A stretch of DNA of 64,000 nt from Haloarchaeobius amylolyticus. GTDB lineage: Archaea; Halobacteriota; Halobacteria; Halobacteriales; Natrialbaceae. A program made the translations under genes and the position numbers. The notes beneath the pieces are model-generated. The model saw only the letters and a program-made list of their open reading frames with translations, was not told where the DNA came from and ran no database searches. Where the stretch lies: NCBI RefSeq assembly GCF_026616195.1, contig NZ_JANHDH010000001.1, forward strand, positions 1,736,001 to 1,800,000. Direction: 5' to 3'. Below are positions 1-64,000 of the stretch, piece after piece (the stretch's first letter is position 1; every line of letters starts with the position of its first letter).

Positions 1-1126
1 ACTTCCCGGTCAGGGCCACCTCGCCGTAGATCTCGAACCAGAACTCCTCGTGCAGTGGTTCGAGTTCCCGCATGCGCTTCCCCTCGACGTCGACGAGCCC
101 GGACTCCTCCTCGAACGCCGGGTTCGTCAGGAGGAAGCGGTAGTCCACCGGTTCCTCGTGCTCGTCGAACAGCATCTCGACGATGCAGTAGCCCTGCTCG
201 ATCGACTGGAAGAGCGTGCGATAGCGCTCCTCGCTCTCCCGGAGGCGGTCGTAGGCGTACTCCTTCGCCCGGTAGAGCTCCCGGCCCCGGAACGCGATGT
301 TCCCGGGGCTGTACTTCTCCTCGAGCCCGAAGCGTTCGAGCAGGTCCGACCCCTCCTCGGACCGGACGTAGGACACGACCGCGGTGACGTCCTCGAACCG
401 GAGGACGATGTAGTCGATGTCCCCGCTCGGCCCGAACAGGGGCGTACAGAGCAGACACCACCAGCGCTCGGTCGCCTCGTCGTCGGTGAACTCGTTCGGC
501 GGGAGCCGGATGCGCATCGCCGGCAGCACGTCGGCCTGCCGGCTGGTCGTCACCCGGTCGAGCGACGCCAGGATGCGGTGGAGGTTCTCCGGGTCGCCCA
601 CCTCGAGTGCGGCGTCGATGACCACCGGGAGCGACCGCCTGACGACGTGGTCGCGCTCGGCCGCGGTCGCCTCCAGGTACGCATCGCTCGCCTCGACGAC
701 CTCGTAGTCGTCGGGTTCGACGACCTCGTAGTCGTCGGGTTCGACGACCTCGTAGTCGTCGGGTTCGACGACCTCGTAGTCGTCGGGTTCGACGACCTCG
801 TAGTCGTCGGGTTCGACGACCAGCGCGAGTTCGGGCCCGGTCTCGAACAGCTGGCGGAACATCGAGATGTCGAGTCGCGGTGCCGCGACGGAATCCGTCG
901 GCTGGCGGTGCCGCCCCGGTGGCCGCCACCAGAGCTGGTCCCCCGACTCGACCGTCTTCGTCTGTAGTTCGCCCGCTTCGACCAGGTCGGCGAGCACGTC
1001 GAAGAGCGCCGGCTCTGCACAGTCCAGCTCGCTCGAAAGTTCCCCGACCGAGACCGGGGTCCCTGGTGGGTCGAGGCTGTCGAAGACTGTCAGTACTGAA
1101 GCCCGCGACAGGACGGGGGAACTCAT
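1..1126 (-). CDS. PAS-domain sensor/regulator with N-terminal winged helix, cut by the window edge
   Basis: Reading from the ATG at 1126 leftward, the frame stays open to base 1, so only about the first 375 residues are visible and the C-terminal output domain (kinase or HTH) is outside the window. Residues 1-70 look like a helix-turn-helix of the kind fused to haloarchaeal PAS regulators (VLTVFDSL, then an SELDCAEPALFDVLADLVEAG-like helix pair). A PAS domain begins near residue 85 (MFRQLFETGPELALVVEPDDYE) and a second, with an FQSIEQGYCIVEMLFDE-type sequence, lies near residues 315-375. The first PAS strand carries five exact copies of an 8-residue unit (residues 103-142). A TATA-like AT-rich stretch at 1148-1157 fits a leaderless start at 1126. 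The ligand and targets are unknown. Confidence 0.75.
   Translation of the reverse strand, partial: MSSPVLSRASVLTVFDSLDPPGTPVSVGELSSELDCAEPALFDVLADLVEAGELQTKTVESGDQLWWRPPGRHRQPTDSVAAPRLDISMFRQLFETGPELALVVEPDDYEVVEPDDYEVVEPDDYEVVEPDDYEVVEPDDYEVVEASDAYLEATAAERDHVVRRSLPVVIDAALEVGDPENLHRILASLDRVTTSRQADVLPAMRIRLPPNEFTDDEATERWWCLLCTPLFGPSGDIDYIVLRFEDVTAVVSYVRSEEGSDLLERFGLEEKYSPGNIAFRGRELYRAKEYAYDRLRESEERYRTLFQSIEQGYCIVEMLFDEHEEPVDYRFLLTNPAFEEESGLVDVEGKRMRELEPLHEEFWFEIYGEVALTGK
701..820 (-). repeat. Five exact tandem copies of a 24-bp unit inside a coding region
   Basis: Units start at 701, 725, 749, 773 and 797 and are identical. The length is a multiple of three and the copies are in frame, each encoding VVEPDDYE on the minus strand. 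The next residues (VVEASDAY) look like a diverged continuation of the same PAS strand, so four copies appear to be additions to an ancestral single unit. Confidence 0.95.
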
Positions 1127-1147
1127 GCTAGTAGTTCGTTCGAATCA

Positions 1148-1157
1148 CGATTAAGAA
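1148..1157 (-). promoter_or_regulatory. TATA-like box of the PAS regulator
   Basis: An AT-rich stretch reading TTCTTAATCG on the minus strand is centred about 27 bases before the ATG at 1126, the usual spacing for a leaderless haloarchaeal transcript. Confidence 0.45.
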
Positions 1158-1246
1158 TTCCTCCTGATGGGCTTGCACAGTCAGGTCGAAGCCGCGTCAG
1201 GACAGGCGTACGCCAGGAGACGGGGTGGGGGTCGCCTGTTCGCGGC

Positions 1247-2458
1247 TCAGACCAGCACCTCGACCTCGTAGCCCGCGTCGCGGATCGCCTCCAGCAGTTC
1301 CTCGACGTGGTCGTGCCCTCTCGTCTCGAGGTCGACCTCGACCTCGGTGTCGGCCATGCCGATCTGCCGGGAGGTGCGGTCGTGCTGGATGGCGTAGATG
1401 TTCGCCTTCTTCTCGGCGATGATGTGCAGCAGTTCCTCGAGCGAGCCGGGGCGGTCCCGGAGGACGGTCTTGATCTTCACGTACCGGCCGGTGGCGACGA
1501 GGCCGCGCATGACGACCGTCGTGAGCATGTTCAGGTCGATGTTGCCCCCGCACATCGCCGGGACGATGACCTCGCCCTCGTCGTAGTCGAACTTGTTGAA
1601 CAGGATGGCCGCGAGGGGGGCCGCACCCGCGCCCTCGACCAGCGTCTTCCCGCGTTCGAGGACGTAGGTCAGCGCCATGGCTATCTCCGGGTCGGAGACG
1701 GTGACGACCTCGTCGACGCGCTCCTTGATGACCTCGAAGGTCTGCGTGCCGGGCCCGCGGACCGCGATACCGTCCGCGATGGTATCGACGGTGTCGAGTT
1801 CGTAGCGTTCGCCCTTCTGGAGGGACTGGGCGACGCTTGAGGCCCCCTCGGCCTGCACGCCGACGATGCGCGTCTCGGGGCTCTTGGCCTTGATGGCGGT
1901 CGCGATACCGGAGATGAGCCCGCCGCCGCCGATGGGGACCACGACGGTCTCGACCTCCGGGAGGTCGTCGAGGATCTCCAGCCCGATGGTGCCCTGTCCG
2001 GCCATGACGTAGGGGTCGTCGAAGGCGTGGACGTAGGTCCGGCCCTCCTCCTCTTCCAGTTCGTGGGCCTTCTCGGCGGCCTCGTCGTAGTCGGCGCCGT
2101 GGAGGACGACCTCGGCCCCGTAGCTCTGGGTGGCCTTGATCTTCGAGATGGGCGCGTACTCGGGCATGACGATCTTCGCGTCGACGCCGGAGCGGGTCGC
2201 GGCGAGGGCGACGCCCTGGGCGTGGTTCCCGGCGCTCGCGGTGACCACGCCGGCAGATTTCTCGTCATCCGAAAGCGTCATGATTCGATTGGTCGCGCCT
2301 CTGATCTTGAACGACCCCGTCCGCTGGAAGTTCTCCATCTTCAGGTGGACCGCGGCTCCCGTCATATCGGAGAAGGTGTGGGAGTACTCGATCGGTGTGT
2401 GCCGCGATGTCTCGCGGACACGGGGCAGCGCGTCCAACACGTCGTCGAGTTCGAGCAT
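1247..2458 (-). CDS. ilvA: Threonine ammonia-lyase (threonine dehydratase) with C-terminal ACT domain
   Basis: This PLP enzyme deaminates L-threonine to 2-oxobutanoate and ammonia, the entry step to isoleucine. At 403 residues it is the short form with one ACT domain. The PLP lysine is K51 in GSFKIRGA, the substrate loop is SAGNHAQG near 75-82, and the phosphate-binding glycine loop GGGGLISG is at 177-184. Residues about 328-403 form the ACT module (VKIKTVLRDRPGSLEELL), which in this family binds an amino acid effector such as isoleucine or valine. A biosynthetic or a catabolic role cannot be told apart from sequence alone. The gene stands alone with 408 noncoding bases upstream, and a branched-chain aminotransferase lies at 52.7 kb. 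Confidence 0.93.
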   Translation of the reverse strand: MLELDDVLDALPRVRETSRHTPIEYSHTFSDMTGAAVHLKMENFQRTGSFKIRGATNRIMTLSDDEKSAGVVTASAGNHAQGVALAATRSGVDAKIVMPEYAPISKIKATQSYGAEVVLHGADYDEAAEKAHELEEEEGRTYVHAFDDPYVMAGQGTIGLEILDDLPEVETVVVPIGGGGLISGIATAIKAKSPETRIVGVQAEGASSVAQSLQKGERYELDTVDTIADGIAVRGPGTQTFEVIKERVDEVVTVSDPEIAMALTYVLERGKTLVEGAGAAPLAAILFNKFDYDEGEVIVPAMCGGNIDLNMLTTVVMRGLVATGRYVKIKTVLRDRPGSLEELLHIIAEKKANIYAIQHDRTSRQIGMADTEVEVDLETRGHDHVEELLEAIRDAGYEVEVLV

Positions 2459-2866
2459 ACCCGAAACTCGGAGCGCCCGTTGTTAATGGTTTTCGCACCG
2501 GGATTCCGGCGGTGCGACGCGACCGCCAGCCGGCGACAGGGTCGCCAGCTGCGACAGGCCAGCGCGACCGTCGCCGGTTCGCCGAGCCGACGGCTCCGGG
2601 GTGTTGGTCTGAAAGGGGAATACGGGGGGAGCACGCGTGTGACGTGCAGGTGGAGAAGTGGGCGGGATACATATAAACGCCAGCCAAGCGGACTGAAAGT
2701 GTAATCGCCAGACTGCGGCGGGTTTCGATGGGCGTCAGACGGTCGTCTGCCGGCCGTCATCCGGAATCGTGCGGCAGGCGTCTGACGCAGGTGTGTGACA
2801 CGCGTCGGCGGCGCGTCCGCCACACGTCGTCTCCGTCGCCGGGGGTGCGCGACAGCAGCCCCCCGC
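2459..2866. other. 408-base intergenic region with TATA-like box and long hairpin
   Basis: No convincing protein gene lies here; short open frames are GC-driven shadows. It separates ilvA and the cyclotransferase gene, both on the minus strand. Two things stand out: a lone TATA-like ATATAAA near 2670-2676 on the plus strand with no gene after it, and an interrupted inverted repeat at 2732-2788. A fragment near 2680 (GCCAAGCGG) resembles a class II tRNA D-arm, but no acceptor stem, anticodon arm or T-arm can be folded around it. Confidence 0.6.
2732..2788. other. Interrupted inverted repeat, candidate RNA hairpin
   Basis: Outer arms GCGTCAGAC (2732-2740) and GTCTGACGC (2780-2788) are perfect complements. 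Inner arms CTGCCG (2747-2752) and CGGCAG (2772-2777) also pair, leaving an asymmetric internal loop and a 19-base terminal loop. It could be the body of a small RNA started from the TATA-like box near 2670, or a structure downstream of the leftward cyclotransferase gene, whose stop is at 2867. No T-run follows on either side. Confidence 0.5.
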
Positions 2867-3283
2867 TCAGTCGTCGCGCAGACTCACCGTACACTCCTGG
2901 GCCACGTACCGACCGACGCGCTCCTCGAAGGAGCCGGTGCCGGGCCACGCGACGGGCGCGTCGACCTCGAGTTCCGCCGGGTCGCCGACGTACACCTGCA
3001 CCGCATCGGCACCGGTGTCGGCCGCCGCCGCGGCCTCGTCGTCCCACGCGACCGGTACCCGGACGTACAGCCCGCGGTCGACGCCCTCGTACCGGTCCAG
3101 CGTGTCGACCGCGTCGGTCCGGAGGATACGACCGGTCGTTCTCCCACCGGGGGCGAGCGTCGGGTACTCGCCCGCGACCCGGTGGACGCCCCGGAGGACC
3201 GCGTCGGGGCCGAACGTCCAGTCGTCGAGCACCTCGGCGACCCGGTCGGGGTCGGTGAGCGTCCCGTAGACGAAGCAGTCCAT
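2867..3283 (-). CDS. Gamma-glutamylcyclotransferase-like (AIG2/GGCT fold) protein
   Basis: This family releases 5-oxoproline from gamma-glutamyl amines or dipeptides; members with the same fold act on other substrates, so the exact reaction is open. The 138-residue protein has the nucleating YGTL motif at residues 6-9, the GEYP turn near 38-41 and the catalytic-type glutamate E66 in LDRYEG, all in expected places. The length is normal for the family and there is no signal peptide. Haloarchaea use gamma-glutamylcysteine as their main thiol, which is a plausible substrate. It is transcribed leftward, alone, and diverges from the MATE exporter gene 53 bases away. Its possible product could feed the HyuA/HyuB pair at 45-49 kb, but that link is only inferred. 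Confidence 0.8.
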   Translation of the reverse strand: MDCFVYGTLTDPDRVAEVLDDWTFGPDAVLRGVHRVAGEYPTLAPGGRTTGRILRTDAVDTLDRYEGVDRGLYVRVPVAWDDEAAAAADTGADAVQVYVGDPAELEVDAPVAWPGTGSFEERVGRYVAQECTVSLRDD

Positions 3284-3336
3284 GTCGGTGCTTCCGCTTC
3301 CGACGCCTAAAAGACCCGAGGACGGGAAGGCCGACC

Positions 3337-4704
3337 ATGAATCGCGGTCGGCTGCTGTCGGTGTGGCGGCGCGTCCTCGGCCTCTCGTGGCCCGTGATGG
3401 TCGAGCAGACGTTCCGCACCGCGATGCGCACCACCGACATCATCGTCACCGGGCTGTTCTCGCCGGCCGCCATCGCCGCCATCGGCCTCGCGGACCTCTA
3501 CGCCCGCTTCCCCCTGCGGATCGGCCTCGGCCTCGGCGGCGGCGCCATCGCGCTCTCCAGCCAGGACACCGGCGCCGGCGCCCAGGCGAACCGCGACGAG
3601 GCCGTCACGCAGGCGATCCTCCTCGGGCTGGTCGCGGGCGTCCCCTTCGTCGTCTTCGGCCTGCTGTTCGGCCGGGAGGCCATCGCGCTCCTCGGCGCGT
3701 CCGACAGCGTCGCCACCCTCGGAGGCACCTACCTCGCCATCGTCTTCGCGACCGCCCCCGCGAGACAGGTGTCGCTCATCGCGGCTCGCTCCCTCCAGGG
3801 GACCGGTGACACCCGGACCCCGATGTACGTCAACGTCGTCTCGAACGGGCTGAACATCGTCGGGAGCGTCGTCCTCGGCCTCGGCCTGTTCGGGGTCCCC
3901 CGCTACGAGATCGTCGGCGTCGGCCTCGCGACCGCCGGCAGCAACGTGTTCACCGCGGTCGTCCTCTGTGCGGTGATGTGGGTCGGCGCGACCAGTGCCG
4001 GCTTCGCGGTCCCGTCGAACCCGGTCATCGCCCGCCAGCTCGTCGTCGTCTCGGCCCCGCGGGTCGTCGAGGGCTTCGCCGACACCCTCGCCGAGTTCCC
4101 GTTCAACGCCCTGCTGCTCGGCTTCGGCACCGAGGTCAACGCCGCCTTCCAGGTCGGCCGCCGGCTCTACCAGCAGGTGACCGGGCCGCTCTCGCGGGGG
4201 CTGAGCGTCGCCGCAAGCGTGGTCGTCGGGCAGGCCCTCGGCGAGGGCGAGCCCGAGCGCGCGAAGGAGAACGGCATCGCGACCGCCGCGCTCGGCCTGG
4301 TGACGGTCGGGACCATCGGCCTCGCGCTGGTCGCCGGCGCCCCCCTGTTCGTCCGGATTTTCACCCGCGACCCCGCGACCGTCGACTACGCGGTCGGCTT
4401 CGCCCGCGCCTACGGGCTGGCCGCGCCCGCGCTCGTGAGCTTCGTCGTGTTCTCGGGGAGCCTGCAGGGCGGCAGCGAGACGCGCACCCCGTTCGTCGCC
4501 CGACTCCTCGGGCTGGTCGTGTTCTTCCTCGGCTTCAGCTACGTCGTCGGCGTGACGCTGGGCTACGGCGTCCTCGGGGCCTACGGCGGCATCGTCGGCT
4601 ACTACGGGCTCGCCGCGGTGCTCGTGGCCGTCGGCTTCTGGCGCGGGGACTGGGCGACGCGGGCCGCGAAGATGATGGCCGACCGGGGGAGCGCCGCCGA
4701 CTAG
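3337..4704 (+). CDS. MATE-family multidrug/toxic compound exporter
   Basis: This is a 455-residue polytopic membrane protein with about twelve hydrophobic segments in two pseudo-symmetric halves. The start of each half carries MATE-type sequence (LSWPVMVEQTFRTAMRTTDII near residues 16-37; QVGRRLYQQVTGPLSRGLSVA near 272-292). Phrases such as ARSLQGTGDTRTPMYVN (near 150) and GSLQGGSETRTPF (near 375) are the duplicated loops typical of the family. MATE proteins export cationic organic compounds using a proton or sodium gradient; the substrate here cannot be predicted. The gene stands alone. Its stop codon directly abuts the end of the convergent histidine kinase gene, whose last base is 4705. 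Confidence 0.9.
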   Translation: MNRGRLLSVWRRVLGLSWPVMVEQTFRTAMRTTDIIVTGLFSPAAIAAIGLADLYARFPLRIGLGLGGGAIALSSQDTGAGAQANRDEAVTQAILLGLVAGVPFVVFGLLFGREAIALLGASDSVATLGGTYLAIVFATAPARQVSLIAARSLQGTGDTRTPMYVNVVSNGLNIVGSVVLGLGLFGVPRYEIVGVGLATAGSNVFTAVVLCAVMWVGATSAGFAVPSNPVIARQLVVVSAPRVVEGFADTLAEFPFNALLLGFGTEVNAAFQVGRRLYQQVTGPLSRGLSVAASVVVGQALGEGEPERAKENGIATAALGLVTVGTIGLALVAGAPLFVRIFTRDPATVDYAVGFARAYGLAAPALVSFVVFSGSLQGGSETRTPFVARLLGLVVFFLGFSYVVGVTLGYGVLGAYGGIVGYYGLAAVLVAVGFWRGDWATRAAKMMADRGSAAD

Positions 4705-6984
4705 TCAGACCGGGCGCCCCACGTCCTCGCCGACCTGCTCGGGGTCGCACCACTCGACGCCGGAGAAGACGAACCGGGCCCCGTCGGCGGCCTCGTCGAT
4801 GCAGACCGACCAGTCGTGGGCCTCCACGATGTCCTCGACGATGGCGAGGCCGAACCCGGTCCCGTCCGCGGCCGTGGTGTAGCCCTGCTCGAACACCACG
4901 TCGACGTCTGCCTGGTCGATGCCCGGCCCGTCGTCCGCGACGGCGAAACCACGGGGATGCTGCTGGACCGTCACGGTGACGCCGTCGCGCTCGTCGGTGA
5001 CGGCGTGCTCCATCGCGTTCCGGAAGAGGTTCTCGAAGAGGGCCCGCAGGCGCTCCCCGTCGGCCAGCACCGGCGGGAACGCCTCGGCCAGCACCAGGTC
5101 CGACCGGGGGGTGTCACAGCCGGCCCAGGCGCTCCTGACGACGCGGTCGAACCGCACCGGCTCGGGGTCCTCGACGCTCTTGCCCTTCCGGGCGAGCGTG
5201 AGCACGTCGTCGATGAGCGCCTCCATCCGGTCGAGCGCCCACTCCAGGTCCTCGAGCGACTCGTGCTCGTACTCCGCCGCCAGCAGGTCGCAGTGCCCGC
5301 GGGCGACCGTCAGCGGGTTGCGCAGGTCGTGGCTGACGATGCCGGCGAACTCGTCGAGGCGCTCGTTCTGCCGGCGGAGCTGTCGCTCGCGTTCCTTCTG
5401 CTCGGTCGTGTCGGTGTAGATGGCGAAGCCGAAGACGCTGCGCTCGCCGAGGGCGACCGGGACCCCGTGGAGCAGGAAGTCCTGGACGCCGTTGGCGGTC
5501 TCGCGGCGGACCTCGGTGTGCAACGAGTTCCCGGCCATGAGCTCCTCGTTGAAGTCGGCCGCCTCCCGTGCCTGCGCGGGCGGGATGATGAACTCGTCGA
5601 GGTCCTCGCCGACGACCGTCGCCTCGTCGTATCCCATCACGTCCTCGAACGCCGAGTTGACCGCCCGGACCTGCATGGTGCCCGAGGCGTCGAAGACGTA
5701 CGACACCGCCGGGTCCGGGACGTTCTCGAACAGCGCCGCGAACCGGTCGCGCTGCTCCTTCAGTTCTGCCTCGCGTTCCCGGAGCAGGTCCTCGCGCTCG
5801 GCCCGGTCCAGCGCGGAGACGACGTTCGTCGCCAGGAGTTCCGCGACCTGCAGGGTCGTGCGGTCGACCGAATCCGCCGGCAGGGGCCCCGCCGTCAACA
5901 CCCCGTGGGCCCCCAGTGGAACCGCGAGGACGGTCGCGTCGTCGGGCCCCGGCAGCGTGCAGGTCCCGGTCTCGCCGGTGGTGTACAGTTCGCCCGGCTC
6001 GCTCTCCCGGTCCAGCGGAATGGGGTCGACGCCCTCGATGGCGGTCGTCGCCGCCGGTTCGAGCACGTCCCCCTCGACGAGGAAGACGGTGGTCTGCGGG
6101 AGGCCGAGGACGTTCACCCCCGTCGCGACCGTCTGGTCCGCCACGTCCGCCTTCGTCTCGGCGAGCATCATCTCGCGGGTGGCGTCGTGCATCATCCGCA
6201 GGACCTTCTCGCGCTGCTTGCGCTCCGTGATGTCGGTGTAGACGAAGTACGCCCGGTCGCTCCCGTCGCCGACGCGGACGCTCTGCATCAGGAACTCGCG
6301 GGGGCCGTCGGCGGTCATCCGGGCCCCCTCGGCCTCGAAGGACTCGCCGGCGGCGACCCGCTGGTTGTACTCGCGGCCGATGTCCCGGCGGTCCGGCGAG
6401 TGTATCACCTCGTCGAGGTCCCGACCGACCATCTCCTCGGCGTCGTACCCGAACACCTCGCTGAAGGACTCGTTCACCCGGACGACGTGGGCCCGGTCCC
6501 CCTCGACCCGTGCCTCGACGATGGCGTCGCTGGTGTTCTCGAACAGGGTCGCGACCCGGGCGTCGGCCGAGCGACCGGTCTCGGCGCGGAACTGTCGGGC
6601 GGCTGCCACGGCCCGCCGGGCGGCCAGCCGCCGGCCCACTCCATCGCTCCACTCGACCACGTCCGTCGCACCCGCGTCCAGAGCGGCCGGGGCGACACCG
6701 GCCCGGTCGTCCGTGCCGACCACGATCGGGACCGTCGCGTCGGCCTCCCGGACGAGTTCGACGCTCTCGACGCCCGTCGCGTCGGCACGGTCGGTCGCCA
6801 GGAGGACGCAGTCCGGCCGGTCGGCCGGGTCCGAGACCCGGTCCCGGGCGGCCGCCGCTGTCTCCACCGTCTGCGTCTCGGTCTCGTGCGGTGTCCCCGC
6901 CAGGCTCCCCACGACGGCCCGGCGACGGTCCGCGTCCCCATCGACGTAGAGGACGGAGACGGCGGGAGTGTCGTGCGCTCTCAT
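4705..6984 (-). CDS. Soluble sensor histidine kinase: receiver-like, PAS, GAF, PAS, HisKA, HATPase
   Basis: The 759-residue protein starts at the ATG at 6984; upstream in-frame codons lack homology and would cross the promoter. The order is a degenerate receiver (about 8-130), PAS (142-255, ending YTDITERKQRE), GAF (265-395), PAS (413-535), HisKA with H552 in VSHDLRNPL, and an ATP-binding domain with N-box NLFRNAMEH (652-660), G1 DDGPGI and G2 GTGFGLAI. No membrane segments are visible, so it senses inside the cell. In the receiver the usual phosphoacceptor aspartate appears to be alanine (CVLLATDRAD), so it may be a protein-interaction domain. A TATA-like box is at 7001-7010, and the gene diverges from 7108. 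Its output regulator is not nearby. It is related in architecture to the tandem kinases at 57.3-63 kb. Confidence 0.88.
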   Translation of the reverse strand: MRAHDTPAVSVLYVDGDADRRRAVVGSLAGTPHETETQTVETAAAARDRVSDPADRPDCVLLATDRADATGVESVELVREADATVPIVVGTDDRAGVAPAALDAGATDVVEWSDGVGRRLAARRAVAAARQFRAETGRSADARVATLFENTSDAIVEARVEGDRAHVVRVNESFSEVFGYDAEEMVGRDLDEVIHSPDRRDIGREYNQRVAAGESFEAEGARMTADGPREFLMQSVRVGDGSDRAYFVYTDITERKQREKVLRMMHDATREMMLAETKADVADQTVATGVNVLGLPQTTVFLVEGDVLEPAATTAIEGVDPIPLDRESEPGELYTTGETGTCTLPGPDDATVLAVPLGAHGVLTAGPLPADSVDRTTLQVAELLATNVVSALDRAEREDLLREREAELKEQRDRFAALFENVPDPAVSYVFDASGTMQVRAVNSAFEDVMGYDEATVVGEDLDEFIIPPAQAREAADFNEELMAGNSLHTEVRRETANGVQDFLLHGVPVALGERSVFGFAIYTDTTEQKERERQLRRQNERLDEFAGIVSHDLRNPLTVARGHCDLLAAEYEHESLEDLEWALDRMEALIDDVLTLARKGKSVEDPEPVRFDRVVRSAWAGCDTPRSDLVLAEAFPPVLADGERLRALFENLFRNAMEHAVTDERDGVTVTVQQHPRGFAVADDGPGIDQADVDVVFEQGYTTAADGTGFGLAIVEDIVEAHDWSVCIDEAADGARFVFSGVEWCDPEQVGEDVGRPV

Positions 6985-7000
6985 CACGAATCTGATGGTC

Positions 7001-7010
7001 CGATAACTAC
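7001..7010 (-). promoter_or_regulatory. TATA-like box of the 6984 kinase
   Basis: GTAGTTATCG on the minus strand lies about 21 bases before the chosen ATG at 6984 and supports it over the more upstream in-frame start. Confidence 0.4.
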
Positions 7011-7079
7011 CAGCATCCATGTGACTGGTCGACAAAGTGGTTTCGGCCCCCGAACCGCGACCCCTCCCTGCACAAGACA

Positions 7080-7088
7080 TTTAATAAA
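7080..7088 (+). promoter_or_regulatory. TATA box of the 7108 gene
   Basis: TTTAATAAA is centred 24 bases before the ATG at 7108, so transcripts would be leaderless. The preceding GTGCACAAGAC-like sequence recurs before the 23123 gene. Confidence 0.55.
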
Positions 7089-7107
7089 ACCGATGGTATC
7101 AGATTGT

Positions 7108-8133
7108 ATGAAACCAGAGACGGGACTGGGTGCACTCGTCGTCGTCACGCTCCTGGTCACCGCCGCCGTCGTCGCCGCCGTCCCGGGGGCCCTCCAGCCG
7201 CCACCCGACGAGGAGCCGGTCGAACGCCCCGGCCGGGTCGCCCTCACCGAGATGACCATCTCGGCCGGCGCGGTCTCCGGCGGGAGTGCGACCCTGCAGG
7301 TGACGCCCTACGTCGAGCACCGCGGTAACGTCGCCCCGAACGTGACCGTCGTGCTCCGCGCGGTCGACACCGACTCCGGCCTCGTCACCGCGACCGACCG
7401 GCTGGCCTTCGGCGACCTCCGGAACGAGACGGAGCTGAACCGGACCGCCGCCCTCTCGGTCCCGCGCGAGGGCGGCTACCGCGTCGAGGCCATCCTCTAC
7501 CGCGACGGCCAGCGCATGACGGTCGGGACCCGGACCGTCGAGGGCGTCGGCAGCCTCACCCCCGAGTACGCCCGGACCCCCGTCGGCTTCCACGAGTTCG
7601 AGGCGGCCGACCTCCCCGTCATCGAGTACCGGGTCGACTCGGTCCAGGACGACCGGGCGACCCTCGCCGTCTCGACCTACCTGACGAACACCGGCGACGA
7701 ACCCGCCGACGACCTCCGGTTCGTGCTGAAGGCCCGCCAGAACGGCTCGAACGTGGTCGCCGACCAGACCACGGTCCAGGTCGGCTCGGTCGCGCCCGGC
7801 CAGACCGTCACGCCGACGGCCGACCTGACGGTCCCCGACGGTTACAACTACTACCTCGACGCCATCCTCTGGAAGGGCGACACCATCGTCGGGACCGAAC
7901 GGTCCGTCGCCAACCTCGCCCCCGGCGAGGGGCTGACGGTCAACTGGACCCGGTCGGAGGCGGGCTTCCAGACCGGCGACTTCGAGACCGGTGACGGCGC
8001 CGACGACGGCGGCGCCCCGCCGACCGAACCCGAGGGTGGCGCCGACGCCGGCGGGCAACCCGGCTTCGGCCTGTCCGCCGCGGTCGCCGCCCTGCTCGGG
8101 ACCGGCCTGCTCGCGTGGAGGGTCGGCCGATGA
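7108..8133 (+). CDS. Membrane-anchored extracellular protein of a haloarchaeal family (DUF7490-like)
   Basis: The 341-residue protein has a hydrophobic N-terminal segment (about residues 6-28), a long exposed part and a C-terminal membrane segment ending in LLAWRVGR. The exposed part contains two similar beta-sandwich-like repeats, each with an ATLxVxxYLxxxGxxxAxD pattern and a closing GYRVEAILYRDG or GYNYYLDAILWKGD strand. They resemble CARDB-type adhesion modules. I recall this arrangement as a haloarchaea-specific family of unknown function. The ATG at 7108 is chosen for its TATA box spacing. The gene overlaps the next one by four bases (ATGA), so the two are almost certainly co-translated. 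Confidence 0.75.
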   Translation: MKPETGLGALVVVTLLVTAAVVAAVPGALQPPPDEEPVERPGRVALTEMTISAGAVSGGSATLQVTPYVEHRGNVAPNVTVVLRAVDTDSGLVTATDRLAFGDLRNETELNRTAALSVPREGGYRVEAILYRDGQRMTVGTRTVEGVGSLTPEYARTPVGFHEFEAADLPVIEYRVDSVQDDRATLAVSTYLTNTGDEPADDLRFVLKARQNGSNVVADQTTVQVGSVAPGQTVTPTADLTVPDGYNYYLDAILWKGDTIVGTERSVANLAPGEGLTVNWTRSEAGFQTGDFETGDGADDGGAPPTEPEGGADAGGQPGFGLSAAVAALLGTGLLAWRVGR

Positions 8134-8540
8134 GCCGCGAGACGCCACCGGGCGATTCCGGCGACGAGGAGCGCGACGAGCGACCGACCGACAGCGACCA
8201 TCCCACGACCGAGACCATGGCCACCGACTCCGACACCGACGACGGTAGCACCGAACCCCCGGCCGATACCCGCGAAGCCGCCGGGGCGAACCGCCCGGCG
8301 AGCTCCGACGACGACCGAGAGAACGGCGTGCGCACGAAACTGTACTGGCTCGCGCTCGGCGTGCTCACGCTCGTCGCGCTGTTCATGCTCGGCGTGTTCT
8401 ACGCGAACGCCTCGCGGTTCATCGGCCTCTGGGTCGCCGACGAGTTCGTCCCGCTCGTGCAGGCCGCCTTCGCGCTGGTGCTGCTGGCGCTCTCGCTCGC
8501 CGGCATCGTCCGGCTCACCCGCGAACTGACCGGGGACTGA
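8130..8540 (+). CDS. Small two-helix membrane protein, function unknown
   Basis: The 136-residue protein has an acidic, Asp/Glu/Thr-rich and probably disordered N-terminal half (residues 1-68). Two membrane helices follow (about 74-96 and 108-132), and the C-terminus is short. It starts at the ATG that overlaps the stop of the 7108 gene, and the longer upstream start would sit inside that gene. Translational coupling suggests it works with the exposed DUF7490-like protein, perhaps as its membrane partner; that is inference. I do not recognise a named domain. Confidence 0.65.
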   Translation: MSRETPPGDSGDEERDERPTDSDHPTTETMATDSDTDDGSTEPPADTREAAGANRPASSDDDRENGVRTKLYWLALGVLTLVALFMLGVFYANASRFIGLWVADEFVPLVQAAFALVLLALSLAGIVRLTRELTGD

Positions 8541-8588
8541 CCGGGCAGCGCGGCCAGAACCGGCGTCGACTGCCCTGGCGACGCGACT

Positions 8589-9056
8589 TCAGACGGTCCC
8601 GCCCACGAAGCAGTTGAACTTCTCGACGGCCTCCCCGACGACCGCGCCCTCCCCGTCGTAGGCGACGACCCGGTACCAGCCGTGGACGGGCGCCCGCCCG
8701 AGGTCGATGGCGTAGGGCACCATGCCCGGGTCCAGCCCGGTCACCGTCAGGTCGTTCTCCTCGCGGTTGTCCATCACGGGCACGTCCGTGACGAGCCCAT
8801 CCTCCTGGTCGAAGACGCCGAGGCGGACCACCGCCTCGTTCTCGACCGCCTCGCTCTTGACCGCGACGACGAACAGGACCCGCGAGCCGTCGGCCATCGC
8901 CCGGACCATCCCGATGGGGCCCGGCTTCGGAATCGAGCCCCGGCTCGAACAGGCGACACCGCCGCCACCGCCGCCGAGGCCGAGGTTCGTACAGCCCGCG
9001 AGCGCGGCGAGGCCGGCGGTCGCCAGGCCCGCGAGGAACTGTCGTCTGGCACGCAT
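8589..9056 (-). CDS. Tat-exported lipoprotein, function unknown
   Basis: The 155-residue protein begins MRARRQFLAG and has the lipobox LAGC with C22 as the likely lipidated residue, a typical haloarchaeal Tat lipoprotein signal. After a glycine linker, the mature part is one beta-rich domain of about 115 residues (VLFVVAVKSEAVENEAVVRLGVFD, then VHGWYRVVAYDGEGAVVGEA). That pattern fits a single extracellular beta-sandwich domain. Cysteines at the start of the mature part (VACSSRG) and near the end (FNCFVGG) could form a disulfide. The start at 9056 is chosen because it gives a proper signal; the longer frame upstream is GC noise. It converges with the 8130 gene. Confidence 0.75.
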   Translation of the reverse strand: MRARRQFLAGLATAGLAALAGCTNLGLGGGGGGVACSSRGSIPKPGPIGMVRAMADGSRVLFVVAVKSEAVENEAVVRLGVFDQEDGLVTDVPVMDNREENDLTVTGLDPGMVPYAIDLGRAPVHGWYRVVAYDGEGAVVGEAVEKFNCFVGGTV

Positions 9057-9193
9057 ACACAGAGAATAGGCACGATTGGCAAAAGGGGGAACTCGTGACT
9101 GGCCGAGGGGTTCCTGCGGTGCGGTGCTGGCGGCACGGCTCCGGGAACTGCGACGACCTCGAAGAAGCCAGAAAACGATTCTGTGGTCGAACG

Positions 9194-10330
9194 TTACCGC
9201 TCGTCGACGTCGACGAACTCCTCGTCCATCGGGCCCGTGTACCGCGCACGCGGCCGGATGAGCCGGTTGTCGTCGTACTGCTCCAGCACGTGGGCGATCC
9301 AGCCGCCGACGCGGCTCATCACGAAGATAGGCGTGTAGATGTCGATGGGGATGCCCATCTGGTAGTACGTCGAGGCGGAGTAGAAGTCGACGTTCGGCGC
9401 GAGGCCCTTCTCCTCGGTGAGGTACTCCTCGATGGCGACCGAGTAGTCGTGCCACTGGGGCGTCCCGGCGGCCTCGCCGAGTTCCGCGGACTTCTCCGAG
9501 AGGATCTTCGCGCGGGGGTCCTTGACGTTGTAGACGCGGTGGCCGAACCCGGGGACGCGCTCGCCGGCGTCGAGGCGGTCCTCGACCCACTCGACGGGGT
9601 CCTTCCCGGACTCGTCGAGTTCGAGCAGCGCCTCCATCACGTCCTGGTTCGCGCCGCCGTGCAGGCTCCCCGAGAGGGCGCCGATGCCCCCCGGAATCGT
9701 GGAGTGGACGTCCGCGAGCGTCGAGGAGATGACCATCGTGGTGAACGTCGAGGCGTTCAGGCCGTGGTCGGCGTGGAGCACCAGCGCCATGTCGAACGTC
9801 TCGGCGAGCACGTCGTCGGGCTCCTCGCCGTTCAGCATGTAGAGGAAGTTCGCGGCGTGGCTCAGGTCGTCGCGCGGCTCGACCGGCTCCTCGCCGTCGC
9901 GGATGCGGACGAACGCGGCGAGGATGGTCGGGATCTTCGCCGTGATGCGGCGACCCTTGCGGAGGTTCGCGGCCTCGTCGGTGGGGTCGGCCTCGGCGTC
10001 GGGGTCGTACGCGGAGAGCTGCGAGACGGCGGTCCGGAGCGCGGCCATCGGCTCCTCGTCCTGCTCGGCGAGTTCGCGGACCGTCGACAGCACGCCGTCG
10101 TCGACGTGGCGCTCGGCGGCCATCTGCGCCGTGAAGTCGTCGAGTTCCTCGCGATTGGGAAGTGTCCCGTGCCAGAGGAGGTAGAGGACCTCCTCGTAGC
10201 TGGCGTCGCGGGCCAGGTCCTCGATGGCGTACCCGCGATAGATGAGACGCCCTTCGTCACCGTCGATGAAGCTCAGTTCCGATTCGGCGACCAGAACGCC
10301 CTCCAGCCCTTTCTTGAGGTCGTCAGACAT
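9194..10330 (-). CDS. citZ: Citrate synthase
   Basis: It condenses oxaloacetate with acetyl-CoA to citrate, the first step of the TCA cycle. The 378-residue protein is of the usual archaeal/Gram-positive size. The catalytic residues are in place: H189 in LHADHGLNAS, H224 in GSLHGGANQ, the oxaloacetate-binding GFGHRVY motif (H264) and the aspartate of VDFYSASTYYQMG. The ATG at 10330 (MSDDLKKGLEG) is preferred to the one six codons upstream because the TATA-like box at 10357-10365 fits a leaderless start there. The gene is monocistronic. Confidence 0.96.
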   Translation of the reverse strand: MSDDLKKGLEGVLVAESELSFIDGDEGRLIYRGYAIEDLARDASYEEVLYLLWHGTLPNREELDDFTAQMAAERHVDDGVLSTVRELAEQDEEPMAALRTAVSQLSAYDPDAEADPTDEAANLRKGRRITAKIPTILAAFVRIRDGEEPVEPRDDLSHAANFLYMLNGEEPDDVLAETFDMALVLHADHGLNASTFTTMVISSTLADVHSTIPGGIGALSGSLHGGANQDVMEALLELDESGKDPVEWVEDRLDAGERVPGFGHRVYNVKDPRAKILSEKSAELGEAAGTPQWHDYSVAIEEYLTEEKGLAPNVDFYSASTYYQMGIPIDIYTPIFVMSRVGGWIAHVLEQYDDNRLIRPRARYTGPMDEEFVDVDER

Positions 10331-10701
10331 ACGTTGAGGCTTGCGCACGCCCCCCGAAAAGTATTGTCGTTTACGCCGTTACTGCTGGAAGAGTGCCCAA
10401 CGCGGGCGCCTCGCCGGAACGCGAGAACCGCGAAGTCGGCGTCGAGACGCGCTATCTGCATCGTTTTCCATGATATTCGACGCACGACGTCGGGACGGCA
10501 CCCGTAGATAAAGGACCGGTCGGGACACCGCGGCAGGTGGTCCACAAGATTACGAGCGCGACCGCGATGGAGACACCGGCGATATGGTGAATACCACCGA
10601 CAGCCTCCCTACACGACATGAAACTGTGGGTTCTGGGCAGCGAACCGCCCAGTCGGTGGCCCCGGGCAACGCTTTTCTCGCGGCCGGGCCAACGTCGGGC
10701 C
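10331..10701. other. 371-base divergent intergenic region
   Basis: It holds the promoters of citrate synthase (leftward) and the PhoU/TrkA-C gene (rightward). The citrate synthase TATA-like box is at 10357-10365. A weak GCTTTTCTC element near 10668-10676 could serve the rightward gene. A small perfect hairpin, CTGGGC/GCCCAG, lies at 10633-10652. No convincing gene is visible; an in-frame upstream ATG at 10618 would add 28 residues unlike the family. Confidence 0.6.
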
Positions 10702-11919
10702 ATGGACGCCGGTGACGTCGAGTACGAGCCCGTGAGCGTCAAGGAGGTGCTCGCGGAGATGAAGGACACCGCCGAGTTGATGATCGACCTCTCGTTCTCC
10801 GCGGTCCTGCTGGGGAGCAGCGAGGTCGCCGAGGAGGTGCTCGAACTCGAGGACCGGATGGACGTGCTGCAGATGCGGGCGCGCATGAGCCTGATGATGG
10901 CGGCGCGCTCGCCCGAGGACGCCGAGGAACTCGCGCCCGTCCTCGGGATGGTCGGTGCGACCGAGAAGATCAGCGACGCGACCGGCGACATCGCGAAGGT
11001 CGTCCTCGAGGAGATCGGCCTTCCGGACGCCATCCGGACGACGCTGCCGGAGGCCGTCGAGACGGTCGTGCGGGCGCGCCTGACCGCCGACTCCCGGTTC
11101 ACCGGGCAGCGCCTCGGCGAGTTGAACCTGGAGACCGAGACGGGCGTCCGGGTCATCGCCATGCGCCGCGGCGGCGACTGGCTCCTGAGCCCGGGGAAGG
11201 ACACCGTCCTCCAGACGAGCGACGTGCTGTTGCTCCGCGGCGCCGAGGAGAACGTCGCGGCGGTGTACGCCACGGTCACCGGCGGCGAGTTCGTCCCGCC
11301 GGAGGCCGTCGAGGAGGGCATCGACGACCTCGAACGCGCCGTCGACTCAATCGTCCTCATGAAGAACATGAGCGAACTCGCGGTCGACGTGGCCTACGGC
11401 TCGGTGCTGTACGGGAGCGAGGCGCTGGCCGAGGAGGTCGCCGAACTCGAGGCGGAGGTCGACGCGCTCGAATCGCGCTTCGAGGCGTGGGTCCTGCAGG
11501 CCGCCGAACGGGTCGACGACCCGGTCGACCTGCGCGGACTGATGCACCTCGCGGGCGCGACCGAGGTCATCAGCGACGCCGCACTCGAGATCTCCGAGGG
11601 CGTGCTCCGCGGGATGGGCACGCACCCGGTCGTGGCCGAGGCGGTCTTCGAGTCCGACGAGGTCATCGTCCGGCTCACGGTCGCCGCCGGCAGCCAGCTC
11701 GCGGGCACCACGCTCGGCGAGCAGACCGTCCGGACCGACACTGGCATGCGCGTCATCGCGGTCCGACACCGCGACGACGCCGGGAACGACTGGGAGATCA
11801 TGCCCGGCCCACAGACGGAGCTCCGGGTCGGCGACGTGTTCATGGCGAAGGGGACCCGCACCGGCGCGACCCGGCTGGCCGAACTCGTCGGCGACGACTC
11901 ACTCGAGGACTTCGAATAG
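10702..11919 (+). CDS. Duplicated PhoU / TrkA-C domain protein, probable potassium-channel or transport regulator
   Basis: The 405-residue soluble protein has two copies of a PhoU-like helical domain followed by a TrkA-C (RCK-C) domain. They span about 1-95 + 110-200 and 210-310 + 315-400. The repeats align clearly: MKDTAELMIDLSFSAVLLGS with MKNMSELAVDVAYGSVLYGS, MVGATEKISDATGDIAKVV with LAGATEVISDAALEISEGV, and two LGELNLETETGVRVIAMRR / LGEQTVRTDTGMRVIAVRH strands. TrkA-C domains bind small ligands such as nucleotides and gate potassium transporters. No membrane segment or channel gene is adjacent, so its partner is elsewhere. The start at 10702 keeps the family N-terminus. Its last 21 bases overlap the convergent gene at 11899. 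Confidence 0.85.
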   Translation: MDAGDVEYEPVSVKEVLAEMKDTAELMIDLSFSAVLLGSSEVAEEVLELEDRMDVLQMRARMSLMMAARSPEDAEELAPVLGMVGATEKISDATGDIAKVVLEEIGLPDAIRTTLPEAVETVVRARLTADSRFTGQRLGELNLETETGVRVIAMRRGGDWLLSPGKDTVLQTSDVLLLRGAEENVAAVYATVTGGEFVPPEAVEEGIDDLERAVDSIVLMKNMSELAVDVAYGSVLYGSEALAEEVAELEAEVDALESRFEAWVLQAAERVDDPVDLRGLMHLAGATEVISDAALEISEGVLRGMGTHPVVAEAVFESDEVIVRLTVAAGSQLAGTTLGEQTVRTDTGMRVIAVRHRDDAGNDWEIMPGPQTELRVGDVFMAKGTRTGATRLAELVGDDSLEDFE

Positions 11920-12795
11920 TTCCTCGTCGTCGGCCGGCTCCCAGCCGGCGGGCGTCGGGGCGTCACGGCACGCTTTCCCGAGCAGTACCCAGGCGAGCCC
12001 GAGCGGTGGCACCGTCAACAGGCCCACGATGGCCGGGGGCGACGCGACCGCGACGGCGGCGAACCCGACCGCGGAGACGGGCAGTGCGGCGGCCGCGACC
12101 AGCGCGATGCCGCCGAGTTCGTCGCGGGCCGCGAGCCCGAACAGGCCCGTCCCCGCGAGCAGGATGCCGAGGCCGATGGCGAACGGGGTCGCGATCGGCG
12201 TCCGGGTCGTCGCCAGCACCGGCTCCGGGGTCAACAGCGCGCCGACGTGGACCGTCAACAGGCCGACGACCGAGACGACGGCGGCGAGCCGACCGAGGTC
12301 GCCGGCGACGAACTTCACCTTCGTGTAGACCGCCCAGATACCCGGCAGGAGCAACAGCGAGGCGGCCGACAGCGTCGCGGCCGAGGGGGCCGCGCCGACC
12401 AGCGAGGTCGTCTCGGCGAGCACCGCGAGGTCGGTGAGGGCGAGCCAGACGAGGCCGCCCAGCGCGCCGACGGTCCCGCCCCGGCGCACCCACTTCGGCG
12501 GCGACATGACCGCGCCGACGGCGTTCCGCGCCGTGAGCACGGTCGCGACGAACATCGCGGTCGAGACGAAGACGACGAACCCGAGCACCACGTACAGGAG
12601 CGGCGAGCCGGTCCGGGGGCGGACGTCCGCCATGAGCCCCGGGAGGGCGACGAAGAAGGCGAACAGGGCGAACGCGAGGACGAGGCCGCTCGCGACGCCG
12701 ATCTTCACGTTCCGGCCGGCGCCCAGCGCCGCGAAGAACTGGACCATCGGCGGCCGGCCCGGGCGGTCCTCGCCGGTGTCGGTGTTCTCGCTCAC
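11899..12795 (-). CDS. Polytopic membrane protein of unknown function
   Basis: The 298-residue protein has about eight hydrophobic segments after a short acidic N-terminus, and a soluble acidic tail (DDEELFEVLE). The GTG at 12795 (VSENTDTGE) is chosen: a TATA-like box at about 12816-12825 is 26 bases upstream, whereas the ATG at 12822 would overlap that box. I recognise no transporter or enzyme motif. It resembles haloarchaeal DUF membrane proteins found as single genes. The gene lies behind the MFS gene with a 60-base gap, so it may be co-transcribed, but its own promoter seems present. Confidence 0.65.
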   Translation of the reverse strand: MSENTDTGEDRPGRPPMVQFFAALGAGRNVKIGVASGLVLAFALFAFFVALPGLMADVRPRTGSPLLYVVLGFVVFVSTAMFVATVLTARNAVGAVMSPPKWVRRGGTVGALGGLVWLALTDLAVLAETTSLVGAAPSAATLSAASLLLLPGIWAVYTKVKFVAGDLGRLAAVVSVVGLLTVHVGALLTPEPVLATTRTPIATPFAIGLGILLAGTGLFGLAARDELGGIALVAAAALPVSAVGFAAVAVASPPAIVGLLTVPPLGLAWVLLGKACRDAPTPAGWEPADDEELFEVLE

Positions 12796-12855
12796 GCCCG
12801 ACTCTTGGGAACTTGGGCACAAATCCGCGTCGGTCTCGGTGAGCCGACGGGTCCC

Positions 12856-14202
12856 TCAGGCGTACGCCTCGAACTCCTCGCCACGGAGCAGGAAGTACGC
12901 CGTCCCGAGCAGGCCGACCCCGGTGGCGAGGGTGAACGCGAGTTGCGGTCCGGAGAGGGCGAGGCCAGCCAGCGCGAGCCCACCGGTGCTGTAGAGCCAG
13001 CCGCCGACCGCGGCACTCGGGATGGTGATGGCGTTGCGGACGAGATAGTACGACCCCGTGACGCGCCCGCCGGCGTCCTTCTCGGCGGGGCCGACGATGA
13101 GCGCCTTGTGCGCCGGGAGGCCGGCGAACCGGAGCCCGGAGAACGCCCAGATGGCGCCGACGACGACCGCCTCGGAGAGGGCGACGCCGGCGACGGTCAG
13201 GCCGCCCTCGGGCGCGTTCACGAGCAGCACCGGGAAGACGGAGTAGACGAGGAAGCCGAGGCCGACAGCGGGGACCAGCCCGGAGCGCTGGGTCAACTTC
13301 GCCACGGGGACCATCGTCAGCAGCGCCACCGCCATCTCGACCGCGAGGAACACCCCGAACAGCGCCTCGGGGGCGAGGAAGACGCCGAATATCGTCGCCG
13401 TGGTCCGGAGTTCTCTGGTGACGACCAGCACCGCGAACACGTACACCATCCCGTTGGCGAACCGGACGAGGGTGTCCCCGACGAGCAGGGGGCGCAGTGG
13501 GTCGGGCAGGCTCGCGAGGTCCTCGCGTATCTGGGCGACGCCCGCGAACTCCTTGCCGAAGGAGTCGCCCTCGGCCTCGTAGAGGATGTGCTGTGCCACG
13601 GTCGCGACGACCGCCGCGGCCAGCGCGACCCCGATGACGTACCGGAAGCCGAGGTCGAACCCGTAGGCGGCGACGAGCCCCGCCGCGACGAGGGGGCCGA
13701 CGAGGAACGCCACGCGCCGGAAGGTCTCGGTGCTGGCGAAGCCGGTGGCGAGCCGGTCGTTCGGCACCGACTGCTTCACGATGGCGAACGTCGCACCGAG
13801 GCCGAAGGACTTCCACGCCTGCGCGAAGACGAGGCCGACGAAGATCCACGCCCACGCCGGCACCGGGCCGACGGCCAGTTGCTCGGCGAACAGCCACAGG
13901 GCGAAGCCGACCGCGGAGGCGAACCCGAAGACGGTCAGGGCGGTCCGTGAGCCGATACGGTCCGAGATGGCCCCGCCGGGGTAGGGATACACCGCCCCGA
14001 TGAGGTTCCCGAAGCTCCCGTACAGGCCGACGACGACCGAGGTCCCGCCGAGTGCGACGATGTACTCGCCCATGTACCGGCCCGTCATCTGGAAGCCGAG
14101 GCTGAACGCGAACATCGCCACCGAGAGCACGAACACGTCGCGCTCCAGCGCGAAGAACTGGCGGAAGTACGTGAGTGCCCCCGGCGTGTCTCTTTCTGTC
14201 AC
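12856..14202 (-). CDS. MFS transporter
   Basis: The 448-residue protein has twelve predicted membrane helices. The loop after helix 2 has the major facilitator signature in relaxed form (GGAISDRIGSRTALTVFG, near residues 75-92), and a second half begins near residue 230. The GTG at 14202 is chosen: the peptide from VTERDTPGALTYFRQFFALE matches family N-termini, and an upstream ATG would run over the divergent lipoprotein promoter. The substrate cannot be predicted; drug or small-organic export is common in this subgroup. It diverges from the lipoprotein gene at 14332. Confidence 0.85.
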   Translation of the reverse strand: MTERDTPGALTYFRQFFALERDVFVLSVAMFAFSLGFQMTGRYMGEYIVALGGTSVVVGLYGSFGNLIGAVYPYPGGAISDRIGSRTALTVFGFASAVGFALWLFAEQLAVGPVPAWAWIFVGLVFAQAWKSFGLGATFAIVKQSVPNDRLATGFASTETFRRVAFLVGPLVAAGLVAAYGFDLGFRYVIGVALAAAVVATVAQHILYEAEGDSFGKEFAGVAQIREDLASLPDPLRPLLVGDTLVRFANGMVYVFAVLVVTRELRTTATIFGVFLAPEALFGVFLAVEMAVALLTMVPVAKLTQRSGLVPAVGLGFLVYSVFPVLLVNAPEGGLTVAGVALSEAVVVGAIWAFSGLRFAGLPAHKALIVGPAEKDAGGRVTGSYYLVRNAITIPSAAVGGWLYSTGGLALAGLALSGPQLAFTLATGVGLLGTAYFLLRGEEFEAYA

Positions 14203-14299
14203 ACGTAGGTCGTGGTGCGCGCGAATCCGACAAAACCGGTTCGGTCGGTCCCTACTGTGTGCTATCGAGGCATATCGAACGCCCTGACTGGCCATGCTA

Positions 14300-14308
14300 C
14301 TTATATGG
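14300..14308 (+). promoter_or_regulatory. TATA box of the first tandem lipoprotein gene
   Basis: CTTATATGG is centred about 29 bases before the ATG at 14332, so that ATG and not the in-frame ATG at 14305 is the likely start. Confidence 0.6.
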
Positions 14309-14331
14309 TGTCCTCCCAACCGTTCAGCAAC

Positions 14332-15450
14332 ATGAGACGACGCCGACTACTGGGAACGGTGGGGGCACTGGTCGGCTCCGCCGGCTGTCTCCGACTCAGC
14401 GGGGGAGGATCCGAGACGACGCGACCGCCGACGCTCGAGGTGACCGACACCGGGACGCGGACCAGCGCCGAGACCGATTCGGGGACCACCGAGCCGCTGG
14501 ACCGGCCACCGGGGCTGCAGGGCGACGGGGTCGCGGTCTACCTCGCGGACTCGCACGTCAACGCCCTCTCGCGGACCTCCTTCACCGTCTCGTTCCGCTC
14601 GACCAACCTGACCCGCGGCGAGACGAACGAGGCCCGGAAGGCCATGGTCGGCGAGGCGGGCGCGCTCGAACGCTGGCAGGACGGCAGCGCCATCGACATG
14701 TACCGCACCGCCGACGGCTCGTACTGGCGCCAGAACGTCGGCGGCCGGTCGACCTACGGCCACCACCGGTACGCCTTCGACCGGCAGGACCTCATCCGGG
14801 CGCGCGACCTCCGGACGCTCATCCTCGCGGGGCAGTGGGACGCCCCCGAGGAGACCGACGACCGCGCCTTCGAGATAACGGCAGACGGCATCGGCGAACC
14901 CCAGGCGCTCCTGGACGAGTACGAGGGCTCGGAGCTGAAGTCCTACGCAGCCGAGGGGAAGGTCCTCGAGAGCGGCATCATCGCCGAACTGGCCGCCGAG
15001 TTCTCGTACCTCCGCCAGGACGACGAGGGCGAGCGTCTGTTCAAGGTCCGGGTCGACTACCTGACGACCGACGTGGGGTCGACCGACGCCTCGAAGCCCG
15101 ACTGGTACGGGACCGCGGTCGAGCAGGCACCCGACGTGTCCGCCCGCATCACCGACGACGGGAACTTCATCCGGATGGAACACGCCGGGGGCACCGCGAT
15201 CCTGCCCGGGACCGCCGTCGTCCTCTACGGCCGCGGCGAGCAGGACCGCGGCAACTGGGGCTACCGGGACCTCGACCGGCCGGTCGAGGCCGGGACCACG
15301 CTCTACCTCTGGATGGAGGACGGCGAGTTCCGCTGGAACCGCGGGAGCAGACCGGGCGACGCGAACCCGACGACCCTCGACGGCCGGTACGGCTTCTGGA
15401 TGCACCGCGAGGGCGCGGAGTACTTCGGCAACATCGAGCTGCCGAAGTGA
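14332..15450 (+). CDS. Tat-type lipoprotein, first of two tandem paralogues
   Basis: The 372-residue protein opens with MRRRRLLGTVGALVGSAGC: twin arginines, a hydrophobic core and lipobox GSAGC with C19 as anchor. A Thr/Glu-rich linker runs to about residue 60. The mature domain shares a clear order of blocks with the next gene: VYLADSHVNALS, then an SYWRQNVGG block, a FEITADGIGEPQALLDEY block, and a C-terminal beta region with EHAGGTAILPGTAVVLYG. That last block resembles the HEGGDPVPAG-type motif seen in haloarchaeal pilins and secreted proteins. The protein probably sits on the outer face of the membrane. The function is unknown. It diverges from the MFS gene. Confidence 0.75.
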   Translation: MRRRRLLGTVGALVGSAGCLRLSGGGSETTRPPTLEVTDTGTRTSAETDSGTTEPLDRPPGLQGDGVAVYLADSHVNALSRTSFTVSFRSTNLTRGETNEARKAMVGEAGALERWQDGSAIDMYRTADGSYWRQNVGGRSTYGHHRYAFDRQDLIRARDLRTLILAGQWDAPEETDDRAFEITADGIGEPQALLDEYEGSELKSYAAEGKVLESGIIAELAAEFSYLRQDDEGERLFKVRVDYLTTDVGSTDASKPDWYGTAVEQAPDVSARITDDGNFIRMEHAGGTAILPGTAVVLYGRGEQDRGNWGYRDLDRPVEAGTTLYLWMEDGEFRWNRGSRPGDANPTTLDGRYGFWMHREGAEYFGNIELPK

Positions 15451-15517
15451 CAGCGGTGGGGAAAGACCGGCGCCGTCCGGCACTCGGCCCTCGACTCGAC
15501 ACCTGAAACGGCCGATA

Positions 15518-15526
15518 CGTTTACTC
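15518..15526 (+). promoter_or_regulatory. TATA-like box of the second tandem lipoprotein gene
   Basis: CGTTTACTC lies about 28 bases before the ATG at 15550 and follows a TGAAACGG element that resembles a BRE. The second paralogue therefore probably has its own promoter. Confidence 0.45.
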
Positions 15527-15549
15527 GGGTCGCTACGCAGACAGTCGGT

Positions 15550-16692
15550 ATGCAACGCCGACACGTCCTCGGCGCCCTCGCCGTCCTCGCCGGGACCGCG
15601 GGCTGTCTCCGACTGGAGGACTCCGCAGCCGCGAGCACCGGCCAGGACGGGGGTGACGCGGGTGCCGCGACCACCGTGAGCACGACCGAGACCTCGACGG
15701 CGACCGAGTCGGACACCGCCGGCGAGACCGACGCGGCCGCCGCGGTCCCAGATTACCCCGCGGGCGTCGACGAGGACGGCCTGAAGCCCTACCTCGCCGA
15801 CACGCACAGCAGCGCCCTCTCCGGTGAGTCGTTCACGCTCCGCCGGCGCATCGTCGACCAGAACCACGGCGGGACGTGGGAGAACGACCTCTACCGGGTC
15901 GCCAGCGACGGCACGGCGCGAGTGACGACCCAGTTCAACACCGAGGTCGAGAAGTACCACAGCAGCCGCGGCGTCGTCTGGCGCCAGACCCACCAGGGCA
16001 GCGTGCGCTTCGGCGCGAACCCGATATCGCTCCCCCGCCGCGAGTTCACCGGCTACCGCCTCCTCCAGAAGTTGTTCCGGGCCGGCGACTTCGGCCCGCC
16101 TGCGGCCCCCGACACCGGCGGCGACGTGGTGACGTGGGACCTGGAGGCCGAGGCACTGGCCGACCCCGGCCCCCTCGAACAGCGATTCGGCGCGACCAGC
16201 GTGAACACCTTCGGTGCGGACCTGACCGTCGACGAGCGCGGTATCGTCGACGAACTCGTCGCCGAGTTCGCGTTCGACTCCGAGTACGACGACACCGAGC
16301 AGTCCCTGCTCGCCCGCCTCGAGACCAGCGAGGTCGGCGCGACCAGCGTCTCGGAGCCGTCGTGGGCAGCCGAGGCCCGCGAACGCAGCCCGAAACTGCA
16401 GATTTCGATGGGCGAGGACCGCCGCGTCGTCACCGTCACCCACGAGGGCGGCGACCCGGTCCCGGCCGGTGCCGAACTCTCGATGTACGACCAGACGGGC
16501 CACCTCGGCTTCGAGCGCCTCCCGCAGGCCATCGGGACGGGTGGCCGACTCGACGTGTGGGTGGAGAACGGGCGGCTGGCCATGACCTTCGGCGAGGCCG
16601 ACGACGCCAGCGCGACCCGCGAGTTCGGGAGCCGCACCGGCGTCTCGATGATGCTCAACGGCGCACAGTACGTCAACCGCGAGCTCAGGTGA
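15550..16692 (+). CDS. Tat-type lipoprotein, second of two tandem paralogues
   Basis: The 380-residue protein begins MQRRHVLGALAVLAGTAGC, with lipobox GTAGC and C19 as the predicted anchor. A Thr/Glu/Asp-rich linker follows, to about residue 70. The mature part matches the 14332 product block by block: PYLADTHSSALSGESFTL, VVWRQTHQG, and a C-terminal HEGGDPVPAGAELSMYDQ segment. The two genes are 99 bases apart and share layout, so they arose by tandem duplication but have diverged strongly. No catalytic motif is visible; a substrate-binding or surface-structural role is possible. The pilin-like C-terminal motif suggests an exposed beta-sandwich. Confidence 0.75.
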   Translation: MQRRHVLGALAVLAGTAGCLRLEDSAAASTGQDGGDAGAATTVSTTETSTATESDTAGETDAAAAVPDYPAGVDEDGLKPYLADTHSSALSGESFTLRRRIVDQNHGGTWENDLYRVASDGTARVTTQFNTEVEKYHSSRGVVWRQTHQGSVRFGANPISLPRREFTGYRLLQKLFRAGDFGPPAAPDTGGDVVTWDLEAEALADPGPLEQRFGATSVNTFGADLTVDERGIVDELVAEFAFDSEYDDTEQSLLARLETSEVGATSVSEPSWAAEARERSPKLQISMGEDRRVVTVTHEGGDPVPAGAELSMYDQTGHLGFERLPQAIGTGGRLDVWVENGRLAMTFGEADDASATREFGSRTGVSMMLNGAQYVNRELR

Positions 16693-16756
16693 GCCGGACC
16701 CGATGAGCCGGAAACCCGCGGGTGGCGCCGCCGCGTGTCGGTTCACATACCGAACA

Positions 16757-16764
16757 CCTAAAGG
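16757..16764 (+). promoter_or_regulatory. TATA-like box of the aspartoacylase-threonine synthase operon
   Basis: ACCTAAAG is centred about 27 bases before the ATG at 16788, supporting that start over the in-frame ATG at 16722. Confidence 0.45.
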
Positions 16765-16787
16765 GCGACCGACCTTTCTGTAGGGCA

Positions 16788-17744
16788 ATGACGACCCTGG
16801 GAACCGCGAGCGCGGCCCCCGGCGAGGTCGACACCGGTCGCCTGACCGTCGGGGAGACCCGCGACGGCAGCCCGGTCGGCCTCCCCGTCGCCGTGGTCAA
16901 CGGCGAGCGGGACGGCCGGACCCTCTACATGCAGGCCGTGAGCGACGGGAACGAGTTGAACGGCGTCGGCGTGGTGCGCGAGGTGTTCCCCCAGCTGGAC
17001 CCCGCGGCCCTGGCCGGCGAGATACGCGTCGTCGGTATCGTGAACTACCACGGCTTCCAGATCGACTCCCACCGCAACCCCATCGACGACACGAAGCTCA
17101 ACCGCACCTACCCCGGCGACCACGACGGCACCTCCTCCGAGCGCATCGCCGCCGCGACGTTCGACGCGGCCCGCGACGCCGACCTCATCCTCGACCTCCA
17201 CCAGGGGTCGGACAGCCGGATGATAAACGAGACGCGGGTGCGCTGTGGCCGCCGCCACCGCCTGCACCAGAAGTGCCTCGAACTCGCGAAGGTGTTCGGC
17301 GCCGGCCACATCCTCGACCAGAAGGGCCCCGACGGCCAGCTGGCACGCGCCGGCCCCGACGAGGGCATCCCGACCATCGACCCCGAGTTGGGCGGGACCG
17401 TCGGCTTCGACCACGAGAGCATCCGCATCGGCGTCGAGGGCGTGTTCAACGTGCTGAAGTACTACGACTTCCTCGACGAGGAGGCGACGACCGAGACCCA
17501 GACCCGCGCGAAGGGATTCGACCAGTACGGCTCGCCCGCGGGCGGCCTCGTCCGGTTCGAGCACGACCTCGGCGAGGAGGTCGACCGCGGCGACGTCCTC
17601 TTCACCGTCACCGACCCGTTCGGCCAGCTGAAGGCCGAAGTGACCGCCGACTCGACCGGTATCTTCTGGCGCGCCCGCCGGCTCCCGCAGGTCGCGACCG
17701 GCGAGTACGTCTGTTCCGTCGGCACCGACATCGACTCCTACTGA
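16788..17744 (+). CDS. Succinylglutamate desuccinylase / aspartoacylase family hydrolase
   Basis: This family is zinc carboxypeptidase-fold amidohydrolases that free amino acids from N-acyl derivatives. The 318-residue protein keeps the family signature (HRNPIDDTKLNRTYPGD, residues 95-111), the metal glutamate E56 and the second metal histidine H138 in LDLHQGSDS. The usual first zinc ligand, histidine of the HGxE motif, is aspartate here (D53 in VSDGNELNG). Residues about 235-318 form a C-terminal biotinyl-lipoyl-like beta domain (GGLVRFEHDLGEEVDRGDVLFTV). The gene starts an apparent operon: the threonine synthase gene follows after five bases. The substrate is unknown; the neighbour hints at amino acid metabolism. 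Confidence 0.82.
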   Translation: MTTLGTASAAPGEVDTGRLTVGETRDGSPVGLPVAVVNGERDGRTLYMQAVSDGNELNGVGVVREVFPQLDPAALAGEIRVVGIVNYHGFQIDSHRNPIDDTKLNRTYPGDHDGTSSERIAAATFDAARDADLILDLHQGSDSRMINETRVRCGRRHRLHQKCLELAKVFGAGHILDQKGPDGQLARAGPDEGIPTIDPELGGTVGFDHESIRIGVEGVFNVLKYYDFLDEEATTETQTRAKGFDQYGSPAGGLVRFEHDLGEEVDRGDVLFTVTDPFGQLKAEVTADSTGIFWRARRLPQVATGEYVCSVGTDIDSY

Positions 17745-17749
17745 TTCCC

Positions 17750-18853
17750 ATGCAGCACCTCTACTGCCCCGAGTGTGGCACCGAACACGAAGCGAGCCCC
17801 GACGAACCGTGGCGCTGTCCCCGCGACGGCCACGCGCTCGACCTCGAGACACCCCCGCTCCCGGACGGGAACCCACTGCCCGTCAGCCAGCTGGACACCC
17901 GCCGCGGCCTCTGGACCTTCCACGAGTTCATCCCGGTCGAACAGCGCGTCACCCTCGGCGAGGGCTTCACGCCCCTCGTCGACGCGCCCGACTGGGACGC
18001 CGAGTTCAAACTGGAGTACGTCTCGCCCACCGGCTCGTTCAAGGACCGCGGCGCGACGACGACGCTCTCGCGGGCGGCCGGCCTCGGCGTCGAGAAGGTC
18101 ATCGAGGACTCCTCGGGTAACGCCGGCTCGGCCATCGCGACCTACGCGGCCCGCGCCGGCATCGAGGCCGACGTGTACGTCCCGGCCGACGTGAAGCAGT
18201 CGAAGCTCATGGCCATCCAGCGCTCGGGCGCCCGCCCGGTCCGGGTCGAGGGCACCCGCGAGGACGTGACGAAGGCGGCCATCGACGCCGTCGAGAACGG
18301 CGAGGGCTGGTACGCCAGCCACGCCTGGAACCCCGCGTTCTACGCCGGCACGATGACGTTCGCCATCGAACTCGCCGCCCAGCGCGACTGGAGCGCCCCC
18401 GACGCCGTCGTCACCCCGGTCGGTCACGGCACCCTCCTGCTGGGGGCCTACCGCGGCTTCGACGTGCTCGAACGCGCCGGCATCATCGACTCGATGCCCC
18501 GGCTGCTCGGCGCCCAGGCCGCCGGCTACGCCCCCATCGCCGACCACTTCCACGCCGACGTGGAGGCCGAGGACGACCACCCCAACGAGATGGCCGACGG
18601 CATCCAGATCCGCGAGCCCGCCCGCACGGACCAGCTCGTCGACGCCCTCGAGGCCACCGGCGGCGACTGCATCGCCCTCGGCGAGAACATCGTCGAGAAC
18701 ACGCTGGACGCCCTGCACCGCAACGGCTTCTACGTCGAACCGACCTGTGCGACCGCGCCCGCCGCGCTCACGAAGTACCGCGAGATGGGCGTCGTCGACG
18801 ATGACGACGACGTGGTCGTTCCCCTCACCGGGAGCGGCCTCACGACGCTCTGA
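17750..18853 (+). CDS. thrC: Threonine synthase-like PLP enzyme
   Basis: Threonine synthase converts O-phosphohomoserine to threonine. The 367-residue protein has an N-terminal zinc-knuckle-like stretch (CPEC at 6-9, CPRDGH at 23-28), the PLP lysine K98 in PTGSFKDRGA, the SSGNAGSA loop (near 124-131) and a glycine-rich phosphate-binding region around PVGHGTLLLGAYRG. The ending PLTGSGLTTL is typical of this fold. Haloarchaea carry several ThrC-like paralogues, and some may not make threonine, so the substrate is less certain than the fold. It lies five bases after the aspartoacylase-family gene and three bases before the NUDIX gene, so the three probably form one transcript. Confidence 0.85.
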   Translation: MQHLYCPECGTEHEASPDEPWRCPRDGHALDLETPPLPDGNPLPVSQLDTRRGLWTFHEFIPVEQRVTLGEGFTPLVDAPDWDAEFKLEYVSPTGSFKDRGATTTLSRAAGLGVEKVIEDSSGNAGSAIATYAARAGIEADVYVPADVKQSKLMAIQRSGARPVRVEGTREDVTKAAIDAVENGEGWYASHAWNPAFYAGTMTFAIELAAQRDWSAPDAVVTPVGHGTLLLGAYRGFDVLERAGIIDSMPRLLGAQAAGYAPIADHFHADVEAEDDHPNEMADGIQIREPARTDQLVDALEATGGDCIALGENIVENTLDALHRNGFYVEPTCATAPAALTKYREMGVVDDDDDVVVPLTGSGLTTL

Positions 18854-18856
18854 GCC

Positions 18857-19381
18857 GTGACGAGGCAGCCCGCCGCCTTCTGCCCGGACTGCGGGACCGC
18901 GACCACCAGCCGCCACGTCGACGGTCGCGACCGCCGGTTCTGTCCCGCCTGCGAGCAGGTGGTCTGGCACAATCCCATCCCGACCGCGGGCGTCGCCGTG
19001 GTCGGCGACGAGGGTGTGCTGCTCGGTCAGCGCGCCGTCGCACCCGGCGTCGGCGAGTGGGGCGTCCCCGGCGGCCACATGGAGGCCGACGAGACCCCCG
19101 AGGAGGCCGCCGCCCGCGAACTCGAAGAGGAGACCGGCGTCAGCGTCGACCCGGACGCGCTGACCCTCCTCGAGACGTTCACGACCGGGCCGTTCGCCGG
19201 GAAGTACATCGTCTCCATCGGGTTCGCGGTCCGCGCCGAGGAGACGACGGGCGAGCCCGAGCCCCTGAACGAGGTCCTCGACGTGGGCTGGTTCACGCCC
19301 GAGTCGGTCGCCGCCAGCGACGCGGTCCTGCACGAGGACCACGCCCAGCGCCTGCGGTTCGCGTGGGAACGGTTTGGGTAG
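18857..19381 (+). CDS. NUDIX hydrolase with N-terminal zinc ribbon
   Basis: The 174-residue protein starts at GTG, three bases after the threonine synthase stop. Residues 9-32 form a zinc ribbon with two CxxC pairs (C9/C12 and C29/C32), then a HNPIPTAGVAVV strand leads to the Nudix box at 72-95 (GGHMEADETPEEAAARELEE plus ETGV), which has the full GX5EX7REUXEEXGU pattern. Zinc-ribbon Nudix proteins of this type (NudC- or YfdM-like) hydrolyse nucleoside diphosphate derivatives such as NADH, ADP-ribose or damaged nucleotides. The substrate cannot be chosen here. It ends the three-gene operon; a GC-rich hairpin follows. Confidence 0.88.
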   Translation: MTRQPAAFCPDCGTATTSRHVDGRDRRFCPACEQVVWHNPIPTAGVAVVGDEGVLLGQRAVAPGVGEWGVPGGHMEADETPEEAAARELEEETGVSVDPDALTLLETFTTGPFAGKYIVSIGFAVRAEETTGEPEPLNEVLDVGWFTPESVAASDAVLHEDHAQRLRFAWERFG

Positions 19382-19399
19382 TCAGGGTGGAGTGGAAGC

Positions 19400-19415
19400 A
19401 GAGGGGTTCCCCTCT
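19400..19415 (+). terminator. Perfect short hairpin after the NUDIX gene
   Basis: AGAGGGG and CCCCTCT flank a TT centre, 19 bases beyond the stop at 19381. It may help end the operon transcript, though no T-run follows. The rest of the 260-base gap to 19643 is purine-rich low-complexity sequence without a convincing gene. Confidence 0.35.
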
Positions 19416-19642
19416 CGCGGCGGCGGGCGGCGCGCGATGGAGACGGTCACCGAGCGATAGCGAGGTGTCCGTCGGACCGTGCGAGGGACGACCGGAGTGA
19501 AACGAAGCAACGCGGAGTGGAACGGCGGGAGTCGGCTGGGGAGGCTGTGGTGCGGTCGCGGTCATCGACGCCAGCGATAGTCTTCGAGGTCGAACCAGCC
19601 CCGTCCGGCGAGCGAGAGACAGACACGGCCAGCATTACTGCC

Positions 19643-20917
19643 TCATCTCTCGGGATGCGTCTCGGCGTCGAACCCCCCTCTCACGAGCGGTTTCGCCACG
19701 TGTCGCCGGGCACAGGGCGGGACCTCGTACCAGCCCTGCTCCAACTCGCGCTCTATCTCGACCTCGACCTTCCCGGGCGCGCTCGTCCCGCAGTCCCGGC
19801 ACCGGTAGCCCTGGTTCCGACCCGCCGATTTCATCGTGTTGCCACAGCCGTCACAGCGCGGCGTCTGGAAGGCGGTCCGGTTCAGCTCGCGGACCGCGAA
19901 CTTCTCCAGTTTGAGCGTCCCGCCGGTGACCTCGCCACAGACCGTGAGGCGGTCGCCCTCCCGAAGTGCCCGCACCCGGTCGCGGAAGCGTTTCGTGGGC
20001 TCGAAGGCGGCGCACTGGATGGCGGCGTCGCGGTCGGGTGCTGAAAACTCGAAGAAGACGTGCCCCCCGCGTCTCGTCTCCGGCTCCGAGGTCACGACAC
20101 CCGAGACGCGGTAGGCCCGGTACTCCCGGAGCGACCCGATGTCACCCGGCGCGAGGTGGGCGTCGGTGCCCTGGTTCGTCACGAAGGTCGCGGCGTCGAA
20201 GACGGGCTCCGAGTCGATGGCTCCGGCCAGTGCCCGGCAGGCCTCGGGGTCGTCGCCGCGGATGCCGTACAGGATGGGACACGGCGTATGGGGCACACAG
20301 ACCGCCTCGCCCTCGACGCGGTCCACGGTGTCCCAGGCGCGGGGGTAGTACTCGTCGGCCGCGGCGAAGAGCGAGTCGTAGTCGACCGCGCGCTCGGTGC
20401 CCCAGCGGTCGGGCTCGCGGTAGCTGATGTGCTCTGCGGTCCAGTCGTCGAAGGCGGCCCAGGAACCGACGGCGGCGAGCGCGCCGACCAGCCCCTGGGC
20501 GTTCTTCCAGCCGGCGCGGGCGTACTCGCAATCGTCGGCCAGTTCCCGGGCGCGGGCGACCGGGATGATCTCGCGCAGGGCGTCGCGGGCGAAGGTGGCG
20601 ACTGCGTCGGGCACCTCGGCGGGGTTCCCAGAAGCGACGACGAGGCCGGGGTTGGTCATCGGGTCGTCGGTCTCGGCCGCCCCGGCGAGTTCCTCGCGGG
20701 CGAGCGCGAGGACCGTCTCCGGGTCGGCATCGGTGTGAATCGCGAGGGCGGCGTTCCCGCGGGTCTTGAACTCGACCGCGGGGTTGAGCCGGACGAGGAG
20801 CAGGCGCTCGACCGTCGCACCCGACTCCCGGAGCCGCGACGCGACCCGGTTCGCGACGTAGGTCGTGCACATCCCGCGGGTCCGGGAGTCCGTGTCGTCC
20901 AGCCCGATGACCGTCAT
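19643..20917 (-). CDS. tiaS: tRNA(Ile2) 2-agmatinylcytidine synthetase TiaS
   Basis: TiaS uses ATP to attach agmatine to C34 of tRNA-Ile(CAU), making agmatidine so that the tRNA reads AUA. It is archaea-specific and essential where studied. The 424-residue protein has the family N-terminus MTVIGLDDTDSRTRGMCTTY, an N-terminal catalytic region with GNAALAIHTD, an OB-fold region about 275-345 (VSGVVTSEPETRRGGHVFFEF), and a C-terminal zinc ribbon with two CxxC pairs (CDGCGN and CRDCG). Length and domain order are normal. It faces the NUDIX operon convergently and stands alone. Confidence 0.95.
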   Translation of the reverse strand: MTVIGLDDTDSRTRGMCTTYVANRVASRLRESGATVERLLLVRLNPAVEFKTRGNAALAIHTDADPETVLALAREELAGAAETDDPMTNPGLVVASGNPAEVPDAVATFARDALREIIPVARARELADDCEYARAGWKNAQGLVGALAAVGSWAAFDDWTAEHISYREPDRWGTERAVDYDSLFAAADEYYPRAWDTVDRVEGEAVCVPHTPCPILYGIRGDDPEACRALAGAIDSEPVFDAATFVTNQGTDAHLAPGDIGSLREYRAYRVSGVVTSEPETRRGGHVFFEFSAPDRDAAIQCAAFEPTKRFRDRVRALREGDRLTVCGEVTGGTLKLEKFAVRELNRTAFQTPRCDGCGNTMKSAGRNQGYRCRDCGTSAPGKVEVEIERELEQGWYEVPPCARRHVAKPLVRGGFDAETHPER

Positions 20918-20957
20918 CGTGTGAGCAGAGCGGGGCGACGGCTATCGGGGTTTCGAC

Positions 20958-21452
20958 TCAGGCCAGCGCGAGCGCGAGCAACACCAGCGCGCCGCCGAGC
21001 CCGCCGACCACCATCGAGACGCCCAGCAGGTCGGCCGAGAGCGCCGCGGCCGCGCCGCGGAGGTCGCCGTCGTGGAGCCGCGAGACGGGCGACTCCGGGT
21101 CGCGCAGCAGGTCGTCGTAGGCCCAGTAGCCCAGCCCCGCGAGCAGGACCGCCGCCATCAGGAGCGACCGGGCGCGGTAGCCCGAGAGCAGGACGACCAG
21201 CGCGGCGAGGACGACGCCGCTGACGACCGCCGCGGCGTGCTCGCTCGCGCGGTCGTGGAGGACCCGCCGGACCACGGAGACGACGAGCCCCCTGCCGGCG
21301 ACGACGACCAGCGCGACGACGACGTGATGCGAACCGCCCCAGCCGAGCCGGTTCGCGACCGCGGCGAGCAGGACGGCCATGCCGAGCACCGAGTACTCCA
21401 GCCTGTCGGCGGTCCCGAGGACGTTCTTCTGGGACGACCCGACCTCGCTCAT
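20958..21452 (-). CDS. Small polytopic membrane protein, function unknown
   Basis: The 164-residue protein has about five hydrophobic segments (roughly residues 18-35, 39-58, 70-87, 90-110 and 138-162) and a short polar loop, DDLLRDPESPVSRLHDGD, between the last two. The start MSEVGSSQKN at 21452 is chosen; the frame can extend 16 codons further but without family-like sequence. It lies 40 bases upstream of tiaS on the same strand and may be co-transcribed with it. I recognise no functional motif. Confidence 0.6.
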   Translation of the reverse strand: MSEVGSSQKNVLGTADRLEYSVLGMAVLLAAVANRLGWGGSHHVVVALVVVAGRGLVVSVVRRVLHDRASEHAAAVVSGVVLAALVVLLSGYRARSLLMAAVLLAGLGYWAYDDLLRDPESPVSRLHDGDLRGAAAALSADLLGVSMVVGGLGGALVLLALALA

Positions 21453-21628
21453 GCTGGTCGAACCGGGGAGCAGGACGCATTTCAAGGTTCGGTCCACCAC
21501 GGGCCCGTCCGGGGACTGCCAGCAGGCGGTCCGCCCCCGTGGTATAAACCGGTCGTCGGTCGCGGCCCTTCCCGCGACGCCCAGATGCCCCTAATCGCCC
21601 GCCTCAGAAGCCTTGAGGACGACACAAC

Positions 21629-21637
21629 ACATATATG
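21629..21637 (+). promoter_or_regulatory. TATA box of the 21661 regulator gene
   Basis: ACATATATG is centred 28 bases before the ATG at 21661, giving a leaderless transcript and fixing that start against the upstream in-frame ATG at 21613. Confidence 0.65.
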
Positions 21638-21660
21638 CGAGGAAAAGCTTACGTGTCGGT

Positions 21661-22665
21661 ATGTCTCGGGATGCACTGGTCGAGAACCTCACCGCCATGC
21701 TGCAGGACGCAGGGTTCCGGGTGAGCGACCGGTGCGTCATCCGTCCGAAGAGCTTCGACCTCGCTGCCCGCCGGGGCGAGGACCTCGTCCTCGTCAAGAT
21801 CCTCTCGAACATCGACGCCTTCGACGCGGCGACCGGCGCGGAGATGCGACGACTCGGGATGTACCTGGACGCGACGCCACTGGTCATCGGTCTCCGGACC
21901 CGTGACGAGGACCTGAAGCCGGACGTGGTGTACTTCCGCCACGGCGTGCCGGTCATGGCACCCGACACCGCGATGACGCTGTTCGTCGAGGACGTGCCGC
22001 CGCTCATCTACGCGGCCCCCGGCGGCCTGTACGTCAACATCGACGGCGAGTTGCTGGCCGACGAGCGCGAACAGCAGAACATGAGCCTCGGTCAGCTCGC
22101 GAGCGAACTCGGCGTCTCCCGGCGCACCGTCTCGAAGTACGAGGACGGGATGAACGCCTCCGTCGACGTGGCGATGCGCCTGGAGGAGATGTTCGACGCG
22201 CCCCTGACCGCCCCGGTCGACGTGATGGACGGGGCCGACGAGGTGCGCGACGCCGAGCCGACGCCGGATGACCCCCAGGCCGACCCCGACGACGAACCCA
22301 TCGTCACCGTGATGACCCGGGTCGGCTACGACGTCCATCCGACGCTTCGCTCGCCGTTCAAGGCCGTCAGCGAGGACAACGAGGCCGAGGACGAGGGACC
22401 GGTCTCCCACCGCGAGGTCCGCGAGCACACGCTGCTGACCGGCCACTCGGAGTTCACGGAGGCCGCGAAGAAACGCGCCCGCATCATGAGCTCCATCGGG
22501 TCGGTCACCCGCACCCGGTCGGTCTACTTCGTGGACCGCTCGAAGCGCGAGTCCGTCGACGGGACCGCCATCATCGAGCGCGAGGAGGTCGAGCAGATGC
22601 GCGACGCCGACGACCTGCGCGACCTCATCCGCGAGCGGACCGACCTCGAAGAGGAGCCGGCCTGA
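21661..22665 (+). CDS. Archaeal HTH-type transcriptional regulator with nuclease-fold-like N-terminus
   Basis: The 334-residue protein belongs to the archaeal putative HTH regulatory protein family. Residues 1-115 resemble a degenerate restriction-nuclease-like fold ([21 protein letters not shown]). A Cro/Xre-type helix-turn-helix is clear at about 135-175 ([20 protein letters not shown]). The C-terminal half includes a Glu/Asp-rich linker and a conserved region ending in a repeated charged helix ([20 protein letters not shown]). It has a strong TATA box. Its targets are not evident from the flanking genes. Confidence 0.85.
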
Positions 22666-22729
22666 GCGGCTGCTACTCGACCAGATTCTCGTCTGTGCAG
22701 TAGAAGCAGCGACCAGCCCAGCGACCGGT

Positions 22730-22990
22730 TCAGGCCCCGGCGCCGTCGCCGTACGTCTTCTCGAGGTAGGCGACGATGTCGTCCGATTCCGGCATCCCGT
22801 CGACGCCGTGTTCCGTGTCGACCAGCACGGGCACGCCCGTCTGGCCGCTGATCTCCTCGACCTCGGTCCGCTCGGAATGCGAGCGCGGTACCTCGTGGGA
22901 CTCGTACTCGAGGTCGAGGTCGGCGAGCTTGGACTTCACCTTCGCGCAGTAGGGGCAACCAGGCAACTCGTACAGTTCGAGGGTCGTCAT
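22730..22990 (-). CDS. Glutaredoxin-like protein
   Basis: The 86-residue protein has the dithiol active site CPYC (C12-C15), the cis-proline TGVPVLVD segment near residues 50-58, and the GMPESDDIVAYL C-terminal helix typical of glutaredoxins. It would reduce disulfides or mixed thiols in the cytoplasm. Haloarchaea lack glutathione, so gamma-glutamylcysteine or a thioredoxin-type reductase is the likely electron source (known biology plus inference). A strong TATA box at 23014-23022 on the minus strand is 28 bases from the ATG. It converges with the 21661 regulator gene. Confidence 0.9.
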   Translation of the reverse strand: MTTLELYELPGCPYCAKVKSKLADLDLEYESHEVPRSHSERTEVEEISGQTGVPVLVDTEHGVDGMPESDDIVAYLEKTYGDGAGA

Positions 22991-23013
22991 GGCTGGCGGG
23001 TTCTACGGCGCCG

Positions 23014-23022
23014 CATATAAAG
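23014..23022 (-). promoter_or_regulatory. TATA box of the glutaredoxin gene
   Basis: CTTTATATG on the minus strand is centred 28 bases before the ATG at 22990, again predicting a leaderless mRNA. Confidence 0.6.
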
Positions 23023-23122
23023 AGGTCGACGGTCGTGTGTGTCCCTGCCGCCAGACCACCGACGGCGGCTGGCCCGCCAGTGCACAAGACACTTACGTCC
23101 CATCCCGTGATATATCAGTTAC

Positions 23123-25474
23123 GTGCTGGTGAGCCCACTCGTGGTGTGGCTCATCGTACTCGCCCTGCTCGCCGCCGTCGGCACCCCGCTCGCGGCCGCC
23201 GCCCTCCCCCGGTCTCACGACCGCGGCGTCGCGTTCGCCCTCCCCATCGCACTGGTCGTGGTGACCCTGTTCACCTACTGGGTCGGACAGGTCAGTTTCG
23301 GAACCATCACGGTCGCCGGAGCGGTCGTGCTGCTCGCCGGGCTGAGCGTGCTCGCGAGTCGAGTCGCACCACCGATCCCCCGTCGTGCCGCCCTCGAGAC
23401 AGCCGCGGTGTTCGCGGTCGCCTTCGGCGCCATGCTCGCGCTCCGGCTCGTCGACCCCGGCGCCATCCCGCAGGGCGGCGAGAAGTTCCTCGACTACGGC
23501 CTGCTCCGGGCCGTCCTGCGCGCGGACCGGCTCCCGCCCGAGGACTTCTGGTTCGCCGGGAAGCGCCTGCGCTACTACTACGGCGGCCACCTGACCGCCG
23601 GCGTCGTCGCGACGCTCTCCGGCGTCGAGGCGAGGTACGCCTACAACCTCTCGATAGCCACGTTCTTCGCCTGCATCGCCACGGGCGCCTACGGCCTCGC
23701 CGGCAGCGTCGCCGACTGGCGCGACCGGTCGCCCCGGGCCGCCGGGCTGGCCGCGGCCGTCGTGGTCGCGTTCGGGAACAACCTCGCGCCCGTCGTCAGG
23801 ATCCTCCTCGGCTACCTGCCGGACTCGCTCGTGGCCGAGTACGGGCGGGCCGCCGTCGCAGGTATCAGGGCACCGACCGACCAGGCCTTCCAGAGCGTCA
23901 TCGGCGCCTCGAACTGGGGCTACTGGTACACCCGGTACGTCCTCGACGGGACGCTCGTCGTCTCGCCCTCGTGGGAGTACGTCAACGGCGACCTCCACGC
24001 CCACATGATGGCGCCGCCGTTCCTGCTGCTGGTCGCGGCGCTGTGTTTCGCCTGGTGGCGCACGCCCCGGACCGACCCGCGGCGCTGGCTGCGCCTGCTG
24101 GCCGTGGCGCCGGTCGTGGGGCTGCTCAGCCTGACGAACCTCTGGAGTGTCCCGACCGCCTGCGGCCTCGTCGCCCTCACGGTCGCCTGCGCCGGCGAGC
24201 ACCCGTTCCCCGGGCTGGACCACGGTCCACGCTGGCGGCGGGAGGTCACCCGACACCTCTCGGCAGGTGTCAGTGCCGTCGCCGTCGGCCTCGGCGGCGC
24301 GCTCGTCGCGGCCCCGTTCCTGCTCGACCACACCCCGGTGAGCCGCGGCGTCGGCCTCTTCCCGCCCCGGAGCGCGCTGGTCCCCTTCCTCATCGCCTGG
24401 GGCCTGTTCGCGATTCCGTTCGCGGCTGCCCTGCTCCCACGGGTTCGGTCGTGGGTGACCGGCTCGCGCCGTCGTGCCGCGCTCGTCGGTGTCGCCCTCG
24501 TGGCGTCGGTGGCCGGCCTCGCGGTCGACTTCGCGGCGCTCGCGGTGCTCGGGCCGCTCCTGCTCGCCGGCTGGGTCGTCTCGCGGGCCCGCGCCGACTT
24601 CACGGCCGTGCTGGTGCTGGCCGGGGCGGGCCTGCTGTGCATCGTCGAACTCGCCTACGCCCGGGTCTGGCCCGTCGGCGGCCCGGAGCGCTGGAACACC
24701 GTGTACAAGGTATCCATGCAGGTCTGGGTCCTGTGGGGCGTCGGGCTGGGAATCGTCCTCGGCCGGTGGCACGACCGCCTGGACCGGTCGCTCCGGGCGC
24801 TCGGCCGCGACCGTGACCTCCCCGCCGCGCCCTCGCGGACCGCACTGACGAGCGTCCTGCTCGTCTCGCTGCTGGTCTCCGCCGGCGCGTTCCCGGCGCT
24901 CGTCTACGACGACCAGGTCGGCCCGGCCGTCTCGAACCCCGACGAGGCGGCCCTCTCGCTCGACGCGATCCGGTACGTCGAGGACTACTACGGCGACGAG
25001 GCCGCGGCCATCGACTGGCTGGACGAGCGCGAGGGCACACCGACCATCCTCACGCAGGCAGGTGACGAGACGTACCAGTGGCACTCCGCGCCGGCGACGC
25101 TGACCGCCCTCCCGACGGTCGTCGGCTGGAAGCACGAGGCCGGCTACCGCGGGCTGGAACCCTACGAGAAGCGCGTGAACGACACCGCGACGATGTACAC
25201 CGGGAACTGGAGCGAGGCGGCCCCCCTGCTCGCGGCGTACGACGTCGAGTACGTCTACGTCGGCCCCGACGAGCGCGACCGGTACGACGACCCGACGTTC
25301 TCACAGCCGAACCGGCAGCTCGTGAACTTCGAGAAGAAACCGGGGGTCACGGTCGCCCACGAGAGCGGGGCCGTGACCATCTACGCGGTGAACGAGACCG
25401 CGATGTGTGCCGCAGCGAACGTGAGTTGTTCGCGGACTCAGCCGACGATGCCGCCGGTGCGGACGACGAAGTAG
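23123..25474 (+). CDS. DUF2298 (Chlor_Arch_YYY) large membrane protein, glycosyltransferase-like
   Basis: The 783-residue protein has about fourteen membrane helices and an extracellular C-terminal part. Family signatures are all present: GEKFLDYGLLRAVLRADRLPPEDFW near residues 113-137, the YYYGGH motif that gives the YYY name (near 152-157), and EYVNGDLHAHMM near 285-296. The layout resembles PMT/AglB-type GT-C glycosyltransferases, but the activity of the family has not been shown to my knowledge. The GTG at 23123 is the longest family-like start; GTG codons at 23129 or 23141 are alternatives, since an AT-rich GATATATC at 23109-23116 would place transcription start close to them. Its last 37 bases overlap the convergent permease gene. 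Confidence 0.85.
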   Translation: MLVSPLVVWLIVLALLAAVGTPLAAAALPRSHDRGVAFALPIALVVVTLFTYWVGQVSFGTITVAGAVVLLAGLSVLASRVAPPIPRRAALETAAVFAVAFGAMLALRLVDPGAIPQGGEKFLDYGLLRAVLRADRLPPEDFWFAGKRLRYYYGGHLTAGVVATLSGVEARYAYNLSIATFFACIATGAYGLAGSVADWRDRSPRAAGLAAAVVVAFGNNLAPVVRILLGYLPDSLVAEYGRAAVAGIRAPTDQAFQSVIGASNWGYWYTRYVLDGTLVVSPSWEYVNGDLHAHMMAPPFLLLVAALCFAWWRTPRTDPRRWLRLLAVAPVVGLLSLTNLWSVPTACGLVALTVACAGEHPFPGLDHGPRWRREVTRHLSAGVSAVAVGLGGALVAAPFLLDHTPVSRGVGLFPPRSALVPFLIAWGLFAIPFAAALLPRVRSWVTGSRRRAALVGVALVASVAGLAVDFAALAVLGPLLLAGWVVSRARADFTAVLVLAGAGLLCIVELAYARVWPVGGPERWNTVYKVSMQVWVLWGVGLGIVLGRWHDRLDRSLRALGRDRDLPAAPSRTALTSVLLVSLLVSAGAFPALVYDDQVGPAVSNPDEAALSLDAIRYVEDYYGDEAAAIDWLDEREGTPTILTQAGDETYQWHSAPATLTALPTVVGWKHEAGYRGLEPYEKRVNDTATMYTGNWSEAAPLLAAYDVEYVYVGPDERDRYDDPTFSQPNRQLVNFEKKPGVTVAHESGAVTIYAVNETAMCAAANVSCSRTQPTMPPVRTTK

Positions 25475-26883
25475 ACGAGGAAGGCCCCGGCGAGCACCCA
25501 CTGCCCGACCGAGATGTCGTCGAGTTCGCCCGCCGCCGCCTTCACGAGCGGGTAGCTGAGGATGCCCGCCGCGATACCGTACGCGATGGAGTAGGTGAAC
25601 GGCATGACCATGATGGTCAGGCCGGCCGGCACCGCGTGCGTGATGTCGTCCCACTGGACCTCGACCACGTTGCGCATCATCAGGACCGCGATGACGACCA
25701 GCGCGAGGTGCGAGGCGTACATCGGAATCGCCGCCGCGAGGGGGACGAACGCGAGCGAGAGCAGGAACAGCACCGCGACGACCAGCGCCGTCATGCCGGT
25801 GCGCCCGCCCTCCTCGACGCCCGTCGCGGACTCGATGTACGTCGTGACCGTCGACGTGCCGAGGATGCCGCCCGCGGTCGTGCCGACCGCGTCGGCCATC
25901 AGCGGCTTGTCGATGTCGGGGAGTTCACCCTCCTCGTCGAGGAAGTCACCCGCCTGCCCGACGCCGACCAGCGTGCCGGCGGTGTCGAAGAAGTCGACGA
26001 AGAAGAACGTGAACACGACGAGCGCGAAGGTGAAGCCCTCGACGTTGCCGAAGCCGGAGAGGAACGCCCCGACCAGCGGCGAGATGTCGTAGGTCGCCGC
26101 GGGGAGCTTCGACGCGACGAACGCGCCCTCCGTGATGAACGCGCCCGAGAGCGCCTCCGGCGCGTAGCCGAGGTACGAGAGGACGAAACCGGCGACGGTC
26201 GTCAGCGCGATGCCGACGATGATGGAGCCCTTCACGCCGCGGGCGTAGAGGCCCATGGTGAGGAAGAGCCCGAGGATGGAGACGATGGCGACCGGGTTCT
26301 GTGCGAGCGACCCGAGCGTGATCATCGTCGCCTCGTCGGCGGCGACGACGCCCATCGCCTGCAGCCCGATGATGCCGAGGAACAGGCCGATACCCGTCCC
26401 GACCGAGAACTTCACGGGCTCGGGGATGAGCCCGACGACGTACTCACGCGCGCCGATGGCGGTGAGGAAGATGAAGAGAAGCCCCTCCACGAAGACCGCG
26501 GCGAGGGCGGTCTGCCACGGGATACCGAGCCCGAGGACGACGGTGAACGCGAAGAACGCGTTCAGGCCGAGTCCGGGTGCCTGCGCGAACGGTCTGTTCG
26601 CGTAGAACGCCATGACCGTCGTGGCGACGACGCTCGCCAGGATGGTCACGACCGCCAGCATCTGGATGACCTGTCCCTGGGAGTACCCCGGAATCTGCAC
26701 CGCGTTGCTCATGATGGCGGGGTTGACGGCGACGATGTAGCTCATCGTCAGGAACGTCGTGATGCCCGCCACGATCTCTGTCTTGAGGTCTGTCCCGTGC
26801 TCCGCGAAGCCGAAGTAGTCGGCGAACCAGCTGTCCCCACCCGTGGACTGGGTCTGGTTGGCCGTGCTCTCACTTGAACCCAT
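25438..26883 (-). CDS. AzgA-type NCS2 permease for purine bases
   Basis: The 481-residue membrane protein belongs to the AzgA branch of nucleobase transporters, which import adenine, guanine or hypoxanthine with protons. Evidence is the GITTFLTMSYIVAVNP first helix, the MAFYANRPFAQAPGLGLNAFFAF segment near residues 85-107, and the TSTVTTYIESATGVEEGGRTG block near 340-360 that marks this branch. About thirteen helices are predicted. The ATG at 26883 precedes MGSSESTANQTQ; seven more codons upstream are open. The region before the gene is unusually AT-rich with a 9-bp inverted repeat, so expression is probably controlled. Confidence 0.92.
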   Translation of the reverse strand: MGSSESTANQTQSTGGDSWFADYFGFAEHGTDLKTEIVAGITTFLTMSYIVAVNPAIMSNAVQIPGYSQGQVIQMLAVVTILASVVATTVMAFYANRPFAQAPGLGLNAFFAFTVVLGLGIPWQTALAAVFVEGLLFIFLTAIGAREYVVGLIPEPVKFSVGTGIGLFLGIIGLQAMGVVAADEATMITLGSLAQNPVAIVSILGLFLTMGLYARGVKGSIIVGIALTTVAGFVLSYLGYAPEALSGAFITEGAFVASKLPAATYDISPLVGAFLSGFGNVEGFTFALVVFTFFFVDFFDTAGTLVGVGQAGDFLDEEGELPDIDKPLMADAVGTTAGGILGTSTVTTYIESATGVEEGGRTGMTALVVAVLFLLSLAFVPLAAAIPMYASHLALVVIAVLMMRNVVEVQWDDITHAVPAGLTIMVMPFTYSIAYGIAAGILSYPLVKAAAGELDDISVGQWVLAGAFLVYFVVRTGGIVG

Positions 26884-26923
26884 AATGCACGTACGACCAA
26901 CCACAGAATTTGTAAATTAAAGC

Positions 26924-26989
26924 CTTTCGGAAATTCAGCCGCAAAATAACCACGTTCTTGTATATTTTCACCGTTCTCTGTTCCGAAAG
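26924..26989. promoter_or_regulatory. Perfect 9-bp inverted repeat around the permease TATA element
   Basis: CTTTCGGAA (26924-26932) and TTCCGAAAG (26981-26989) are exact complements, 48 bases apart, and bracket the minus-strand AAATATAC element at 26962-26969. One arm lies upstream of the TATA element and the other just past the expected transcription start, as for a two-site operator. A regulator responding to purines is a guess. Confidence 0.45.
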
Positions 26990-27192
26990 TCGAGAGGCCC
27001 TGTCGCGGTGGCGCCGGCCGCCACAGCACCGCCCGTGGGAGACGGTTGCCGGCCGTCGGTCACCCACCTGTCACTTCGGTTCGACGTCCCACGTCTGGAC
27101 GTCGGTCCGTCTCGGTGCGGGAGACCGAGCCTGCAGACGGTCGAACCCCGCAGCCGTCCCGCGAAACATCAGCCCCCTATCACTACGCCAAT

Positions 27193-27200
27193 TTTTATAC
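27193..27200 (+). promoter_or_regulatory. TATA box of the Hel308-like gene
   Basis: TTTTATAC is centred about 26 bases before the ATG at 27223 and 20 before the ATG at 27217, so it favours the 27223 start. Confidence 0.55.
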
Positions 27201-27222
27201 CGGGACGCACAACGTCATGGCA

Positions 27223-29142
27223 ATGGATGTCGCGGCCCTGCCCCTCGCGGACCGATTCGTCGACCACTTTCACGCGAAGGGCGTCGAGGACCTCTACCCG
27301 CCACAGGTCGCGGCGGTCGAGGCCGGCGTCTGCGAGGGCGAGCGCGTCGTCGCGGCGGTCCCGACCGCCTCCGGGAAGACCTTCGTCGCCCAGCTGGCCA
27401 TGCTCACCAGCGACGGCCCCGCGCTGTACGTCGTCCCCCTCCGGGCGCTCGCGACCGAGAAGTACGACGAGTTCTGCGAACTGCCGGACGTCTCCGTGGG
27501 CATCTCGACCGGCGACTTCGACGCGACCGACGAGGACCTCGCCGACCACGACATCGTCGTCGCCACCTCCGAGAAGGTCGACTCGGCCATCCGGAACGGG
27601 GCGTCGTGGGTCGAGGCCATCGACTGCGCCGTCGTCGACGAGATACACCTGCTCGACGCCGACGGCCGCGGGCCCACGCTGGAGGTGACCATCGCCAAGC
27701 TCCGTCGCCTCACCCCGGATATCCAGCTCGTCGGGCTCTCCGCGACGGTCGGCAACGCTGCGGAGATCGCCGACTGGCTCGACGCCGAACTGGTCCACTC
27801 CACCTGGCGCCCGGTCGAGCTGAAGACCGGGGTGTACGCCGACGAGACCATCAGTTTCGACGACGGCGAGGCGCGCGAGGTCGAGACCGGCGGCGACCCC
27901 GCCGCGGTCGCACTCGCCCGCGACGCGGTCGAGGACGGCGGGCAGTGTCTCGTCTTCGTCTCCTCGCGCCGGGCCGCCCAGGGCCTCGCGACCGACCTCG
28001 TGGACGAGTGGTTCGACACCGCCCCCGAGGTCGCCGAGGAGCTGCGCGTCAGCGCCACCACCGACACCGGGATGGAACTCGCCCGGTGTGCCGCGAACGC
28101 GGTCGCCTTCCACCACGCCGGCCTCTCCGCCGAACACCGCCGGCTGGTCGAGACCGCGTTCCGCGACCGCGACCTGAAGGTCATCGTCGCCACGCCCACG
28201 CTCGCCGCGGGCGTGAACGTCCCCGCCCGCCGGGTCGTCGTCCGCGACCACGAACGCTACGACGGGACCGGGATGGAGCCCCTGCCCGTCCTCGAGGTCC
28301 ACCAGATGTTCGGCCGGGCCGGGCGCCCCCACCTCGACCCCTACGGCGAGGCGATGCTGGTCGCCCGCGAGGGCGAGGCCGACACGCTCCGCGAGCGCTA
28401 CATCGGGGCCGACCCCGAGCGCGTCACCTCCAAGCTCGACAGCGAGGTGTCCCTGCGGACCCACGTCCTCTCGACGGTCGCCTCGGGCTTCGCGGACTCC
28501 CGCGCCGCCGTCCTCGAACTGCTGGACGAGACCTTCTACGGCCACCAGCGCGCCGGCAGCGACCTCGGGACCGTCGTCGACGACGTGCTCGCCTACCTCG
28601 AGAGTGCAGCGATGCTCGACCGCAGCGACGGCCTCCGGGCCACGAAGCTCGGCTCGCTCGTCTCCCGGGTCTACGTCGACCCCGTCACCGGCGCCTCCGT
28701 CATCGACGCGCTCGGGCGGGCCGCCGACAACCCGCGGCTCACCTCGCTCACGGTGCTCGAACTCGTCTGTGACACCACCGACATGCCGGAGCTCTACACC
28801 CGGAACGACGAGGCCGGCCGGCTCACCGACGAGGCGATGCGCCGCGAGAACGAACTCACGAAGTCCGTCATGGACTTCGACGGCGACTTCCAGGCGTGGC
28901 TGGACGTGTTCAAGACCGCCCGGATGCTCGCCGACTGGGCCGACGGCGCGGACGCCGACACGGTCGCGGAACGCTACGGGGTCGGCCCCGGCGACGTGCG
29001 CCGCATCGCCGAACGCGCGGCCTGGCTCCTGACGGCGACCGAGTCGCTGGCGGAGTACATCGCCGAGGAGGGGACCGACGTGACCCGGGTCGCCCGGGTC
29101 ATCCGGGAGACGCGCGAGGCGCTGGTCGAGCGCGACGTGTAG
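27223..29142 (+). CDS. Hel308-like superfamily 2 DNA helicase, short form
   Basis: The 639-residue protein has the Ski2/Hel308 motif set: Q-motif YPPQ (residue 28), Walker A PTASGKT (K52), DEIH (139-142), SAT (173-175), TPTLAAGVNVPARRVV, and motif VI QMFGRAGRP (361-369). A winged helix and ratchet-like helical region follow. Hel308 unwinds lagging strands at stalled forks. Family members usually have about 690-830 residues and a C-terminal helix-hairpin-helix autoinhibitory domain; here the protein ends shortly after the ratchet region. It may therefore be a divergent paralogue and not Hel308 proper. The in-frame ATG at 27217 is the alternative start. Confidence 0.85.
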   Translation: MDVAALPLADRFVDHFHAKGVEDLYPPQVAAVEAGVCEGERVVAAVPTASGKTFVAQLAMLTSDGPALYVVPLRALATEKYDEFCELPDVSVGISTGDFDATDEDLADHDIVVATSEKVDSAIRNGASWVEAIDCAVVDEIHLLDADGRGPTLEVTIAKLRRLTPDIQLVGLSATVGNAAEIADWLDAELVHSTWRPVELKTGVYADETISFDDGEAREVETGGDPAAVALARDAVEDGGQCLVFVSSRRAAQGLATDLVDEWFDTAPEVAEELRVSATTDTGMELARCAANAVAFHHAGLSAEHRRLVETAFRDRDLKVIVATPTLAAGVNVPARRVVVRDHERYDGTGMEPLPVLEVHQMFGRAGRPHLDPYGEAMLVAREGEADTLRERYIGADPERVTSKLDSEVSLRTHVLSTVASGFADSRAAVLELLDETFYGHQRAGSDLGTVVDDVLAYLESAAMLDRSDGLRATKLGSLVSRVYVDPVTGASVIDALGRAADNPRLTSLTVLELVCDTTDMPELYTRNDEAGRLTDEAMRRENELTKSVMDFDGDFQAWLDVFKTARMLADWADGADADTVAERYGVGPGDVRRIAERAAWLLTATESLAEYIAEEGTDVTRVARVIRETREALVERDV

Positions 29143-29174
29143 CGCGACCTGGAACCGACCATCCTGCCCCGCCC

Positions 29175-29675
29175 TCACCGCCCAGACCCGAACGCGAGGT
29201 ACACCAGCAGGACGCCGACCGCCGCGGCCCCGGCTGCCACCCCGGTACCGCCGAGCTGACCGACCACCAGCAGGTACCCAACGTACGCAACCCCCGCCGT
29301 CCCGACCCCGACCGCCAGCGAGGCGCCGACGTGCCCGAGTTCGACACTGCGAGTCGTCGCGCCGCGACCGAGTTGCCGCCCCAGCCCGCGAGCGTGGTGA
29401 CCGGCGTCCCACGCCAGCAGCGCCCCGATACCGCCGAGCAGCGTCGGGAGAACCGACAGGGTCGTCCCCGCGAGGGCGACCCCGGCGAACAGGCCGACCG
29501 CGCCACCGGTGATGCCCCGCGAGTCCCCGCGCCAGATACCCCACCCCAGAAGCGCGAACCCGGCGCCCGCGAGGAGGGTGCTCGGCCAGCTCGCCGCGGC
29601 CGCGACAACGAGCGCCAGCCCGCCGGCGAGCAGACTGGCCCACGCCTCAGTTCGGGAGGGCCGCGACTCTAGCAT
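29175..29675 (-). CDS. Membrane protein of the DUF58 operon (DUF7519-like)
   Basis: The 166-residue protein has about five to six hydrophobic segments with short loops, ending at GVLLVYLAFGSGR. It starts inside the last codons of the DUF58-containing gene (overlap about seven bases), so it is translationally coupled as the last gene of that operon. From memory, a small membrane protein of this kind closes similar haloarchaeal DUF4129-DUF7269-DUF58 operons and carries the label DUF7519; I cannot confirm that here. No motif suggests enzymatic function. Confidence 0.65.
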   Translation of the reverse strand: MLESRPSRTEAWASLLAGGLALVVAAAASWPSTLLAGAGFALLGWGIWRGDSRGITGGAVGLFAGVALAGTTLSVLPTLLGGIGALLAWDAGHHARGLGRQLGRGATTRSVELGHVGASLAVGVGTAGVAYVGYLLVVGQLGGTGVAAGAAAVGVLLVYLAFGSGR

Positions 29676-31594
29676 CGGCCGTCACCCCGCTGGAGGGCGG
29701 TCGGCAGGGGCTCGTCCCACCGCCAGTCGACGACCCGGACGCCCGCCTCGCGCAGGTCGTGGACGCGGTTCCGGCGGGCGACTCTGGCGAGCGTCCGAGC
29801 GGGCGAGTCGGTCGTCGTCGGGTCCGGGCTGACGACGGTCGTCGGGTGCCCGCCGACCTCGAACCGGCGGGCCACCTCGGCCGCGTAGTCGTCACAGAGC
29901 GGGGAGACCAGCACGACCTGCGCCCCGGTCGGGAGCCGGCGGTGGAGGCGCTCGATGGCCCGGCGGGCCGCGAGGTTCTCCCCCTGCCCCGCCGCGGTGA
30001 GCGCCGGGTGCGTCGCCAGCGTCTCGCGCAGGCGGACGCGGTGGTCCCGGCCGAGCCCCGGCGGCACCCAGCAGTCGGTCGTACTGACGGCCGTCAGGCC
30101 GACGCGGTTCCCCGCGGCCGTGAGGGCGGGCGAGAGCGACGCGACGGCGGCGAGCGACCGGTCGACCGCGTGCTCGTCGCCCGGAGTGGGCGCGACGTAG
30201 TTCGCGGCGCGGGTGTCGACGACGAAGACGACGGTCGCGGCCCGGTCGCGCTCGAACTCGACGGTCGCCAACTCGCCGGTCCGGGCCCAGCGCCGCCAGT
30301 CGATGCGCGACAGGGGGTCGCCGCGGCGGTACTCGCGGGTCGCGTGGAAGGTGAGCCCCGCGCCGCCCTCGCCGGTCCGTATCTCGCCGGCGGCCCGGGT
30401 CCCGCGCCGGCGAAGCGGTGCCGACGACGCCGGGTCGACGCCCGGGTCGACGCGCAGGCTCGTCGCGGCCGGCACCAGACACTCCAGTTCGGTCACCGCG
30501 GTCGGCCCCCGGACGTAGGCCAGAAGCGGCCCGAACTCGTGGGTCCCGCGCCGCGCCTCGACGGCGTACCGGACCGTGACCGATTCGCCGGGGGCGAGGG
30601 CGACCGCGCGCCGGGGTGTCCCCTCGACGACCGCCAGTCCGGCCGGCACGCCGTCGACCAGCCGGCAGTCCGGGACGCGCCGGTCGCCCTCGTTGGTGAC
30701 GGTGAGCGTCACGACCACCCGGTCGCCGGGGGTCGGCCGGCCCTCAGGCTCCAGCGACCGCTCGACCGAGAGCGACGGTGGTTCGGGAGTGCTGAGCCGC
30801 GACACGCCGAGGTAGCCGAGCGGGAGCGCCCCGAGCAGAACCACCGCGGGTGCCCGGGCGAGGACGCCGACGGCGAGCGTGGCCAGCCCGAGGACGCGGA
30901 GCCCGCGCCAGTGCCCCGTGTCGCGGCGGTCGCGGACGACGACCGGCTGGTCGTCTGCGGGTTCCTGCCTATCGGCCGGAGCGTCGGGCGGGAGCGACGG
31001 GACGGTCCCGACCGACCGGCCAGCGCGCCGCGAGAACCAGTCCGGGTCGGCGTCACCCGAGGGAGCCACGCCGGCGATAGCGGCGGCTTCGTCGACGACC
31101 CGGCGCACGTCCTCTCGGAGGTCCCTGTCCCCGCCCAGGAAACTGGAGACCACCGATGCTGGCTCGGCCGCTGCCGACTCCGCGGCGAGGAACCGGGCCG
31201 CGGCCGTGTCCTCGGTCCAGGTTCCCTCGGCGACCGCCGCCCGTGCCTCCTCTGCCGATCTTCCGTCGTACCGGGTGAGGACCGAGACGACGACGGTCGT
31301 CAGGGCCGACCGGGTTCCCTGTGTCGTCCGGTCGAGCGAGGCGCCGCCGAGGTAGCCGTCGAGGGCGGCCGCGAGCGTCGCCCCCGGCGGGTCAGTCCCG
31401 GCGGCGCGTTCGACCGAGGGCGGCGTGGCGTCGGTCCGGTCCCGGCGGGCCGCCTCGCCGGCGAGCCACGCGGCCGCGAACCCGACCACGAGCCCGGCGA
31501 CGGTCGTGGCCAGCGAGCCGCTGCCGACCAGCCCGGCCAGCCCCGCGGCGATGGCGACGGCCGCCGCGAGGAGGAGCCGGCGGTTCGTCCTCAT
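29669..31594 (-). CDS. DUF7269-like and DUF58 regions in one reading frame
   Basis: The 641-residue frame starts at the ATG that overlaps the DUF4129 stop (ATGA). Residues 1-215 have two N-terminal membrane helices and an Ala/Glu-rich soluble part, as in the DUF7269 protein usually encoded separately. From about residue 222 (HWRGLRVLGLATLAVG) a second pair of helices begins. Then come a CARDB-like beta region (DRVVVTLTVTNEGDRRVPD) and the DUF58 signature (GAGLTFHATREYRRGDPLSRIDWRRWARTG, near 440-470) followed by a von Willebrand A-like fold (VVFVVDTRAA). DUF58 proteins often work with MoxR ATPases in envelope processes. No stop or frameshift separates the halves; an internal start cannot be excluded. 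Confidence 0.82.
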   Translation of the reverse strand: MRTNRRLLLAAAVAIAAGLAGLVGSGSLATTVAGLVVGFAAAWLAGEAARRDRTDATPPSVERAAGTDPPGATLAAALDGYLGGASLDRTTQGTRSALTTVVVSVLTRYDGRSAEEARAAVAEGTWTEDTAAARFLAAESAAAEPASVVSSFLGGDRDLREDVRRVVDEAAAIAGVAPSGDADPDWFSRRAGRSVGTVPSLPPDAPADRQEPADDQPVVVRDRRDTGHWRGLRVLGLATLAVGVLARAPAVVLLGALPLGYLGVSRLSTPEPPSLSVERSLEPEGRPTPGDRVVVTLTVTNEGDRRVPDCRLVDGVPAGLAVVEGTPRRAVALAPGESVTVRYAVEARRGTHEFGPLLAYVRGPTAVTELECLVPAATSLRVDPGVDPASSAPLRRRGTRAAGEIRTGEGGAGLTFHATREYRRGDPLSRIDWRRWARTGELATVEFERDRAATVVFVVDTRAANYVAPTPGDEHAVDRSLAAVASLSPALTAAGNRVGLTAVSTTDCWVPPGLGRDHRVRLRETLATHPALTAAGQGENLAARRAIERLHRRLPTGAQVVLVSPLCDDYAAEVARRFEVGGHPTTVVSPDPTTTDSPARTLARVARRNRVHDLREAGVRVVDWRWDEPLPTALQRGDGRC

Positions 31595-32451
31595 CTCGTC
31601 TCCTCCTGTTCGAGCGCCCGGAGCGCCGCCTGGGCCCGGTCGGCGTAGGTCGTCGGGTCCGCGTCGCCGTACCGGACCGTCTCGAAGACGGCCGTCAGTT
31701 CCGCGACCGCGTCGGGGTCCATGCCGGCGGCGACGGCCGCCGCGGCGAACTCGCCGGGGGTCATCGCGGCCGCCGCGTCGGCGCCGGCATCCTCTGCTGC
31801 GAGCCGGGCCGTCAGGTCGTGCCACGCCCGGTAGACGACGTTGTCGACCGGCCGGTCACCCGTGGCGAGGCGGTCCGCGGCGGTTCCCGCGGCCTCCGCG
31901 ACCGCGGCCCTGGTCTCTTCCGGTTCGTCGTCCTCATCGACGTCGGCCGGTTCGAGCGACTGGTCCGGGTCGCGGGTTCGCCCGAGGACGAGCCCGGCCG
32001 CGAGCAGGCCGAGGACGCCGAGGACCGCGAGGCCGGCGAGCCAGGAGCCGCCGCCATCGGTGGCACTCGGCGGGGTCGGCCTCGGCGGGTCACCCTCACT
32101 GAGCGCGACCCCGACGGTCTCCATCGGCTGGGTGCCGGTGCCACCGCCACCGAGCAGCGAGAGCGTGAGCAACCCGAGCCCACAGAGGAGCGCCACCCCC
32201 ACACCGACCTCCCACGCGGGCGTCGTTCCGGTCCCCGACCGGCGGAGTGCGGACAGGGTGACGGGGACGACCGCCAGCGCACCGAGGAGGGTCACCGCCG
32301 CGAGGATCCGTGCCGCCGTCGCGTCGTCGATTCCCGGCGTGCCCGGCACCGTGGCTCCGCCGGCCGTCGGTGTCGTCAGCGCGGCAGCCACCCCGAGGAG
32401 GCCGACGATGCCGAGCAGCGTCCCCACCGCGGGCGCCGGGTCGCGTCGCAT
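31591..32451 (-). CDS. DUF4129 domain membrane protein
   Basis: The 286-residue protein has four membrane segments (about 9-28, 45-65, 78-100 and 138-158). The soluble C-terminal part carries DUF4129-type sequence: VDNVVYRAWHDLTARL followed by MTPGEFAAAAVAAGMDPDAVAELTAVFETVRYG. The domain often sits beside DUF58 and transglutaminase-like proteins in prokaryotes, and is thought to belong to envelope-associated MoxR systems. The ATG at 32451 is chosen since upstream codons are GC noise. It is the first gene of a three-gene operon. No MoxR ATPase gene is next to it, which is unusual for this neighbourhood. Confidence 0.82.
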   Translation of the reverse strand: MRRDPAPAVGTLLGIVGLLGVAAALTTPTAGGATVPGTPGIDDATAARILAAVTLLGALAVVPVTLSALRRSGTGTTPAWEVGVGVALLCGLGLLTLSLLGGGGTGTQPMETVGVALSEGDPPRPTPPSATDGGGSWLAGLAVLGVLGLLAAGLVLGRTRDPDQSLEPADVDEDDEPEETRAAVAEAAGTAADRLATGDRPVDNVVYRAWHDLTARLAAEDAGADAAAAMTPGEFAAAAVAAGMDPDAVAELTAVFETVRYGDADPTTYADRAQAALRALEQEETR

Positions 32452-32500
32452 CGGTGCAGGCTGCGCCGTGGAGTGAGAAAAGCGTGGGGTTCCCGGCGGG

Positions 32501-33217
32501 TCAGGGGTCGACGTCGACCAGCGCCCCGACGGGCGCCTCGGTCCGCTCGGCGGCGCGCTCTTTCCCCTCGTCACCGACCGCGATGAGCGCGAACACGCCC
32601 GCCACGTCGGCCCCGGCCTCCGCGACGATGTCGAGCAGGAGCTCCTGGGTCTCGCCCGACCGGATGAGGTCGTCGACGACGAGGACGGAGTCGCCCGCGC
32701 CGAGTGCCGACGCCGGCAGGTAGTAGGTGAGTTCGATGCCCGACTGGAGTCGCTGGCGGGCCTCGATGAACTCCTCGACGGCGGTCTCCTTCGACTTCTT
32801 CGCGTAGACGCAGTCGGCGCCGAAGTAACTCGCCATCGACGCGGCGAGCGTGATGCCGTCGGTCGCCGCGGTGAGGACCGCGTCGGGGCGGTCGAAGTCG
32901 AAGGCGTCGGCGGCGACCGGGGCGACGAGGTCGAGGAACGCCTGGTCGAACACCGCCGCCGAGTTGTCGACGTAGCCCTCGTCGTCCACCCGGATGCGCG
33001 CGCCCAGTTCCTCGGCGAGTTCGTCGCGGCCGACGCCCTCGACGACCTCCCGGGCGCGGTCCGAACTCGGCAGCACGTGGCCGTTCACGTAGCGGTTCAG
33101 GTCCCCTGCCGGCAGCCCCGTCAGCGCGGCGAGTTCGTCGTACGTCCGCGTCTCCTTCAGCATCTGGAGGACGTCGACGGCGCGCAACTGGAGGGCCGCC
33201 TTCTCGGCTCGGTTCAT
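32501..33217 (-). CDS. gfcR: GfcR-type regulator: HTH plus phosphoribosyltransferase-like domain
   Basis: The 238-residue protein has an N-terminal helix-turn-helix (residues about 5-48: RTYDELAALTGLPAGDLNRYVNGHVLP) joined to a PRTase-fold domain with an intact PRPP loop VDDLIRSGET (181-190). This arrangement matches haloarchaeal GfcR, studied in Haloferax volcanii as the activator of glucose and fructose catabolism genes; databases also label it orotate phosphoribosyltransferase-like. The intact PRPP loop suggests a ligand such as PRPP or a sugar phosphate. A true pyrE lies at 43.4 kb, so an enzymatic orotate role is not needed. It follows thrS on the same strand with an 80-base gap. Confidence 0.85.
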   Translation of the reverse strand: MNRAEKAALQLRAVDVLQMLKETRTYDELAALTGLPAGDLNRYVNGHVLPSSDRAREVVEGVGRDELAEELGARIRVDDEGYVDNSAAVFDQAFLDLVAPVAADAFDFDRPDAVLTAATDGITLAASMASYFGADCVYAKKSKETAVEEFIEARQRLQSGIELTYYLPASALGAGDSVLVVDDLIRSGETQELLLDIVAEAGADVAGVFALIAVGDEGKERAAERTEAPVGALVDVDP

Positions 33218-33297
33218 ACCACCTATGCACGACTACACAATCATGAATACATCGAATCTGTCGGGTCAGAAAGTGGGCACGACCGTGGGCGGTCGCG

Positions 33298-35232
33298 TCA
33301 GCTGAGGAAGTTCGGCTCGACGTGCTTCTGGTCGCGCTCGGCGCGAAGGTGCGCTAAGAACTCGTCGGTGTCGACGTCGTACTCCTGGCGCTCCTTGCGG
33401 TCGCGCACGGAGAGGTTGCCCGCCTCCTCCTCGTTGTCACCCACGATGATCATGTACGGCACGCGGTCGTTGTGCGCGCCGCGGATCTTGCGCTCGATGG
33501 TCGCGTCGCGGTCGTTGACCTCGACCCGGAACTCCGAGAACCGCTCTTTGACCTCGTAGGCGTACTCGAGGTTGTCGTCCGAGATGGGCAGGATGCGGAC
33601 CTGCTCGGGCGCGAGCCAGAACGGGAACTTGCCCGCGAAGTGCTCGATGAGCACCATGAAGAAGCGCTCGTAGGAGCCGTACAGCGCGCGGTGGATCATC
33701 ACCGGGCGCTCGTGCTCGTTCTCCTCGCTGACGTAGGAGAGGTCGAAGCGCTCGGGCATGTTGAAGTCGAGCTGGACCGTCGGGCCGTCCCACTTGCGCC
33801 CGAGGGCGTCCGTGAACGCGAAGTCGATCTTCGGCCCGTAGAACGCGCCGTCACCCTCCTCCAGGTCGTAGTCCATGCCGCGCTTCTCCAGCACCGAGGT
33901 GAGCTGCTCTTCGGCCTGCTCCCAGATCTCGTCGCTGCCGACGGACTTCTCGGGGCGGGTCGCCAGCGCGACCTCGAACTCCAGCCCGAAGGTGTCGAGG
34001 ATCTGCATGATGATGTCCATGATGGCCTCGACCTCGGCCTCGATCTGGTCCGGGCGGACGAACAGGTGGCCGTCGTCGATGGTGAACGCCCAGACGCGGG
34101 AGAGCCCGGAGAGCTCCCCGCGCTGTTCCTTGCGGTAGACCTTCCCGTTCTCGGCGTACCGGATGGGCAGTTCGCGGTAGCTCCAGGAGTGGTCCTGGTA
34201 GATGGCCGCGTGGCCCGGGCAGTTCATCGGCTTCAGGCCGTACTCGTCGTCACCCACGTCGAACAGGAACATGTCGTCGTGGTAGTTCTCGTAGTGGCCA
34301 GACTGCTTCCAGAGGTCCGTCTTGAAGACGTGGGGCGTCTCGACGTACTCGTAGCCCGCGTCGAGGTTCATCCCCTCGATGAACCGCTCCAGTTCGCGCA
34401 GGATGGTCTTCCCGTTGGGGTGGTAGAGGGGAAGGCCGGGGCCCGTCACGTCCTGGATGGAGAAGAGGTTCATCTCGTTGCCGATCTTGCGGTGGTCGCG
34501 CCGCTCGGCCTCCTCCTTTCGCTCGAGGAACTGCTCCAGGTGGGACTCCTTCTCGAAGGCCGTCCCGTAGATGCGGGTCTGCATCTCGTTCTCCTCGTCG
34601 CCGCGCCAGTACGCGCCGGCGATCTCCATGAGCTCGATGCAGCCGATCTCGCCCGTCGAGGCGACGTGGGGGCCGGCACAGAGGTCCTCGAACTCGCCCT
34701 GGCTGTAGAAGGTGATGTCCGCACCTTCCTCGTGGAGCTCCTCCAGCAGCTCCAGTTTGTAGGGCTGGTCGGCGAGGCGCTCTTTCGCCTCCTCGTAGCT
34801 CACTTCCTCGCGCTCGATGTCGAGGTCGGCCTCGACGATGTCGCGCATCTCCTCCGCCAGCTCGGGCAGGTCGTCGGAGTCGATGTCGACGTCGTCGAAG
34901 TCGTAGTAGAAGCCCTCGTCGGTCGGCGGACCGATGGCGAGCTTCGCGTCCGGATACTTCCGCAGCACGGCCTGTGCCAGGACGTGGGCTGCGGAGTGAC
35001 GCATGACCTCGAGGTACTCGTCGGACTGGTCCGTGACGATCTCGATCTCGGCTCCGTCGTGGACGGTCGCCTCCTTGGCGACGAGGTCGCCGTCGATCTT
35101 GCCGGCGACCGTGTCCCTGCCCAGACCGGGGCCGATCTCGTAGGCGACGTCCTCGACGCTCGCCCCCTGCGGGACCGCGAGTTCCGAGCCGTCTGGTAGC
35201 ACTACCGCTATCTGTTGTTCTGATTTCGACAT
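33298..35232 (-). CDS. thrS: Threonyl-tRNA synthetase
   Basis: The 644-residue class II synthetase charges tRNA-Thr. The order is TGS domain (about 1-65, [25 protein letters not shown]), editing domain with HSAAHVL (near 79-85), the catalytic core with [11 protein letters not shown]-like sequence ([14 protein letters not shown], zinc cysteine), [13 protein letters not shown] and a [11 protein letters not shown]-starting anticodon-binding domain. It is of the bacterial-like type with the bacterial HxxxH editing site, not the archaeal D-aminoacyl deacylase-like type; many haloarchaea have this form. The leader upstream carries a 13-bp inverted repeat and the mRNA is probably not leaderless. Confidence 0.97.
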
Positions 35233-35251
35233 GGGTGACGTTCCTCAGGCT

Positions 35252-35335
35252 GGTCGGTGTCTGCCAACGCGAGAACCGGTAGGTGGAGTTGTGGGTTAGC
35301 GGGCGGAAACCCGACCTGTAAAGCAGACACCTACC
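35252..35335 (-). promoter_or_regulatory. thrS leader inverted repeat, candidate cis-regulatory RNA
   Basis: On the minus strand GGTAGGTGTCTGC (35335-35323) and GCAGACACCGACC (35264-35252) pair at 12 of 13 positions, with a 58-base loop. The second arm ends 19 bases before the thrS ATG at 35232. A TATA-like CTTTTGCCC near 35362-35370 would start transcription around 35340, putting the first arm at the 5' end of the mRNA. The alternative reading is a DNA operator, or transcription from a GCTTTACAGG box at 35315-35324, which would remove the first arm. Confidence 0.45.
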
Positions 35336-35510
35336 ATCGTACTCTTCAATATCCGGTTGTTGGGCAAAAGGGTTGCGTTTCGTTCAACCGGAAACGAGCG
35401 TGTGAATGTCTTACACAGTGGTCTGGCGGCCTGAGATAGAAAGCCCAGTGCGAAGATGTCATCGAAAAGTACGTTTCGGGATGTCGGTGCAGGCCCGGCG
35501 CCGGCGGCGG

Positions 35511-36008
35511 CTATCGTTCCTCGACCGGTGCCAGGGGCACCGAGTGCTGGTTCCGGACGGTGACGCTGTCGGCCTGCACGACCGTCGTGACGTTCAGCGA
35601 GTCGACCGTCGCGTCCGGGCCGACGGCCCACGACGCCGACACCGTGGCCGTCTCGTTACGCGAGAGCCGGCCGGTCGAGGCGTTCGCCGACAGCGTCGTA
35701 CCGTCGGAAAGCGTCACCGCGTCGACCCGGAGCTCGTAAGGGTCGTTCCCCGTGTTCCGGACCGTCACCTCCACGACGAGCCGACGCTCACCGTCGACCG
35801 TCTCGAAGTGCGCGTCGGTCAGGCGCTCGGTCTGCTCGGTCGTCGGGACGACCTCGTCGCCGATACCGACGGGCTCGCGTTCGTCGGCCGGCTCCTCGCC
35901 GCCGAGGAGCTGGTTCGACACCAGCCCGAAGAACGTCGCCCCCTCGATGATCAGCGGGATGCCGATACCGATGACGACGAGCAGTCGGATGAGGGTCCGA
36001 CGCTCCAT
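35511..36008 (-). CDS. Membrane-anchored protein of the ba3 oxidase operon (CbaE-like)
   Basis: The 165-residue protein has one N-terminal membrane helix (about residues 8-30) and an external domain of about 110 residues with a CARDB/FixG-like beta pattern (RRLVVEVTVRNTGNDPYELRVDAVTL). It starts three bases after the end of the subunit I gene and ends the oxidase operon. In Natronomonas pharaonis a similar small gene of the ba3 cluster is called cbaE; the correspondence here rests on position and topology. A role in oxidase assembly or as an extracellular domain is inferred. No metal-binding motif is visible. Confidence 0.6.
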   Translation of the reverse strand: MERRTLIRLLVVIGIGIPLIIEGATFFGLVSNQLLGGEEPADEREPVGIGDEVVPTTEQTERLTDAHFETVDGERRLVVEVTVRNTGNDPYELRVDAVTLSDGTTLSANASTGRLSRNETATVSASWAVGPDATVDSLNVTTVVQADSVTVRNQHSVPLAPVEER

Positions 36009-36011
36009 CGG

Positions 36012-37730
36012 TCAGGGCGAGACCGGCGGCATGCCGGGCGAGAGTGCCCCGTCCGCGAGCAGGTCCATCACCGGGAGCCCGTAGGCGATGAGGATGAGCA
36101 CGATGGCCAGCGCCGTCCAGAGCTTGAAGTTGTCGAGGATGCGCGGGCTGTCGCTCGGCCCCGACAGCGGCTCCGGGATGACGCCGTCGACGACGACCGT
36201 ACTCTTCTCGCGGTCGGCGTTCCACGTGCCGGCGAACACCAGCCAGAACATGCCCAGGGAGACGAACAGGAAGACCGCCCCGATGGCGATCTGGAGTTGC
36301 ATCTCCTGGACGGTCCCGAACGGCGTCTGGTAGGCGACGCCGGTGACGCGACCCCACTCCGGCTCGGCGGTGCGGCGCGGCAGACTCGCCAGGCCGGCGC
36401 GGTGCATCGCGTTCGACATGAGCGTCATGCCGAGGAACCAGACGAACGGCTGGGCCGTCGCGACCCCGCGGAACTGCAGGCGCTTGCCGGTGACCTGCGG
36501 CCACAGCCAGTAGGTGATGGCCATGAACGTCAGGGCCGAGGCGGTCCCGACGGTCAGGTGGAAGTGACCGGGCACCCACAGCGTGTTGTGGATGAGGTAG
36601 TTGATGTTCATCCCGGCGTTGATCATCCCGGAGAACCCGCCGGCGGCGAACATCAGGCCGGCGAGCGCGACGCCCGCGAAGGCCGGGTTGTCCCACGGCA
36701 GGGAGCGCAGCCAGCCGAAGCGGCCCTCGCCGCCGCGCTGGCGCGCCCCGTGCTCCATGCTGGCGACGACGGTGAACGCCGTCAGCAGGCTCGGCAGGAG
36801 CAGGAACATCGTGTTCGTCATCGCGACGAACTTGAAGCCACTCGCGATGCCGGGGTCCATGTACTGGTGGTGGAAGCCGACCGGCGTCGAGAGGATGAGG
36901 AACAGGATGAACACCACGCGTGCGAGCGGGTCGCTGAACAGCCGGCCGCCCGAGAGCTTCGGCAGGATGGTGTACCAGACGAAGTACGCGGGCATCAGCC
37001 AGAAGTACACGACCGGGTGGCCGAAGTACCAGAACAGCGTCCGCGTCAGCAGCGGGTCGACCGTCTCGATGATGCCGAGCGACCACGGCAGGAGGAAGAA
37101 GAGCACCTCGACGGCGACGCCGAAGGTGGAGATGTACCACATCAGCATGGTCGTCAGCACCATGAACGTCTGGAGCGGGACGCGCTCGTCCGGGTTGTCC
37201 TGCCGCCAGACGTAGTAGGTGCGGAACCAGTCGAGGCCGGCGATCCACGTCCCGACGAGGAACGCGGCCAGCCCGAAGTAGAAGATGGGGTGCGCCTTCA
37301 GCGGCGCGTAGAAGGTGAACAGCACGTCGGCCTGGAACGGCACCTCGCCCGCGAAGCCGCCCAGGATGGCGACCGTCGCCAGGACGGTGCCGAGCGCCAT
37401 CAGCAGCACCCAGGCGCGGGTGATGTTCCGGTTCGGTATCGGCGTGTCCAGGCTCCGGGTGATGCCCCAGGTGAACAGGCCACAGATGAAGAACGTCGTG
37501 AAGATGAGCGCCAGCAGCACGCCGTGGCCCGTGAGGACCGTGTAGTAGTACTGCGACGGCATGATGCGCAGGGCGCCGGTACGGTGCAGCGCCTGCACCA
37601 GCCCCATCAGGCCGCCGACGAGGAGCGCCCCGAAAGCGATGCCCAGACAGACCCGGGTGACCTTCGCCTCGAACGGGTACTCGTCCACGAAGTGGGTGTC
37701 GGTGACACCTTCGAGTGCCTCGGTGCTCAT
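36012..37730 (-). CDS. cbaA: Cytochrome c oxidase subunit I, ba3 type
   Basis: The 572-residue protein is the catalytic haem-copper subunit that reduces oxygen to water and pumps protons across the cell membrane. It has thirteen or so helices. Haem and CuB ligand regions are visible: GHGVLLALIF near residues 68-77, FWYFGHPVVYFWLMPAYFVW (CuB histidine and tyrosine region), GFHHQYMDPG (two CuB histidines) and VPGHFHLTVGTA (haem histidines). The sequence lacks the K/D-channel features of A-type oxidases and fits the B/ba3 type. Its start overlaps the stop of subunit II (ATGA). It probably takes electrons from halocyanin through the CuA of subunit II. Confidence 0.93.
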   Translation of the reverse strand: MSTEALEGVTDTHFVDEYPFEAKVTRVCLGIAFGALLVGGLMGLVQALHRTGALRIMPSQYYYTVLTGHGVLLALIFTTFFICGLFTWGITRSLDTPIPNRNITRAWVLLMALGTVLATVAILGGFAGEVPFQADVLFTFYAPLKAHPIFYFGLAAFLVGTWIAGLDWFRTYYVWRQDNPDERVPLQTFMVLTTMLMWYISTFGVAVEVLFFLLPWSLGIIETVDPLLTRTLFWYFGHPVVYFWLMPAYFVWYTILPKLSGGRLFSDPLARVVFILFLILSTPVGFHHQYMDPGIASGFKFVAMTNTMFLLLPSLLTAFTVVASMEHGARQRGGEGRFGWLRSLPWDNPAFAGVALAGLMFAAGGFSGMINAGMNINYLIHNTLWVPGHFHLTVGTASALTFMAITYWLWPQVTGKRLQFRGVATAQPFVWFLGMTLMSNAMHRAGLASLPRRTAEPEWGRVTGVAYQTPFGTVQEMQLQIAIGAVFLFVSLGMFWLVFAGTWNADREKSTVVVDGVIPEPLSGPSDSPRILDNFKLWTALAIVLILIAYGLPVMDLLADGALSPGMPPVSP

Positions 37731-38284
37731 GCGCTCACCCCCGCGGTGGCGTTCGTCGTGTTACCGCTCGACCCGTTGTACGTGTACTGGTCCGACGGGA
37801 CGGCGATGACCTTGCCCTCCATGTTGTGGTGGTTCGCACCACAGTACTCGTGGCAGACGATGCCGTAGGTGTCCGGCTCGTCGAACCGGGTCTTGATGGT
37901 CGCGACCTGCCCCGGGATGACCATCGTGTTGATGTTCGTCCCGGCCAGCTCGAAGCCGTGGATGACGTCACTGCTGGTGATGTGGAAGGTCACGTTCGCG
38001 TCCGTCGGGACCCGGATGGGCCGGGAGACGTCGGGCGTCCCCGGGTTGTAGCTGAACTGTTTCGCGACGATGTAGACGTGGTACTCGTTCGGTCCCGTCT
38101 TGACCACGCCCGGGTCGGAGAAGTTCTCGTGCTCGTCGAGGGCCTGCGGGTCGACCTGCCCGCCGTCGTCGTCGACCATCTCGACCCCGGCCCCGATGGC
38201 GCCGTAGGTGATGGTCGCGATGAACCCCACGATGAGCAACAACGCCACACCGAGCCAGAGTTTCTCGAACCTGTGTATATGCAT
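37727..38284 (-). CDS. cbaB: Cytochrome c oxidase subunit II with CuA centre, ba3 type
   Basis: The 185-residue protein has a single N-terminal membrane helix (about 10-32) and an exterior cupredoxin domain. The CuA ligands are present: histidine in VIHGFELAG (near 109) and CHEYCGANHHNMEG (near 143-156) with two cysteines, a histidine and a methionine. The single helix is typical of ba3-type subunit II. It accepts electrons from a blue copper protein outside the cell and passes them to subunit I. It overlaps cbaA by four bases and lies four bases after the small subunit gene. Confidence 0.93.
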   Translation of the reverse strand: MHIHRFEKLWLGVALLLIVGFIATITYGAIGAGVEMVDDDGGQVDPQALDEHENFSDPGVVKTGPNEYHVYIVAKQFSYNPGTPDVSRPIRVPTDANVTFHITSSDVIHGFELAGTNINTMVIPGQVATIKTRFDEPDTYGIVCHEYCGANHHNMEGKVIAVPSDQYTYNGSSGNTTNATAGVSA

Positions 38285-38288
38285 CGTG

Positions 38289-38480
38289 TCACCCGATCAC
38301 CGTCGGTCCGTTACCGAGGAACTCGATGAAGTACATGAAGCCCCACAGGAGCACCAATATCAGGAAGTACACCACGATGAGCGAGGCCGTCCCCACCGGG
38401 TCGAACTCGTCGTGGCCGAGTTCACGGACGACCTCGTCCGGCTCCGAGACGTCCTCGGCTGCTGTTGCCTCCGAACTCAT
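38289..38480 (-). CDS. cbaD: Small single-helix subunit of the ba3 oxidase (CbaD-like)
   Basis: The 63-residue protein has an acidic N-terminus (residues 1-30) and one membrane helix (about 33-55, ending FLGNGPTVIG). Its place as the first gene of the oxidase operon, four bases before cbaB, matches cbaD of the Natronomonas ba3 cluster. It is comparable in role to the single-helix subunit IIa of the Thermus ba3 enzyme, although the assignment is mainly positional. The ATG at 38480 is chosen; an upstream in-frame start adds eight arginine-rich residues. Confidence 0.7.
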   Translation of the reverse strand: MSSEATAAEDVSEPDEVVRELGHDEFDPVGTASLIVVYFLILVLLWGFMYFIEFLGNGPTVIG

Positions 38481-38575
38481 ATCGACACCCCGTCTCTGGC
38501 GCACTCGCCCTGTGAGCGCGCGCGAACCGTACTGCTGCTCGTGCTACGCATAGACAGGCAGGCAGTTGTGGGCCA

Positions 38576-38595
38576 ACCCCACTATAACAAGGGGT
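38576..38595. promoter_or_regulatory. Palindrome with TATA core between the divergent oxidase operons
   Basis: ACCCC (38576-38580) and GGGGT (38591-38595) flank ACTATAACAA. The core reads as a TATA-like box in both directions and lies between cbaD (start 38480) and the 38657 gene. A protein bound to the palindrome would control both operons. Leaders of roughly 45 and 80 bases would result. Confidence 0.4.
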
Positions 38596-38656
38596 GAATT
38601 CTCATGCTGTTGGAACCGGCGGTAATCCAAAGAGGGAGGACGAAGTACACCGGTCT

Positions 38657-38848
38657 ATGAACCTGGACCGAACGCAGCTCGTCGCCGGTGTCGGGTTGCT
38701 CGCGCTGATTCCGGCCGTACTGTACGTCGCGCTCGAAGAGCCGTGGCCGGCCATCCTCACACTGCTCAACGTCCTGCTCATCTCTGCCGGGCTCTACTAC
38801 ATGATGTCGCCGACCGAGCACGAGGACGACCACGCCGCAGGCCACTGA
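38657..38848 (+). CDS. Small two-helix membrane protein, oxidase-associated
   Basis: The 63-residue protein has two hydrophobic segments (about residues 7-28 and 31-50) joined by a short EEPWP turn, and a His/Asp/Glu-rich tail (EHEDDHAAGH). The tail could bind a metal loosely. It opens the operon that diverges from the ba3 genes and is followed after four bases by the thioredoxin-like gene. A small protein named CbaC is annotated with some haloarchaeal oxidase clusters and may be this one; I am not sure. The ATG at 38657 is chosen over an in-frame ATG at 38594. Confidence 0.65.
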   Translation: MNLDRTQLVAGVGLLALIPAVLYVALEEPWPAILTLLNVLLISAGLYYMMSPTEHEDDHAAGH

Positions 38849-38852
38849 GCCG

Positions 38853-39395
38853 ATGCGACGCCGGACCTTCCTCGGTGCCGCCGCGGGAGCCGCCGGCGTC
38901 GGCCTCGGGGTGGCCGCGTGGGCGACCGCCGGCCGCGAGGGCGACACGCTCGCCACGACCACCGTCGAGACCCTCGACGCCCGGGGGAGCGAGGCGGGGA
39001 CGATAACGGTCCCGGCAGCCGACCGGCCGGTCGTCCTCGACCTCTTCGCGACGGTCTGTGGCCCCTGCAAGCCGCAGACCCGGGCGGTCGCCACCGCCCA
39101 CGAGCGACTCGGCGACGCGGTCCACGTCGTCTCCGTGACGGGCGAACCCATCGGCGAGACGGGCGTCTCGCCCGAGGGCCTGCGCGAGTGGTGGCGCGAC
39201 GCCCACGGCGACTGGACGCTGGCGCACGACCGCGAGGCCAGGCTCGTCCACGCGCTCGACGCCCGCCAGATACCCTTCCTCGCGGTCGTCACGCCCGACG
39301 GCCGCGTCGCCTACCGCGAGACCGCGCGCCCGGACATCGTCCCGGCGGACCGTATCGTCGCCGCGGTCGGACGCGTCACCGACGGGGGTGCCTGA
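38853..39395 (+). CDS. Tat-exported TlpA/Sco-like thioredoxin-fold protein
   Basis: The 180-residue protein has a Tat signal (MRRRTFLGAAAGAAGVGLGV) that may remain as an anchor, then a thioredoxin fold with active site CGPC (near residues 69-72, in LFATVCGPCKPQT) and the cis-proline RQIPFLAVVTPDG near 139-151. TlpA-like proteins keep cysteines reduced outside the membrane, for example those of the CuA site in oxidase subunit II. The place in a divergent operon beside the ba3 genes fits that role. It lies four bases after the small membrane protein gene, and a possible GTG start of the next gene overlaps its stop. Confidence 0.85.
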   Translation: MRRRTFLGAAAGAAGVGLGVAAWATAGREGDTLATTTVETLDARGSEAGTITVPAADRPVVLDLFATVCGPCKPQTRAVATAHERLGDAVHVVSVTGEPIGETGVSPEGLREWWRDAHGDWTLAHDREARLVHALDARQIPFLAVVTPDGRVAYRETARPDIVPADRIVAAVGRVTDGGA

Positions 39396-39402
39396 GCTGC
39401 CG

Positions 39403-40167
39403 ATGGCCCCGGACCCCGTCGGTCTCGGCGTGTTCCTCGTCGTCGGCCTCCTCGCCGGCGCGCACTGTCTGGGGATGTGCGGCCCCCTCGTCACGCTGTA
39501 CGCCGACCGCATGGGCTCGGACCGCGACCGACTCTCCTTCCGGGACGTGCGCCAGCACGCCCTGTTCAACCTGGGCCGAACCCTGAGCTACGCCGCCATC
39601 GGCGCGCTGATGGGCCTGCTCGGGATGCTCGTCTTCGACGCGGCCGCGGTGACGCCGGTGGCAGACGGCTTCCGGGCCGTCACGGGCATCCTCGTCGGCG
39701 GCTTCATCCTCGTGACCGGCGCGGGCTACCTGCTCCGGGGGAGCACGGCCGGTCACGGCGTGTCGATTCCGGTCGTCGGGGGTCTGTTCCAGCGCGTCTA
39801 CGGCGCCCTGACGGCCCGCGTCGACTCGTGGGTCCGCGGCCCCCGCATCGTCGGGCTCGGCGCGGTCCACGGCCTGCTCCCGTGTCCCATCATCTACCCG
39901 GCGTACCTCTACGCGCTGGCGACCGGCTCGCCCGTCGCGGGCGGCCTCTCGCTGGGGGTCCTCGGGCTCGGGACCATCCCGACCCTGTTCGCCTACGGGA
40001 CGCTGTTCCAGTCGGCCGACGCCCGGTGGCGCTCGCACCTCCACCGGGGGCTCGGCGCCGCGTTCCTCGTCATGGGGTACATCCCGCTGTCACACGGGTT
40101 GCTGCTGCTGGGCATCCACGTCCCGCACATCCCGCTGCCGATGCCGGGGCCGACCATCCCCGCCTGA
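39403..40167 (+). CDS. TauE/SafE-like (CcdA/DsbD-related) membrane protein
   Basis: The 254-residue protein has six to seven membrane helices and the motif GAHCLGMCGPLVTLY near residues 17-31. A second conserved block is HGLLPCPIIYPAYLYA near 155-170. This family is called sulfite exporter TauE/SafE in databases, but when next to CcoI-like ATPases its members act in cytochrome oxidase assembly, moving electrons or copper across the membrane. The paired cysteines C20 and C24 suit that. The ATG at 39403 is chosen; an in-frame GTG at 39388 would overlap the preceding stop by eight bases. It ends with a proline/histidine-rich tail. Confidence 0.82.
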   Translation: MAPDPVGLGVFLVVGLLAGAHCLGMCGPLVTLYADRMGSDRDRLSFRDVRQHALFNLGRTLSYAAIGALMGLLGMLVFDAAAVTPVADGFRAVTGILVGGFILVTGAGYLLRGSTAGHGVSIPVVGGLFQRVYGALTARVDSWVRGPRIVGLGAVHGLLPCPIIYPAYLYALATGSPVAGGLSLGVLGLGTIPTLFAYGTLFQSADARWRSHLHRGLGAAFLVMGYIPLSHGLLLLGIHVPHIPLPMPGPTIPA

Positions 40168-40192
40168 CATCGTCTCCACCGCCGCTGTCACC

Positions 40193-42610
40193 ATGAGCCA
40201 GCACGACTCTCCCGCGGAACCAGCCGAGGACGACGCCACGGACAGCGACGAGTGTTCACTCTGCGGCCTGCCGACGCCCGAACCGCCAATCACCGCGGCC
40301 GACGTGGACGGCACGTTCTGCTGCCAGGGCTGTTGCGAGGTGGCGCGCCAGCTCGGCGACGTGGCGGACGTCGAGAGCCCGGACGACGTGCGCGACGCCT
40401 TCGACGACGCCACCGGGGCCGTCGAGGACGCCGAGACGACCTACCTCGCGGTCGACGGCATGCACTGTGCGACCTGCGAGGCGTTCCTCGAGGGGTCCGG
40501 CCGGCAGCACACCGGGGTCGTGGACGTGGACGCGAGTTACGCCAGCGAACTCGTCCGGGTGCGCTTCGACCCCCGACAGGTGTCCGAGGCGAGCCTCCCC
40601 GACCTGTTCACCACCGCGGGCTACCGCGCCCGGCTGCTGGACGAGGAGGACGAGGACGACGGGACCGAACTCATGCGCCTGCTCGTCGGCGGCTTCTTCG
40701 GGATGATGACCATGCTGTGGTACGTCCTCTTCCTCTACCCGGCGTACCTCGGCGTGAACCCGGACGACCTCCTGCTCGACGTGAGCGGGGTCGCTGGGCA
40801 GTACCTGCTCGCCAACATCGTCGTGATGACCACGGTCGTCCTCGGCTACACCGGCTACCCCATCCTGCAGGGCGCGTACGTCAGCCTGCGCTCTGGCATC
40901 CCGAACATGGACCTGCTGGTCGCACTGGCCGCGGTCAACGCCTTCGTCTACTCCGTCGGCGTCCTGCTCACCGGCGGGGCCGAGGTGTACTTCGACATCA
41001 CCGTGGTCGTCGTCATGGTCGTCTCCATCGGGAACTACTACGAGAAGCGCATCAAGCGCCGGGCGACCGACCGTCTCGGCGAACTCACCGAGGAACAGGT
41101 CAGCACGGCCAGAAAGCGACTCCCCGGCGGCGAGACCGTCGAGGTCTCGGTCGACGACCTCACCGGAGGCGAGGCCGTGCTCGTCAAACCGGGCGAACGC
41201 GTCCCGGTCGACGGCACGGTGAGAGAGGGTACCGCCGCGGTCGACGAGTCGCTCGTCACGGGCGAGTCGGTCCCCGAGCGCGTCGATTCGGGCGACGAGG
41301 TCGTCGGTGGGGCGGTCGTCACCGACGCCCCGCTGGTGGTCGAGGTGGCCGCGGACGCCCAGAGTACCCTCGACCGCCTCGTCACGCTCATGTGGGACAT
41401 CCAGACCGGCCGGACCGGCGTCCAGCGCCTGGCGGACCGCCTCGCCGCCGTCTTCGTCCCGCTCGTGCTCACCATCGCGGTCGTCGCCGCCGGCTGGCAA
41501 CTGGTCACCGGCGCGGGCGTCACGGGGGCGCTGCTCACCGGCCTCGCGGTGCTCGTCGTCTCCTGCCCGTGTGCGCTGGGGCTGGCGACCCCACTCGCGG
41601 TCGCCTCCGCGGTCGGCGCCGCCCTCGACGAGGGCATCGTCGTCGGCGACTCCAGCGTCTTCGAGACCGCGACCCAACTCGACGTGGTGGCCTTCGACAA
41701 GACGGGGACGCTCACCACCGGGTCGATGCGGGTCCACGACGTGGTGCCCCGCGAGGACACCGACGACGAGTCCCTGCTCGCGCGGGCAGGCGCGGTCGAA
41801 TCACTCTCGGAGCACCCCATCGGCGAGGCCATCGCCGAGGCGGCCCGCGCCGACGACGCCACCGACCCCACTGCCGCGACGGTCACCGACTTCGAGACCC
41901 ACCCGGGCCGCGGTGTCTCGGCCGAGGTCGACGGTGACCGGGTCGTCGTCGGCCACCCGGACCTGTTCGCGGCCCGCGACTGGCCCGTCCCGGAGGCCCT
42001 GCTCGCCCGCGCCGACGACGCCCGCGCGACCGGGAACGTCCCGGTCGTGGTCGGCTGGGGCGGCACCGCCCGGGGCCTGGTGGTCGTCGGCGACGACGCC
42101 CGCGAGGACTGGGAGCCGGTCGTCGCCGACCTCGCCACCGACGAGCGCGAGGTCGCCGTCATCACCGGGGACGACGAGCGCGCCGCCGAGCGCTTCCGCG
42201 AGAACCCCGACGTGGACCACGTCTTCGCGGGGGTTCCACCCGAAGCCAAGGCCGAGATCGTCGACCGCCTGCAAGAGCGCGGCACCGTCGCGATGGTCGG
42301 CGACGGGAGCAACGACGCCCCCGCGCTGGCGACCGCCGACCTCGGCGTCGCCATGGGGGGCGGGACCGCGCTCGCGGCCGACGCCGCCGACGTGGTCCTC
42401 ACCGAGGACGACCTCGCCGCCGTCTCGCGGGTGTTCGACCTCACGCGGGCCGCGAGACGCCGGGTCCGCCAGAACCTCGGCTGGGCGCTCGCCTACAACG
42501 CCATCGCCATCCCGGTCGCCGCGACGGGCAACCTCAATCCCCTGGTCGCCGCGGTCGCGATGGCCGCGAGCAGCCTGCTCGTGGTGGCGAACTCCTCGCG
42601 GTCGCTGTGA
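40193..42610 (+). CDS. Copper-transporting P-type ATPase, CcoI-like
   Basis: The 805-residue P1B ATPase has an N-terminal cysteine cluster (C21/C24 and C43, C44, C47, C48 in TFCCQGCC) and a heavy-metal domain with GMHCATCEAFLE (C92/C95). Eight membrane helices follow, with the copper-binding SCPCALGLA motif, the phosphorylation site DKTGTLT and the SEHP and GDGSNDAPAL motifs. The FCCxGC N-terminus is typical of CcoI/CtpA-type ATPases that supply copper to haem-copper oxidases and not of detoxifying CopA. Its place after the TauE/SafE-like gene, beside ba3 oxidase genes, supports a copper-loading role. The ATG at 40193 is 25 bases after that gene. Confidence 0.93.
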   Translation: MSQHDSPAEPAEDDATDSDECSLCGLPTPEPPITAADVDGTFCCQGCCEVARQLGDVADVESPDDVRDAFDDATGAVEDAETTYLAVDGMHCATCEAFLEGSGRQHTGVVDVDASYASELVRVRFDPRQVSEASLPDLFTTAGYRARLLDEEDEDDGTELMRLLVGGFFGMMTMLWYVLFLYPAYLGVNPDDLLLDVSGVAGQYLLANIVVMTTVVLGYTGYPILQGAYVSLRSGIPNMDLLVALAAVNAFVYSVGVLLTGGAEVYFDITVVVVMVVSIGNYYEKRIKRRATDRLGELTEEQVSTARKRLPGGETVEVSVDDLTGGEAVLVKPGERVPVDGTVREGTAAVDESLVTGESVPERVDSGDEVVGGAVVTDAPLVVEVAADAQSTLDRLVTLMWDIQTGRTGVQRLADRLAAVFVPLVLTIAVVAAGWQLVTGAGVTGALLTGLAVLVVSCPCALGLATPLAVASAVGAALDEGIVVGDSSVFETATQLDVVAFDKTGTLTTGSMRVHDVVPREDTDDESLLARAGAVESLSEHPIGEAIAEAARADDATDPTAATVTDFETHPGRGVSAEVDGDRVVVGHPDLFAARDWPVPEALLARADDARATGNVPVVVGWGGTARGLVVVGDDAREDWEPVVADLATDEREVAVITGDDERAAERFRENPDVDHVFAGVPPEAKAEIVDRLQERGTVAMVGDGSNDAPALATADLGVAMGGGTALAADAADVVLTEDDLAAVSRVFDLTRAARRRVRQNLGWALAYNAIAIPVAATGNLNPLVAAVAMAASSLLVVANSSRSL

Positions 42611-42625
42611 CCACGCCGGAAGCGC

Positions 42626-42853
42626 TCACTCGTCCGCCCCCGGACCGGCGGCGCCGACGATGGCCAGCCCGACGAACAGGAGTACGAGACCGGCACCGAT
42701 ACCGAGCAGCTGCGTCCAGATGGTGAATGGCTGGACGTAGCTGGCCGCCATCGGGTCGGCGGTCCGCCGACCAACGAACGCGGCAGCGAACGCGAGGCCG
42801 CCCAGGGCGACCGCGCCCCCGGCGTACCGGCCCACCCGTTTCAGGACATCCAT
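42626..42853 (-). CDS. Small two-helix membrane protein, function unknown
   Basis: The 75-residue protein has two hydrophobic segments (about residues 10-28 and 45-67) and short polar ends, with the tail GPGADE. Its stop is 16 bases from the end of the convergent copper ATPase gene. A TATA-like TTTTTGTAA at 42879-42887 (minus strand) suits a leaderless start. I recognise no family. Confidence 0.55.
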   Translation of the reverse strand: MDVLKRVGRYAGGAVALGGLAFAAAFVGRRTADPMAASYVQPFTIWTQLLGIGAGLVLLFVGLAIVGAAGPGADE

Positions 42854-42890
42854 ACACGGCCGGTCACGCGACGGTTACAAAAATGTCACT

Positions 42891-42946
42891 GCGGCAGCTG
42901 GAAACTGGGCTGTGGGCGGCACCGACACGCGGTCGAGCGCTGCCGC
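42891..42946. other. Inverted repeat downstream of the 43235 gene
   Basis: GCGGCAGC (42891-42898) and GCTGCCGC (42939-42946) are perfect complements, flanked by TGTCA (42884-42888) and TGACA (42955-42959). The structure lies about 38 bases past the leftward gene ending at 42984 and could end its transcript or mark the promoter area of the gene at 42853. Confidence 0.3.
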
Positions 42947-42983
42947 TTTCGGGATGACAGCGTAGCCGAAGAATCAGACCGGT

Positions 42984-43235
42984 TCAGGGCTCGAACTCGA
43001 CGTCCGGCGACTCGCGGGGCTTCTTCCGGCCGAGGATCCACGCGGCGCCGACGACCATGAGGCCGAACAGGACCGAGACCCCGAACAGCCCGGTCAGTTC
43101 GATGCTGACGCCGGCGTCCGTCAGCAGGAGGTACGCCCCCACCGAGATCAGGACGCCCGCGATGAGCAGGAACACGGCCTGGATTATCTCGAGGTTGATT
43201 CCGGGTCCGGCGTTCCGACGTGCCTTGATGCTCAT
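42984..43235 (-). CDS. Small membrane protein, function unknown
   Basis: The 83-residue protein has a basic N-terminus (MSIKARRNAGPGINLE) and two hydrophobic segments (about 17-37 and 46-67), then a charged tail, GRKKPRESPDVEFEP. The start at 43235 is supported by a TATA-like TCTTTATCCT at 43261-43270 on the minus strand, 31 bases upstream. The in-frame ATG at 43286 would precede that box. No functional motif is visible. Confidence 0.6.
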   Translation of the reverse strand: MSIKARRNAGPGINLEIIQAVFLLIAGVLISVGAYLLLTDAGVSIELTGLFGVSVLFGLMVVGAAWILGRKKPRESPDVEFEP

Positions 43236-43393
43236 GACAGCTAGAGAAAGGTGAGACAACAGGATAAAGACGGAAGCCGATTCCAAACTCCTGAGAACGA
43301 TAGCCGGCGTCGGGGTGGGCCCGAAATCGTGTGGACAACCGGGACCCTTCAGCCGACAGGAACGACCGGGAGCGCCCGGACGTGACAGGGGGG

Positions 43394-43927
43394 CTACTCC
43401 TCGGCGTCGGCCAGCAGTTCGCTCGCCGTCACGAGCGCCTCCATCTCGACGCCGGCCTCGGCGAGGTTCTCGCGGCCGCCCTCCTCGCGGTCGACCACGA
43501 TGAGCGCGCGGTTCACGACCGCGCCGGCGTCACGGAGCGCCTCGACCGCGTCCACGGCGGACTGGCCGGTCGTCGCGATGTCCTCGACGACGATGACCTC
43601 CTCCCCCTCCTCGAGGTGCCCCTCGACGAGGTTCGCGGTGCCGTACTCTTTCTGTTGCTTCCGGGCGATGACGTAGGGTCGCTTCGCCTTCAGCGCGGTC
43701 GCCGCGACCAGCGGGACCCCGCCGAGGGCGACGCCGGCCAGTTTCGCGTCGGAGTCGGCGACGCGCTCGGCGAACGCCTCGGCGATGAGGTCGAGACAGG
43801 TCGGGTCCGTCTCGAAGAGGTACTTGTCGACGTAGTACTCGCTGGTGCCGCCGTGGCTCAGTTCGAACTCGCCGAACTGGACCGCGTCGGCCGCCTTCAG
43901 GGCCGCGATGAGTTCCTCGGACGCCAT
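43394..43927 (-). CDS. pyrE: Orotate phosphoribosyltransferase
   Basis: PyrE joins orotate to PRPP to give orotidine 5'-monophosphate in pyrimidine synthesis. The 177-residue protein has the family N-terminus ([28 protein letters not shown]), the KxKK-like loop [15 protein letters not shown] (near 86-99), and the PRPP-binding loop [13 protein letters not shown] (near 111-123). Length is normal for the archaeal short form. A TATA-like GGCTTATGCT at 43951-43960 (minus strand) lies 29 bases before the ATG. It stands alone. Confidence 0.96.
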
Positions 43928-44131
43928 TGCTCGTCAACGGGACGCGGGCGAGCATAAGCCCCGTGGATTCGGTCTGGACTCGCCCGCGGGTTCAAACGCG
44001 ATGCCGGCACAGACCCGTCGTGGTCTGACCGGAGCCGGGTGTCGTCCAGCGGGTGTACGGCACAGCGACGCCCGACGGAGCGGTGTGCCGTCTGTTCGCC
44101 ATCCCTCACTCCGACAGCGACCGCGTTCGGC

Positions 44132-44677
44132 CTACCACGGCTCCTCCTTCAGGTGCAGCGCGTACGCGATGCCGTTCGTCCCGAGGTGCAACAGCGGCGT
44201 GACGACGACGACGACGACGAGCACCGGCACGGTGAACACGTCGCCGAACCAGCCCGGGGCCGCCAGCGCCGTCAGCGCGAGCGACGCGACCACGAAGTCG
44301 AGCTGGTCGAGGCCGGGGAACGAGGCACCGCGCTCGCGCCCGGTCCGCCGCTTGAGGAACGAGGCGACGATGTCGCCGAGCATCGCGCCGAACGAGAGCG
44401 TGAAGGCGACGAGGAGCGGGAACGTCGGGAGTGCCACGCCGAGCAGCTCGCTCGCCGGGTCGGCGATGGCCGACAGAACGAGCGCCAGCGCCATCCCGGC
44501 GAGGGTCCCCCCGATGGTCCCCCGCCAGGTCTTGCCGTCACCGAGCAGGCGGCGTCCGTTCAGGGTCCTGCCGCCGTCGATGGGCGGGCCGCCGCCGAAC
44601 AACACCGCGGCGTTGTTCGGGACGTACGCGGGCAGCATCGCCCAGAAGGCGAGCACGACCGTCGCGACGATGTCCAT
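44132..44677 (-). CDS. carS: CDP-archaeol synthase
   Basis: CarS activates unsaturated archaetidic acid with CTP to CDP-archaeol, the precursor of polar membrane lipids; it is an archaeal relative of bacterial CdsA. The 181-residue protein has about five membrane helices. The conserved sequence [43 protein letters not shown] (shown here only by its parts: [11 protein letters not shown] near 20-30, DGKTWRG near 47-53) and [13 protein letters not shown]-type segment ([13 protein letters not shown] near 120-132) are typical. It has its own promoter: CGTTAAGA at 44701-44708 (minus strand), overlapping the stop of the racemase-like gene. It also could be read through from the hyuA operon. Confidence 0.94.
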
Positions 44678-44700
44678 ACTCGGTCGAAAACAGCCCTCGG

Positions 44701-44708
44701 TCTTAACG
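44701..44708 (-). promoter_or_regulatory. TATA-like box of carS
   Basis: CGTTAAGA on the minus strand is 27 bases before the carS ATG at 44677 and overlaps the TAA stop of the preceding gene. It suggests carS is not simply the last gene of the hyu operon. Confidence 0.45.
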
Positions 44709-45425
44709 TCCTGTGATTCGTCCGAGGTGACCCGGGACGCAGTCGGTCGGCGCTCCGGCGGCCCGGAGCGCGTCCCACAGCGTCGCCGTGTTGCTCGTGA
44801 CGACCGGCACGCCGAGCGACGCCTCCAGGTCGGCGACGGCCGCGAACGTCCGGTAGTTGGTGCACGAGACGAAGACCGCATCCGCCGCGACCTCGTCTCC
44901 CACGGCCTCGCGGACCTGTGCCTCGGCATCGCCCGGCGTGAGCGCGCCGATCTCGGTGTTGGCCTCGATGCCGCGGCCGTCGACGCTCGTGACGGTGACG
45001 TCCTCGGCCTCGAGGAAGTCCACCTCGCGGTCGTTCAGGTCGTCGGTGTACGGCGTGACGAGCGCGACCGACCCGGCGTCGAGCGCGTCGAGCGCTCGCT
45101 TCACCGACCGGGCGGTCGCGACCGCCGGCGCGTCGGTCGCTGCCGAGAGGTCCGCCTCCAGCTGCGTGTCGAAGCCGGGGCCGTGCAGCAGGCTTCCGGT
45201 CGTGCAGGCGTAGGCGACCACGTCCACGTCGGCGTGGGCGAGGCGCTCGGCCGCGGCGACCGCGTCGTCGGCCATCGCGTCGAGTTCCTCGACCGTGACG
45301 TTCTGGAGCGGCATGCGCGCCGCGTGGAACGACACGCCGCCGGGCAGGGTCGCCGCCAGCTCGCGCTCGACCGTCGTGTTCGACGACGGGACGACGACGC
45401 CGAGCCTGGTTGGTTGCTCGGTCAT
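44703..45425 (-). CDS. Asp/Glu racemase-superfamily enzyme (maleate isomerase / AMDase-like)
   Basis: The 240-residue protein has both catalytic cysteines of the superfamily, C74 in [12 protein letters not shown] and C188 in [10 protein letters not shown], and the PSSNTTVE segment (13-20) that marks the maleate cis-trans isomerase / arylmalonate decarboxylase branch. Members interconvert isomers or racemise carbon acids through the cysteine pair. Next to HyuA/HyuB, a hydantoin or D/L-amide racemase is a sensible guess, but sequence leans to the maleate isomerase branch, so the substrate is open. The ATG at 45425 is used; a GTG at 45431 would overlap the hyuB stop. It is the last gene of the four-gene operon. 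Confidence 0.85.
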
Positions 45426-45427
45426 GG

Positions 45428-47026
45428 TCACACCTTCTCGTCGGCCTGGTCGGCCTCGCGAGCGTCCTCGTCGCGGTCGGCCGGGTCGCCGTGGCCGCCG
45501 CCGCCGGGCGTCTCGACCGTGACGGTCGTCCCGGCCTCCACGTCCCGCGTGGTCTTCGCGGGCACCGACTCGCCGTCGATACGGTTCTCGCCGGCCGCGC
45601 CGTCCTCGCCGCCGGCGACGCCCTTCGCCGCGTGCCGCCGGCGTTCCGTCAGGAGCGAGACGGTCGCGTCCGTCTCGACGGTCACGGAGCGGACGATGCC
45701 GAGGCCGCCGCGGTGCTCGCCGTCGCCACCGCTCCCCTCCCGGAGTCCGTACTCCTCGACGCGGAGGGGGTACTCGGCTTCGAGCGCCTCGACCGGCGTG
45801 TTCAGCGTGTTCGTCATGCCGACGTGGACCCCGTCGGTCCCGTCACCGGTGGGGCGCCCACCGGCGCCGCCGCCGATGGTCTCGTAGTAGCTGAAGCCGT
45901 TCGCGTCGCGGCTGCCGATGACGAGGTTGTTCATCGTGCCCTGCCCCTGGGCCGGCACCCGGTCGGGCGCGGCCTCGGCGAAGGCGGCCAGCACCACGTC
46001 GGTGACGCGCTGGCTCGTCTCGACGTTCCCGCCGACGACCGCCGCGGGGGCGGTCGGGTTGAGCAGCGAGCCCCCGGGTGCCTCGACCGTGATGGGATCG
46101 TAGCAGCCCTGGTTCGGCGGGATGTCCGGGTCGGTGACACAGCGGACGACGAAGTAGACCGCGCTCGTGGCGACCGCCAGCGGCGCGTTCACGTTCCCGT
46201 CGACCTGGTCGGCGGTGCCGGCGAAGTCGACCGTCACGTCGGTCCCGTCGACCGTGACGGTCGCCTCGATGGGGATGTCGTCGTCGGTCTGGCCGTCGCC
46301 CTCCAGCACGTCGCGGGCGTGGTACTCGCCGTCCGGCAGGGCCTCCAGTTCGGCCGTGATGCGGTCGCGCGAGTAGTCCATCACGGCGTCGAAGGCCGCG
46401 ACGATGCGCTCCTCGCCGTGCTCGTCGACGAGGTCGCGCAGGCGTGCCTCGGCCCGGTCGTTCGCGGCGAGCTGGGCGCGGATGTCGGCCTGGCGCTCGC
46501 CCGAGTTGCGGACGTTCGCCAGTACCATGTCCATCACGTCGTCGTTGACCTCGCCACCGATGGCGAGCCTGACGGGGGGCAGGCGCAGCCCTTCCTGGTA
46601 GATCTCGCGGGCGCCGGCCGGCATGCTACCGGGGCTCATCCCGCCCACGTCGGCGTGGTGGGCGCGGGAGACGGCGTAGCCGATGATCTCGTCGGCGTCG
46701 TCGTCGACGGTCATCGGCGAGACCATCGTCACGTCCGGCAGGTGGGTGCCGCCCTGGAACGGGTCGTTGAGCACCCACACGTCGCCCGGCTCGGGGTCCT
46801 TCGCGATGACCGCGTCGACCGCGGCCGGCATCGCGCCGAGGTGGACCGGGATGTGCTCGGCCTGTGCGACAAGCCGGCCCTCGGCGTCGAACAGGGCCGT
46901 CGAGCAGTCGCGCCGTTCCTTGATGTTCGGGGAGTACGCGCCGGTGATGAGCACCTGGCCCATCTCCTCGGCGACGCCCTCGAACTGATTTCTGAGAATC
47001 TCGAGCGTGACGGCGTCGAGGCTCAT
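45428..47026 (-). CDS. hyuB: Hydantoinase B / 5-oxoprolinase beta-type subunit
   Basis: The 532-residue protein is the HyuB partner of the hydantoinase / 5-oxoprolinase / acetone carboxylase group. Typical segments are LRNQFEGVAEEMGQVLITGAYSPNIKERRDCSTALFD (recognisable from its RNQFEGVAEEMG and NIKERRDCSTA parts near 12-45), GDVWVLNDPFQGGTHLPD near 100-117 and GGGGHGDPADRD near the end. With HyuA it uses ATP to open a cyclic amide. Which ring (5-oxoproline, hydantoin or N-methylhydantoin) cannot be decided by sequence. It overlaps the hyuA stop by four bases (ATGA). Confidence 0.9.
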   Translation of the reverse strand: MSLDAVTLEILRNQFEGVAEEMGQVLITGAYSPNIKERRDCSTALFDAEGRLVAQAEHIPVHLGAMPAAVDAVIAKDPEPGDVWVLNDPFQGGTHLPDVTMVSPMTVDDDADEIIGYAVSRAHHADVGGMSPGSMPAGAREIYQEGLRLPPVRLAIGGEVNDDVMDMVLANVRNSGERQADIRAQLAANDRAEARLRDLVDEHGEERIVAAFDAVMDYSRDRITAELEALPDGEYHARDVLEGDGQTDDDIPIEATVTVDGTDVTVDFAGTADQVDGNVNAPLAVATSAVYFVVRCVTDPDIPPNQGCYDPITVEAPGGSLLNPTAPAAVVGGNVETSQRVTDVVLAAFAEAAPDRVPAQGQGTMNNLVIGSRDANGFSYYETIGGGAGGRPTGDGTDGVHVGMTNTLNTPVEALEAEYPLRVEEYGLREGSGGDGEHRGGLGIVRSVTVETDATVSLLTERRRHAAKGVAGGEDGAAGENRIDGESVPAKTTRDVEAGTTVTVETPGGGGHGDPADRDEDAREADQADEKV

Positions 47027-49038
47027 TCGGCATCACCTCCGTAGTTCATCACGAAGGTCCCATCCGGCTGGACCGCCCCGGACCACGCCGGCGGCACGAC
47101 GACCGTGCTCTCGTCCTGTTCGAGAATCGCCGGGCCGGCGACCGTCTCGCCGACCGGCAGCGACTCGCGGTCGTACACCGCGGTCTCGTGGAACTCCTCG
47201 CCGAAGAAGGCCTGCCGGGTGCCCTTCTGCGGGTCCTCGCCGGCCTCGTAGCGTACCGAGACCGCCTCGCGCTCGGCGACGGCGGTCGCCCGCACGTTGA
47301 CGAGTTCGACCGGTTCGTCCATCCGGTAGCCGTAGGTCGTCTCGTGGGCCTGGTGGAAGCGGTCGGCGACCGTCTCGGCGTCGAACTGTGCGTCGACCGG
47401 GACGGTGAGCTCGAAGCTCTGGCCGAGGTAGCGCAGGTCGGCGGCGCGTTCGACCGTCGCCTCGGCACCCTCTGCCACGTCGTCCAGTACCTGCTCGCCG
47501 AGGTCGTCGTAGGCCGTCTCGACGCGGTCGCGGTCGAGGTCCGCGAGTGGCTGGCGGAGCGTCCGGACCGCGTCGTGCTTCTCGTCGGCCGCGAGCAGGC
47601 CGTACGCCGAGAGGACCCCGCAGGCCCGCGGGACCACGACGGTCCCCACGTCGAGTCGTTCCGCGAGGTTCGCGGCGTGCATCGGGCCCGCGCCGCCGAA
47701 GGCGACCAGCCCGAACTCGCGCGGGTCGTGGCCGCGCTCGACCGTCACGGCGCGGATAGCTCGCGTCATGTTCGCGTTCGCGACGCGGTAGACGCCCCGG
47801 GCCGCCTCCAGCGCGTCGTCCAGCCCGGCCGCGTCGGCCAGGTTCGCGAGTGCGTCCTCGGCGGCCGCCTCGTCGAGGGAGAGTTCGCCGCCTAGAGCCG
47901 AGGAACCGCCGATGTAGCCCAGCACGACGTTCGCGTCCGTGACCGTCGGCTCGGTCCCGCCGCGGCCGTAACAGGCCGGACCGGGGTCGGCGCCCGAGGA
48001 CTTCGGGCCGACCCGGAGCGCGTTGCCCTCGTCGACCCACGCGATGGAGCCGCCCCCGGCCCCGACGGTGTTCACGTCGACCATCGGGACCCGGATGGGC
48101 CGGCCGTTGATCTCGGCGTCGGTGGTGCGCTCGGCCGCGCCGTCGCGGACGAGGCTCACGTCGCTGGAGGTCCCGCCCATGTCGAAGGTGACGAGCCCCG
48201 AGAGGTCCTCGGCGGCGTCGCCGGCGGTGGCGGCCGCACCGACCACGCCGGCCGCCGGGCCGGACATCGATGTCGTCACGGGGCGCTCCCGGACCGTCTT
48301 CGCGGCGGCGATGCCGCCGTTGGCCTGCATGATGCGCGGGGCCGGGACGCCGCGCTCCTCGGCGCGTTCTTCGAGGCGACCGAGGTAGGCGTCGATGGCC
48401 GGCTTCACGTAGGCGTCGACCACCGTGGTCGAGGTGCGCTCGTACTCGCGGAACTCCGCGAGCACCTCGTGGCTGGCCGAGACCGGCACGTCGAGTTCCT
48501 CGCGCAGTATCTCGGTGACGCGGGCCTCGTTCGCCTCGTGCTGGTAGGCGTGCAGCAGGGAGACGGCGACGCTCTCGGCGTCGCTCGACTCGATGCGGTC
48601 GGCGACCTCGCGGACCGCGTCCTCGTCGACCGCCTGCTCGACGCCGTCGATGGTGGTCCGTTCCGGGACCTCGAACCGGCGCCGGCGCGGGACGAGTGGG
48701 TCTGGTCGCGTCTCGTCGAAGTCGTAGAGGTCCGGCCGGTCCTGCCGGGCGATCTCCAGGACGTCACGGAAGCCCGCGGTCGTGACGAGGGCGGTCTCGG
48801 CGCCCTCCTCCTCCAGCAGGGCGTTGACCGAGACGGTCATCGCGTGCGTGAAGGCGTCGACCGCGGCGGGGTCGATGTCCGCCTCGGCGCAGGCCTTCTC
48901 GATGCCCTCGACGACGCCGACGCTCTGGTCGGCCGTGCTCGGCACCTTCGCGGTGACGAGGTCGTCGTCTGGTGTGAGGAGGACGACGTCGGTGAACGTC
49001 CCACCGACGTCGACACCGACGCGTGTTCGGTCGCCCAC
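47023..49038 (-). CDS. hyuA: Hydantoinase A / 5-oxoprolinase alpha-type subunit, ATP-binding
   Basis: The 671-residue protein has the actin/Hsp70-like ATPase signature of this family: phosphate loop VGVDVGGTFTDVVLL at the N-terminus (near 7-21) and the second loop FDMGGTSSDVSLV near 290-302. Other marks are NGGIAAAKTVRERPVTTSMSGPAAG near 255-280 and GGGGSIAWVD near 330. It activates the ring amide with ATP while HyuB completes hydrolysis. Mammalian and bacterial OPLAH carry both parts in one chain, and here they are two genes. It starts one base after the transporter stop and overlaps hyuB by four bases, so the operon is tight. Confidence 0.92.
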   Translation of the reverse strand: MGDRTRVGVDVGGTFTDVVLLTPDDDLVTAKVPSTADQSVGVVEGIEKACAEADIDPAAVDAFTHAMTVSVNALLEEEGAETALVTTAGFRDVLEIARQDRPDLYDFDETRPDPLVPRRRRFEVPERTTIDGVEQAVDEDAVREVADRIESSDAESVAVSLLHAYQHEANEARVTEILREELDVPVSASHEVLAEFREYERTSTTVVDAYVKPAIDAYLGRLEERAEERGVPAPRIMQANGGIAAAKTVRERPVTTSMSGPAAGVVGAAATAGDAAEDLSGLVTFDMGGTSSDVSLVRDGAAERTTDAEINGRPIRVPMVDVNTVGAGGGSIAWVDEGNALRVGPKSSGADPGPACYGRGGTEPTVTDANVVLGYIGGSSALGGELSLDEAAAEDALANLADAAGLDDALEAARGVYRVANANMTRAIRAVTVERGHDPREFGLVAFGGAGPMHAANLAERLDVGTVVVPRACGVLSAYGLLAADEKHDAVRTLRQPLADLDRDRVETAYDDLGEQVLDDVAEGAEATVERAADLRYLGQSFELTVPVDAQFDAETVADRFHQAHETTYGYRMDEPVELVNVRATAVAEREAVSVRYEAGEDPQKGTRQAFFGEEFHETAVYDRESLPVGETVAGPAILEQDESTVVVPPAWSGAVQPDGTFVMNYGGDAE

Positions 49039-49039
49039 C

Positions 49040-50248
49040 TCAGAGCACCCCCGCGATGGAGAGCAGCGTCCGGACCCCGAGCCAGAGCGCGATTGCCGTG
49101 ACGATGGCGCCGAGGACGTTCTGTACGGTGGAGTTGGTGTACTTGCCGAGGATGTCGCCGTCGTTCATCACGTAGATGAGGAAGATGGCGACGATGGGCA
49201 GGAGGACGCCGTTGGCGACCTGCGCGAAGACGATGGCCTGCACCGGGCTGTAGCCGGTCGCGGAGAAGACCACACCGACGAGCAGGATGGCGCCCCAGAC
49301 CGCGCGGAAGCGCGTGGACTTGAGGTCGCGCTCCCAGCCGAGCGCGCCGGCCGTCGCGTAGGCACCGGCCAGCGGCGCGGTCGTCGCGCTGGTGAACCCG
49401 GCCGCGAACAGGCCGATGCTGAACAGCACCTTCGCCTGCGTGCCGACGAGCGGTTCGATCTGCTCGGCCATCGTGCCGACGTTGTCGATCTCGGTCCCGA
49501 CCGGGAACGCGGCCGCGGCCGTGATGAGGATGGCACAGGTGATGGCCCCACCCAGCACGATGGAGAGGATGGTGTCGGTGCGGGACTCGGGCAGGTCCTC
49601 CGGCCCGTCCCAGCGCTCCTGGACGCTGCTCGCGTGCAGGAACAGGTTGTAGCCGACGACGGTCGTCCCGACGAGGCCCGTGATGAGGAACGCCGAGCCC
49701 TCGGGGACCGACGGGACGAACCCGGCGGCGACCTTGCCGAAGTCCGGCCCGATGATGATGGCGTCGAGGACGAACGAGAACGCCATGATGGCGATGAGGC
49801 CGATGAGGGCCTTCTCGATGAGTTTGTAGCGACCGGTCCACAGCAGCGCACCGGCACAGAGGCCCATCACCGGGCCCCAGACGTTCTCGCTGATGCCCGT
49901 CATCGTGGCGAGGCCCGCGGCCCCGCCGATGATGTTCCCGGTCTCGTACGCCGCCGTCCCGATACCGATGGCCGAGACGACCAGCGCGATGGCGACGTAC
50001 GTCGCCGCCGGGTTGTCGAAGCGTTCGCGCAGTGCCTCACCGAGCCCCTCGCGTGTGACGAGCCCGAGTCGTGCACTCATCTCCTGCAGGACGATGGTCG
50101 CGATGACCGAGAACGCGATGGTCCACAGCAGCGCGTAGCCGAAGCGTGCGCCCGTCACGCTCGCCGTCGTCACCGTGCCCGGACCGATGAAGGCCGCCGC
50201 CACCATGGCCCCCGGGCCGACCGCCTTGAGTCGTTGTACGATGTTCAT
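49040..50248 (-). CDS. Nramp-fold transporter lacking the metal-binding residues
   Basis: The 402-residue protein has eleven or so helices and clear Nramp sequence (GPGAMVAAAFIGPGTVTTAS; GYNLFLHASSVQERW). The residues that bind transition metal in true Nramps are altered: the helix 1 motif DPGN reads GPGT (residues 22-25), losing Asp and Asn. The helix 6 motif MPHN reads VGYN (198-201), losing Met and His. A manganese or iron role is therefore unlikely. It is the first gene of an operon with hyuA, hyuB and a racemase-like gene. In Bacillus subtilis the Nramp homologue YcsG is encoded with the PxpABC 5-oxoprolinase genes. Import of 5-oxoproline or a hydantoin is my inference. Confidence 0.85.
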   Translation of the reverse strand: MNIVQRLKAVGPGAMVAAAFIGPGTVTTASVTGARFGYALLWTIAFSVIATIVLQEMSARLGLVTREGLGEALRERFDNPAATYVAIALVVSAIGIGTAAYETGNIIGGAAGLATMTGISENVWGPVMGLCAGALLWTGRYKLIEKALIGLIAIMAFSFVLDAIIIGPDFGKVAAGFVPSVPEGSAFLITGLVGTTVVGYNLFLHASSVQERWDGPEDLPESRTDTILSIVLGGAITCAILITAAAAFPVGTEIDNVGTMAEQIEPLVGTQAKVLFSIGLFAAGFTSATTAPLAGAYATAGALGWERDLKSTRFRAVWGAILLVGVVFSATGYSPVQAIVFAQVANGVLLPIVAIFLIYVMNDGDILGKYTNSTVQNVLGAIVTAIALWLGVRTLLSIAGVL

Positions 50249-50253
50249 GGTTG

Positions 50254-50272
50254 ACTATGTACGGCACTATGT
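50254..50272 (-). promoter_or_regulatory. Direct repeat ACTATGT at the operon start, candidate operator
   Basis: Two identical heptamers on the plus strand (50254-50260 and 50266-50272) are spaced 12 bases start to start. They fall at the expected transcription start of the transporter operon, whose TATA-like box is at 50286-50295 and ATG at 50248. The regulator gene at 50383 encodes a ribbon-helix-helix protein, a class that often binds short direct repeats. Confidence 0.4.
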
Positions 50273-50285
50273 CACACAGAAACCC

Positions 50286-50295
50286 TCTAAAAGGT
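50286..50295 (-). promoter_or_regulatory. TATA-like box of the transporter-hyuA-hyuB operon
   Basis: CCTTTTAGAG-type sequence on the minus strand within an AT-rich stretch (AAATACC before it). Transcription would start near 50265, leaving a leader of about 17 bases. Confidence 0.4.
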
Positions 50296-50382
50296 ATTTG
50301 AGAACGTCGAACACGGGCGTCTCACGGGTTGTGAAGTCGTATGAACGAGTGTGAAGCCGTGGGTCGGGCCGCGGCGGTCTCC

Positions 50383-50925
50383 CTACTGCTCGACCGCGGT
50401 GAAGATGACCTTCGAGAGCCCCTCCTCTATCTCGAGTTCGAACGGGAGTCGGGCCGCGCTCTCCTCGATGAAGCCGGTCATGAACCACTTGACCGACTCG
50501 GTCGGGAAGACGACGTGGTAGGTCTGGCCCTCGCTCTCGCGCACCGTCAGGAAGCCACAGAACGAGAGCCAGTCGAGCAGTTCGCCGAGGGAGTCGAAGC
50601 GGTCCTCGTACTCGCGGGCGTGGAACGCGGCCACCCGGTCGGCCGCCTCCACGAACTCGGGGGCCGGTTCGCCGTCCTCGTTCTCGACGTAGTCGAGGAA
50701 GCAGTGCAGGAAGTCCACGTCGAGCAGCACGTGCTCGCCGCTGGAGAGCATCTGGTGGTACGCCTCCAGGTTCGCGTCGGCGTCCGCGGTCGCCGCCTCG
50801 AAGTTCGCCGCGTAGAACGACAGCGCCTGCCGGACCAGTTCGCTCTGTGGTTTCCCCGTCCGACTGGTGAGCGACTCCAGTGCGGTCACGGCGTCGTCGT
50901 CGAGCGAGACGGTGATGCGGTCCAT
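50383..50925 (-). CDS. Ribbon-helix-helix transcriptional regulator with C-terminal sensor-like domain
   Basis: The 180-residue protein starts MDRITVSLDDDAVTALESL, then SELVRQALSFYAANFE: a CopG/Arc-type ribbon-helix-helix (about residues 1-45). The rest is a conserved alpha/beta part of the haloarchaeal ribbon-helix-helix family (HVLLDVDFLHCFLDYVEN; GELLDWLSFCGFLTVRESEGQTYHVVFPTE), possibly a ligand-binding or dimer domain. A TATA-like box at 50951-50960 (minus strand) is 30 bases upstream. It lies 134 bases upstream of the transporter-hyuA operon, on the same strand, so it is a good candidate regulator of it. It diverges from proline dehydrogenase. Confidence 0.82.
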   Translation of the reverse strand: MDRITVSLDDDAVTALESLTSRTGKPQSELVRQALSFYAANFEAATADADANLEAYHQMLSSGEHVLLDVDFLHCFLDYVENEDGEPAPEFVEAADRVAAFHAREYEDRFDSLGELLDWLSFCGFLTVRESEGQTYHVVFPTESVKWFMTGFIEESAARLPFELEIEEGLSKVIFTAVEQ

Positions 50926-51045
50926 TACGTGGTCAGATGTACGTCCCCCCAGATATGGCTTCCCCTGTCACCCTCGCGCCGGTGGTCTCCACCCTCGTCC
51001 GCCGGAAACCGGGCGAGAGGATGGCCGACGCGGACCATCAACCAC

Positions 51046-51053
51046 TTTATATC
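51046..51053 (+). promoter_or_regulatory. TATA box of the proline dehydrogenase gene
   Basis: TTTATATC is centred 25 bases before the ATG at 51074 and fixes that start. Confidence 0.6.
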
Positions 51054-51073
51054 GTCGGGCCGGAGTTCCGGAC

Positions 51074-51913
51074 ATGATTCCCCCTATCGCCTCCCGGTTC
51101 GTCGCTGGCGAGTCGCCAGCCGAAGCCATCGACCACGCCCGCGAGTGCAACGAGGGCGGCGTGAAGGTCATCCTCAACCTGCTCGGCGAGCACTACGAGG
51201 AGCGCGGTCCCGCCGAGGCGGACGCCGAGGCGTACGTCCAGCTGGTCGAGGACATCGGCCGGTCCGACATCGACGCCTGCATCTCGGTCAAGCCCTCCCA
51301 GATCGGCCTCGACGCCGGCGAGGAGGTGTTCGACGACCTGCTCGGGCGCATCGTCGAGCGCGCCACCGAGGCCGGCACCTTCGTCTGGGTCGACATGGAG
51401 GACCGCCACACCACCGACGCGACGCTCGACGCCTTCGAGAAGTACACCACACAGACCGACGGGAACGTCGGGCTCTGCGTCCAGGCGAACCTCAAGCGCA
51501 CCGAGGAGGACATCGAGCGCCTCGCGGACCTCCCGGGGAAGGTCCGCCTCGTGAAGGGCGCCTACGACGAGCCGAAGGAGGTCGCCTACAAGCAGAAGTC
51601 GAAGGTCGACGCCCAGTACGAGCAACTGCTCGAGTACATGTTCGAGCACTTCGAGGACGGCATCGCGGTCGGCAGCCACGACCCGAAGATGATCGACCTC
51701 GCCGCCGACCTCCACGAGGAGTACGGTACCCCGTACGAGGTCCAGATGCTGATGGGCGTGCGCGAGGACGCCCAGTTCGACCTCGCCGAGCAGGGCGTCG
51801 AGATGTGGCAGTACGCCCCCTACGGCGACAAGTGGTTCCAGTACTTCTACCGCCGGGTCCGCGAGCGCAAGGAGAACCTCACCTTCGCGCTGCGGGCGGT
51901 CCTCGGTCGGTGA
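51074..51913 (+). CDS. Proline dehydrogenase, monofunctional
   Basis: The 279-residue flavoenzyme oxidises L-proline to pyrroline-5-carboxylate. The TIM-barrel order is clear: KVILNLLGEHYEE (near 31-43), ISVKPSQIGLD (75-85), VWVDMEDRHTTDATL (102-116), VQANLKRTEEDI, VRLVKGAYDEPKEVAYK (FAD/substrate region, near 155-171), IAVGSHDPKMI and the C-terminal YGDKWFQYFYRRVRERKENL with the substrate-binding YRR. There is no fused P5C dehydrogenase. The length is typical of the short monofunctional PutA/PRODH of archaea and Gram-positives. The leaderless start is supported by the TATA box at 51046-51053. It diverges from the ribbon-helix-helix gene. Confidence 0.93.
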   Translation: MIPPIASRFVAGESPAEAIDHARECNEGGVKVILNLLGEHYEERGPAEADAEAYVQLVEDIGRSDIDACISVKPSQIGLDAGEEVFDDLLGRIVERATEAGTFVWVDMEDRHTTDATLDAFEKYTTQTDGNVGLCVQANLKRTEEDIERLADLPGKVRLVKGAYDEPKEVAYKQKSKVDAQYEQLLEYMFEHFEDGIAVGSHDPKMIDLAADLHEEYGTPYEVQMLMGVREDAQFDLAEQGVEMWQYAPYGDKWFQYFYRRVRERKENLTFALRAVLGR

Positions 51914-51983
51914 CCGGGGGTCGGTATCGAGCATCGTCCGATAGGAACAAACCCATTACCCCCGGGAGTGATATCTCGCCTAT

Positions 51984-52661
51984 ATGTCCTCGTGGAAGCG
52001 TGACTTCGCGTCCGGGCTCATCGTCGTCATCCCTGTCCTCGTCACGGTCTTCGTCATCGCGTGGCTCTACGACAAGGTGGCCGCGGTCACCCCGAGGCGG
52101 GTCATCGAACCCTCGCTGCTGACCGACCTCGGGTTCACCCAGAGCACCGCGCTGACGCTCATCCAGCCCTTGCGCGTGCTGGCGGTGCTTGCCGTCTTCG
52201 TCGTCTTCGTCTTCTCCGTCGGCTATCTCATGCGGACCGCGGTCGGTGGCTTCTTCGAGGAGATCATCGACGACATCGCGAACCGCGTCCCCGGCCTCCG
52301 CGTCGTCTACAACGCGTCCAAGATGGCCGCCGAGACGGCCCTCGGCGGCACCGACGCGCTGCAGGCCCCCGTCAAGGTCGAGATGTGGGGCGGCATGCGC
52401 ATGACCGCCTTCAAGACCGGCAAGCGGACCGACGACGGCCGCGAGGTCATCTTCCTGCCGACCGCCCCGAACATCACCACCGGGTTCGTCATCGAGGTCG
52501 ACCCCGACGACATCACGGAGACCGACGAGAAGGTCGAGGACGCCCTCACCCGCATCCTCTCGGCCGGGTTCGGCGACGCCGACCGGATGGGCGGGCAGAT
52601 TCCCATCGAGGAACTCACCGGGGGCACCGACGAGGACAGGAAGGCCGACGACGAGAACTGA
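51984..52661 (+). CDS. DUF502 family membrane protein
   Basis: The 225-residue protein has two membrane helices, about 10-30 and 62-84 (RVLAVLAVFVVFVFSVGYLM). The conserved DUF502 region follows: IDDIANRVPGLRVVYNASKMAAETAL, FLPTAPNITTGFVIEVDPDDI and a highly acidic C-terminus. Members are widespread in bacteria and archaea; the function is unknown although a role in membrane stress or lipid homeostasis has been proposed for some. The ATG at 51984 has a weak TATA-like CATTACC about 27 bases upstream. It lies 70 bases after proline dehydrogenase and converges with ilvE. Confidence 0.88.
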   Translation: MSSWKRDFASGLIVVIPVLVTVFVIAWLYDKVAAVTPRRVIEPSLLTDLGFTQSTALTLIQPLRVLAVLAVFVVFVFSVGYLMRTAVGGFFEEIIDDIANRVPGLRVVYNASKMAAETALGGTDALQAPVKVEMWGGMRMTAFKTGKRTDDGREVIFLPTAPNITTGFVIEVDPDDITETDEKVEDALTRILSAGFGDADRMGGQIPIEELTGGTDEDRKADDEN

Positions 52662-52718
52662 CCGCTCGGACGGATCCTCTCGCTGCGGGAAAAGAACCCG
52701 AAGAGTGCTATCGCCGGC

Positions 52719-53672
52719 TCAGACGTCGACGTAGTCGAACCACTCGTCGTGGTCGTCGGTGCGGCGGTGGACCACGTCGAAGAAGCGCTGCTGGATCTCC
52801 TCGGTGACGGGGCCGCGCGAGCCGTTGCCGATCTCGACGTTGTCGACCTGGCGGATGGGCGTGACCTCGGCGGCGGAGCCGGTGAAGAACAGTTCGTCGG
52901 CGGTGTTGAGTTCGCCACGCGAGATGGTCGCGCCGTCGTGGACCTCGTAGCCCAGCTCCTCGGCGAGCGTGATGACGGTCTCGCGGGTGATGCCGTCGAG
53001 GATGGACTCGGCGAGCCCGGGCGTGTAGATCTCGCCGTCGCGGACGAGGAAGATGTTCTCGCCGGGGCCCTCGGCGACGTTGCCCTCCTTGTTCAGGACG
53101 ATGGCCTCGCGGAAGCCGTTGCGGCGGGCCTCCTCGCCGGCCAGCAGGCTGTTGACGTACAGGCCGGTCGTCTTCGCGTTCGTCGGAATCTGGCTGGAGG
53201 AGTGCTTGCGCCACGAGGACACCTTCACCTTGATGCCGTTCTCGAGGGCGTCCTCGCCGAGGTACGCGCCCCACGGCCAGACCGCGATCATCGTCTTCGT
53301 CGGGCACTCGCCCGGCGAGACGCCGAGGCTCTTGTAGCCGTAGTAGACCAGCGGGCGGATGTAACACGAGCGCAGGTTCTGCTCGCGGATGAGCGTCTTC
53401 GTCGCCTCGGTCAGCTCCTCGGGCTCGTGCTGGATCTCCATGTCGTAGGGCTTGCACGAGTTGTAGAGGCGTTCGACGTGTTCCTCCCAGCGGAACAGCG
53501 CCGGCCCCTCCTCGGTGTCGTAACAGCGTGCACCCTCGAAGACCCCGGTCCCGTAGTGCATGCCGTGGGAGAGCACGTGGATCTGTGCGTCGTCCCAGTC
53601 GACGAACTCGCCGTCCATCCAGATGGTGTCGAGCTCGTCGTTCTCCTCACGCATCTCGTCGAACGTAGCCAT
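52719..53672 (-). CDS. ilvE: Branched-chain amino acid aminotransferase
   Basis: The 317-residue fold-type IV PLP enzyme makes the last step of valine, leucine and isoleucine synthesis from glutamate and the keto acid. The PLP lysine is K167 in TNAKTTGLYVNSLLAGEEA. The GVFEGARCY segment near residues 43-51, the RPLVYYGYKSLG region and the EGPGENIFLV cofactor loop are typical. A TATA-like CTTTATTGC at about 53695-53703 (minus strand) lies 27 bases upstream. It works in the pathway that ilvA (1.2-2.5 kb) feeds, but the genes are far apart. Confidence 0.95.
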   Translation of the reverse strand: MATFDEMREENDELDTIWMDGEFVDWDDAQIHVLSHGMHYGTGVFEGARCYDTEEGPALFRWEEHVERLYNSCKPYDMEIQHEPEELTEATKTLIREQNLRSCYIRPLVYYGYKSLGVSPGECPTKTMIAVWPWGAYLGEDALENGIKVKVSSWRKHSSSQIPTNAKTTGLYVNSLLAGEEARRNGFREAIVLNKEGNVAEGPGENIFLVRDGEIYTPGLAESILDGITRETVITLAEELGYEVHDGATISRGELNTADELFFTGSAAEVTPIRQVDNVEIGNGSRGPVTEEIQQRFFDVVHRRTDDHDEWFDYVDV

Positions 53673-53744
53673 GTCAATGACTGCTGGGGAGACGGCAATA
53701 AAGATACCGCGATTATTGCCGGCGAGCCTGCCGGCGTCGTGACA

Positions 53745-54104
53745 TCACGACAGGGGGATGGTGACCTCGATCTCGTCGAACTTCGGGACCGGACGGACCG
53801 ACTTGTCGTGTTCGACGAGGTCGACGAGCCCGAAGCTCGAAAGCGCCTGGAGTCGCGTCTCCACGTCGGCCAGGTCGTGGTCGACCGCGGCGGTCAGGCT
53901 CGCCATCGTCGTCGGGTGTTCGTCCTGCAGCGTCCGCAGCAGTCGGAGGTTCGTGGGGGCAAAGAGCCGGGCGAGTTCCTCCTCGCTCCGGATGCTGAGT
54001 GCGTCGCGGTCGCCACCGCCGAGGCGGGCGTAGAACTCCTCTGCGGATTCGAGGCGCACGCGGAGGGTGTCTGTCTCGGGACCAGAGTCCGGTCGCATCG
54101 CCAT
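53745..54104 (-). CDS. Winged-helix DNA-binding protein (HVO_A0114-type)
   Basis: The 119-residue protein has the sequence RSEEELARLFAPTNLRLLRTLQDEHPTTMASL, followed by a recognition-type helix and ending with a wing-like VRPVPKFDEIEVTIPL. The LFAPTNLRLL core resembles a haloarchaeal family of HVO_A0114-like regulators. A TATA-like CAAATTTAAG at about 54129-54138 (minus strand) is upstream. The paired ATGs (54104 and 54098) are both possible starts. It may control itself or a neighbour; targets are not visible. Confidence 0.78.
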   Translation of the reverse strand: MAMRPDSGPETDTLRVRLESAEEFYARLGGGDRDALSIRSEEELARLFAPTNLRLLRTLQDEHPTTMASLTAAVDHDLADVETRLQALSSFGLVDLVEHDKSVRPVPKFDEIEVTIPLS

Positions 54105-54181
54105 GTATCCAGCACCACGGCCACAACGCTTAAATTTGACCTTGATGGCCGGAGGGGACCGGAATCACGTCTCTGCCAGTG

Positions 54182-54190
54182 ACATTAAGA
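54182..54190 (+). promoter_or_regulatory. TATA-like box of the 54216 SDR gene
   Basis: ACATTAAGA is centred about 30 bases before the ATG at 54216, again leaderless. Confidence 0.5.
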
Positions 54191-54215
54191 GACCTGCTCG
54201 GTAACCGTTGGGCCG

Positions 54216-55037
54216 ATGGATGTCCTCGTCACTGGTGCCTTCGGACGGGTTGGGACCGCACTGATCGAACATCTCGACGACGAGTACTCGTTCCGCTACT
54301 TCGACCGCGCCGATGCCCCGGGATACGACCCGGTCGTCGGTGACGTGAACGACTACGAGGCCTTCGCGCCAGCGTTCGAGGGGCAGGACGCCGTCGTCCA
54401 CCTCGCGGCGGCCGCGGCCGTCGATTCCGACTGGAACGACGTGCTCGAGAGCAACCTCATCGGCGTGCGGAACTGCCTCCGGGCAGCCAGAGAGCACGAG
54501 GTCGAGACGGTCGTCTTCGCCTCGTCGAACCACGTCGTCGGCATGTACGAGGAGGAACACGCACCCGACCTGTACGAGCCCGACCATCCGCTCACGCTGG
54601 ACCACACGGCGCCGGTCCGTCCCGACTCCTACTACGGGACCTCGAAGGTGTGGGGCGAGGCCCTCTGTCGGTACTTCGTCGAGAACTTCGAGTACCCGAA
54701 ACAGGCCTACCAGCTCCGCATCTGCAGCGTCCGATACCCCGAGTACGACCACCCCTACGGCGATGCCGAGCGTGGTGTAGACGACGGGCGCTGGGACCGC
54801 GATAGCCCGGAGTACCGGGAGGCCGTCGCCCGGCTGAAGGCGACCTGGCAGTCCCGGCGCGACATCGCCGACCTCGTGCGGTGCTGTCTGGACGACGACG
54901 AGGTGACGTTCGACATCTTCTACGGGGTCAGCGACAACAGTCGGCGGTGGTTCGATATCGACCACGCACGGTCGGTCGTCGGGTACGAACCAGAGGATTC
55001 TGCGGACGAGTGGGACCGACCGCCGGAGACGGAGTGA
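54216..55037 (+). CDS. Azf / uronate dehydrogenase-like SDR oxidoreductase
   Basis: The 273-residue extended short-chain dehydrogenase has the NAD loop TGAFGRVG (6-13), VVHLAAAAA (60-68), the SSNHVVG strand (103-109) and the catalytic YGTSK (Y140, K144). Two marks, FASSNHVVGMYE and IFYGVSDNSRRWFDIDHARSVVGYEPEDSADEW (near 228-262), match haloarchaeal Azf, the NAD-dependent glucose-6-phosphate dehydrogenase of Haloferax, and related uronate dehydrogenases. Which sugar is used cannot be told. An inserted segment PEYDHPYGDAERGVDD near 175-190 differs from what I recall of Azf. The downstream membrane gene starts two bases later, so they are likely co-transcribed. Confidence 0.82.
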   Translation: MDVLVTGAFGRVGTALIEHLDDEYSFRYFDRADAPGYDPVVGDVNDYEAFAPAFEGQDAVVHLAAAAAVDSDWNDVLESNLIGVRNCLRAAREHEVETVVFASSNHVVGMYEEEHAPDLYEPDHPLTLDHTAPVRPDSYYGTSKVWGEALCRYFVENFEYPKQAYQLRICSVRYPEYDHPYGDAERGVDDGRWDRDSPEYREAVARLKATWQSRRDIADLVRCCLDDDEVTFDIFYGVSDNSRRWFDIDHARSVVGYEPEDSADEWDRPPETE

Positions 55038-55039
55038 CG

Positions 55040-55693
55040 ATGTCGAGCGACGACGACCACGACGACGTCACCCGGACGAACACTCCGGAGACCGACTCTC
55101 GTATCGCCATCGAGACCGACAAGAGCAACGAACAGACCGTCTACAACCAGTACTGGAAGCACGCCCGTCACGTCGAGAACCAGCTGTGGTCATACACCCG
55201 TATCTGGGCCGTCATCCTGACCGGGATATTCACCATCGTCGGGTCGGACCTCCCGACGACCGCCCAGGCAGGCGCGGCCTTCTTCGGGGTGCTCCTCTCG
55301 TTCCTCGGACTCTTCATGGTCTACACGCTGCGAATCCCGTTCATCGCGTTCACCCTGAAGTCCGAGGCGCTGGCCATCGACCAGTTCGACCTCGACACCG
55401 AGTACACGCGGTTCATCAACGACTGGGTGACCGTGGACGACGACGGTGACATAACGACCGTCGATTTCAGCGACGACAAGGGTATCGACGTCCCCGACAT
55501 CCTCGTCGGTATCTACACCCTCGTGATGGGGGCGATGCTCTACCTCTTCTGTGACTTCGTCGGCTACAGGACCGCCGGGATGGTCGTTGCGGCCGCGACG
55601 ACGGTCGTGATACTCCTCGTCTACTGGTTCGTGATGAAGACCAGACACGAGGCGACCGCCGAGCGCGTCGTGCGCGACGTCGTCGAAGAATGA
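55040..55693 (+). CDS. Membrane protein with paired helices, unrecognised family
   Basis: The 217-residue protein has an acidic N-terminus (about 1-35), a conserved-looking polar stretch (YNQYWKHARHVENQLWSYTRIW), then two helices (about 54-74 and 78-98), a soluble insert (99-152) and two more helices (153-173, 176-195). The final charged helix (KTRHEATAERVVRDVVEE) is cytoplasmic. This 2+2 helix layout with a central cytoplasmic loop resembles SLATT- or RipA-like octameric membrane proteins, but I cannot confirm homology. It begins two bases after the SDR gene stop. Function unknown. Confidence 0.65.
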   Translation: MSSDDDHDDVTRTNTPETDSRIAIETDKSNEQTVYNQYWKHARHVENQLWSYTRIWAVILTGIFTIVGSDLPTTAQAGAAFFGVLLSFLGLFMVYTLRIPFIAFTLKSEALAIDQFDLDTEYTRFINDWVTVDDDGDITTVDFSDDKGIDVPDILVGIYTLVMGAMLYLFCDFVGYRTAGMVVAAATTVVILLVYWFVMKTRHEATAERVVRDVVEE

Positions 55694-55700
55694 GCGCTGC

Positions 55701-56372
55701 CTACCCCAGTCGCGCCACGAGGTCCGCGCCTTCCACGTAGGGAATCCCCTCGCGGTCGGCGTAGGCCCGTGCATCGGCAGGCATCAGGGCCTCACCGGTC
55801 TCGTCGTCCAGCATCTCGCAGACGACGACGGCGGGGGCGGTCTCGGCCGCCTCGGCGAGGGCGATGCCAAGTTCGGTGTGGCCGAGGCGCTGGTCGAGCA
55901 GGTCCGGGGCGGCCCGGAGCAGGTGGACGTGCCCGGGCGCGCGGAACTCCTCGACGAAGGGGAAGCCGGCGGGGTCGGCGGCGGCCTCGCCCAGTTTCGT
56001 GATGGTCAGGGCGCGGTCCGAGTCCGGGATGCCGGTGAAGGTGTCGCGGTGGTTGACCGTCAGCGAGAACGACGAGCGCTCGTCGTAGCCGAGTTCGTGG
56101 TCGGCGGTGAGGGGATGGTCCAGTTCCTCCTGGAGGAACGGGAGGTCGAACGCCTCCGCCACGGCGTCCGAGAGCGCGACACAGACGAGGCCACCAGCGT
56201 CGTTGCGCATGCGGGCGACCGCCTCTGCGGTCACGCCCGCGGCCGGGTAGACGAGGTCCGTCTCGCCCTCGCGGTCGGCCGCGTCGTGGATGGCGACCGG
56301 CCCGCCGGCCCGGAAGGCCGCGATGGCGCGGTCGACGGCGCTCTCGGCGTCGCTGTGCGTGCGCTGGGACAT
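55701..56372 (-). CDS. ribB: 3,4-dihydroxy-2-butanone 4-phosphate synthase
   Basis: RibB converts ribulose 5-phosphate to the four-carbon unit of riboflavin. The 223-residue protein has the active-site loop AADREGETDLVYPA (near 31-44), VNHRDTFTGIPDSDRALTI (near 107-125, His-Thr region), APGHVHLLRA and RLGHTELGIALAE with the catalytic histidine. The sequence is the archaeal variant. The ATG at 56372 lies directly after the rbkR stop (56374); an in-frame start at 56390 would overlap it. Co-transcription with the riboflavin kinase/regulator is thus likely. Confidence 0.93.
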   Translation of the reverse strand: MSQRTHSDAESAVDRAIAAFRAGGPVAIHDAADREGETDLVYPAAGVTAEAVARMRNDAGGLVCVALSDAVAEAFDLPFLQEELDHPLTADHELGYDERSSFSLTVNHRDTFTGIPDSDRALTITKLGEAAADPAGFPFVEEFRAPGHVHLLRAAPDLLDQRLGHTELGIALAEAAETAPAVVVCEMLDDETGEALMPADARAYADREGIPYVEGADLVARLG

Positions 56373-56373
56373 A

Positions 56374-57078
56374 TCACTGCTCCTCGACATAGATGGTCAC
56401 GTGGTCGTCGTCTGCGAGGGCGAGGACGTCGCGGAGGCGCTCGGGGGCGATGATCTCCAGCTGGTCCTCGTCGTGGTGGGTTCGTTCGGGGGCGATGGTG
56501 TGGGCGGTCTCGTAGGTCTCGCCGTCGGCGGTCTCGATGGTCGCCGGGTAGCAGACGGCGGGGCCGTAGGTCCGGTCCTCGTCCTCCCAGCCGTCGATGG
56601 GGACGGGGCTCATCGACTCCATCGCGGAGCGCCGGCGGACGCTCTCGTCGTCGAGTTCGACGTTGAGAGTGCCCGCGAAGGGTTCGTAGCCGAGGCGGTC
56701 CTCGAACTGTTCCATGTAGCCGGGCAGGGAGATGTAGTGGCGGCCCTCGCCCATCCCGCTGGTGACGGTGCCGGCGAGTTCGACGCTGGAACGGCCCTCG
56801 AAGATGGCGCGGTAGTCCTCGTACTCGCTGCGGAGGGCGCGTTCGCCCTCGTCGGTGAGGCTGACCCACTGGCCGTCGCTGACGGTCTCGCGGGTGACGA
56901 GGCCGGCGTCCTCGAGGCGCTGGAGGCGGCGCGAGGCCGTCTGGTTCGACGCGTCGAGTCGGTCCGCGAGCCCGGCACACGAGACCTTGACCTCGCCGTC
57001 GATGGCCCCGTCGAGGGCCAGCAACTTGGCGACGGCGAGTTCGTCGTGGCCGACCGCGACCGACGCTGTCTCTGACAT
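56374..57078 (-). CDS. rbkR: CTP-dependent riboflavin kinase fused to DNA-binding HTH (RbkR)
   Basis: The 234-residue protein has an N-terminal winged helix (about 14-75, [31 protein letters not shown]) joined to the archaeal CTP-dependent riboflavin kinase domain (about 95-234). It shows [41 protein letters not shown], recognised by [10 protein letters not shown] and [10 protein letters not shown]. RbkR makes FMN and represses riboflavin genes, so its neighbour ribB is a likely target. A TATA-like TGCTTATCCC at 57101-57110 (minus strand) is 28 bases upstream, and a CATCTC/GAGATG inverted repeat at 57127-57144 lies just above it. Confidence 0.93.
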
Positions 57079-57126
57079 GGCAGTGGCTTGGGACGCCTGT
57101 GGGATAAGCATACCGAATATGGGATG

Positions 57127-57144
57127 CATCTCAGAAACGAGATG
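57127..57144. promoter_or_regulatory. CATCTC-N6-GAGATG inverted repeat upstream of rbkR
   Basis: The perfect 6-bp arms (57127-57132, 57139-57144) lie about 20 bases upstream of the rbkR TATA-like box. They could be an autoregulatory site for RbkR or belong to the divergent kinase promoter. Similarity to known RbkR sites was not checked. Confidence 0.3.
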
Positions 57145-57303
57145 GTGTGTTGGTGTGTATCACGATGCCGTGACGCCACCCGAGAAACGAGAGTCTAGTT
57201 GGAAGTTTGTGTGCGGGGACTAAAGCCCATCGCTCCGGGCAACCCGGCCGTCGGGCCAGAACGATTAACAGCGAACCGACCTAGCCTCGAACGAGAACCG
57301 AGC

Positions 57304-60300
57304 GTGTCGCGTCCGTCTCCCGTCGTGTGGGTTCCCCCGGCGAGCGAGGCATCTGACCCGTGGGCTGGGCGGTCGTTCGCCGTCGACCGCGCGTCCCTGT
57401 CACCCGATGCAACCGCCTCGACAGTCGCCGAACGCCTCTGCAGCACCGGCGCCGTCTGTCTCGTCCTCTCGCACGACCTGTCCACCGAACCGACCGGCCT
57501 CGAGGTCGTGCGGGCGGTCCGCGACCGCGACCCCGACATTCCCGTGGTCCTCCACACGGCCGAGCCGGACGGCCGGGTCGCCAGCGAGGCCATCTCCGCC
57601 GGCGTGACCGACTACTGCTACGGCGACGACCTCGCGGACTGCGTGGCGGCGGTCCTCGACGACGCCGCCGGCGAGGACCCCGAGAGCCAGCAGGCGGCGT
57701 ACCGCCGGCTCCACGACATCGTCACCGACACCGGCGCCGACTTCGAGACCACGACGCGCCGCCTCCTCGACCTCGGCTGTGCGTACCTCGGCGTCGACAT
57801 CGGCTTCGTCACCCGGTTCGTCGACGGCCAACAGCACATCGTCACGGCGACCGGCGGCCACGACGACATCCAGGACGGGGCGAGTGCCCCCGTCGAGGAG
57901 AGCTACTGCCGGCACACCGTCGCGGCCGACGGGCTGGTCTCGTACCGCGACGCCGCCACCGAGCTGGCGGGCGACCCCGCCTACGAACGGTTCGGCCTCG
58001 GCTGCTACCTCGGCGGGAAACTCCTCGTCGACGACGAGCTGTACGGGACCCTCTGCTTCGCCGACGACGACGCCCGCGACCGCGACTTCAGCGAGGCCGA
58101 GCGCACCTTCGTCGAGACGATGGTCGACTGGTACGGCACCGAGCTCGAACGCCAGGAGGCAGAACAGGCGACCGCGGTCGCCCGCGAGGAGCTGACGCGG
58201 GTGCTCGAACGGGTCGAGGACGGCTTCCTCGCGCTCGACGCGGACCGGCGGTTCACCTTCGTCAACCAGCGAGCCGTCGACCTCCTCGACCTCGAGACGA
58301 CCGACCTCCACGGGCAGCAGCTGGACGAGGTCGCCGACGGCTCGGCCGTCTCCTCGTTCGTCCCGGCCCTGGAGAACGCCATGGAGTTCCAGGACCCGGT
58401 GTCCTTCGAGGAACACCTGCCCTCGCAGTCGCGCTGGCTGTCCGTGAGTGCGTACCCCGCCGACGACGGGGTCTCCGTCTACCTCCGCGACGTGACGACC
58501 CAGAAAGAGCGCGAGGTGATGCTCGACGACCTCCTCGAGACGATGCGCGACCTCGTCCAGGCCGATACCAAACAGGCTGTCGCGGACATCGTCGTCCGTG
58601 CCGCCAACGACATCCTCGGGCTGGACTTCGTCGCGGTCCGGCTGCACGACCCGGAGACCGGGGAGCTCGCCCTGGTGGCCGGGACCGACGGAATCTTCGA
58701 CCGCCTCCCCGACCGCCCCACCTACGACAGCGACGAGGGGAACCCGGGCGCGGCCTACACCGCGGGCGAGTCCTTCGACTCCGTCATCCACGACCACGAG
58801 GAGATCCAGTCCGCGCGCTACGTCCCGCTCGGGGAGTACGGCGTCATCTCCGTCGCGAGCCGCGAGCAGGACCCCGTCGGCGACGTGCGCCGGGGCGTCC
58901 TCGACGTGCTGGCGACCAACGCCACCGCCGCCCTCGAACGCGCCGAGCGACAGGAGACCCTGCGCGAGTACGAGACCGTCCTCGAGAACGTCCAGGACAT
59001 GCTCTACGTCCTCGACGAGGACGGCCGCTACAGCTACGTCACCGAGCCGCTGGCCGAGTTCCTCGGCTGTGACCGGGAGGAACTCATCGGTGAACGCCCC
59101 GGCCGGTTCCTCAGCGAGGAGAGCCAGGCCGCCATCGCAGAACGCCTGGAGGCGTACAGCGAGGAGGATGTCTCCGTCGCGGGGACCTACGAGGTGACCA
59201 TCGAGACCGCCGACGGTCGGTCCGTCCCCGTCGAGATCGAGAGCACCGGGTTGCCACGGGCGGGCGAGACCGACGGGTTCCCGGGGTCGGTCGGCGTCCT
59301 CCGCGACGTCTCCGCCCTCCACCGGACCCGCGAGGAACTGGAGGCCGAGAACGAGCGCTTCCGGCACCTCTTCGAGAACATCCCCGACCCGGTCATCGAG
59401 AACGACTTCTGCGACGGCGAGCCGATAATCACGGGCGTCAACGAGGCGTTCGAACGGGTGTTCGGCTACGACGCCGAGGCGGTGGTCGGCGAGTCCGTCA
59501 ACGACGTCATCGTCCCGGAGGGCCGGGAGAAGGAGGCTGAAGAACTCGACGAGCAGGCCGACGGCGACGAGATAATCACCAGGGAGGTCCGCCGGCTGAC
59601 CGCCTCGGGCGAACGCGACTTCCTCTTCCGCGGCGTCGGCTACGAGCGCGAGAACGGCACCCTCGCCGGCTACGGCATCTTCACCGACATCACGGCCCGC
59701 AAGGAGCGCGAGCGCCGTCTGGAGGTGCTCCACACCGTCCTCCGGCACAACCTCCGCACCGAACTCACGCTGCTCACCGGCTACCTCGACCTGCTCGGGT
59801 CGACCGTCGACGCCCCGGAACTCGTCGGCAAGGTCCGGAACGCCGTCACCGAGATCGAGAACCTGAGCGCGAAGGCCCGGACGCTCGAACGGGTGGTCGA
59901 CAGGGACACCCAGCCCTCGCCGACGGACGTCCTCCCGATGGTCCGGCACGTCGTCGAGCGAGAGCGCCAGCGCCACCCGGAGGCCACCGTGGCCCTCGAC
60001 GCCCCGGAGTCGGCGACCGCCGTGGCCGACGACGGCCTCGACCTGGCGCTGTCGAACCTCATCGAGAACGCGTTCGAACACGGCGGCCAGCACGTCACGG
60101 TCACGGTGGCGGATGGACCGGAGACGGTCACCATCCGGGTGGCCGACGAGGGCCCGGGCCTCCCCGAGCACGAACGCGAACTCGTCCAGGGCGAGCGCGA
60201 CATCACGCAACTCGAACACGGCAGCGGCCTCGGCCTCTGGGTGGTCGAGGCGGCGGTCCGGTCGCTCGGCGGCGAGCTCGCCTTCGTGGACCCCGACGCC

Positions 60301-60336
60301 GGCTGTGCGGTCGACCTATCACTCCGGAAGCAATAG
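57304..60336 (+). CDS. Large sensor histidine kinase: receiver-like, GAF, PAS, GAF, PAS, PAS, HisKA, HATPase
   Basis: The 1010-residue soluble protein starts at GTG 57304 (VSRPSPVVWVPPASE); the ATG 35 codons upstream gives no family-like sequence. Domains run receiver-like (1-130), GAF (133-290), PAS (298-410), GAF (420-570), PAS (580-690), PAS (700-810), HisKA with H815 in VLRHNLRTE, and HATPase (905-1010) with NLIENAFEH, DEGPGL and GSGLGLW. In the receiver the phosphoacceptor position is serine (LVLSHDLS), so it is probably not phosphorylated. No membrane segments are seen. It sits 47 bases before a paralogue and its 3' part shares exact DNA tracts with it. Output is unknown. Confidence 0.88.
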   Translation: MSRPSPVVWVPPASEASDPWAGRSFAVDRASLSPDATASTVAERLCSTGAVCLVLSHDLSTEPTGLEVVRAVRDRDPDIPVVLHTAEPDGRVASEAISAGVTDYCYGDDLADCVAAVLDDAAGEDPESQQAAYRRLHDIVTDTGADFETTTRRLLDLGCAYLGVDIGFVTRFVDGQQHIVTATGGHDDIQDGASAPVEESYCRHTVAADGLVSYRDAATELAGDPAYERFGLGCYLGGKLLVDDELYGTLCFADDDARDRDFSEAERTFVETMVDWYGTELERQEAEQATAVAREELTRVLERVEDGFLALDADRRFTFVNQRAVDLLDLETTDLHGQQLDEVADGSAVSSFVPALENAMEFQDPVSFEEHLPSQSRWLSVSAYPADDGVSVYLRDVTTQKEREVMLDDLLETMRDLVQADTKQAVADIVVRAANDILGLDFVAVRLHDPETGELALVAGTDGIFDRLPDRPTYDSDEGNPGAAYTAGESFDSVIHDHEEIQSARYVPLGEYGVISVASREQDPVGDVRRGVLDVLATNATAALERAERQETLREYETVLENVQDMLYVLDEDGRYSYVTEPLAEFLGCDREELIGERPGRFLSEESQAAIAERLEAYSEEDVSVAGTYEVTIETADGRSVPVEIESTGLPRAGETDGFPGSVGVLRDVSALHRTREELEAENERFRHLFENIPDPVIENDFCDGEPIITGVNEAFERVFGYDAEAVVGESVNDVIVPEGREKEAEELDEQADGDEIITREVRRLTASGERDFLFRGVGYERENGTLAGYGIFTDITARKERERRLEVLHTVLRHNLRTELTLLTGYLDLLGSTVDAPELVGKVRNAVTEIENLSAKARTLERVVDRDTQPSPTDVLPMVRHVVERERQRHPEATVALDAPESATAVADDGLDLALSNLIENAFEHGGQHVTVTVADGPETVTIRVADEGPGLPEHERELVQGERDITQLEHGSGLGLWVVEAAVRSLGGELAFVDPDAGCAVDLSLRKQ
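60190..60241 (+). repeat. 52-base tract identical to 62823-62874
   Basis: The segment encodes the region through the kinase G2 box (ERDITQLEHGSGLGLW). It is identical in the paralogue, including third codon positions. A second identical tract of about 41 bases covers the HisKA phosphorylation site (around 59722-59762 and 62337-62377). Confidence 0.85.
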
Positions 60337-60383
60337 CCAGAAGCGTTTTGTCCTGACGTGGGCAATCCACGCCAAGTCTTATC

Positions 60384-62969
60384 GTGTCGCACACGCGTAC
60401 GCTCTTGCACATCCGCCCACGTGACGGCCCCCCGGCGAGGCACACCGACCTCGCCGACTGGGCGACGGTCACGGCGGCAGACGTCGCATCGGCGGAACGC
60501 GTCCTCGCCGACCACACGGTCGATTGCATCCTGTGCGACCACGACCTGTCCGGCGACGCCTCCGGAATCGCCGTCCTCGACGCCCTCGACGCGTCGCTTC
60601 CCGTGCTCTACCGGACCGCCACGCCCGACGGCGAGGTTGCCTCGGCCGCGACCGCCGCCGGCGCGACCGGCTACTGTCACGGCGGCGACGACCTGCGCGA
60701 CCGACTGGCGGGACTGGTCGGTGCCGACGACCGCGACGACCACGCGAACCCCGGCGGCGCCCACGCCTCCATCGTGGCGCCGGACTCCTCGGCCGCCGCC
60801 ATCCTCGAACGCATCGGCGAGGCGTTCTTCGCGGTCGACACCGACTGGCGATTCACGTACGTCAACGAGACCGCCGCCGAGGTGCTCCAGCGCGACCGGG
60901 CGACACTGCTCGGCGAGAACCTCTGGGAGGCGTTCCCGGCGGCGACCGACCTGCCGTTCCACGAGCAGTACACGAGGGCGATGCGGGAACAGGCCTCGGT
61001 GTCGTTCGAGGCGTACTACCCGCCCCTCTCGCTCTGGACGGAGGTGACCGCCCACCCGGACGCGGACGGCCTGTCGGTGTTCTTCCGCGACGTGACCGAC
61101 CGCAAGCGCTACGAGCAGATGCTCCCGGGGCTGCTCCAGACCACCCGCGACATGATGCAGGCGACCGACTCCGAGGCCATCGCGGGCCGGCTGGTCGAGG
61201 CCGCCGAGGAGCTGCTCGGGCTGGACCTCACGGTCGTCCGCCTCCACGACCCCGAGACGGACGTCCTCGTGCCGGTGGCCGGGACCGACGGCATCGGCGA
61301 CGCGTTCAGCGAGCGCCCCCACTATCCGGTCGGGGAGGGCGGCCCCGGCGAGGCGTTCGAGCGCGGGGAGTCGCTGTACCGGGCCCACCCGCAGCCACTG
61401 TACGATTCCGACGACAGCCTGGCGCAGGTCGAGGCCGCCCTCTACGTCCCCATCGGCGAGTACGGGACCCTGAGCGCGGCGTTCGAGACGCCGGACGGGC
61501 TCGGCCCGGTCGAGCGCCAGACCGCGGAACTGCTCGCCGCGAACGCGAGCGCGGCCCTCGAACGCGCCGAGCGCCGCGAGCAACTCGAACGCTTCGAGGC
61601 CGTCATCGAGTCCGTCGAGGACATGCTCTACGTCCTCGGTCCCGACGGCCGGTTCCAGTACGTCACCGAACCGTTCGCCGAGTTCGTCGGCTACGACCGG
61701 GACGACCTGGTCGGCCGGAGCCCCGGGTGCATCACCGACGAGGGCGTCGTCGAGCGCATCGGCGACCTCGTCACCGAACTCTGGAACGACGCGGACCGCC
61801 GGAGTGGCACCGTCAGCGCCCAGGTGGTGGCCGCGACCGGCGCGACCACGCCCATCGAGGTCGACATCTCCCTGTTGCCCGCCGAGGACGGAGCGTTCGC
61901 CGGGTCCGTCGGCGTCGTCCGGGACGTGACCGACCTCCGCGAGACCCGCGAACGGCTCCGCTCGGAGAACCAGCGCTTCCGGTACCTGTTCGAGCACATC
62001 CCCGACCCCCTCGTCGAGTGCGAGTACCAGGACGAGTCGCTCGTCGTCACCTCCGCGAACCCGGCGTTCGAGCGCGTGTTCGGCTACGACAGCGAGGAGA
62101 TCGTCGGGGAACCCCTCAACGACCACATCGTCCCGCCCGAGGAGATGGCGGCCGCGAGACGTATCGACCGCGTGGCCGCGACCGAGGGCGAGACGGCCGA
62201 GGAGGTCCGCCGCCTCACCGCGACCGGGGTCCGTCACTTCCTCTTCCGGGCGGTGAGCTACGACCTCGACGGCACCCGCCACGGGTTCGCGACCTACACC
62301 GACATCACGGACCGCAAGGAGCGCGAGCGCCGCCTCGAGGTGCTCCACACCGTCCTCCGGCACAACCTCCGCACCGAGATGAACCTCATCGGCGGCTACG
62401 CCGAACAGCTCGAGCGCGAACTCGACGAGGGCCACGACCTCATCGACGACATCCAGTCCGAGGCCCGCCACGTCGCCAACCTGAGCGACACCGCCCGGAA
62501 CGTCGAGCGGGCACTCGACCGGGGCGGCGACGCCACCATCGAGCACCGCGACGTGACCGGCTTCGTCGACCGGGCCGTCGCGACCGCCCGCGAACGGTTC
62601 CCCGACGCCGACATCGGGCTCGACCGGCCGGCCGCCGTCGAGGCGATGGCCGACGACCGCCTCGTGTTCGCGCTGACGAACGCCCTCGAGAACGCGGTCG
62701 AACACTGCGGCCGCGAGGTCCCCCGGGTCATCGTGACCGTCGAGCAGTGCGACGAGACGGTCGAGATACGGGTCGCCGACAACGGACCGGGCATCCCGGA
62801 GCAAGAGCGCAAGTTCGTCACCGGCGAGCGCGACATCACGCAACTCGAACACGGCAGCGGCCTCGGCCTCTGGGCCATCACCTGGGTCGTGAACGCCTTC
62901 GACGGCGACATCGACTTCGAGACGAGCGAGGCGGGAAGCGTCGTCGTCCTGCGACTCAGAAGTCGGTAG
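60384..62969 (+). CDS. Sensor histidine kinase, tandem paralogue: receiver-like, PAS, GAF, PAS, PAS, HisKA, HATPase
   Basis: The 861-residue protein starts at GTG 60384. It matches the preceding kinase domain for domain but lacks the first GAF module: receiver-like (1-125), PAS (130-245), GAF (255-405), PAS (415-525), PAS (535-650), HisKA with H660 in VLRHNLRTE, HATPase (745-861) with ALENAVEH, DNGPGI and GSGLGLW. Here the receiver keeps an aspartate at the phosphoacceptor position (D52 in CDHDLSG). That contrast with the sister protein suggests divergent input. The shared 41- and 52-base identical tracts suggest recent duplication or gene conversion. No response regulator gene is adjacent. 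Confidence 0.88.
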   Translation: MSHTRTLLHIRPRDGPPARHTDLADWATVTAADVASAERVLADHTVDCILCDHDLSGDASGIAVLDALDASLPVLYRTATPDGEVASAATAAGATGYCHGGDDLRDRLAGLVGADDRDDHANPGGAHASIVAPDSSAAAILERIGEAFFAVDTDWRFTYVNETAAEVLQRDRATLLGENLWEAFPAATDLPFHEQYTRAMREQASVSFEAYYPPLSLWTEVTAHPDADGLSVFFRDVTDRKRYEQMLPGLLQTTRDMMQATDSEAIAGRLVEAAEELLGLDLTVVRLHDPETDVLVPVAGTDGIGDAFSERPHYPVGEGGPGEAFERGESLYRAHPQPLYDSDDSLAQVEAALYVPIGEYGTLSAAFETPDGLGPVERQTAELLAANASAALERAERREQLERFEAVIESVEDMLYVLGPDGRFQYVTEPFAEFVGYDRDDLVGRSPGCITDEGVVERIGDLVTELWNDADRRSGTVSAQVVAATGATTPIEVDISLLPAEDGAFAGSVGVVRDVTDLRETRERLRSENQRFRYLFEHIPDPLVECEYQDESLVVTSANPAFERVFGYDSEEIVGEPLNDHIVPPEEMAAARRIDRVAATEGETAEEVRRLTATGVRHFLFRAVSYDLDGTRHGFATYTDITDRKERERRLEVLHTVLRHNLRTEMNLIGGYAEQLERELDEGHDLIDDIQSEARHVANLSDTARNVERALDRGGDATIEHRDVTGFVDRAVATARERFPDADIGLDRPAAVEAMADDRLVFALTNALENAVEHCGREVPRVIVTVEQCDETVEIRVADNGPGIPEQERKFVTGERDITQLEHGSGLGLWAITWVVNAFDGDIDFETSEAGSVVVLRLRSR
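62823..62874 (+). repeat. 52-base tract identical to 60190-60241
   Basis: Matching copy in the second kinase; the surrounding sequence diverges, so the tract stands out as locally conserved at DNA level. Confidence 0.85.
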
Positions 62970-62993
62970 TCGCGGCGTCGGCCGGGCCGGGCG

Positions 62994-63983
62994 TCAGTAC
63001 TCGACGAGCGGGTCGTCCGCCCAGAAGTCGCTGTCCTTCTGCAGTTTCGGGACCCACGTGTCGGCCGTCTTCGAGAGGAGGACGACGCGGGACTGGGGCA
63101 CGTCCTTGAGGTGGTCGTGCTCGGGCATGTGCTCGGCGACCGCCTCGCCGAACTCGACGACGGCCTCGTGGTCGGGCATGGCCGACCGGTCGAGGCGACC
63201 CCGCGAGTGCCCGACGTGCATGTACGCCTTCAGCTCGACGAAGTCGGGGTCGGCACGCTCGTAGAACGCGGCGTACCAGTCGGGGTCCTTCATGTTCTCG
63301 CCCTGCACGAGGGTCGTCCGGAGGACGGTTCTGGTGTCCTCTTTCGCCGCGAGCACGTCCATCGTGTCGACCAGGTTCTCCCACGCGTCGTCGTCGACCG
63401 CCTTCACGACGTTGTCGAAGGTGTGGCGCTCGGCGGCGTCGACCGAGACGTAGAGCTGCGTGGGGTCACACCGCGAGAGCAGCTCGGGGTTCGTCCCGTT
63501 CGAGACGAGGAACGTCGTGATGTCCCGCGCGTGGAACTCGTCGATGAGTTCGGGCAGGTAGGGGTACAGCGTCGGCTCGCCGTCCAGCGAGATGGCGACG
63601 TGGCGGGGGTCCATCGCCTGCTCGAACACCTCGCGAGGGACCTCGTCGTTCCCGCCGTAGCCCGCGAGCAGTTCGCGCTGGAGTTCGAGCGTCGCGTCCG
63701 CGACCGCCGCCGGGTCGTCCCACTCCACGTCCCCGAGTTCGTAGGCGTGCCCGGCGTGGTCGCGCCAGCAGAAGACACAGCGCTCGTTGCACTTGACGAC
63801 CGGCGTCATCTGCATGCACCGGTGGGACTCGATACCGTAGAAGGCGTACTTGTAGCACTTCCCGTCACCCGTCAGTGCGTTCTTCGTCCACCCGCAGGTC
63901 TGGGCGGCGGTGTGGTTCACGCTGTGGTAGTTCGGGCTGGACACCTGCATCGGCCCGTCCCCGGCCTCCTCGGAGTCGCTCAT
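62994..63983 (-). CDS. twy1: 4-demethylwyosine synthase (TYW1 family radical SAM enzyme)
   Basis: Archaeal Taw1/Twy1 turns N1-methylguanosine at position 37 of tRNA-Phe into the tricyclic 4-demethylwyosine using pyruvate and SAM. The 329-residue protein has the radical SAM cluster motif CNERCVFC (C65, C69, C72) and three more cysteines, C30, C43 and C56, that match the second 4Fe-4S cluster of archaeal TYW1. SLDGEPTLYPYLPEL (near 132-146) is the SAM/pyruvate-site region. The length is normal. The ATG at 63983 precedes MSDSEEAGDG. It converges with the second kinase, with a 24-base gap. Confidence 0.95.
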   Translation of the reverse strand: MSDSEEAGDGPMQVSSPNYHSVNHTAAQTCGWTKNALTGDGKCYKYAFYGIESHRCMQMTPVVKCNERCVFCWRDHAGHAYELGDVEWDDPAAVADATLELQRELLAGYGGNDEVPREVFEQAMDPRHVAISLDGEPTLYPYLPELIDEFHARDITTFLVSNGTNPELLSRCDPTQLYVSVDAAERHTFDNVVKAVDDDAWENLVDTMDVLAAKEDTRTVLRTTLVQGENMKDPDWYAAFYERADPDFVELKAYMHVGHSRGRLDRSAMPDHEAVVEFGEAVAEHMPEHDHLKDVPQSRVVLLSKTADTWVPKLQKDSDFWADDPLVEY

Positions 63984-64000
63984 TGGGGGCGGGTTCGGCG

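Follow-up and report, generated by a model that had tools for sequence, protein, structure and literature searches.

A probable leader-peptide attenuator upstream of the threonyl-tRNA synthetase gene in haloarchaea

Background

The threonyl-tRNA synthetase gene (thrS) of the haloarchaeon Haloarchaeobius amylolyticus is preceded by a long inverted repeat. What does such a repeat do between an archaeal promoter and the start codon of a synthetase gene? Bacterial thrS genes are autoregulated. The leader of Escherichia coli thrS is a translational operator resembling tRNA-Thr, the thrS and thrZ genes of Firmicutes carry T-box riboswitches, and E. coli pheST is controlled by an attenuator with the leader peptide PheM. 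Ribosome-mediated attenuation is a textbook bacterial device, and we know of no earlier case in Archaea. A literature search found no leader-peptide attenuator in archaea; most of the subscription literature lay outside that search, which makes it weak evidence of novelty. In the available part of a report on Haloferax volcanii (PMC4983044), leaderless transcripts make up 72% of the protein-coding ones and mostly start on the start codon, and translational control by structured leaders is held to be atypical. Here we analyze a window of 64,000 nucleotides of the H. amylolyticus genome (contig NZ_JANHDH010000001.1), together with related genomes.

The thrS leader in the window

The window exhibits a bacterial-type thrS gene (644 aa, position 33298 to 35232), identified by sequence matches. 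This gene and the features of its leader are on the minus strand. Upstream of it, GGTAGGTGTCTGC (35335-35323) pairs with GCAGACACCGACC (35264-35252) at 12 of 13 positions, and the second arm stops 19 nt 5' of the thrS ATG (35232). The original prediction of 13-base arms upstream of thrS is thus borne out. So is its placement of a TATA-like element and of a predicted start by the first arm: the hexamer CTTTTG is found at 35370-35365, and the predicted transcript start adjoins the first arm. The folding energy of the whole leader is ordinary (z = -0.73, with 40 of 200 shuffles folding equally well). The 5' arm and the region downstream of the open reading frame described next form a predicted duplex of -24.2 kcal/mol (z = -5.0, 60 dinucleotide shuffles). 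An Rfam search of the leader returned two chance matches only, neither of them a T-box.

Two features had escaped the original prediction. The 5' arm forms the first part of a conserved upstream ORF (uORF) of 13 codons, ATG GTA GGT GTC TGC TTT ACA GGT CGG GTT TCC GCC CGC TAA (35337-35296), which encodes the peptide MVGVCFTGRVSAR and is probably leaderless; the G of its ATG opens the arm. The same arm also has a second, nearer and more widely conserved partner, CACCTACC at 35285-35278. The near helix, P1, joins a 5' arm made of the U of the ATG plus GGUAGGUG (35336-35328) to a 3' arm CACCUACCG (35285-35277) located directly 3' of the uORF stop. The far helix, PD, is the inverted repeat itself. 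Folding further places an apical hairpin, P2, within the uORF (35313-35300), and a U-enriched tract GGTTCTCGCG (35277-35268) lies directly 3' of P1. The inverted repeat is real and conserved, yet it is only one half of the leader-peptide switch proposed below.

Distribution of the leader among haloarchaea

A covariance model built from 17 leaders (R1) was searched against 392 genomes of the order and matched 142 of them at an E-value of 0.5 or better. Loci were fetched for all 94 genomes with a real match in the window's family (f1, probably the Natrialbaceae to judge from the names of its members) and for 40 matches outside it; those left unfetched were weak matches with E-values of 0.1 or worse and a single match in G176:C149 (E-value = 0.03). 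A script located an in-frame succession of ATG, TTTACA and stop codon no more than 420 nt before thrS at 93 of the 94 f1 loci and at 35 of the 40 others. The sole miss in f1 (L124) is a broken assembly, and the five misses outside f1 are chance matches (E-values from 1.5e-5 to 0.06). In total, the leader is found before a bacterial-type thrS in 129 of the 392 genomes: 94 of 96 in f1 and 35 outside. The latter belong to f7 (9 of 9 genomes), f10 (3 of 3) and scattered genera. G197 and G341, the two f1 genomes without the leader, also lack a bacterial-type thrS, the match there having just 29-30% identity. Six of 43 named thrS contigs exhibit the leader, namely those of Natronorubrum texcoconense, Natrialba swarupiae, Haladaptatus halobius, Halosimplex pelagicum and two metagenome-assembled genomes. 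No second copy was detected at other genes of the H. amylolyticus genome, the next match (E-value = 1.0) being taken as chance. None of the 17 matches in a phylum sample of 294 genomes, for which the share outside the order is not listed, was a leader outside the order.

Six genomes (G192, G242, G349, G147, G152 and G190) possess two thrS genes, of which the copy with about 70% identity (69-70% in genomes such as G192, G147, G152 and G190) lacks the leader and the copy with 56-59% identity has it, a situation similar to the thrS/thrZ pair of Bacillus. At L124 (G079), the 5' portion of thrS occurs twice, on either side of an N, and seems to be misassembled; this locus was dropped from the shuffle, arm-pair, covariation, TATA, gap-length, accessibility and T-fraction counts and from part of the distance count.

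The uORF

A set of 131 distinct leaders was compiled with a regular expression requiring TTTACA, and two further leaders (L209 and L210), outside that set, were counted separately. The frame, start and stop of the uORF are conserved in the 129 genomes, and the uORF stretch is far better conserved among relatives than expected of a spacer. Among the 131 leaders the uORF is 13 codons long in 96, 14 in 23 and 10-18 in the remainder, ending with TAA (118), TGA (11) or TAG (2). In 117 of 130 leaders, a distance of 32 or 33 nt separates the first base of the best-matching TATA-like hexamer from the uORF ATG; no TATA peak exists at a matching distance before the thrS ATG in these leaders. Where the usual ATG is lost (L131, L143, L147), an in-frame replacement ATG precedes the usual position by one codon. 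The uORF of L209 and L210 has 30 codons, with its ATG 22 codons before the TTT and in frame, and the peptide end RFTRA-x-ARF is retained. The stop is shifted into the apical hairpin in nine leaders (L130, L131, L134, L136, L140, L145, L146, L160, L164) with the frame of ACA kept, and further out in two more (L144, L159), still in frame with ACA. Because of the TATA phasing, the moved in-frame starts and the in-frame stops, we infer that ribosomes read the uORF, and the conservation of its frame argues for its translation. As in a leader-peptide attenuator, a short putative uORF is thus located between the promoter and the regulated gene.

The control codons

The uORF codons TTT ACA (Phe-Thr, 35322-35317) are identical in all 131 distinct leaders and in L209 and L210, a count biased by the TTTACA requirement of the regular expression; the 129 genomes found with R1 are a fairer base, though R1 was also built on TTTACA leaders. 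Both codons are extremely rare. In 40 ORFs of the window, ACA represents 23 of 1066 threonine codons and TTT 5 of 586 phenylalanine codons; in 81 thrS genes the corresponding figures are 21 of 1915 and 87 of 2292. The peptide residues flanking Phe-Thr vary among leaders, the pattern G-x-x-F-T being invariant and a C-terminal ARF being common in f1. TTT and ACA are invariant even at their synonymous sites, which argues that the codons, beyond the residues, are under selection. A rare codon that remains unchanged even synonymously is the pattern that a sensor of tRNA charging would retain, and the uORF has its cognate codon at a constant position, as an attenuator does.

The invariant element UUUACA could also be recognized by something other than a ribosome. 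A T-box-like RNA would bind uncharged tRNA-Thr through an ACA specifier, or the leader would bind the synthetase itself; the autoregulation of bacterial thrS counts for such an explanation. Of the tRNA genes typed in H. amylolyticus, one is a tRNA-Thr(UGU) gene, and UUACA is complementary to the UGUAA of its anticodon loop (CUUGUAA). However, the Rfam search gave no match of this kind. A T-box bulge would need UGGA since this tRNA-Thr ends with U73, and UGGA is not conserved in the alignments, as read by eye. The moved starts and stops, the in-frame insertions and the uORF-phased TATA element are unexpected of a pure binder of tRNA or protein, and the parallel Phe and Trp uORFs described below fit the reading of codons. 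We thus regard a T-box-like or synthetase-binding RNA as unlikely. A longer T-box-like pairing of UUUACA with the anticodon loop was also considered and rejected: just UUACA fits, and A37-A38 is present in all three tRNA-Thr genes found in the genome.

The haloarchaeal leader resembles the T-boxes of Firmicutes thrS and thrZ in being a synthetase leader that may sense the charging of tRNA-Thr, and differs from them in lacking an Rfam T-box match and a bulge for the tRNA 3' end, the sensing being proposed to be done by a ribosome. Its likeness to the E. coli thrS operator is that of a thrS leader presumably exerting feedback on the supply of the synthetase. In contrast to that operator, it exhibits a codon in place of anticodon mimicry, and a uORF. 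No operator-like loop was found: among eight folds none has a 7-nt loop with NGU, and the invariant unpaired element is UUUACA. A tRNA mimic is unsupported since the start, frame and stop of the uORF, needless for a mimic, are conserved. Of the original proposal, a structured and regulated archaeal thrS leader is strongly supported by the comparison of leaders, with arms conserved and compensatory changes in relatives. Its analogy to the bacterial tRNA-like operator is not supported, given the lack of an Rfam match, the invariant unpaired codon ACA and the conserved uORF.

Might it be the nascent peptide and not the threonine codon that halts the ribosome, with free threonine as a possible signal? 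The invariant G-x-x-F-T and the frequent C-terminal ARF in f1 would suit an arrest peptide. Residues outside F-T, however, differ widely, the position of the stop included, and the invariance extends to the synonymous sites of TTT and ACA, so that we find this explanation improbable.

Conserved helices

Covariation was examined for P1 and P2 in a model-fitted alignment. Double changes were identified in 8 of 14 pairs and in 43 cells, against 14.6 cells in shuffles (none of 500 as high), the alignment comprising 97 distinct rows and two of its 102 matches being on the opposite strand; controls with slid partners gave at most 3 pairs. Compensatory arm pairs of P1 are exemplified by GGCAGGUGUC/GACACCUGUC in L082 and GGUGACUG/CAGUCACC in L038; in L207 and L208 P1 is weak. 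For PD, uORF codon 5 and its partner covary among 91 f1 leaders (CGC/GCG in 59, CGT/ACG in 9, TGC/GCA in 8), and folding predicts PD as the state of the free leader RNA of the window. PD is no better than shuffles in most leaders of f7, f17 and f4, and is seen in f1 only; outside f1 the near helix P1 is the conserved one. The arms in relatives exhibit the conservation and compensatory changes that the original prediction had asked for, the far helix being confined to f1 and the near helix being kept outside it. Since P1 and PD use a common 5' arm, they are mutually exclusive. In f1 the leader accordingly exhibits two mutually exclusive predicted helices sharing uORF codons 1-5, as an attenuator does; outside f1, P1 alone is found.

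Two leaders (L003 and L086) contain a hairpin-rich, MITE-like insertion of about 85 nt in the loop between the uORF and the P1 3' arm, with both P1 arms retained.

The arms are palindromic in the DNA as well, and the 5' arm overlaps the predicted transcription start, as expected if the repeat were a transcription-factor site and the uORF incidental. Such a DNA operator is very improbable: G-U pairs are used throughout, the spacing of the arms is variable (the uORF stop and the 3' arm are about 75 nt apart in L003 and only a few nt apart in most leaders), and the conserved frame of the uORF would be unexplained.

Proposed mechanism

The leader appears to work like a leader-peptide attenuator, the comparative features of such a device being present, and we consider it quite likely that it is a ribosome-sensing attenuator for the supply of threonyl-tRNA. 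Transcription would begin on the uORF ATG or no more than about 3 nt away from it, and the leaderless uORF would then be engaged by a ribosome. When threonyl-tRNA(UGU) is short, this ribosome would halt while the very rare ACA occupies the A site and UUU the P site; the 5' arm would lie under it, neither P1 nor PD would form, and thrS would be expressed. When threonyl-tRNA is plentiful, the ribosome would reach the uORF stop and leave, allowing the 5' arm to fold into P1 with its U-enriched 3' flank and later, in f1, to move into the stronger PD. The folded leader would then lower thrS expression, most likely by early termination. The uORF, the control codons, P1, PD and their common arm are established by comparison among leaders. 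Translation of the uORF and stalling at ACA are presumed steps, and of the likewise presumed output step we are the least sure.

Regarding this output, T makes up a fraction of 0.31 of the 16 nt behind P1 and of 0.13 of the remaining leader, as counted in 128 leaders and inside f1 as outside. By analogy, this flank may recall a hairpin with a U-rich flank. The T runs are mostly 1-2 long, without a classical terminator, and a terminator behind P1 is thus unproven. Simple translational masking is unsupported: with an ACA-halted ribosome masked over assumed covered lengths, the mean unpaired probability of the thrS start is 0.58 in both the free and the stalled states (129 leaders). As masking leaves access to the thrS start unchanged, we favour, with low confidence, an output at the level of transcription. 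A pairing between the thrS ribosome-binding site and the P1 3' arm was also rejected: visual inspection shows it in some f7 leaders containing GGAGGTGT, but the mean z is only -0.46 (128 leaders).

Further observations count against the attenuator: the uORF has a single threonine codon, a ribosome halted at ACA in L209 or L210 would not cover the 5' arm, UUU is invariant although the model has no need of phenylalanine, PD is confined to f1, and P1 is weak in L207 and L208.

The uORF stop and the thrS start (35298-35232 and the matching stretch elsewhere) share a reading frame in 105 of the 131 leaders; counted as distinct distances, 33 are in frame and 9 fall in each of the other two frames. 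Stops are not depleted in the thrS frame of the gap (102, 88 and 101 of 131 leaders have the three frames free of stops), and a TGA stands between the uORF and thrS in the window. Among f1 pairs, gap lengths that are multiples of 3 are not in excess (128 of 427 against 239 of 855 upstream; L003 dropped). It is hardly credible that P1 is a bulge-helix-bulge site of a 5' UTR intron, whose splicing would join the uORF to thrS and so account for their common frame in 105 of 131 leaders, even with the 5' UTR intron at HVO_1309 of H. volcanii in the available part of PMC7714728, as P1 is mostly an unbroken helix without the two 3-nt bulges 4 bp apart of the archaeal motif, 26 of the 131 leaders are out of frame, and multiples of 3 are not overrepresented among the gap lengths.

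Similar uORFs at other synthetase genes

The attenuator reading of the thrS leader gains unforeseen support from the leaders of other synthetase genes, where uORFs of like architecture carry cognate codons. According to the available part of PMC4983044, H. volcanii has 5' UTR uORFs at a tryptophan--tRNA ligase gene (HVO_A0127; 23 aa) and at pheS (26 aa). Consistent with these sizes, the Haloferax relatives in our genomes exhibit uORFs of 23 aa (TrpRS) and 28 aa (PheRS); G242, G192 and G349 are putatively Haloferax larsenii, mucosum and elongans. The uORF list in that part of PMC4983044 mentions no cognate codons, structure or regulatory reading, and thrS is absent from its table. In the study of PMC7714728, the level of mature tRNA-Trp was reduced.

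The pheS uORF of H. amylolyticus (L265) encodes MAAESSHRGIAQEHGDTPGFGFFFAV, and its GFGFFF motif also occurs in two Haloferax and one f1 relative. A search of the 392 genomes with back-translated GFGFFF matched 170 of them, and the reversed pattern used as a control matched 13. Among 30 fetched loci, 28 are located 118-217 nt before pheS and 27 of these are in an ATG-started uORF (the script found no ATG in L296). These uORFs (L262-L264, L271-L298 and L265) are leaderless-looking and about 25-29 aa long, with GFGFFF near the end.

A second TrpRS gene is present in 156 of the 392 genomes at an E-value of 1e-60. It is preceded by the uORF MQSAPCWRWRSFPGADSIACGVDVA in H. amylolyticus (L313/L340) and MVSTSRATCWRWRSTWEVDSIAV in Haloferax larsenii. 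In two sets of loci (26 of 30 and 18 of 20; 44 of 50 in all, L341-L389), the uORF starts with ATG and contains two Trp codons that are adjacent or separated by one residue. Among the six misses, L353 and L359 exhibit the same peptide from a GTG, L354 and L357 have one Trp (both readings by eye), and two have nothing. Folding of five Trp leaders places the Trp codons within a strong hairpin that has its 5' arm after the start codon; in these predicted folds the plan is the same as that of the thrS leader.

Upstream of valS, TATA-phased uORFs with paired Val codons (MEHPAAAVVRP and MSAMVSVVRL in L324 and L325) were seen in two of four genomes, and these VVR uORFs are a lead only. No cognate uORF was noticed for tyrS, ileS and leuS in four or five genomes.

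As in E. coli pheST with its PheM peptide, a short uORF with cognate codons precedes the synthetase gene and alternative helices are found, and the haloarchaeal pheS uORF has a run of Phe codons. In contrast to pheST, the haloarchaeal uORF is probably leaderless, its own start codon lies in the 5' arm, and no canonical terminator follows; the thrS uORF moreover has a single ultra-rare threonine codon and no run.

Conclusion

It seems reasonably likely that a haloarchaeal family of leader-peptide attenuators, acting on otherwise leaderless transcripts, tunes the synthetase genes thrS, pheS, the second trpS and perhaps valS. If true, this would be the first ribosome-mediated attenuation known to us in Archaea, with a leaderless start codon built into the switching helix, and archaea would couple the position of a ribosome to gene control in cis. 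The pheS and second trpS genes of H. volcanii have uORFs of about the sizes found here, so that whether and how archaea sense tRNA charging would become a question open to reporter tests in this species.
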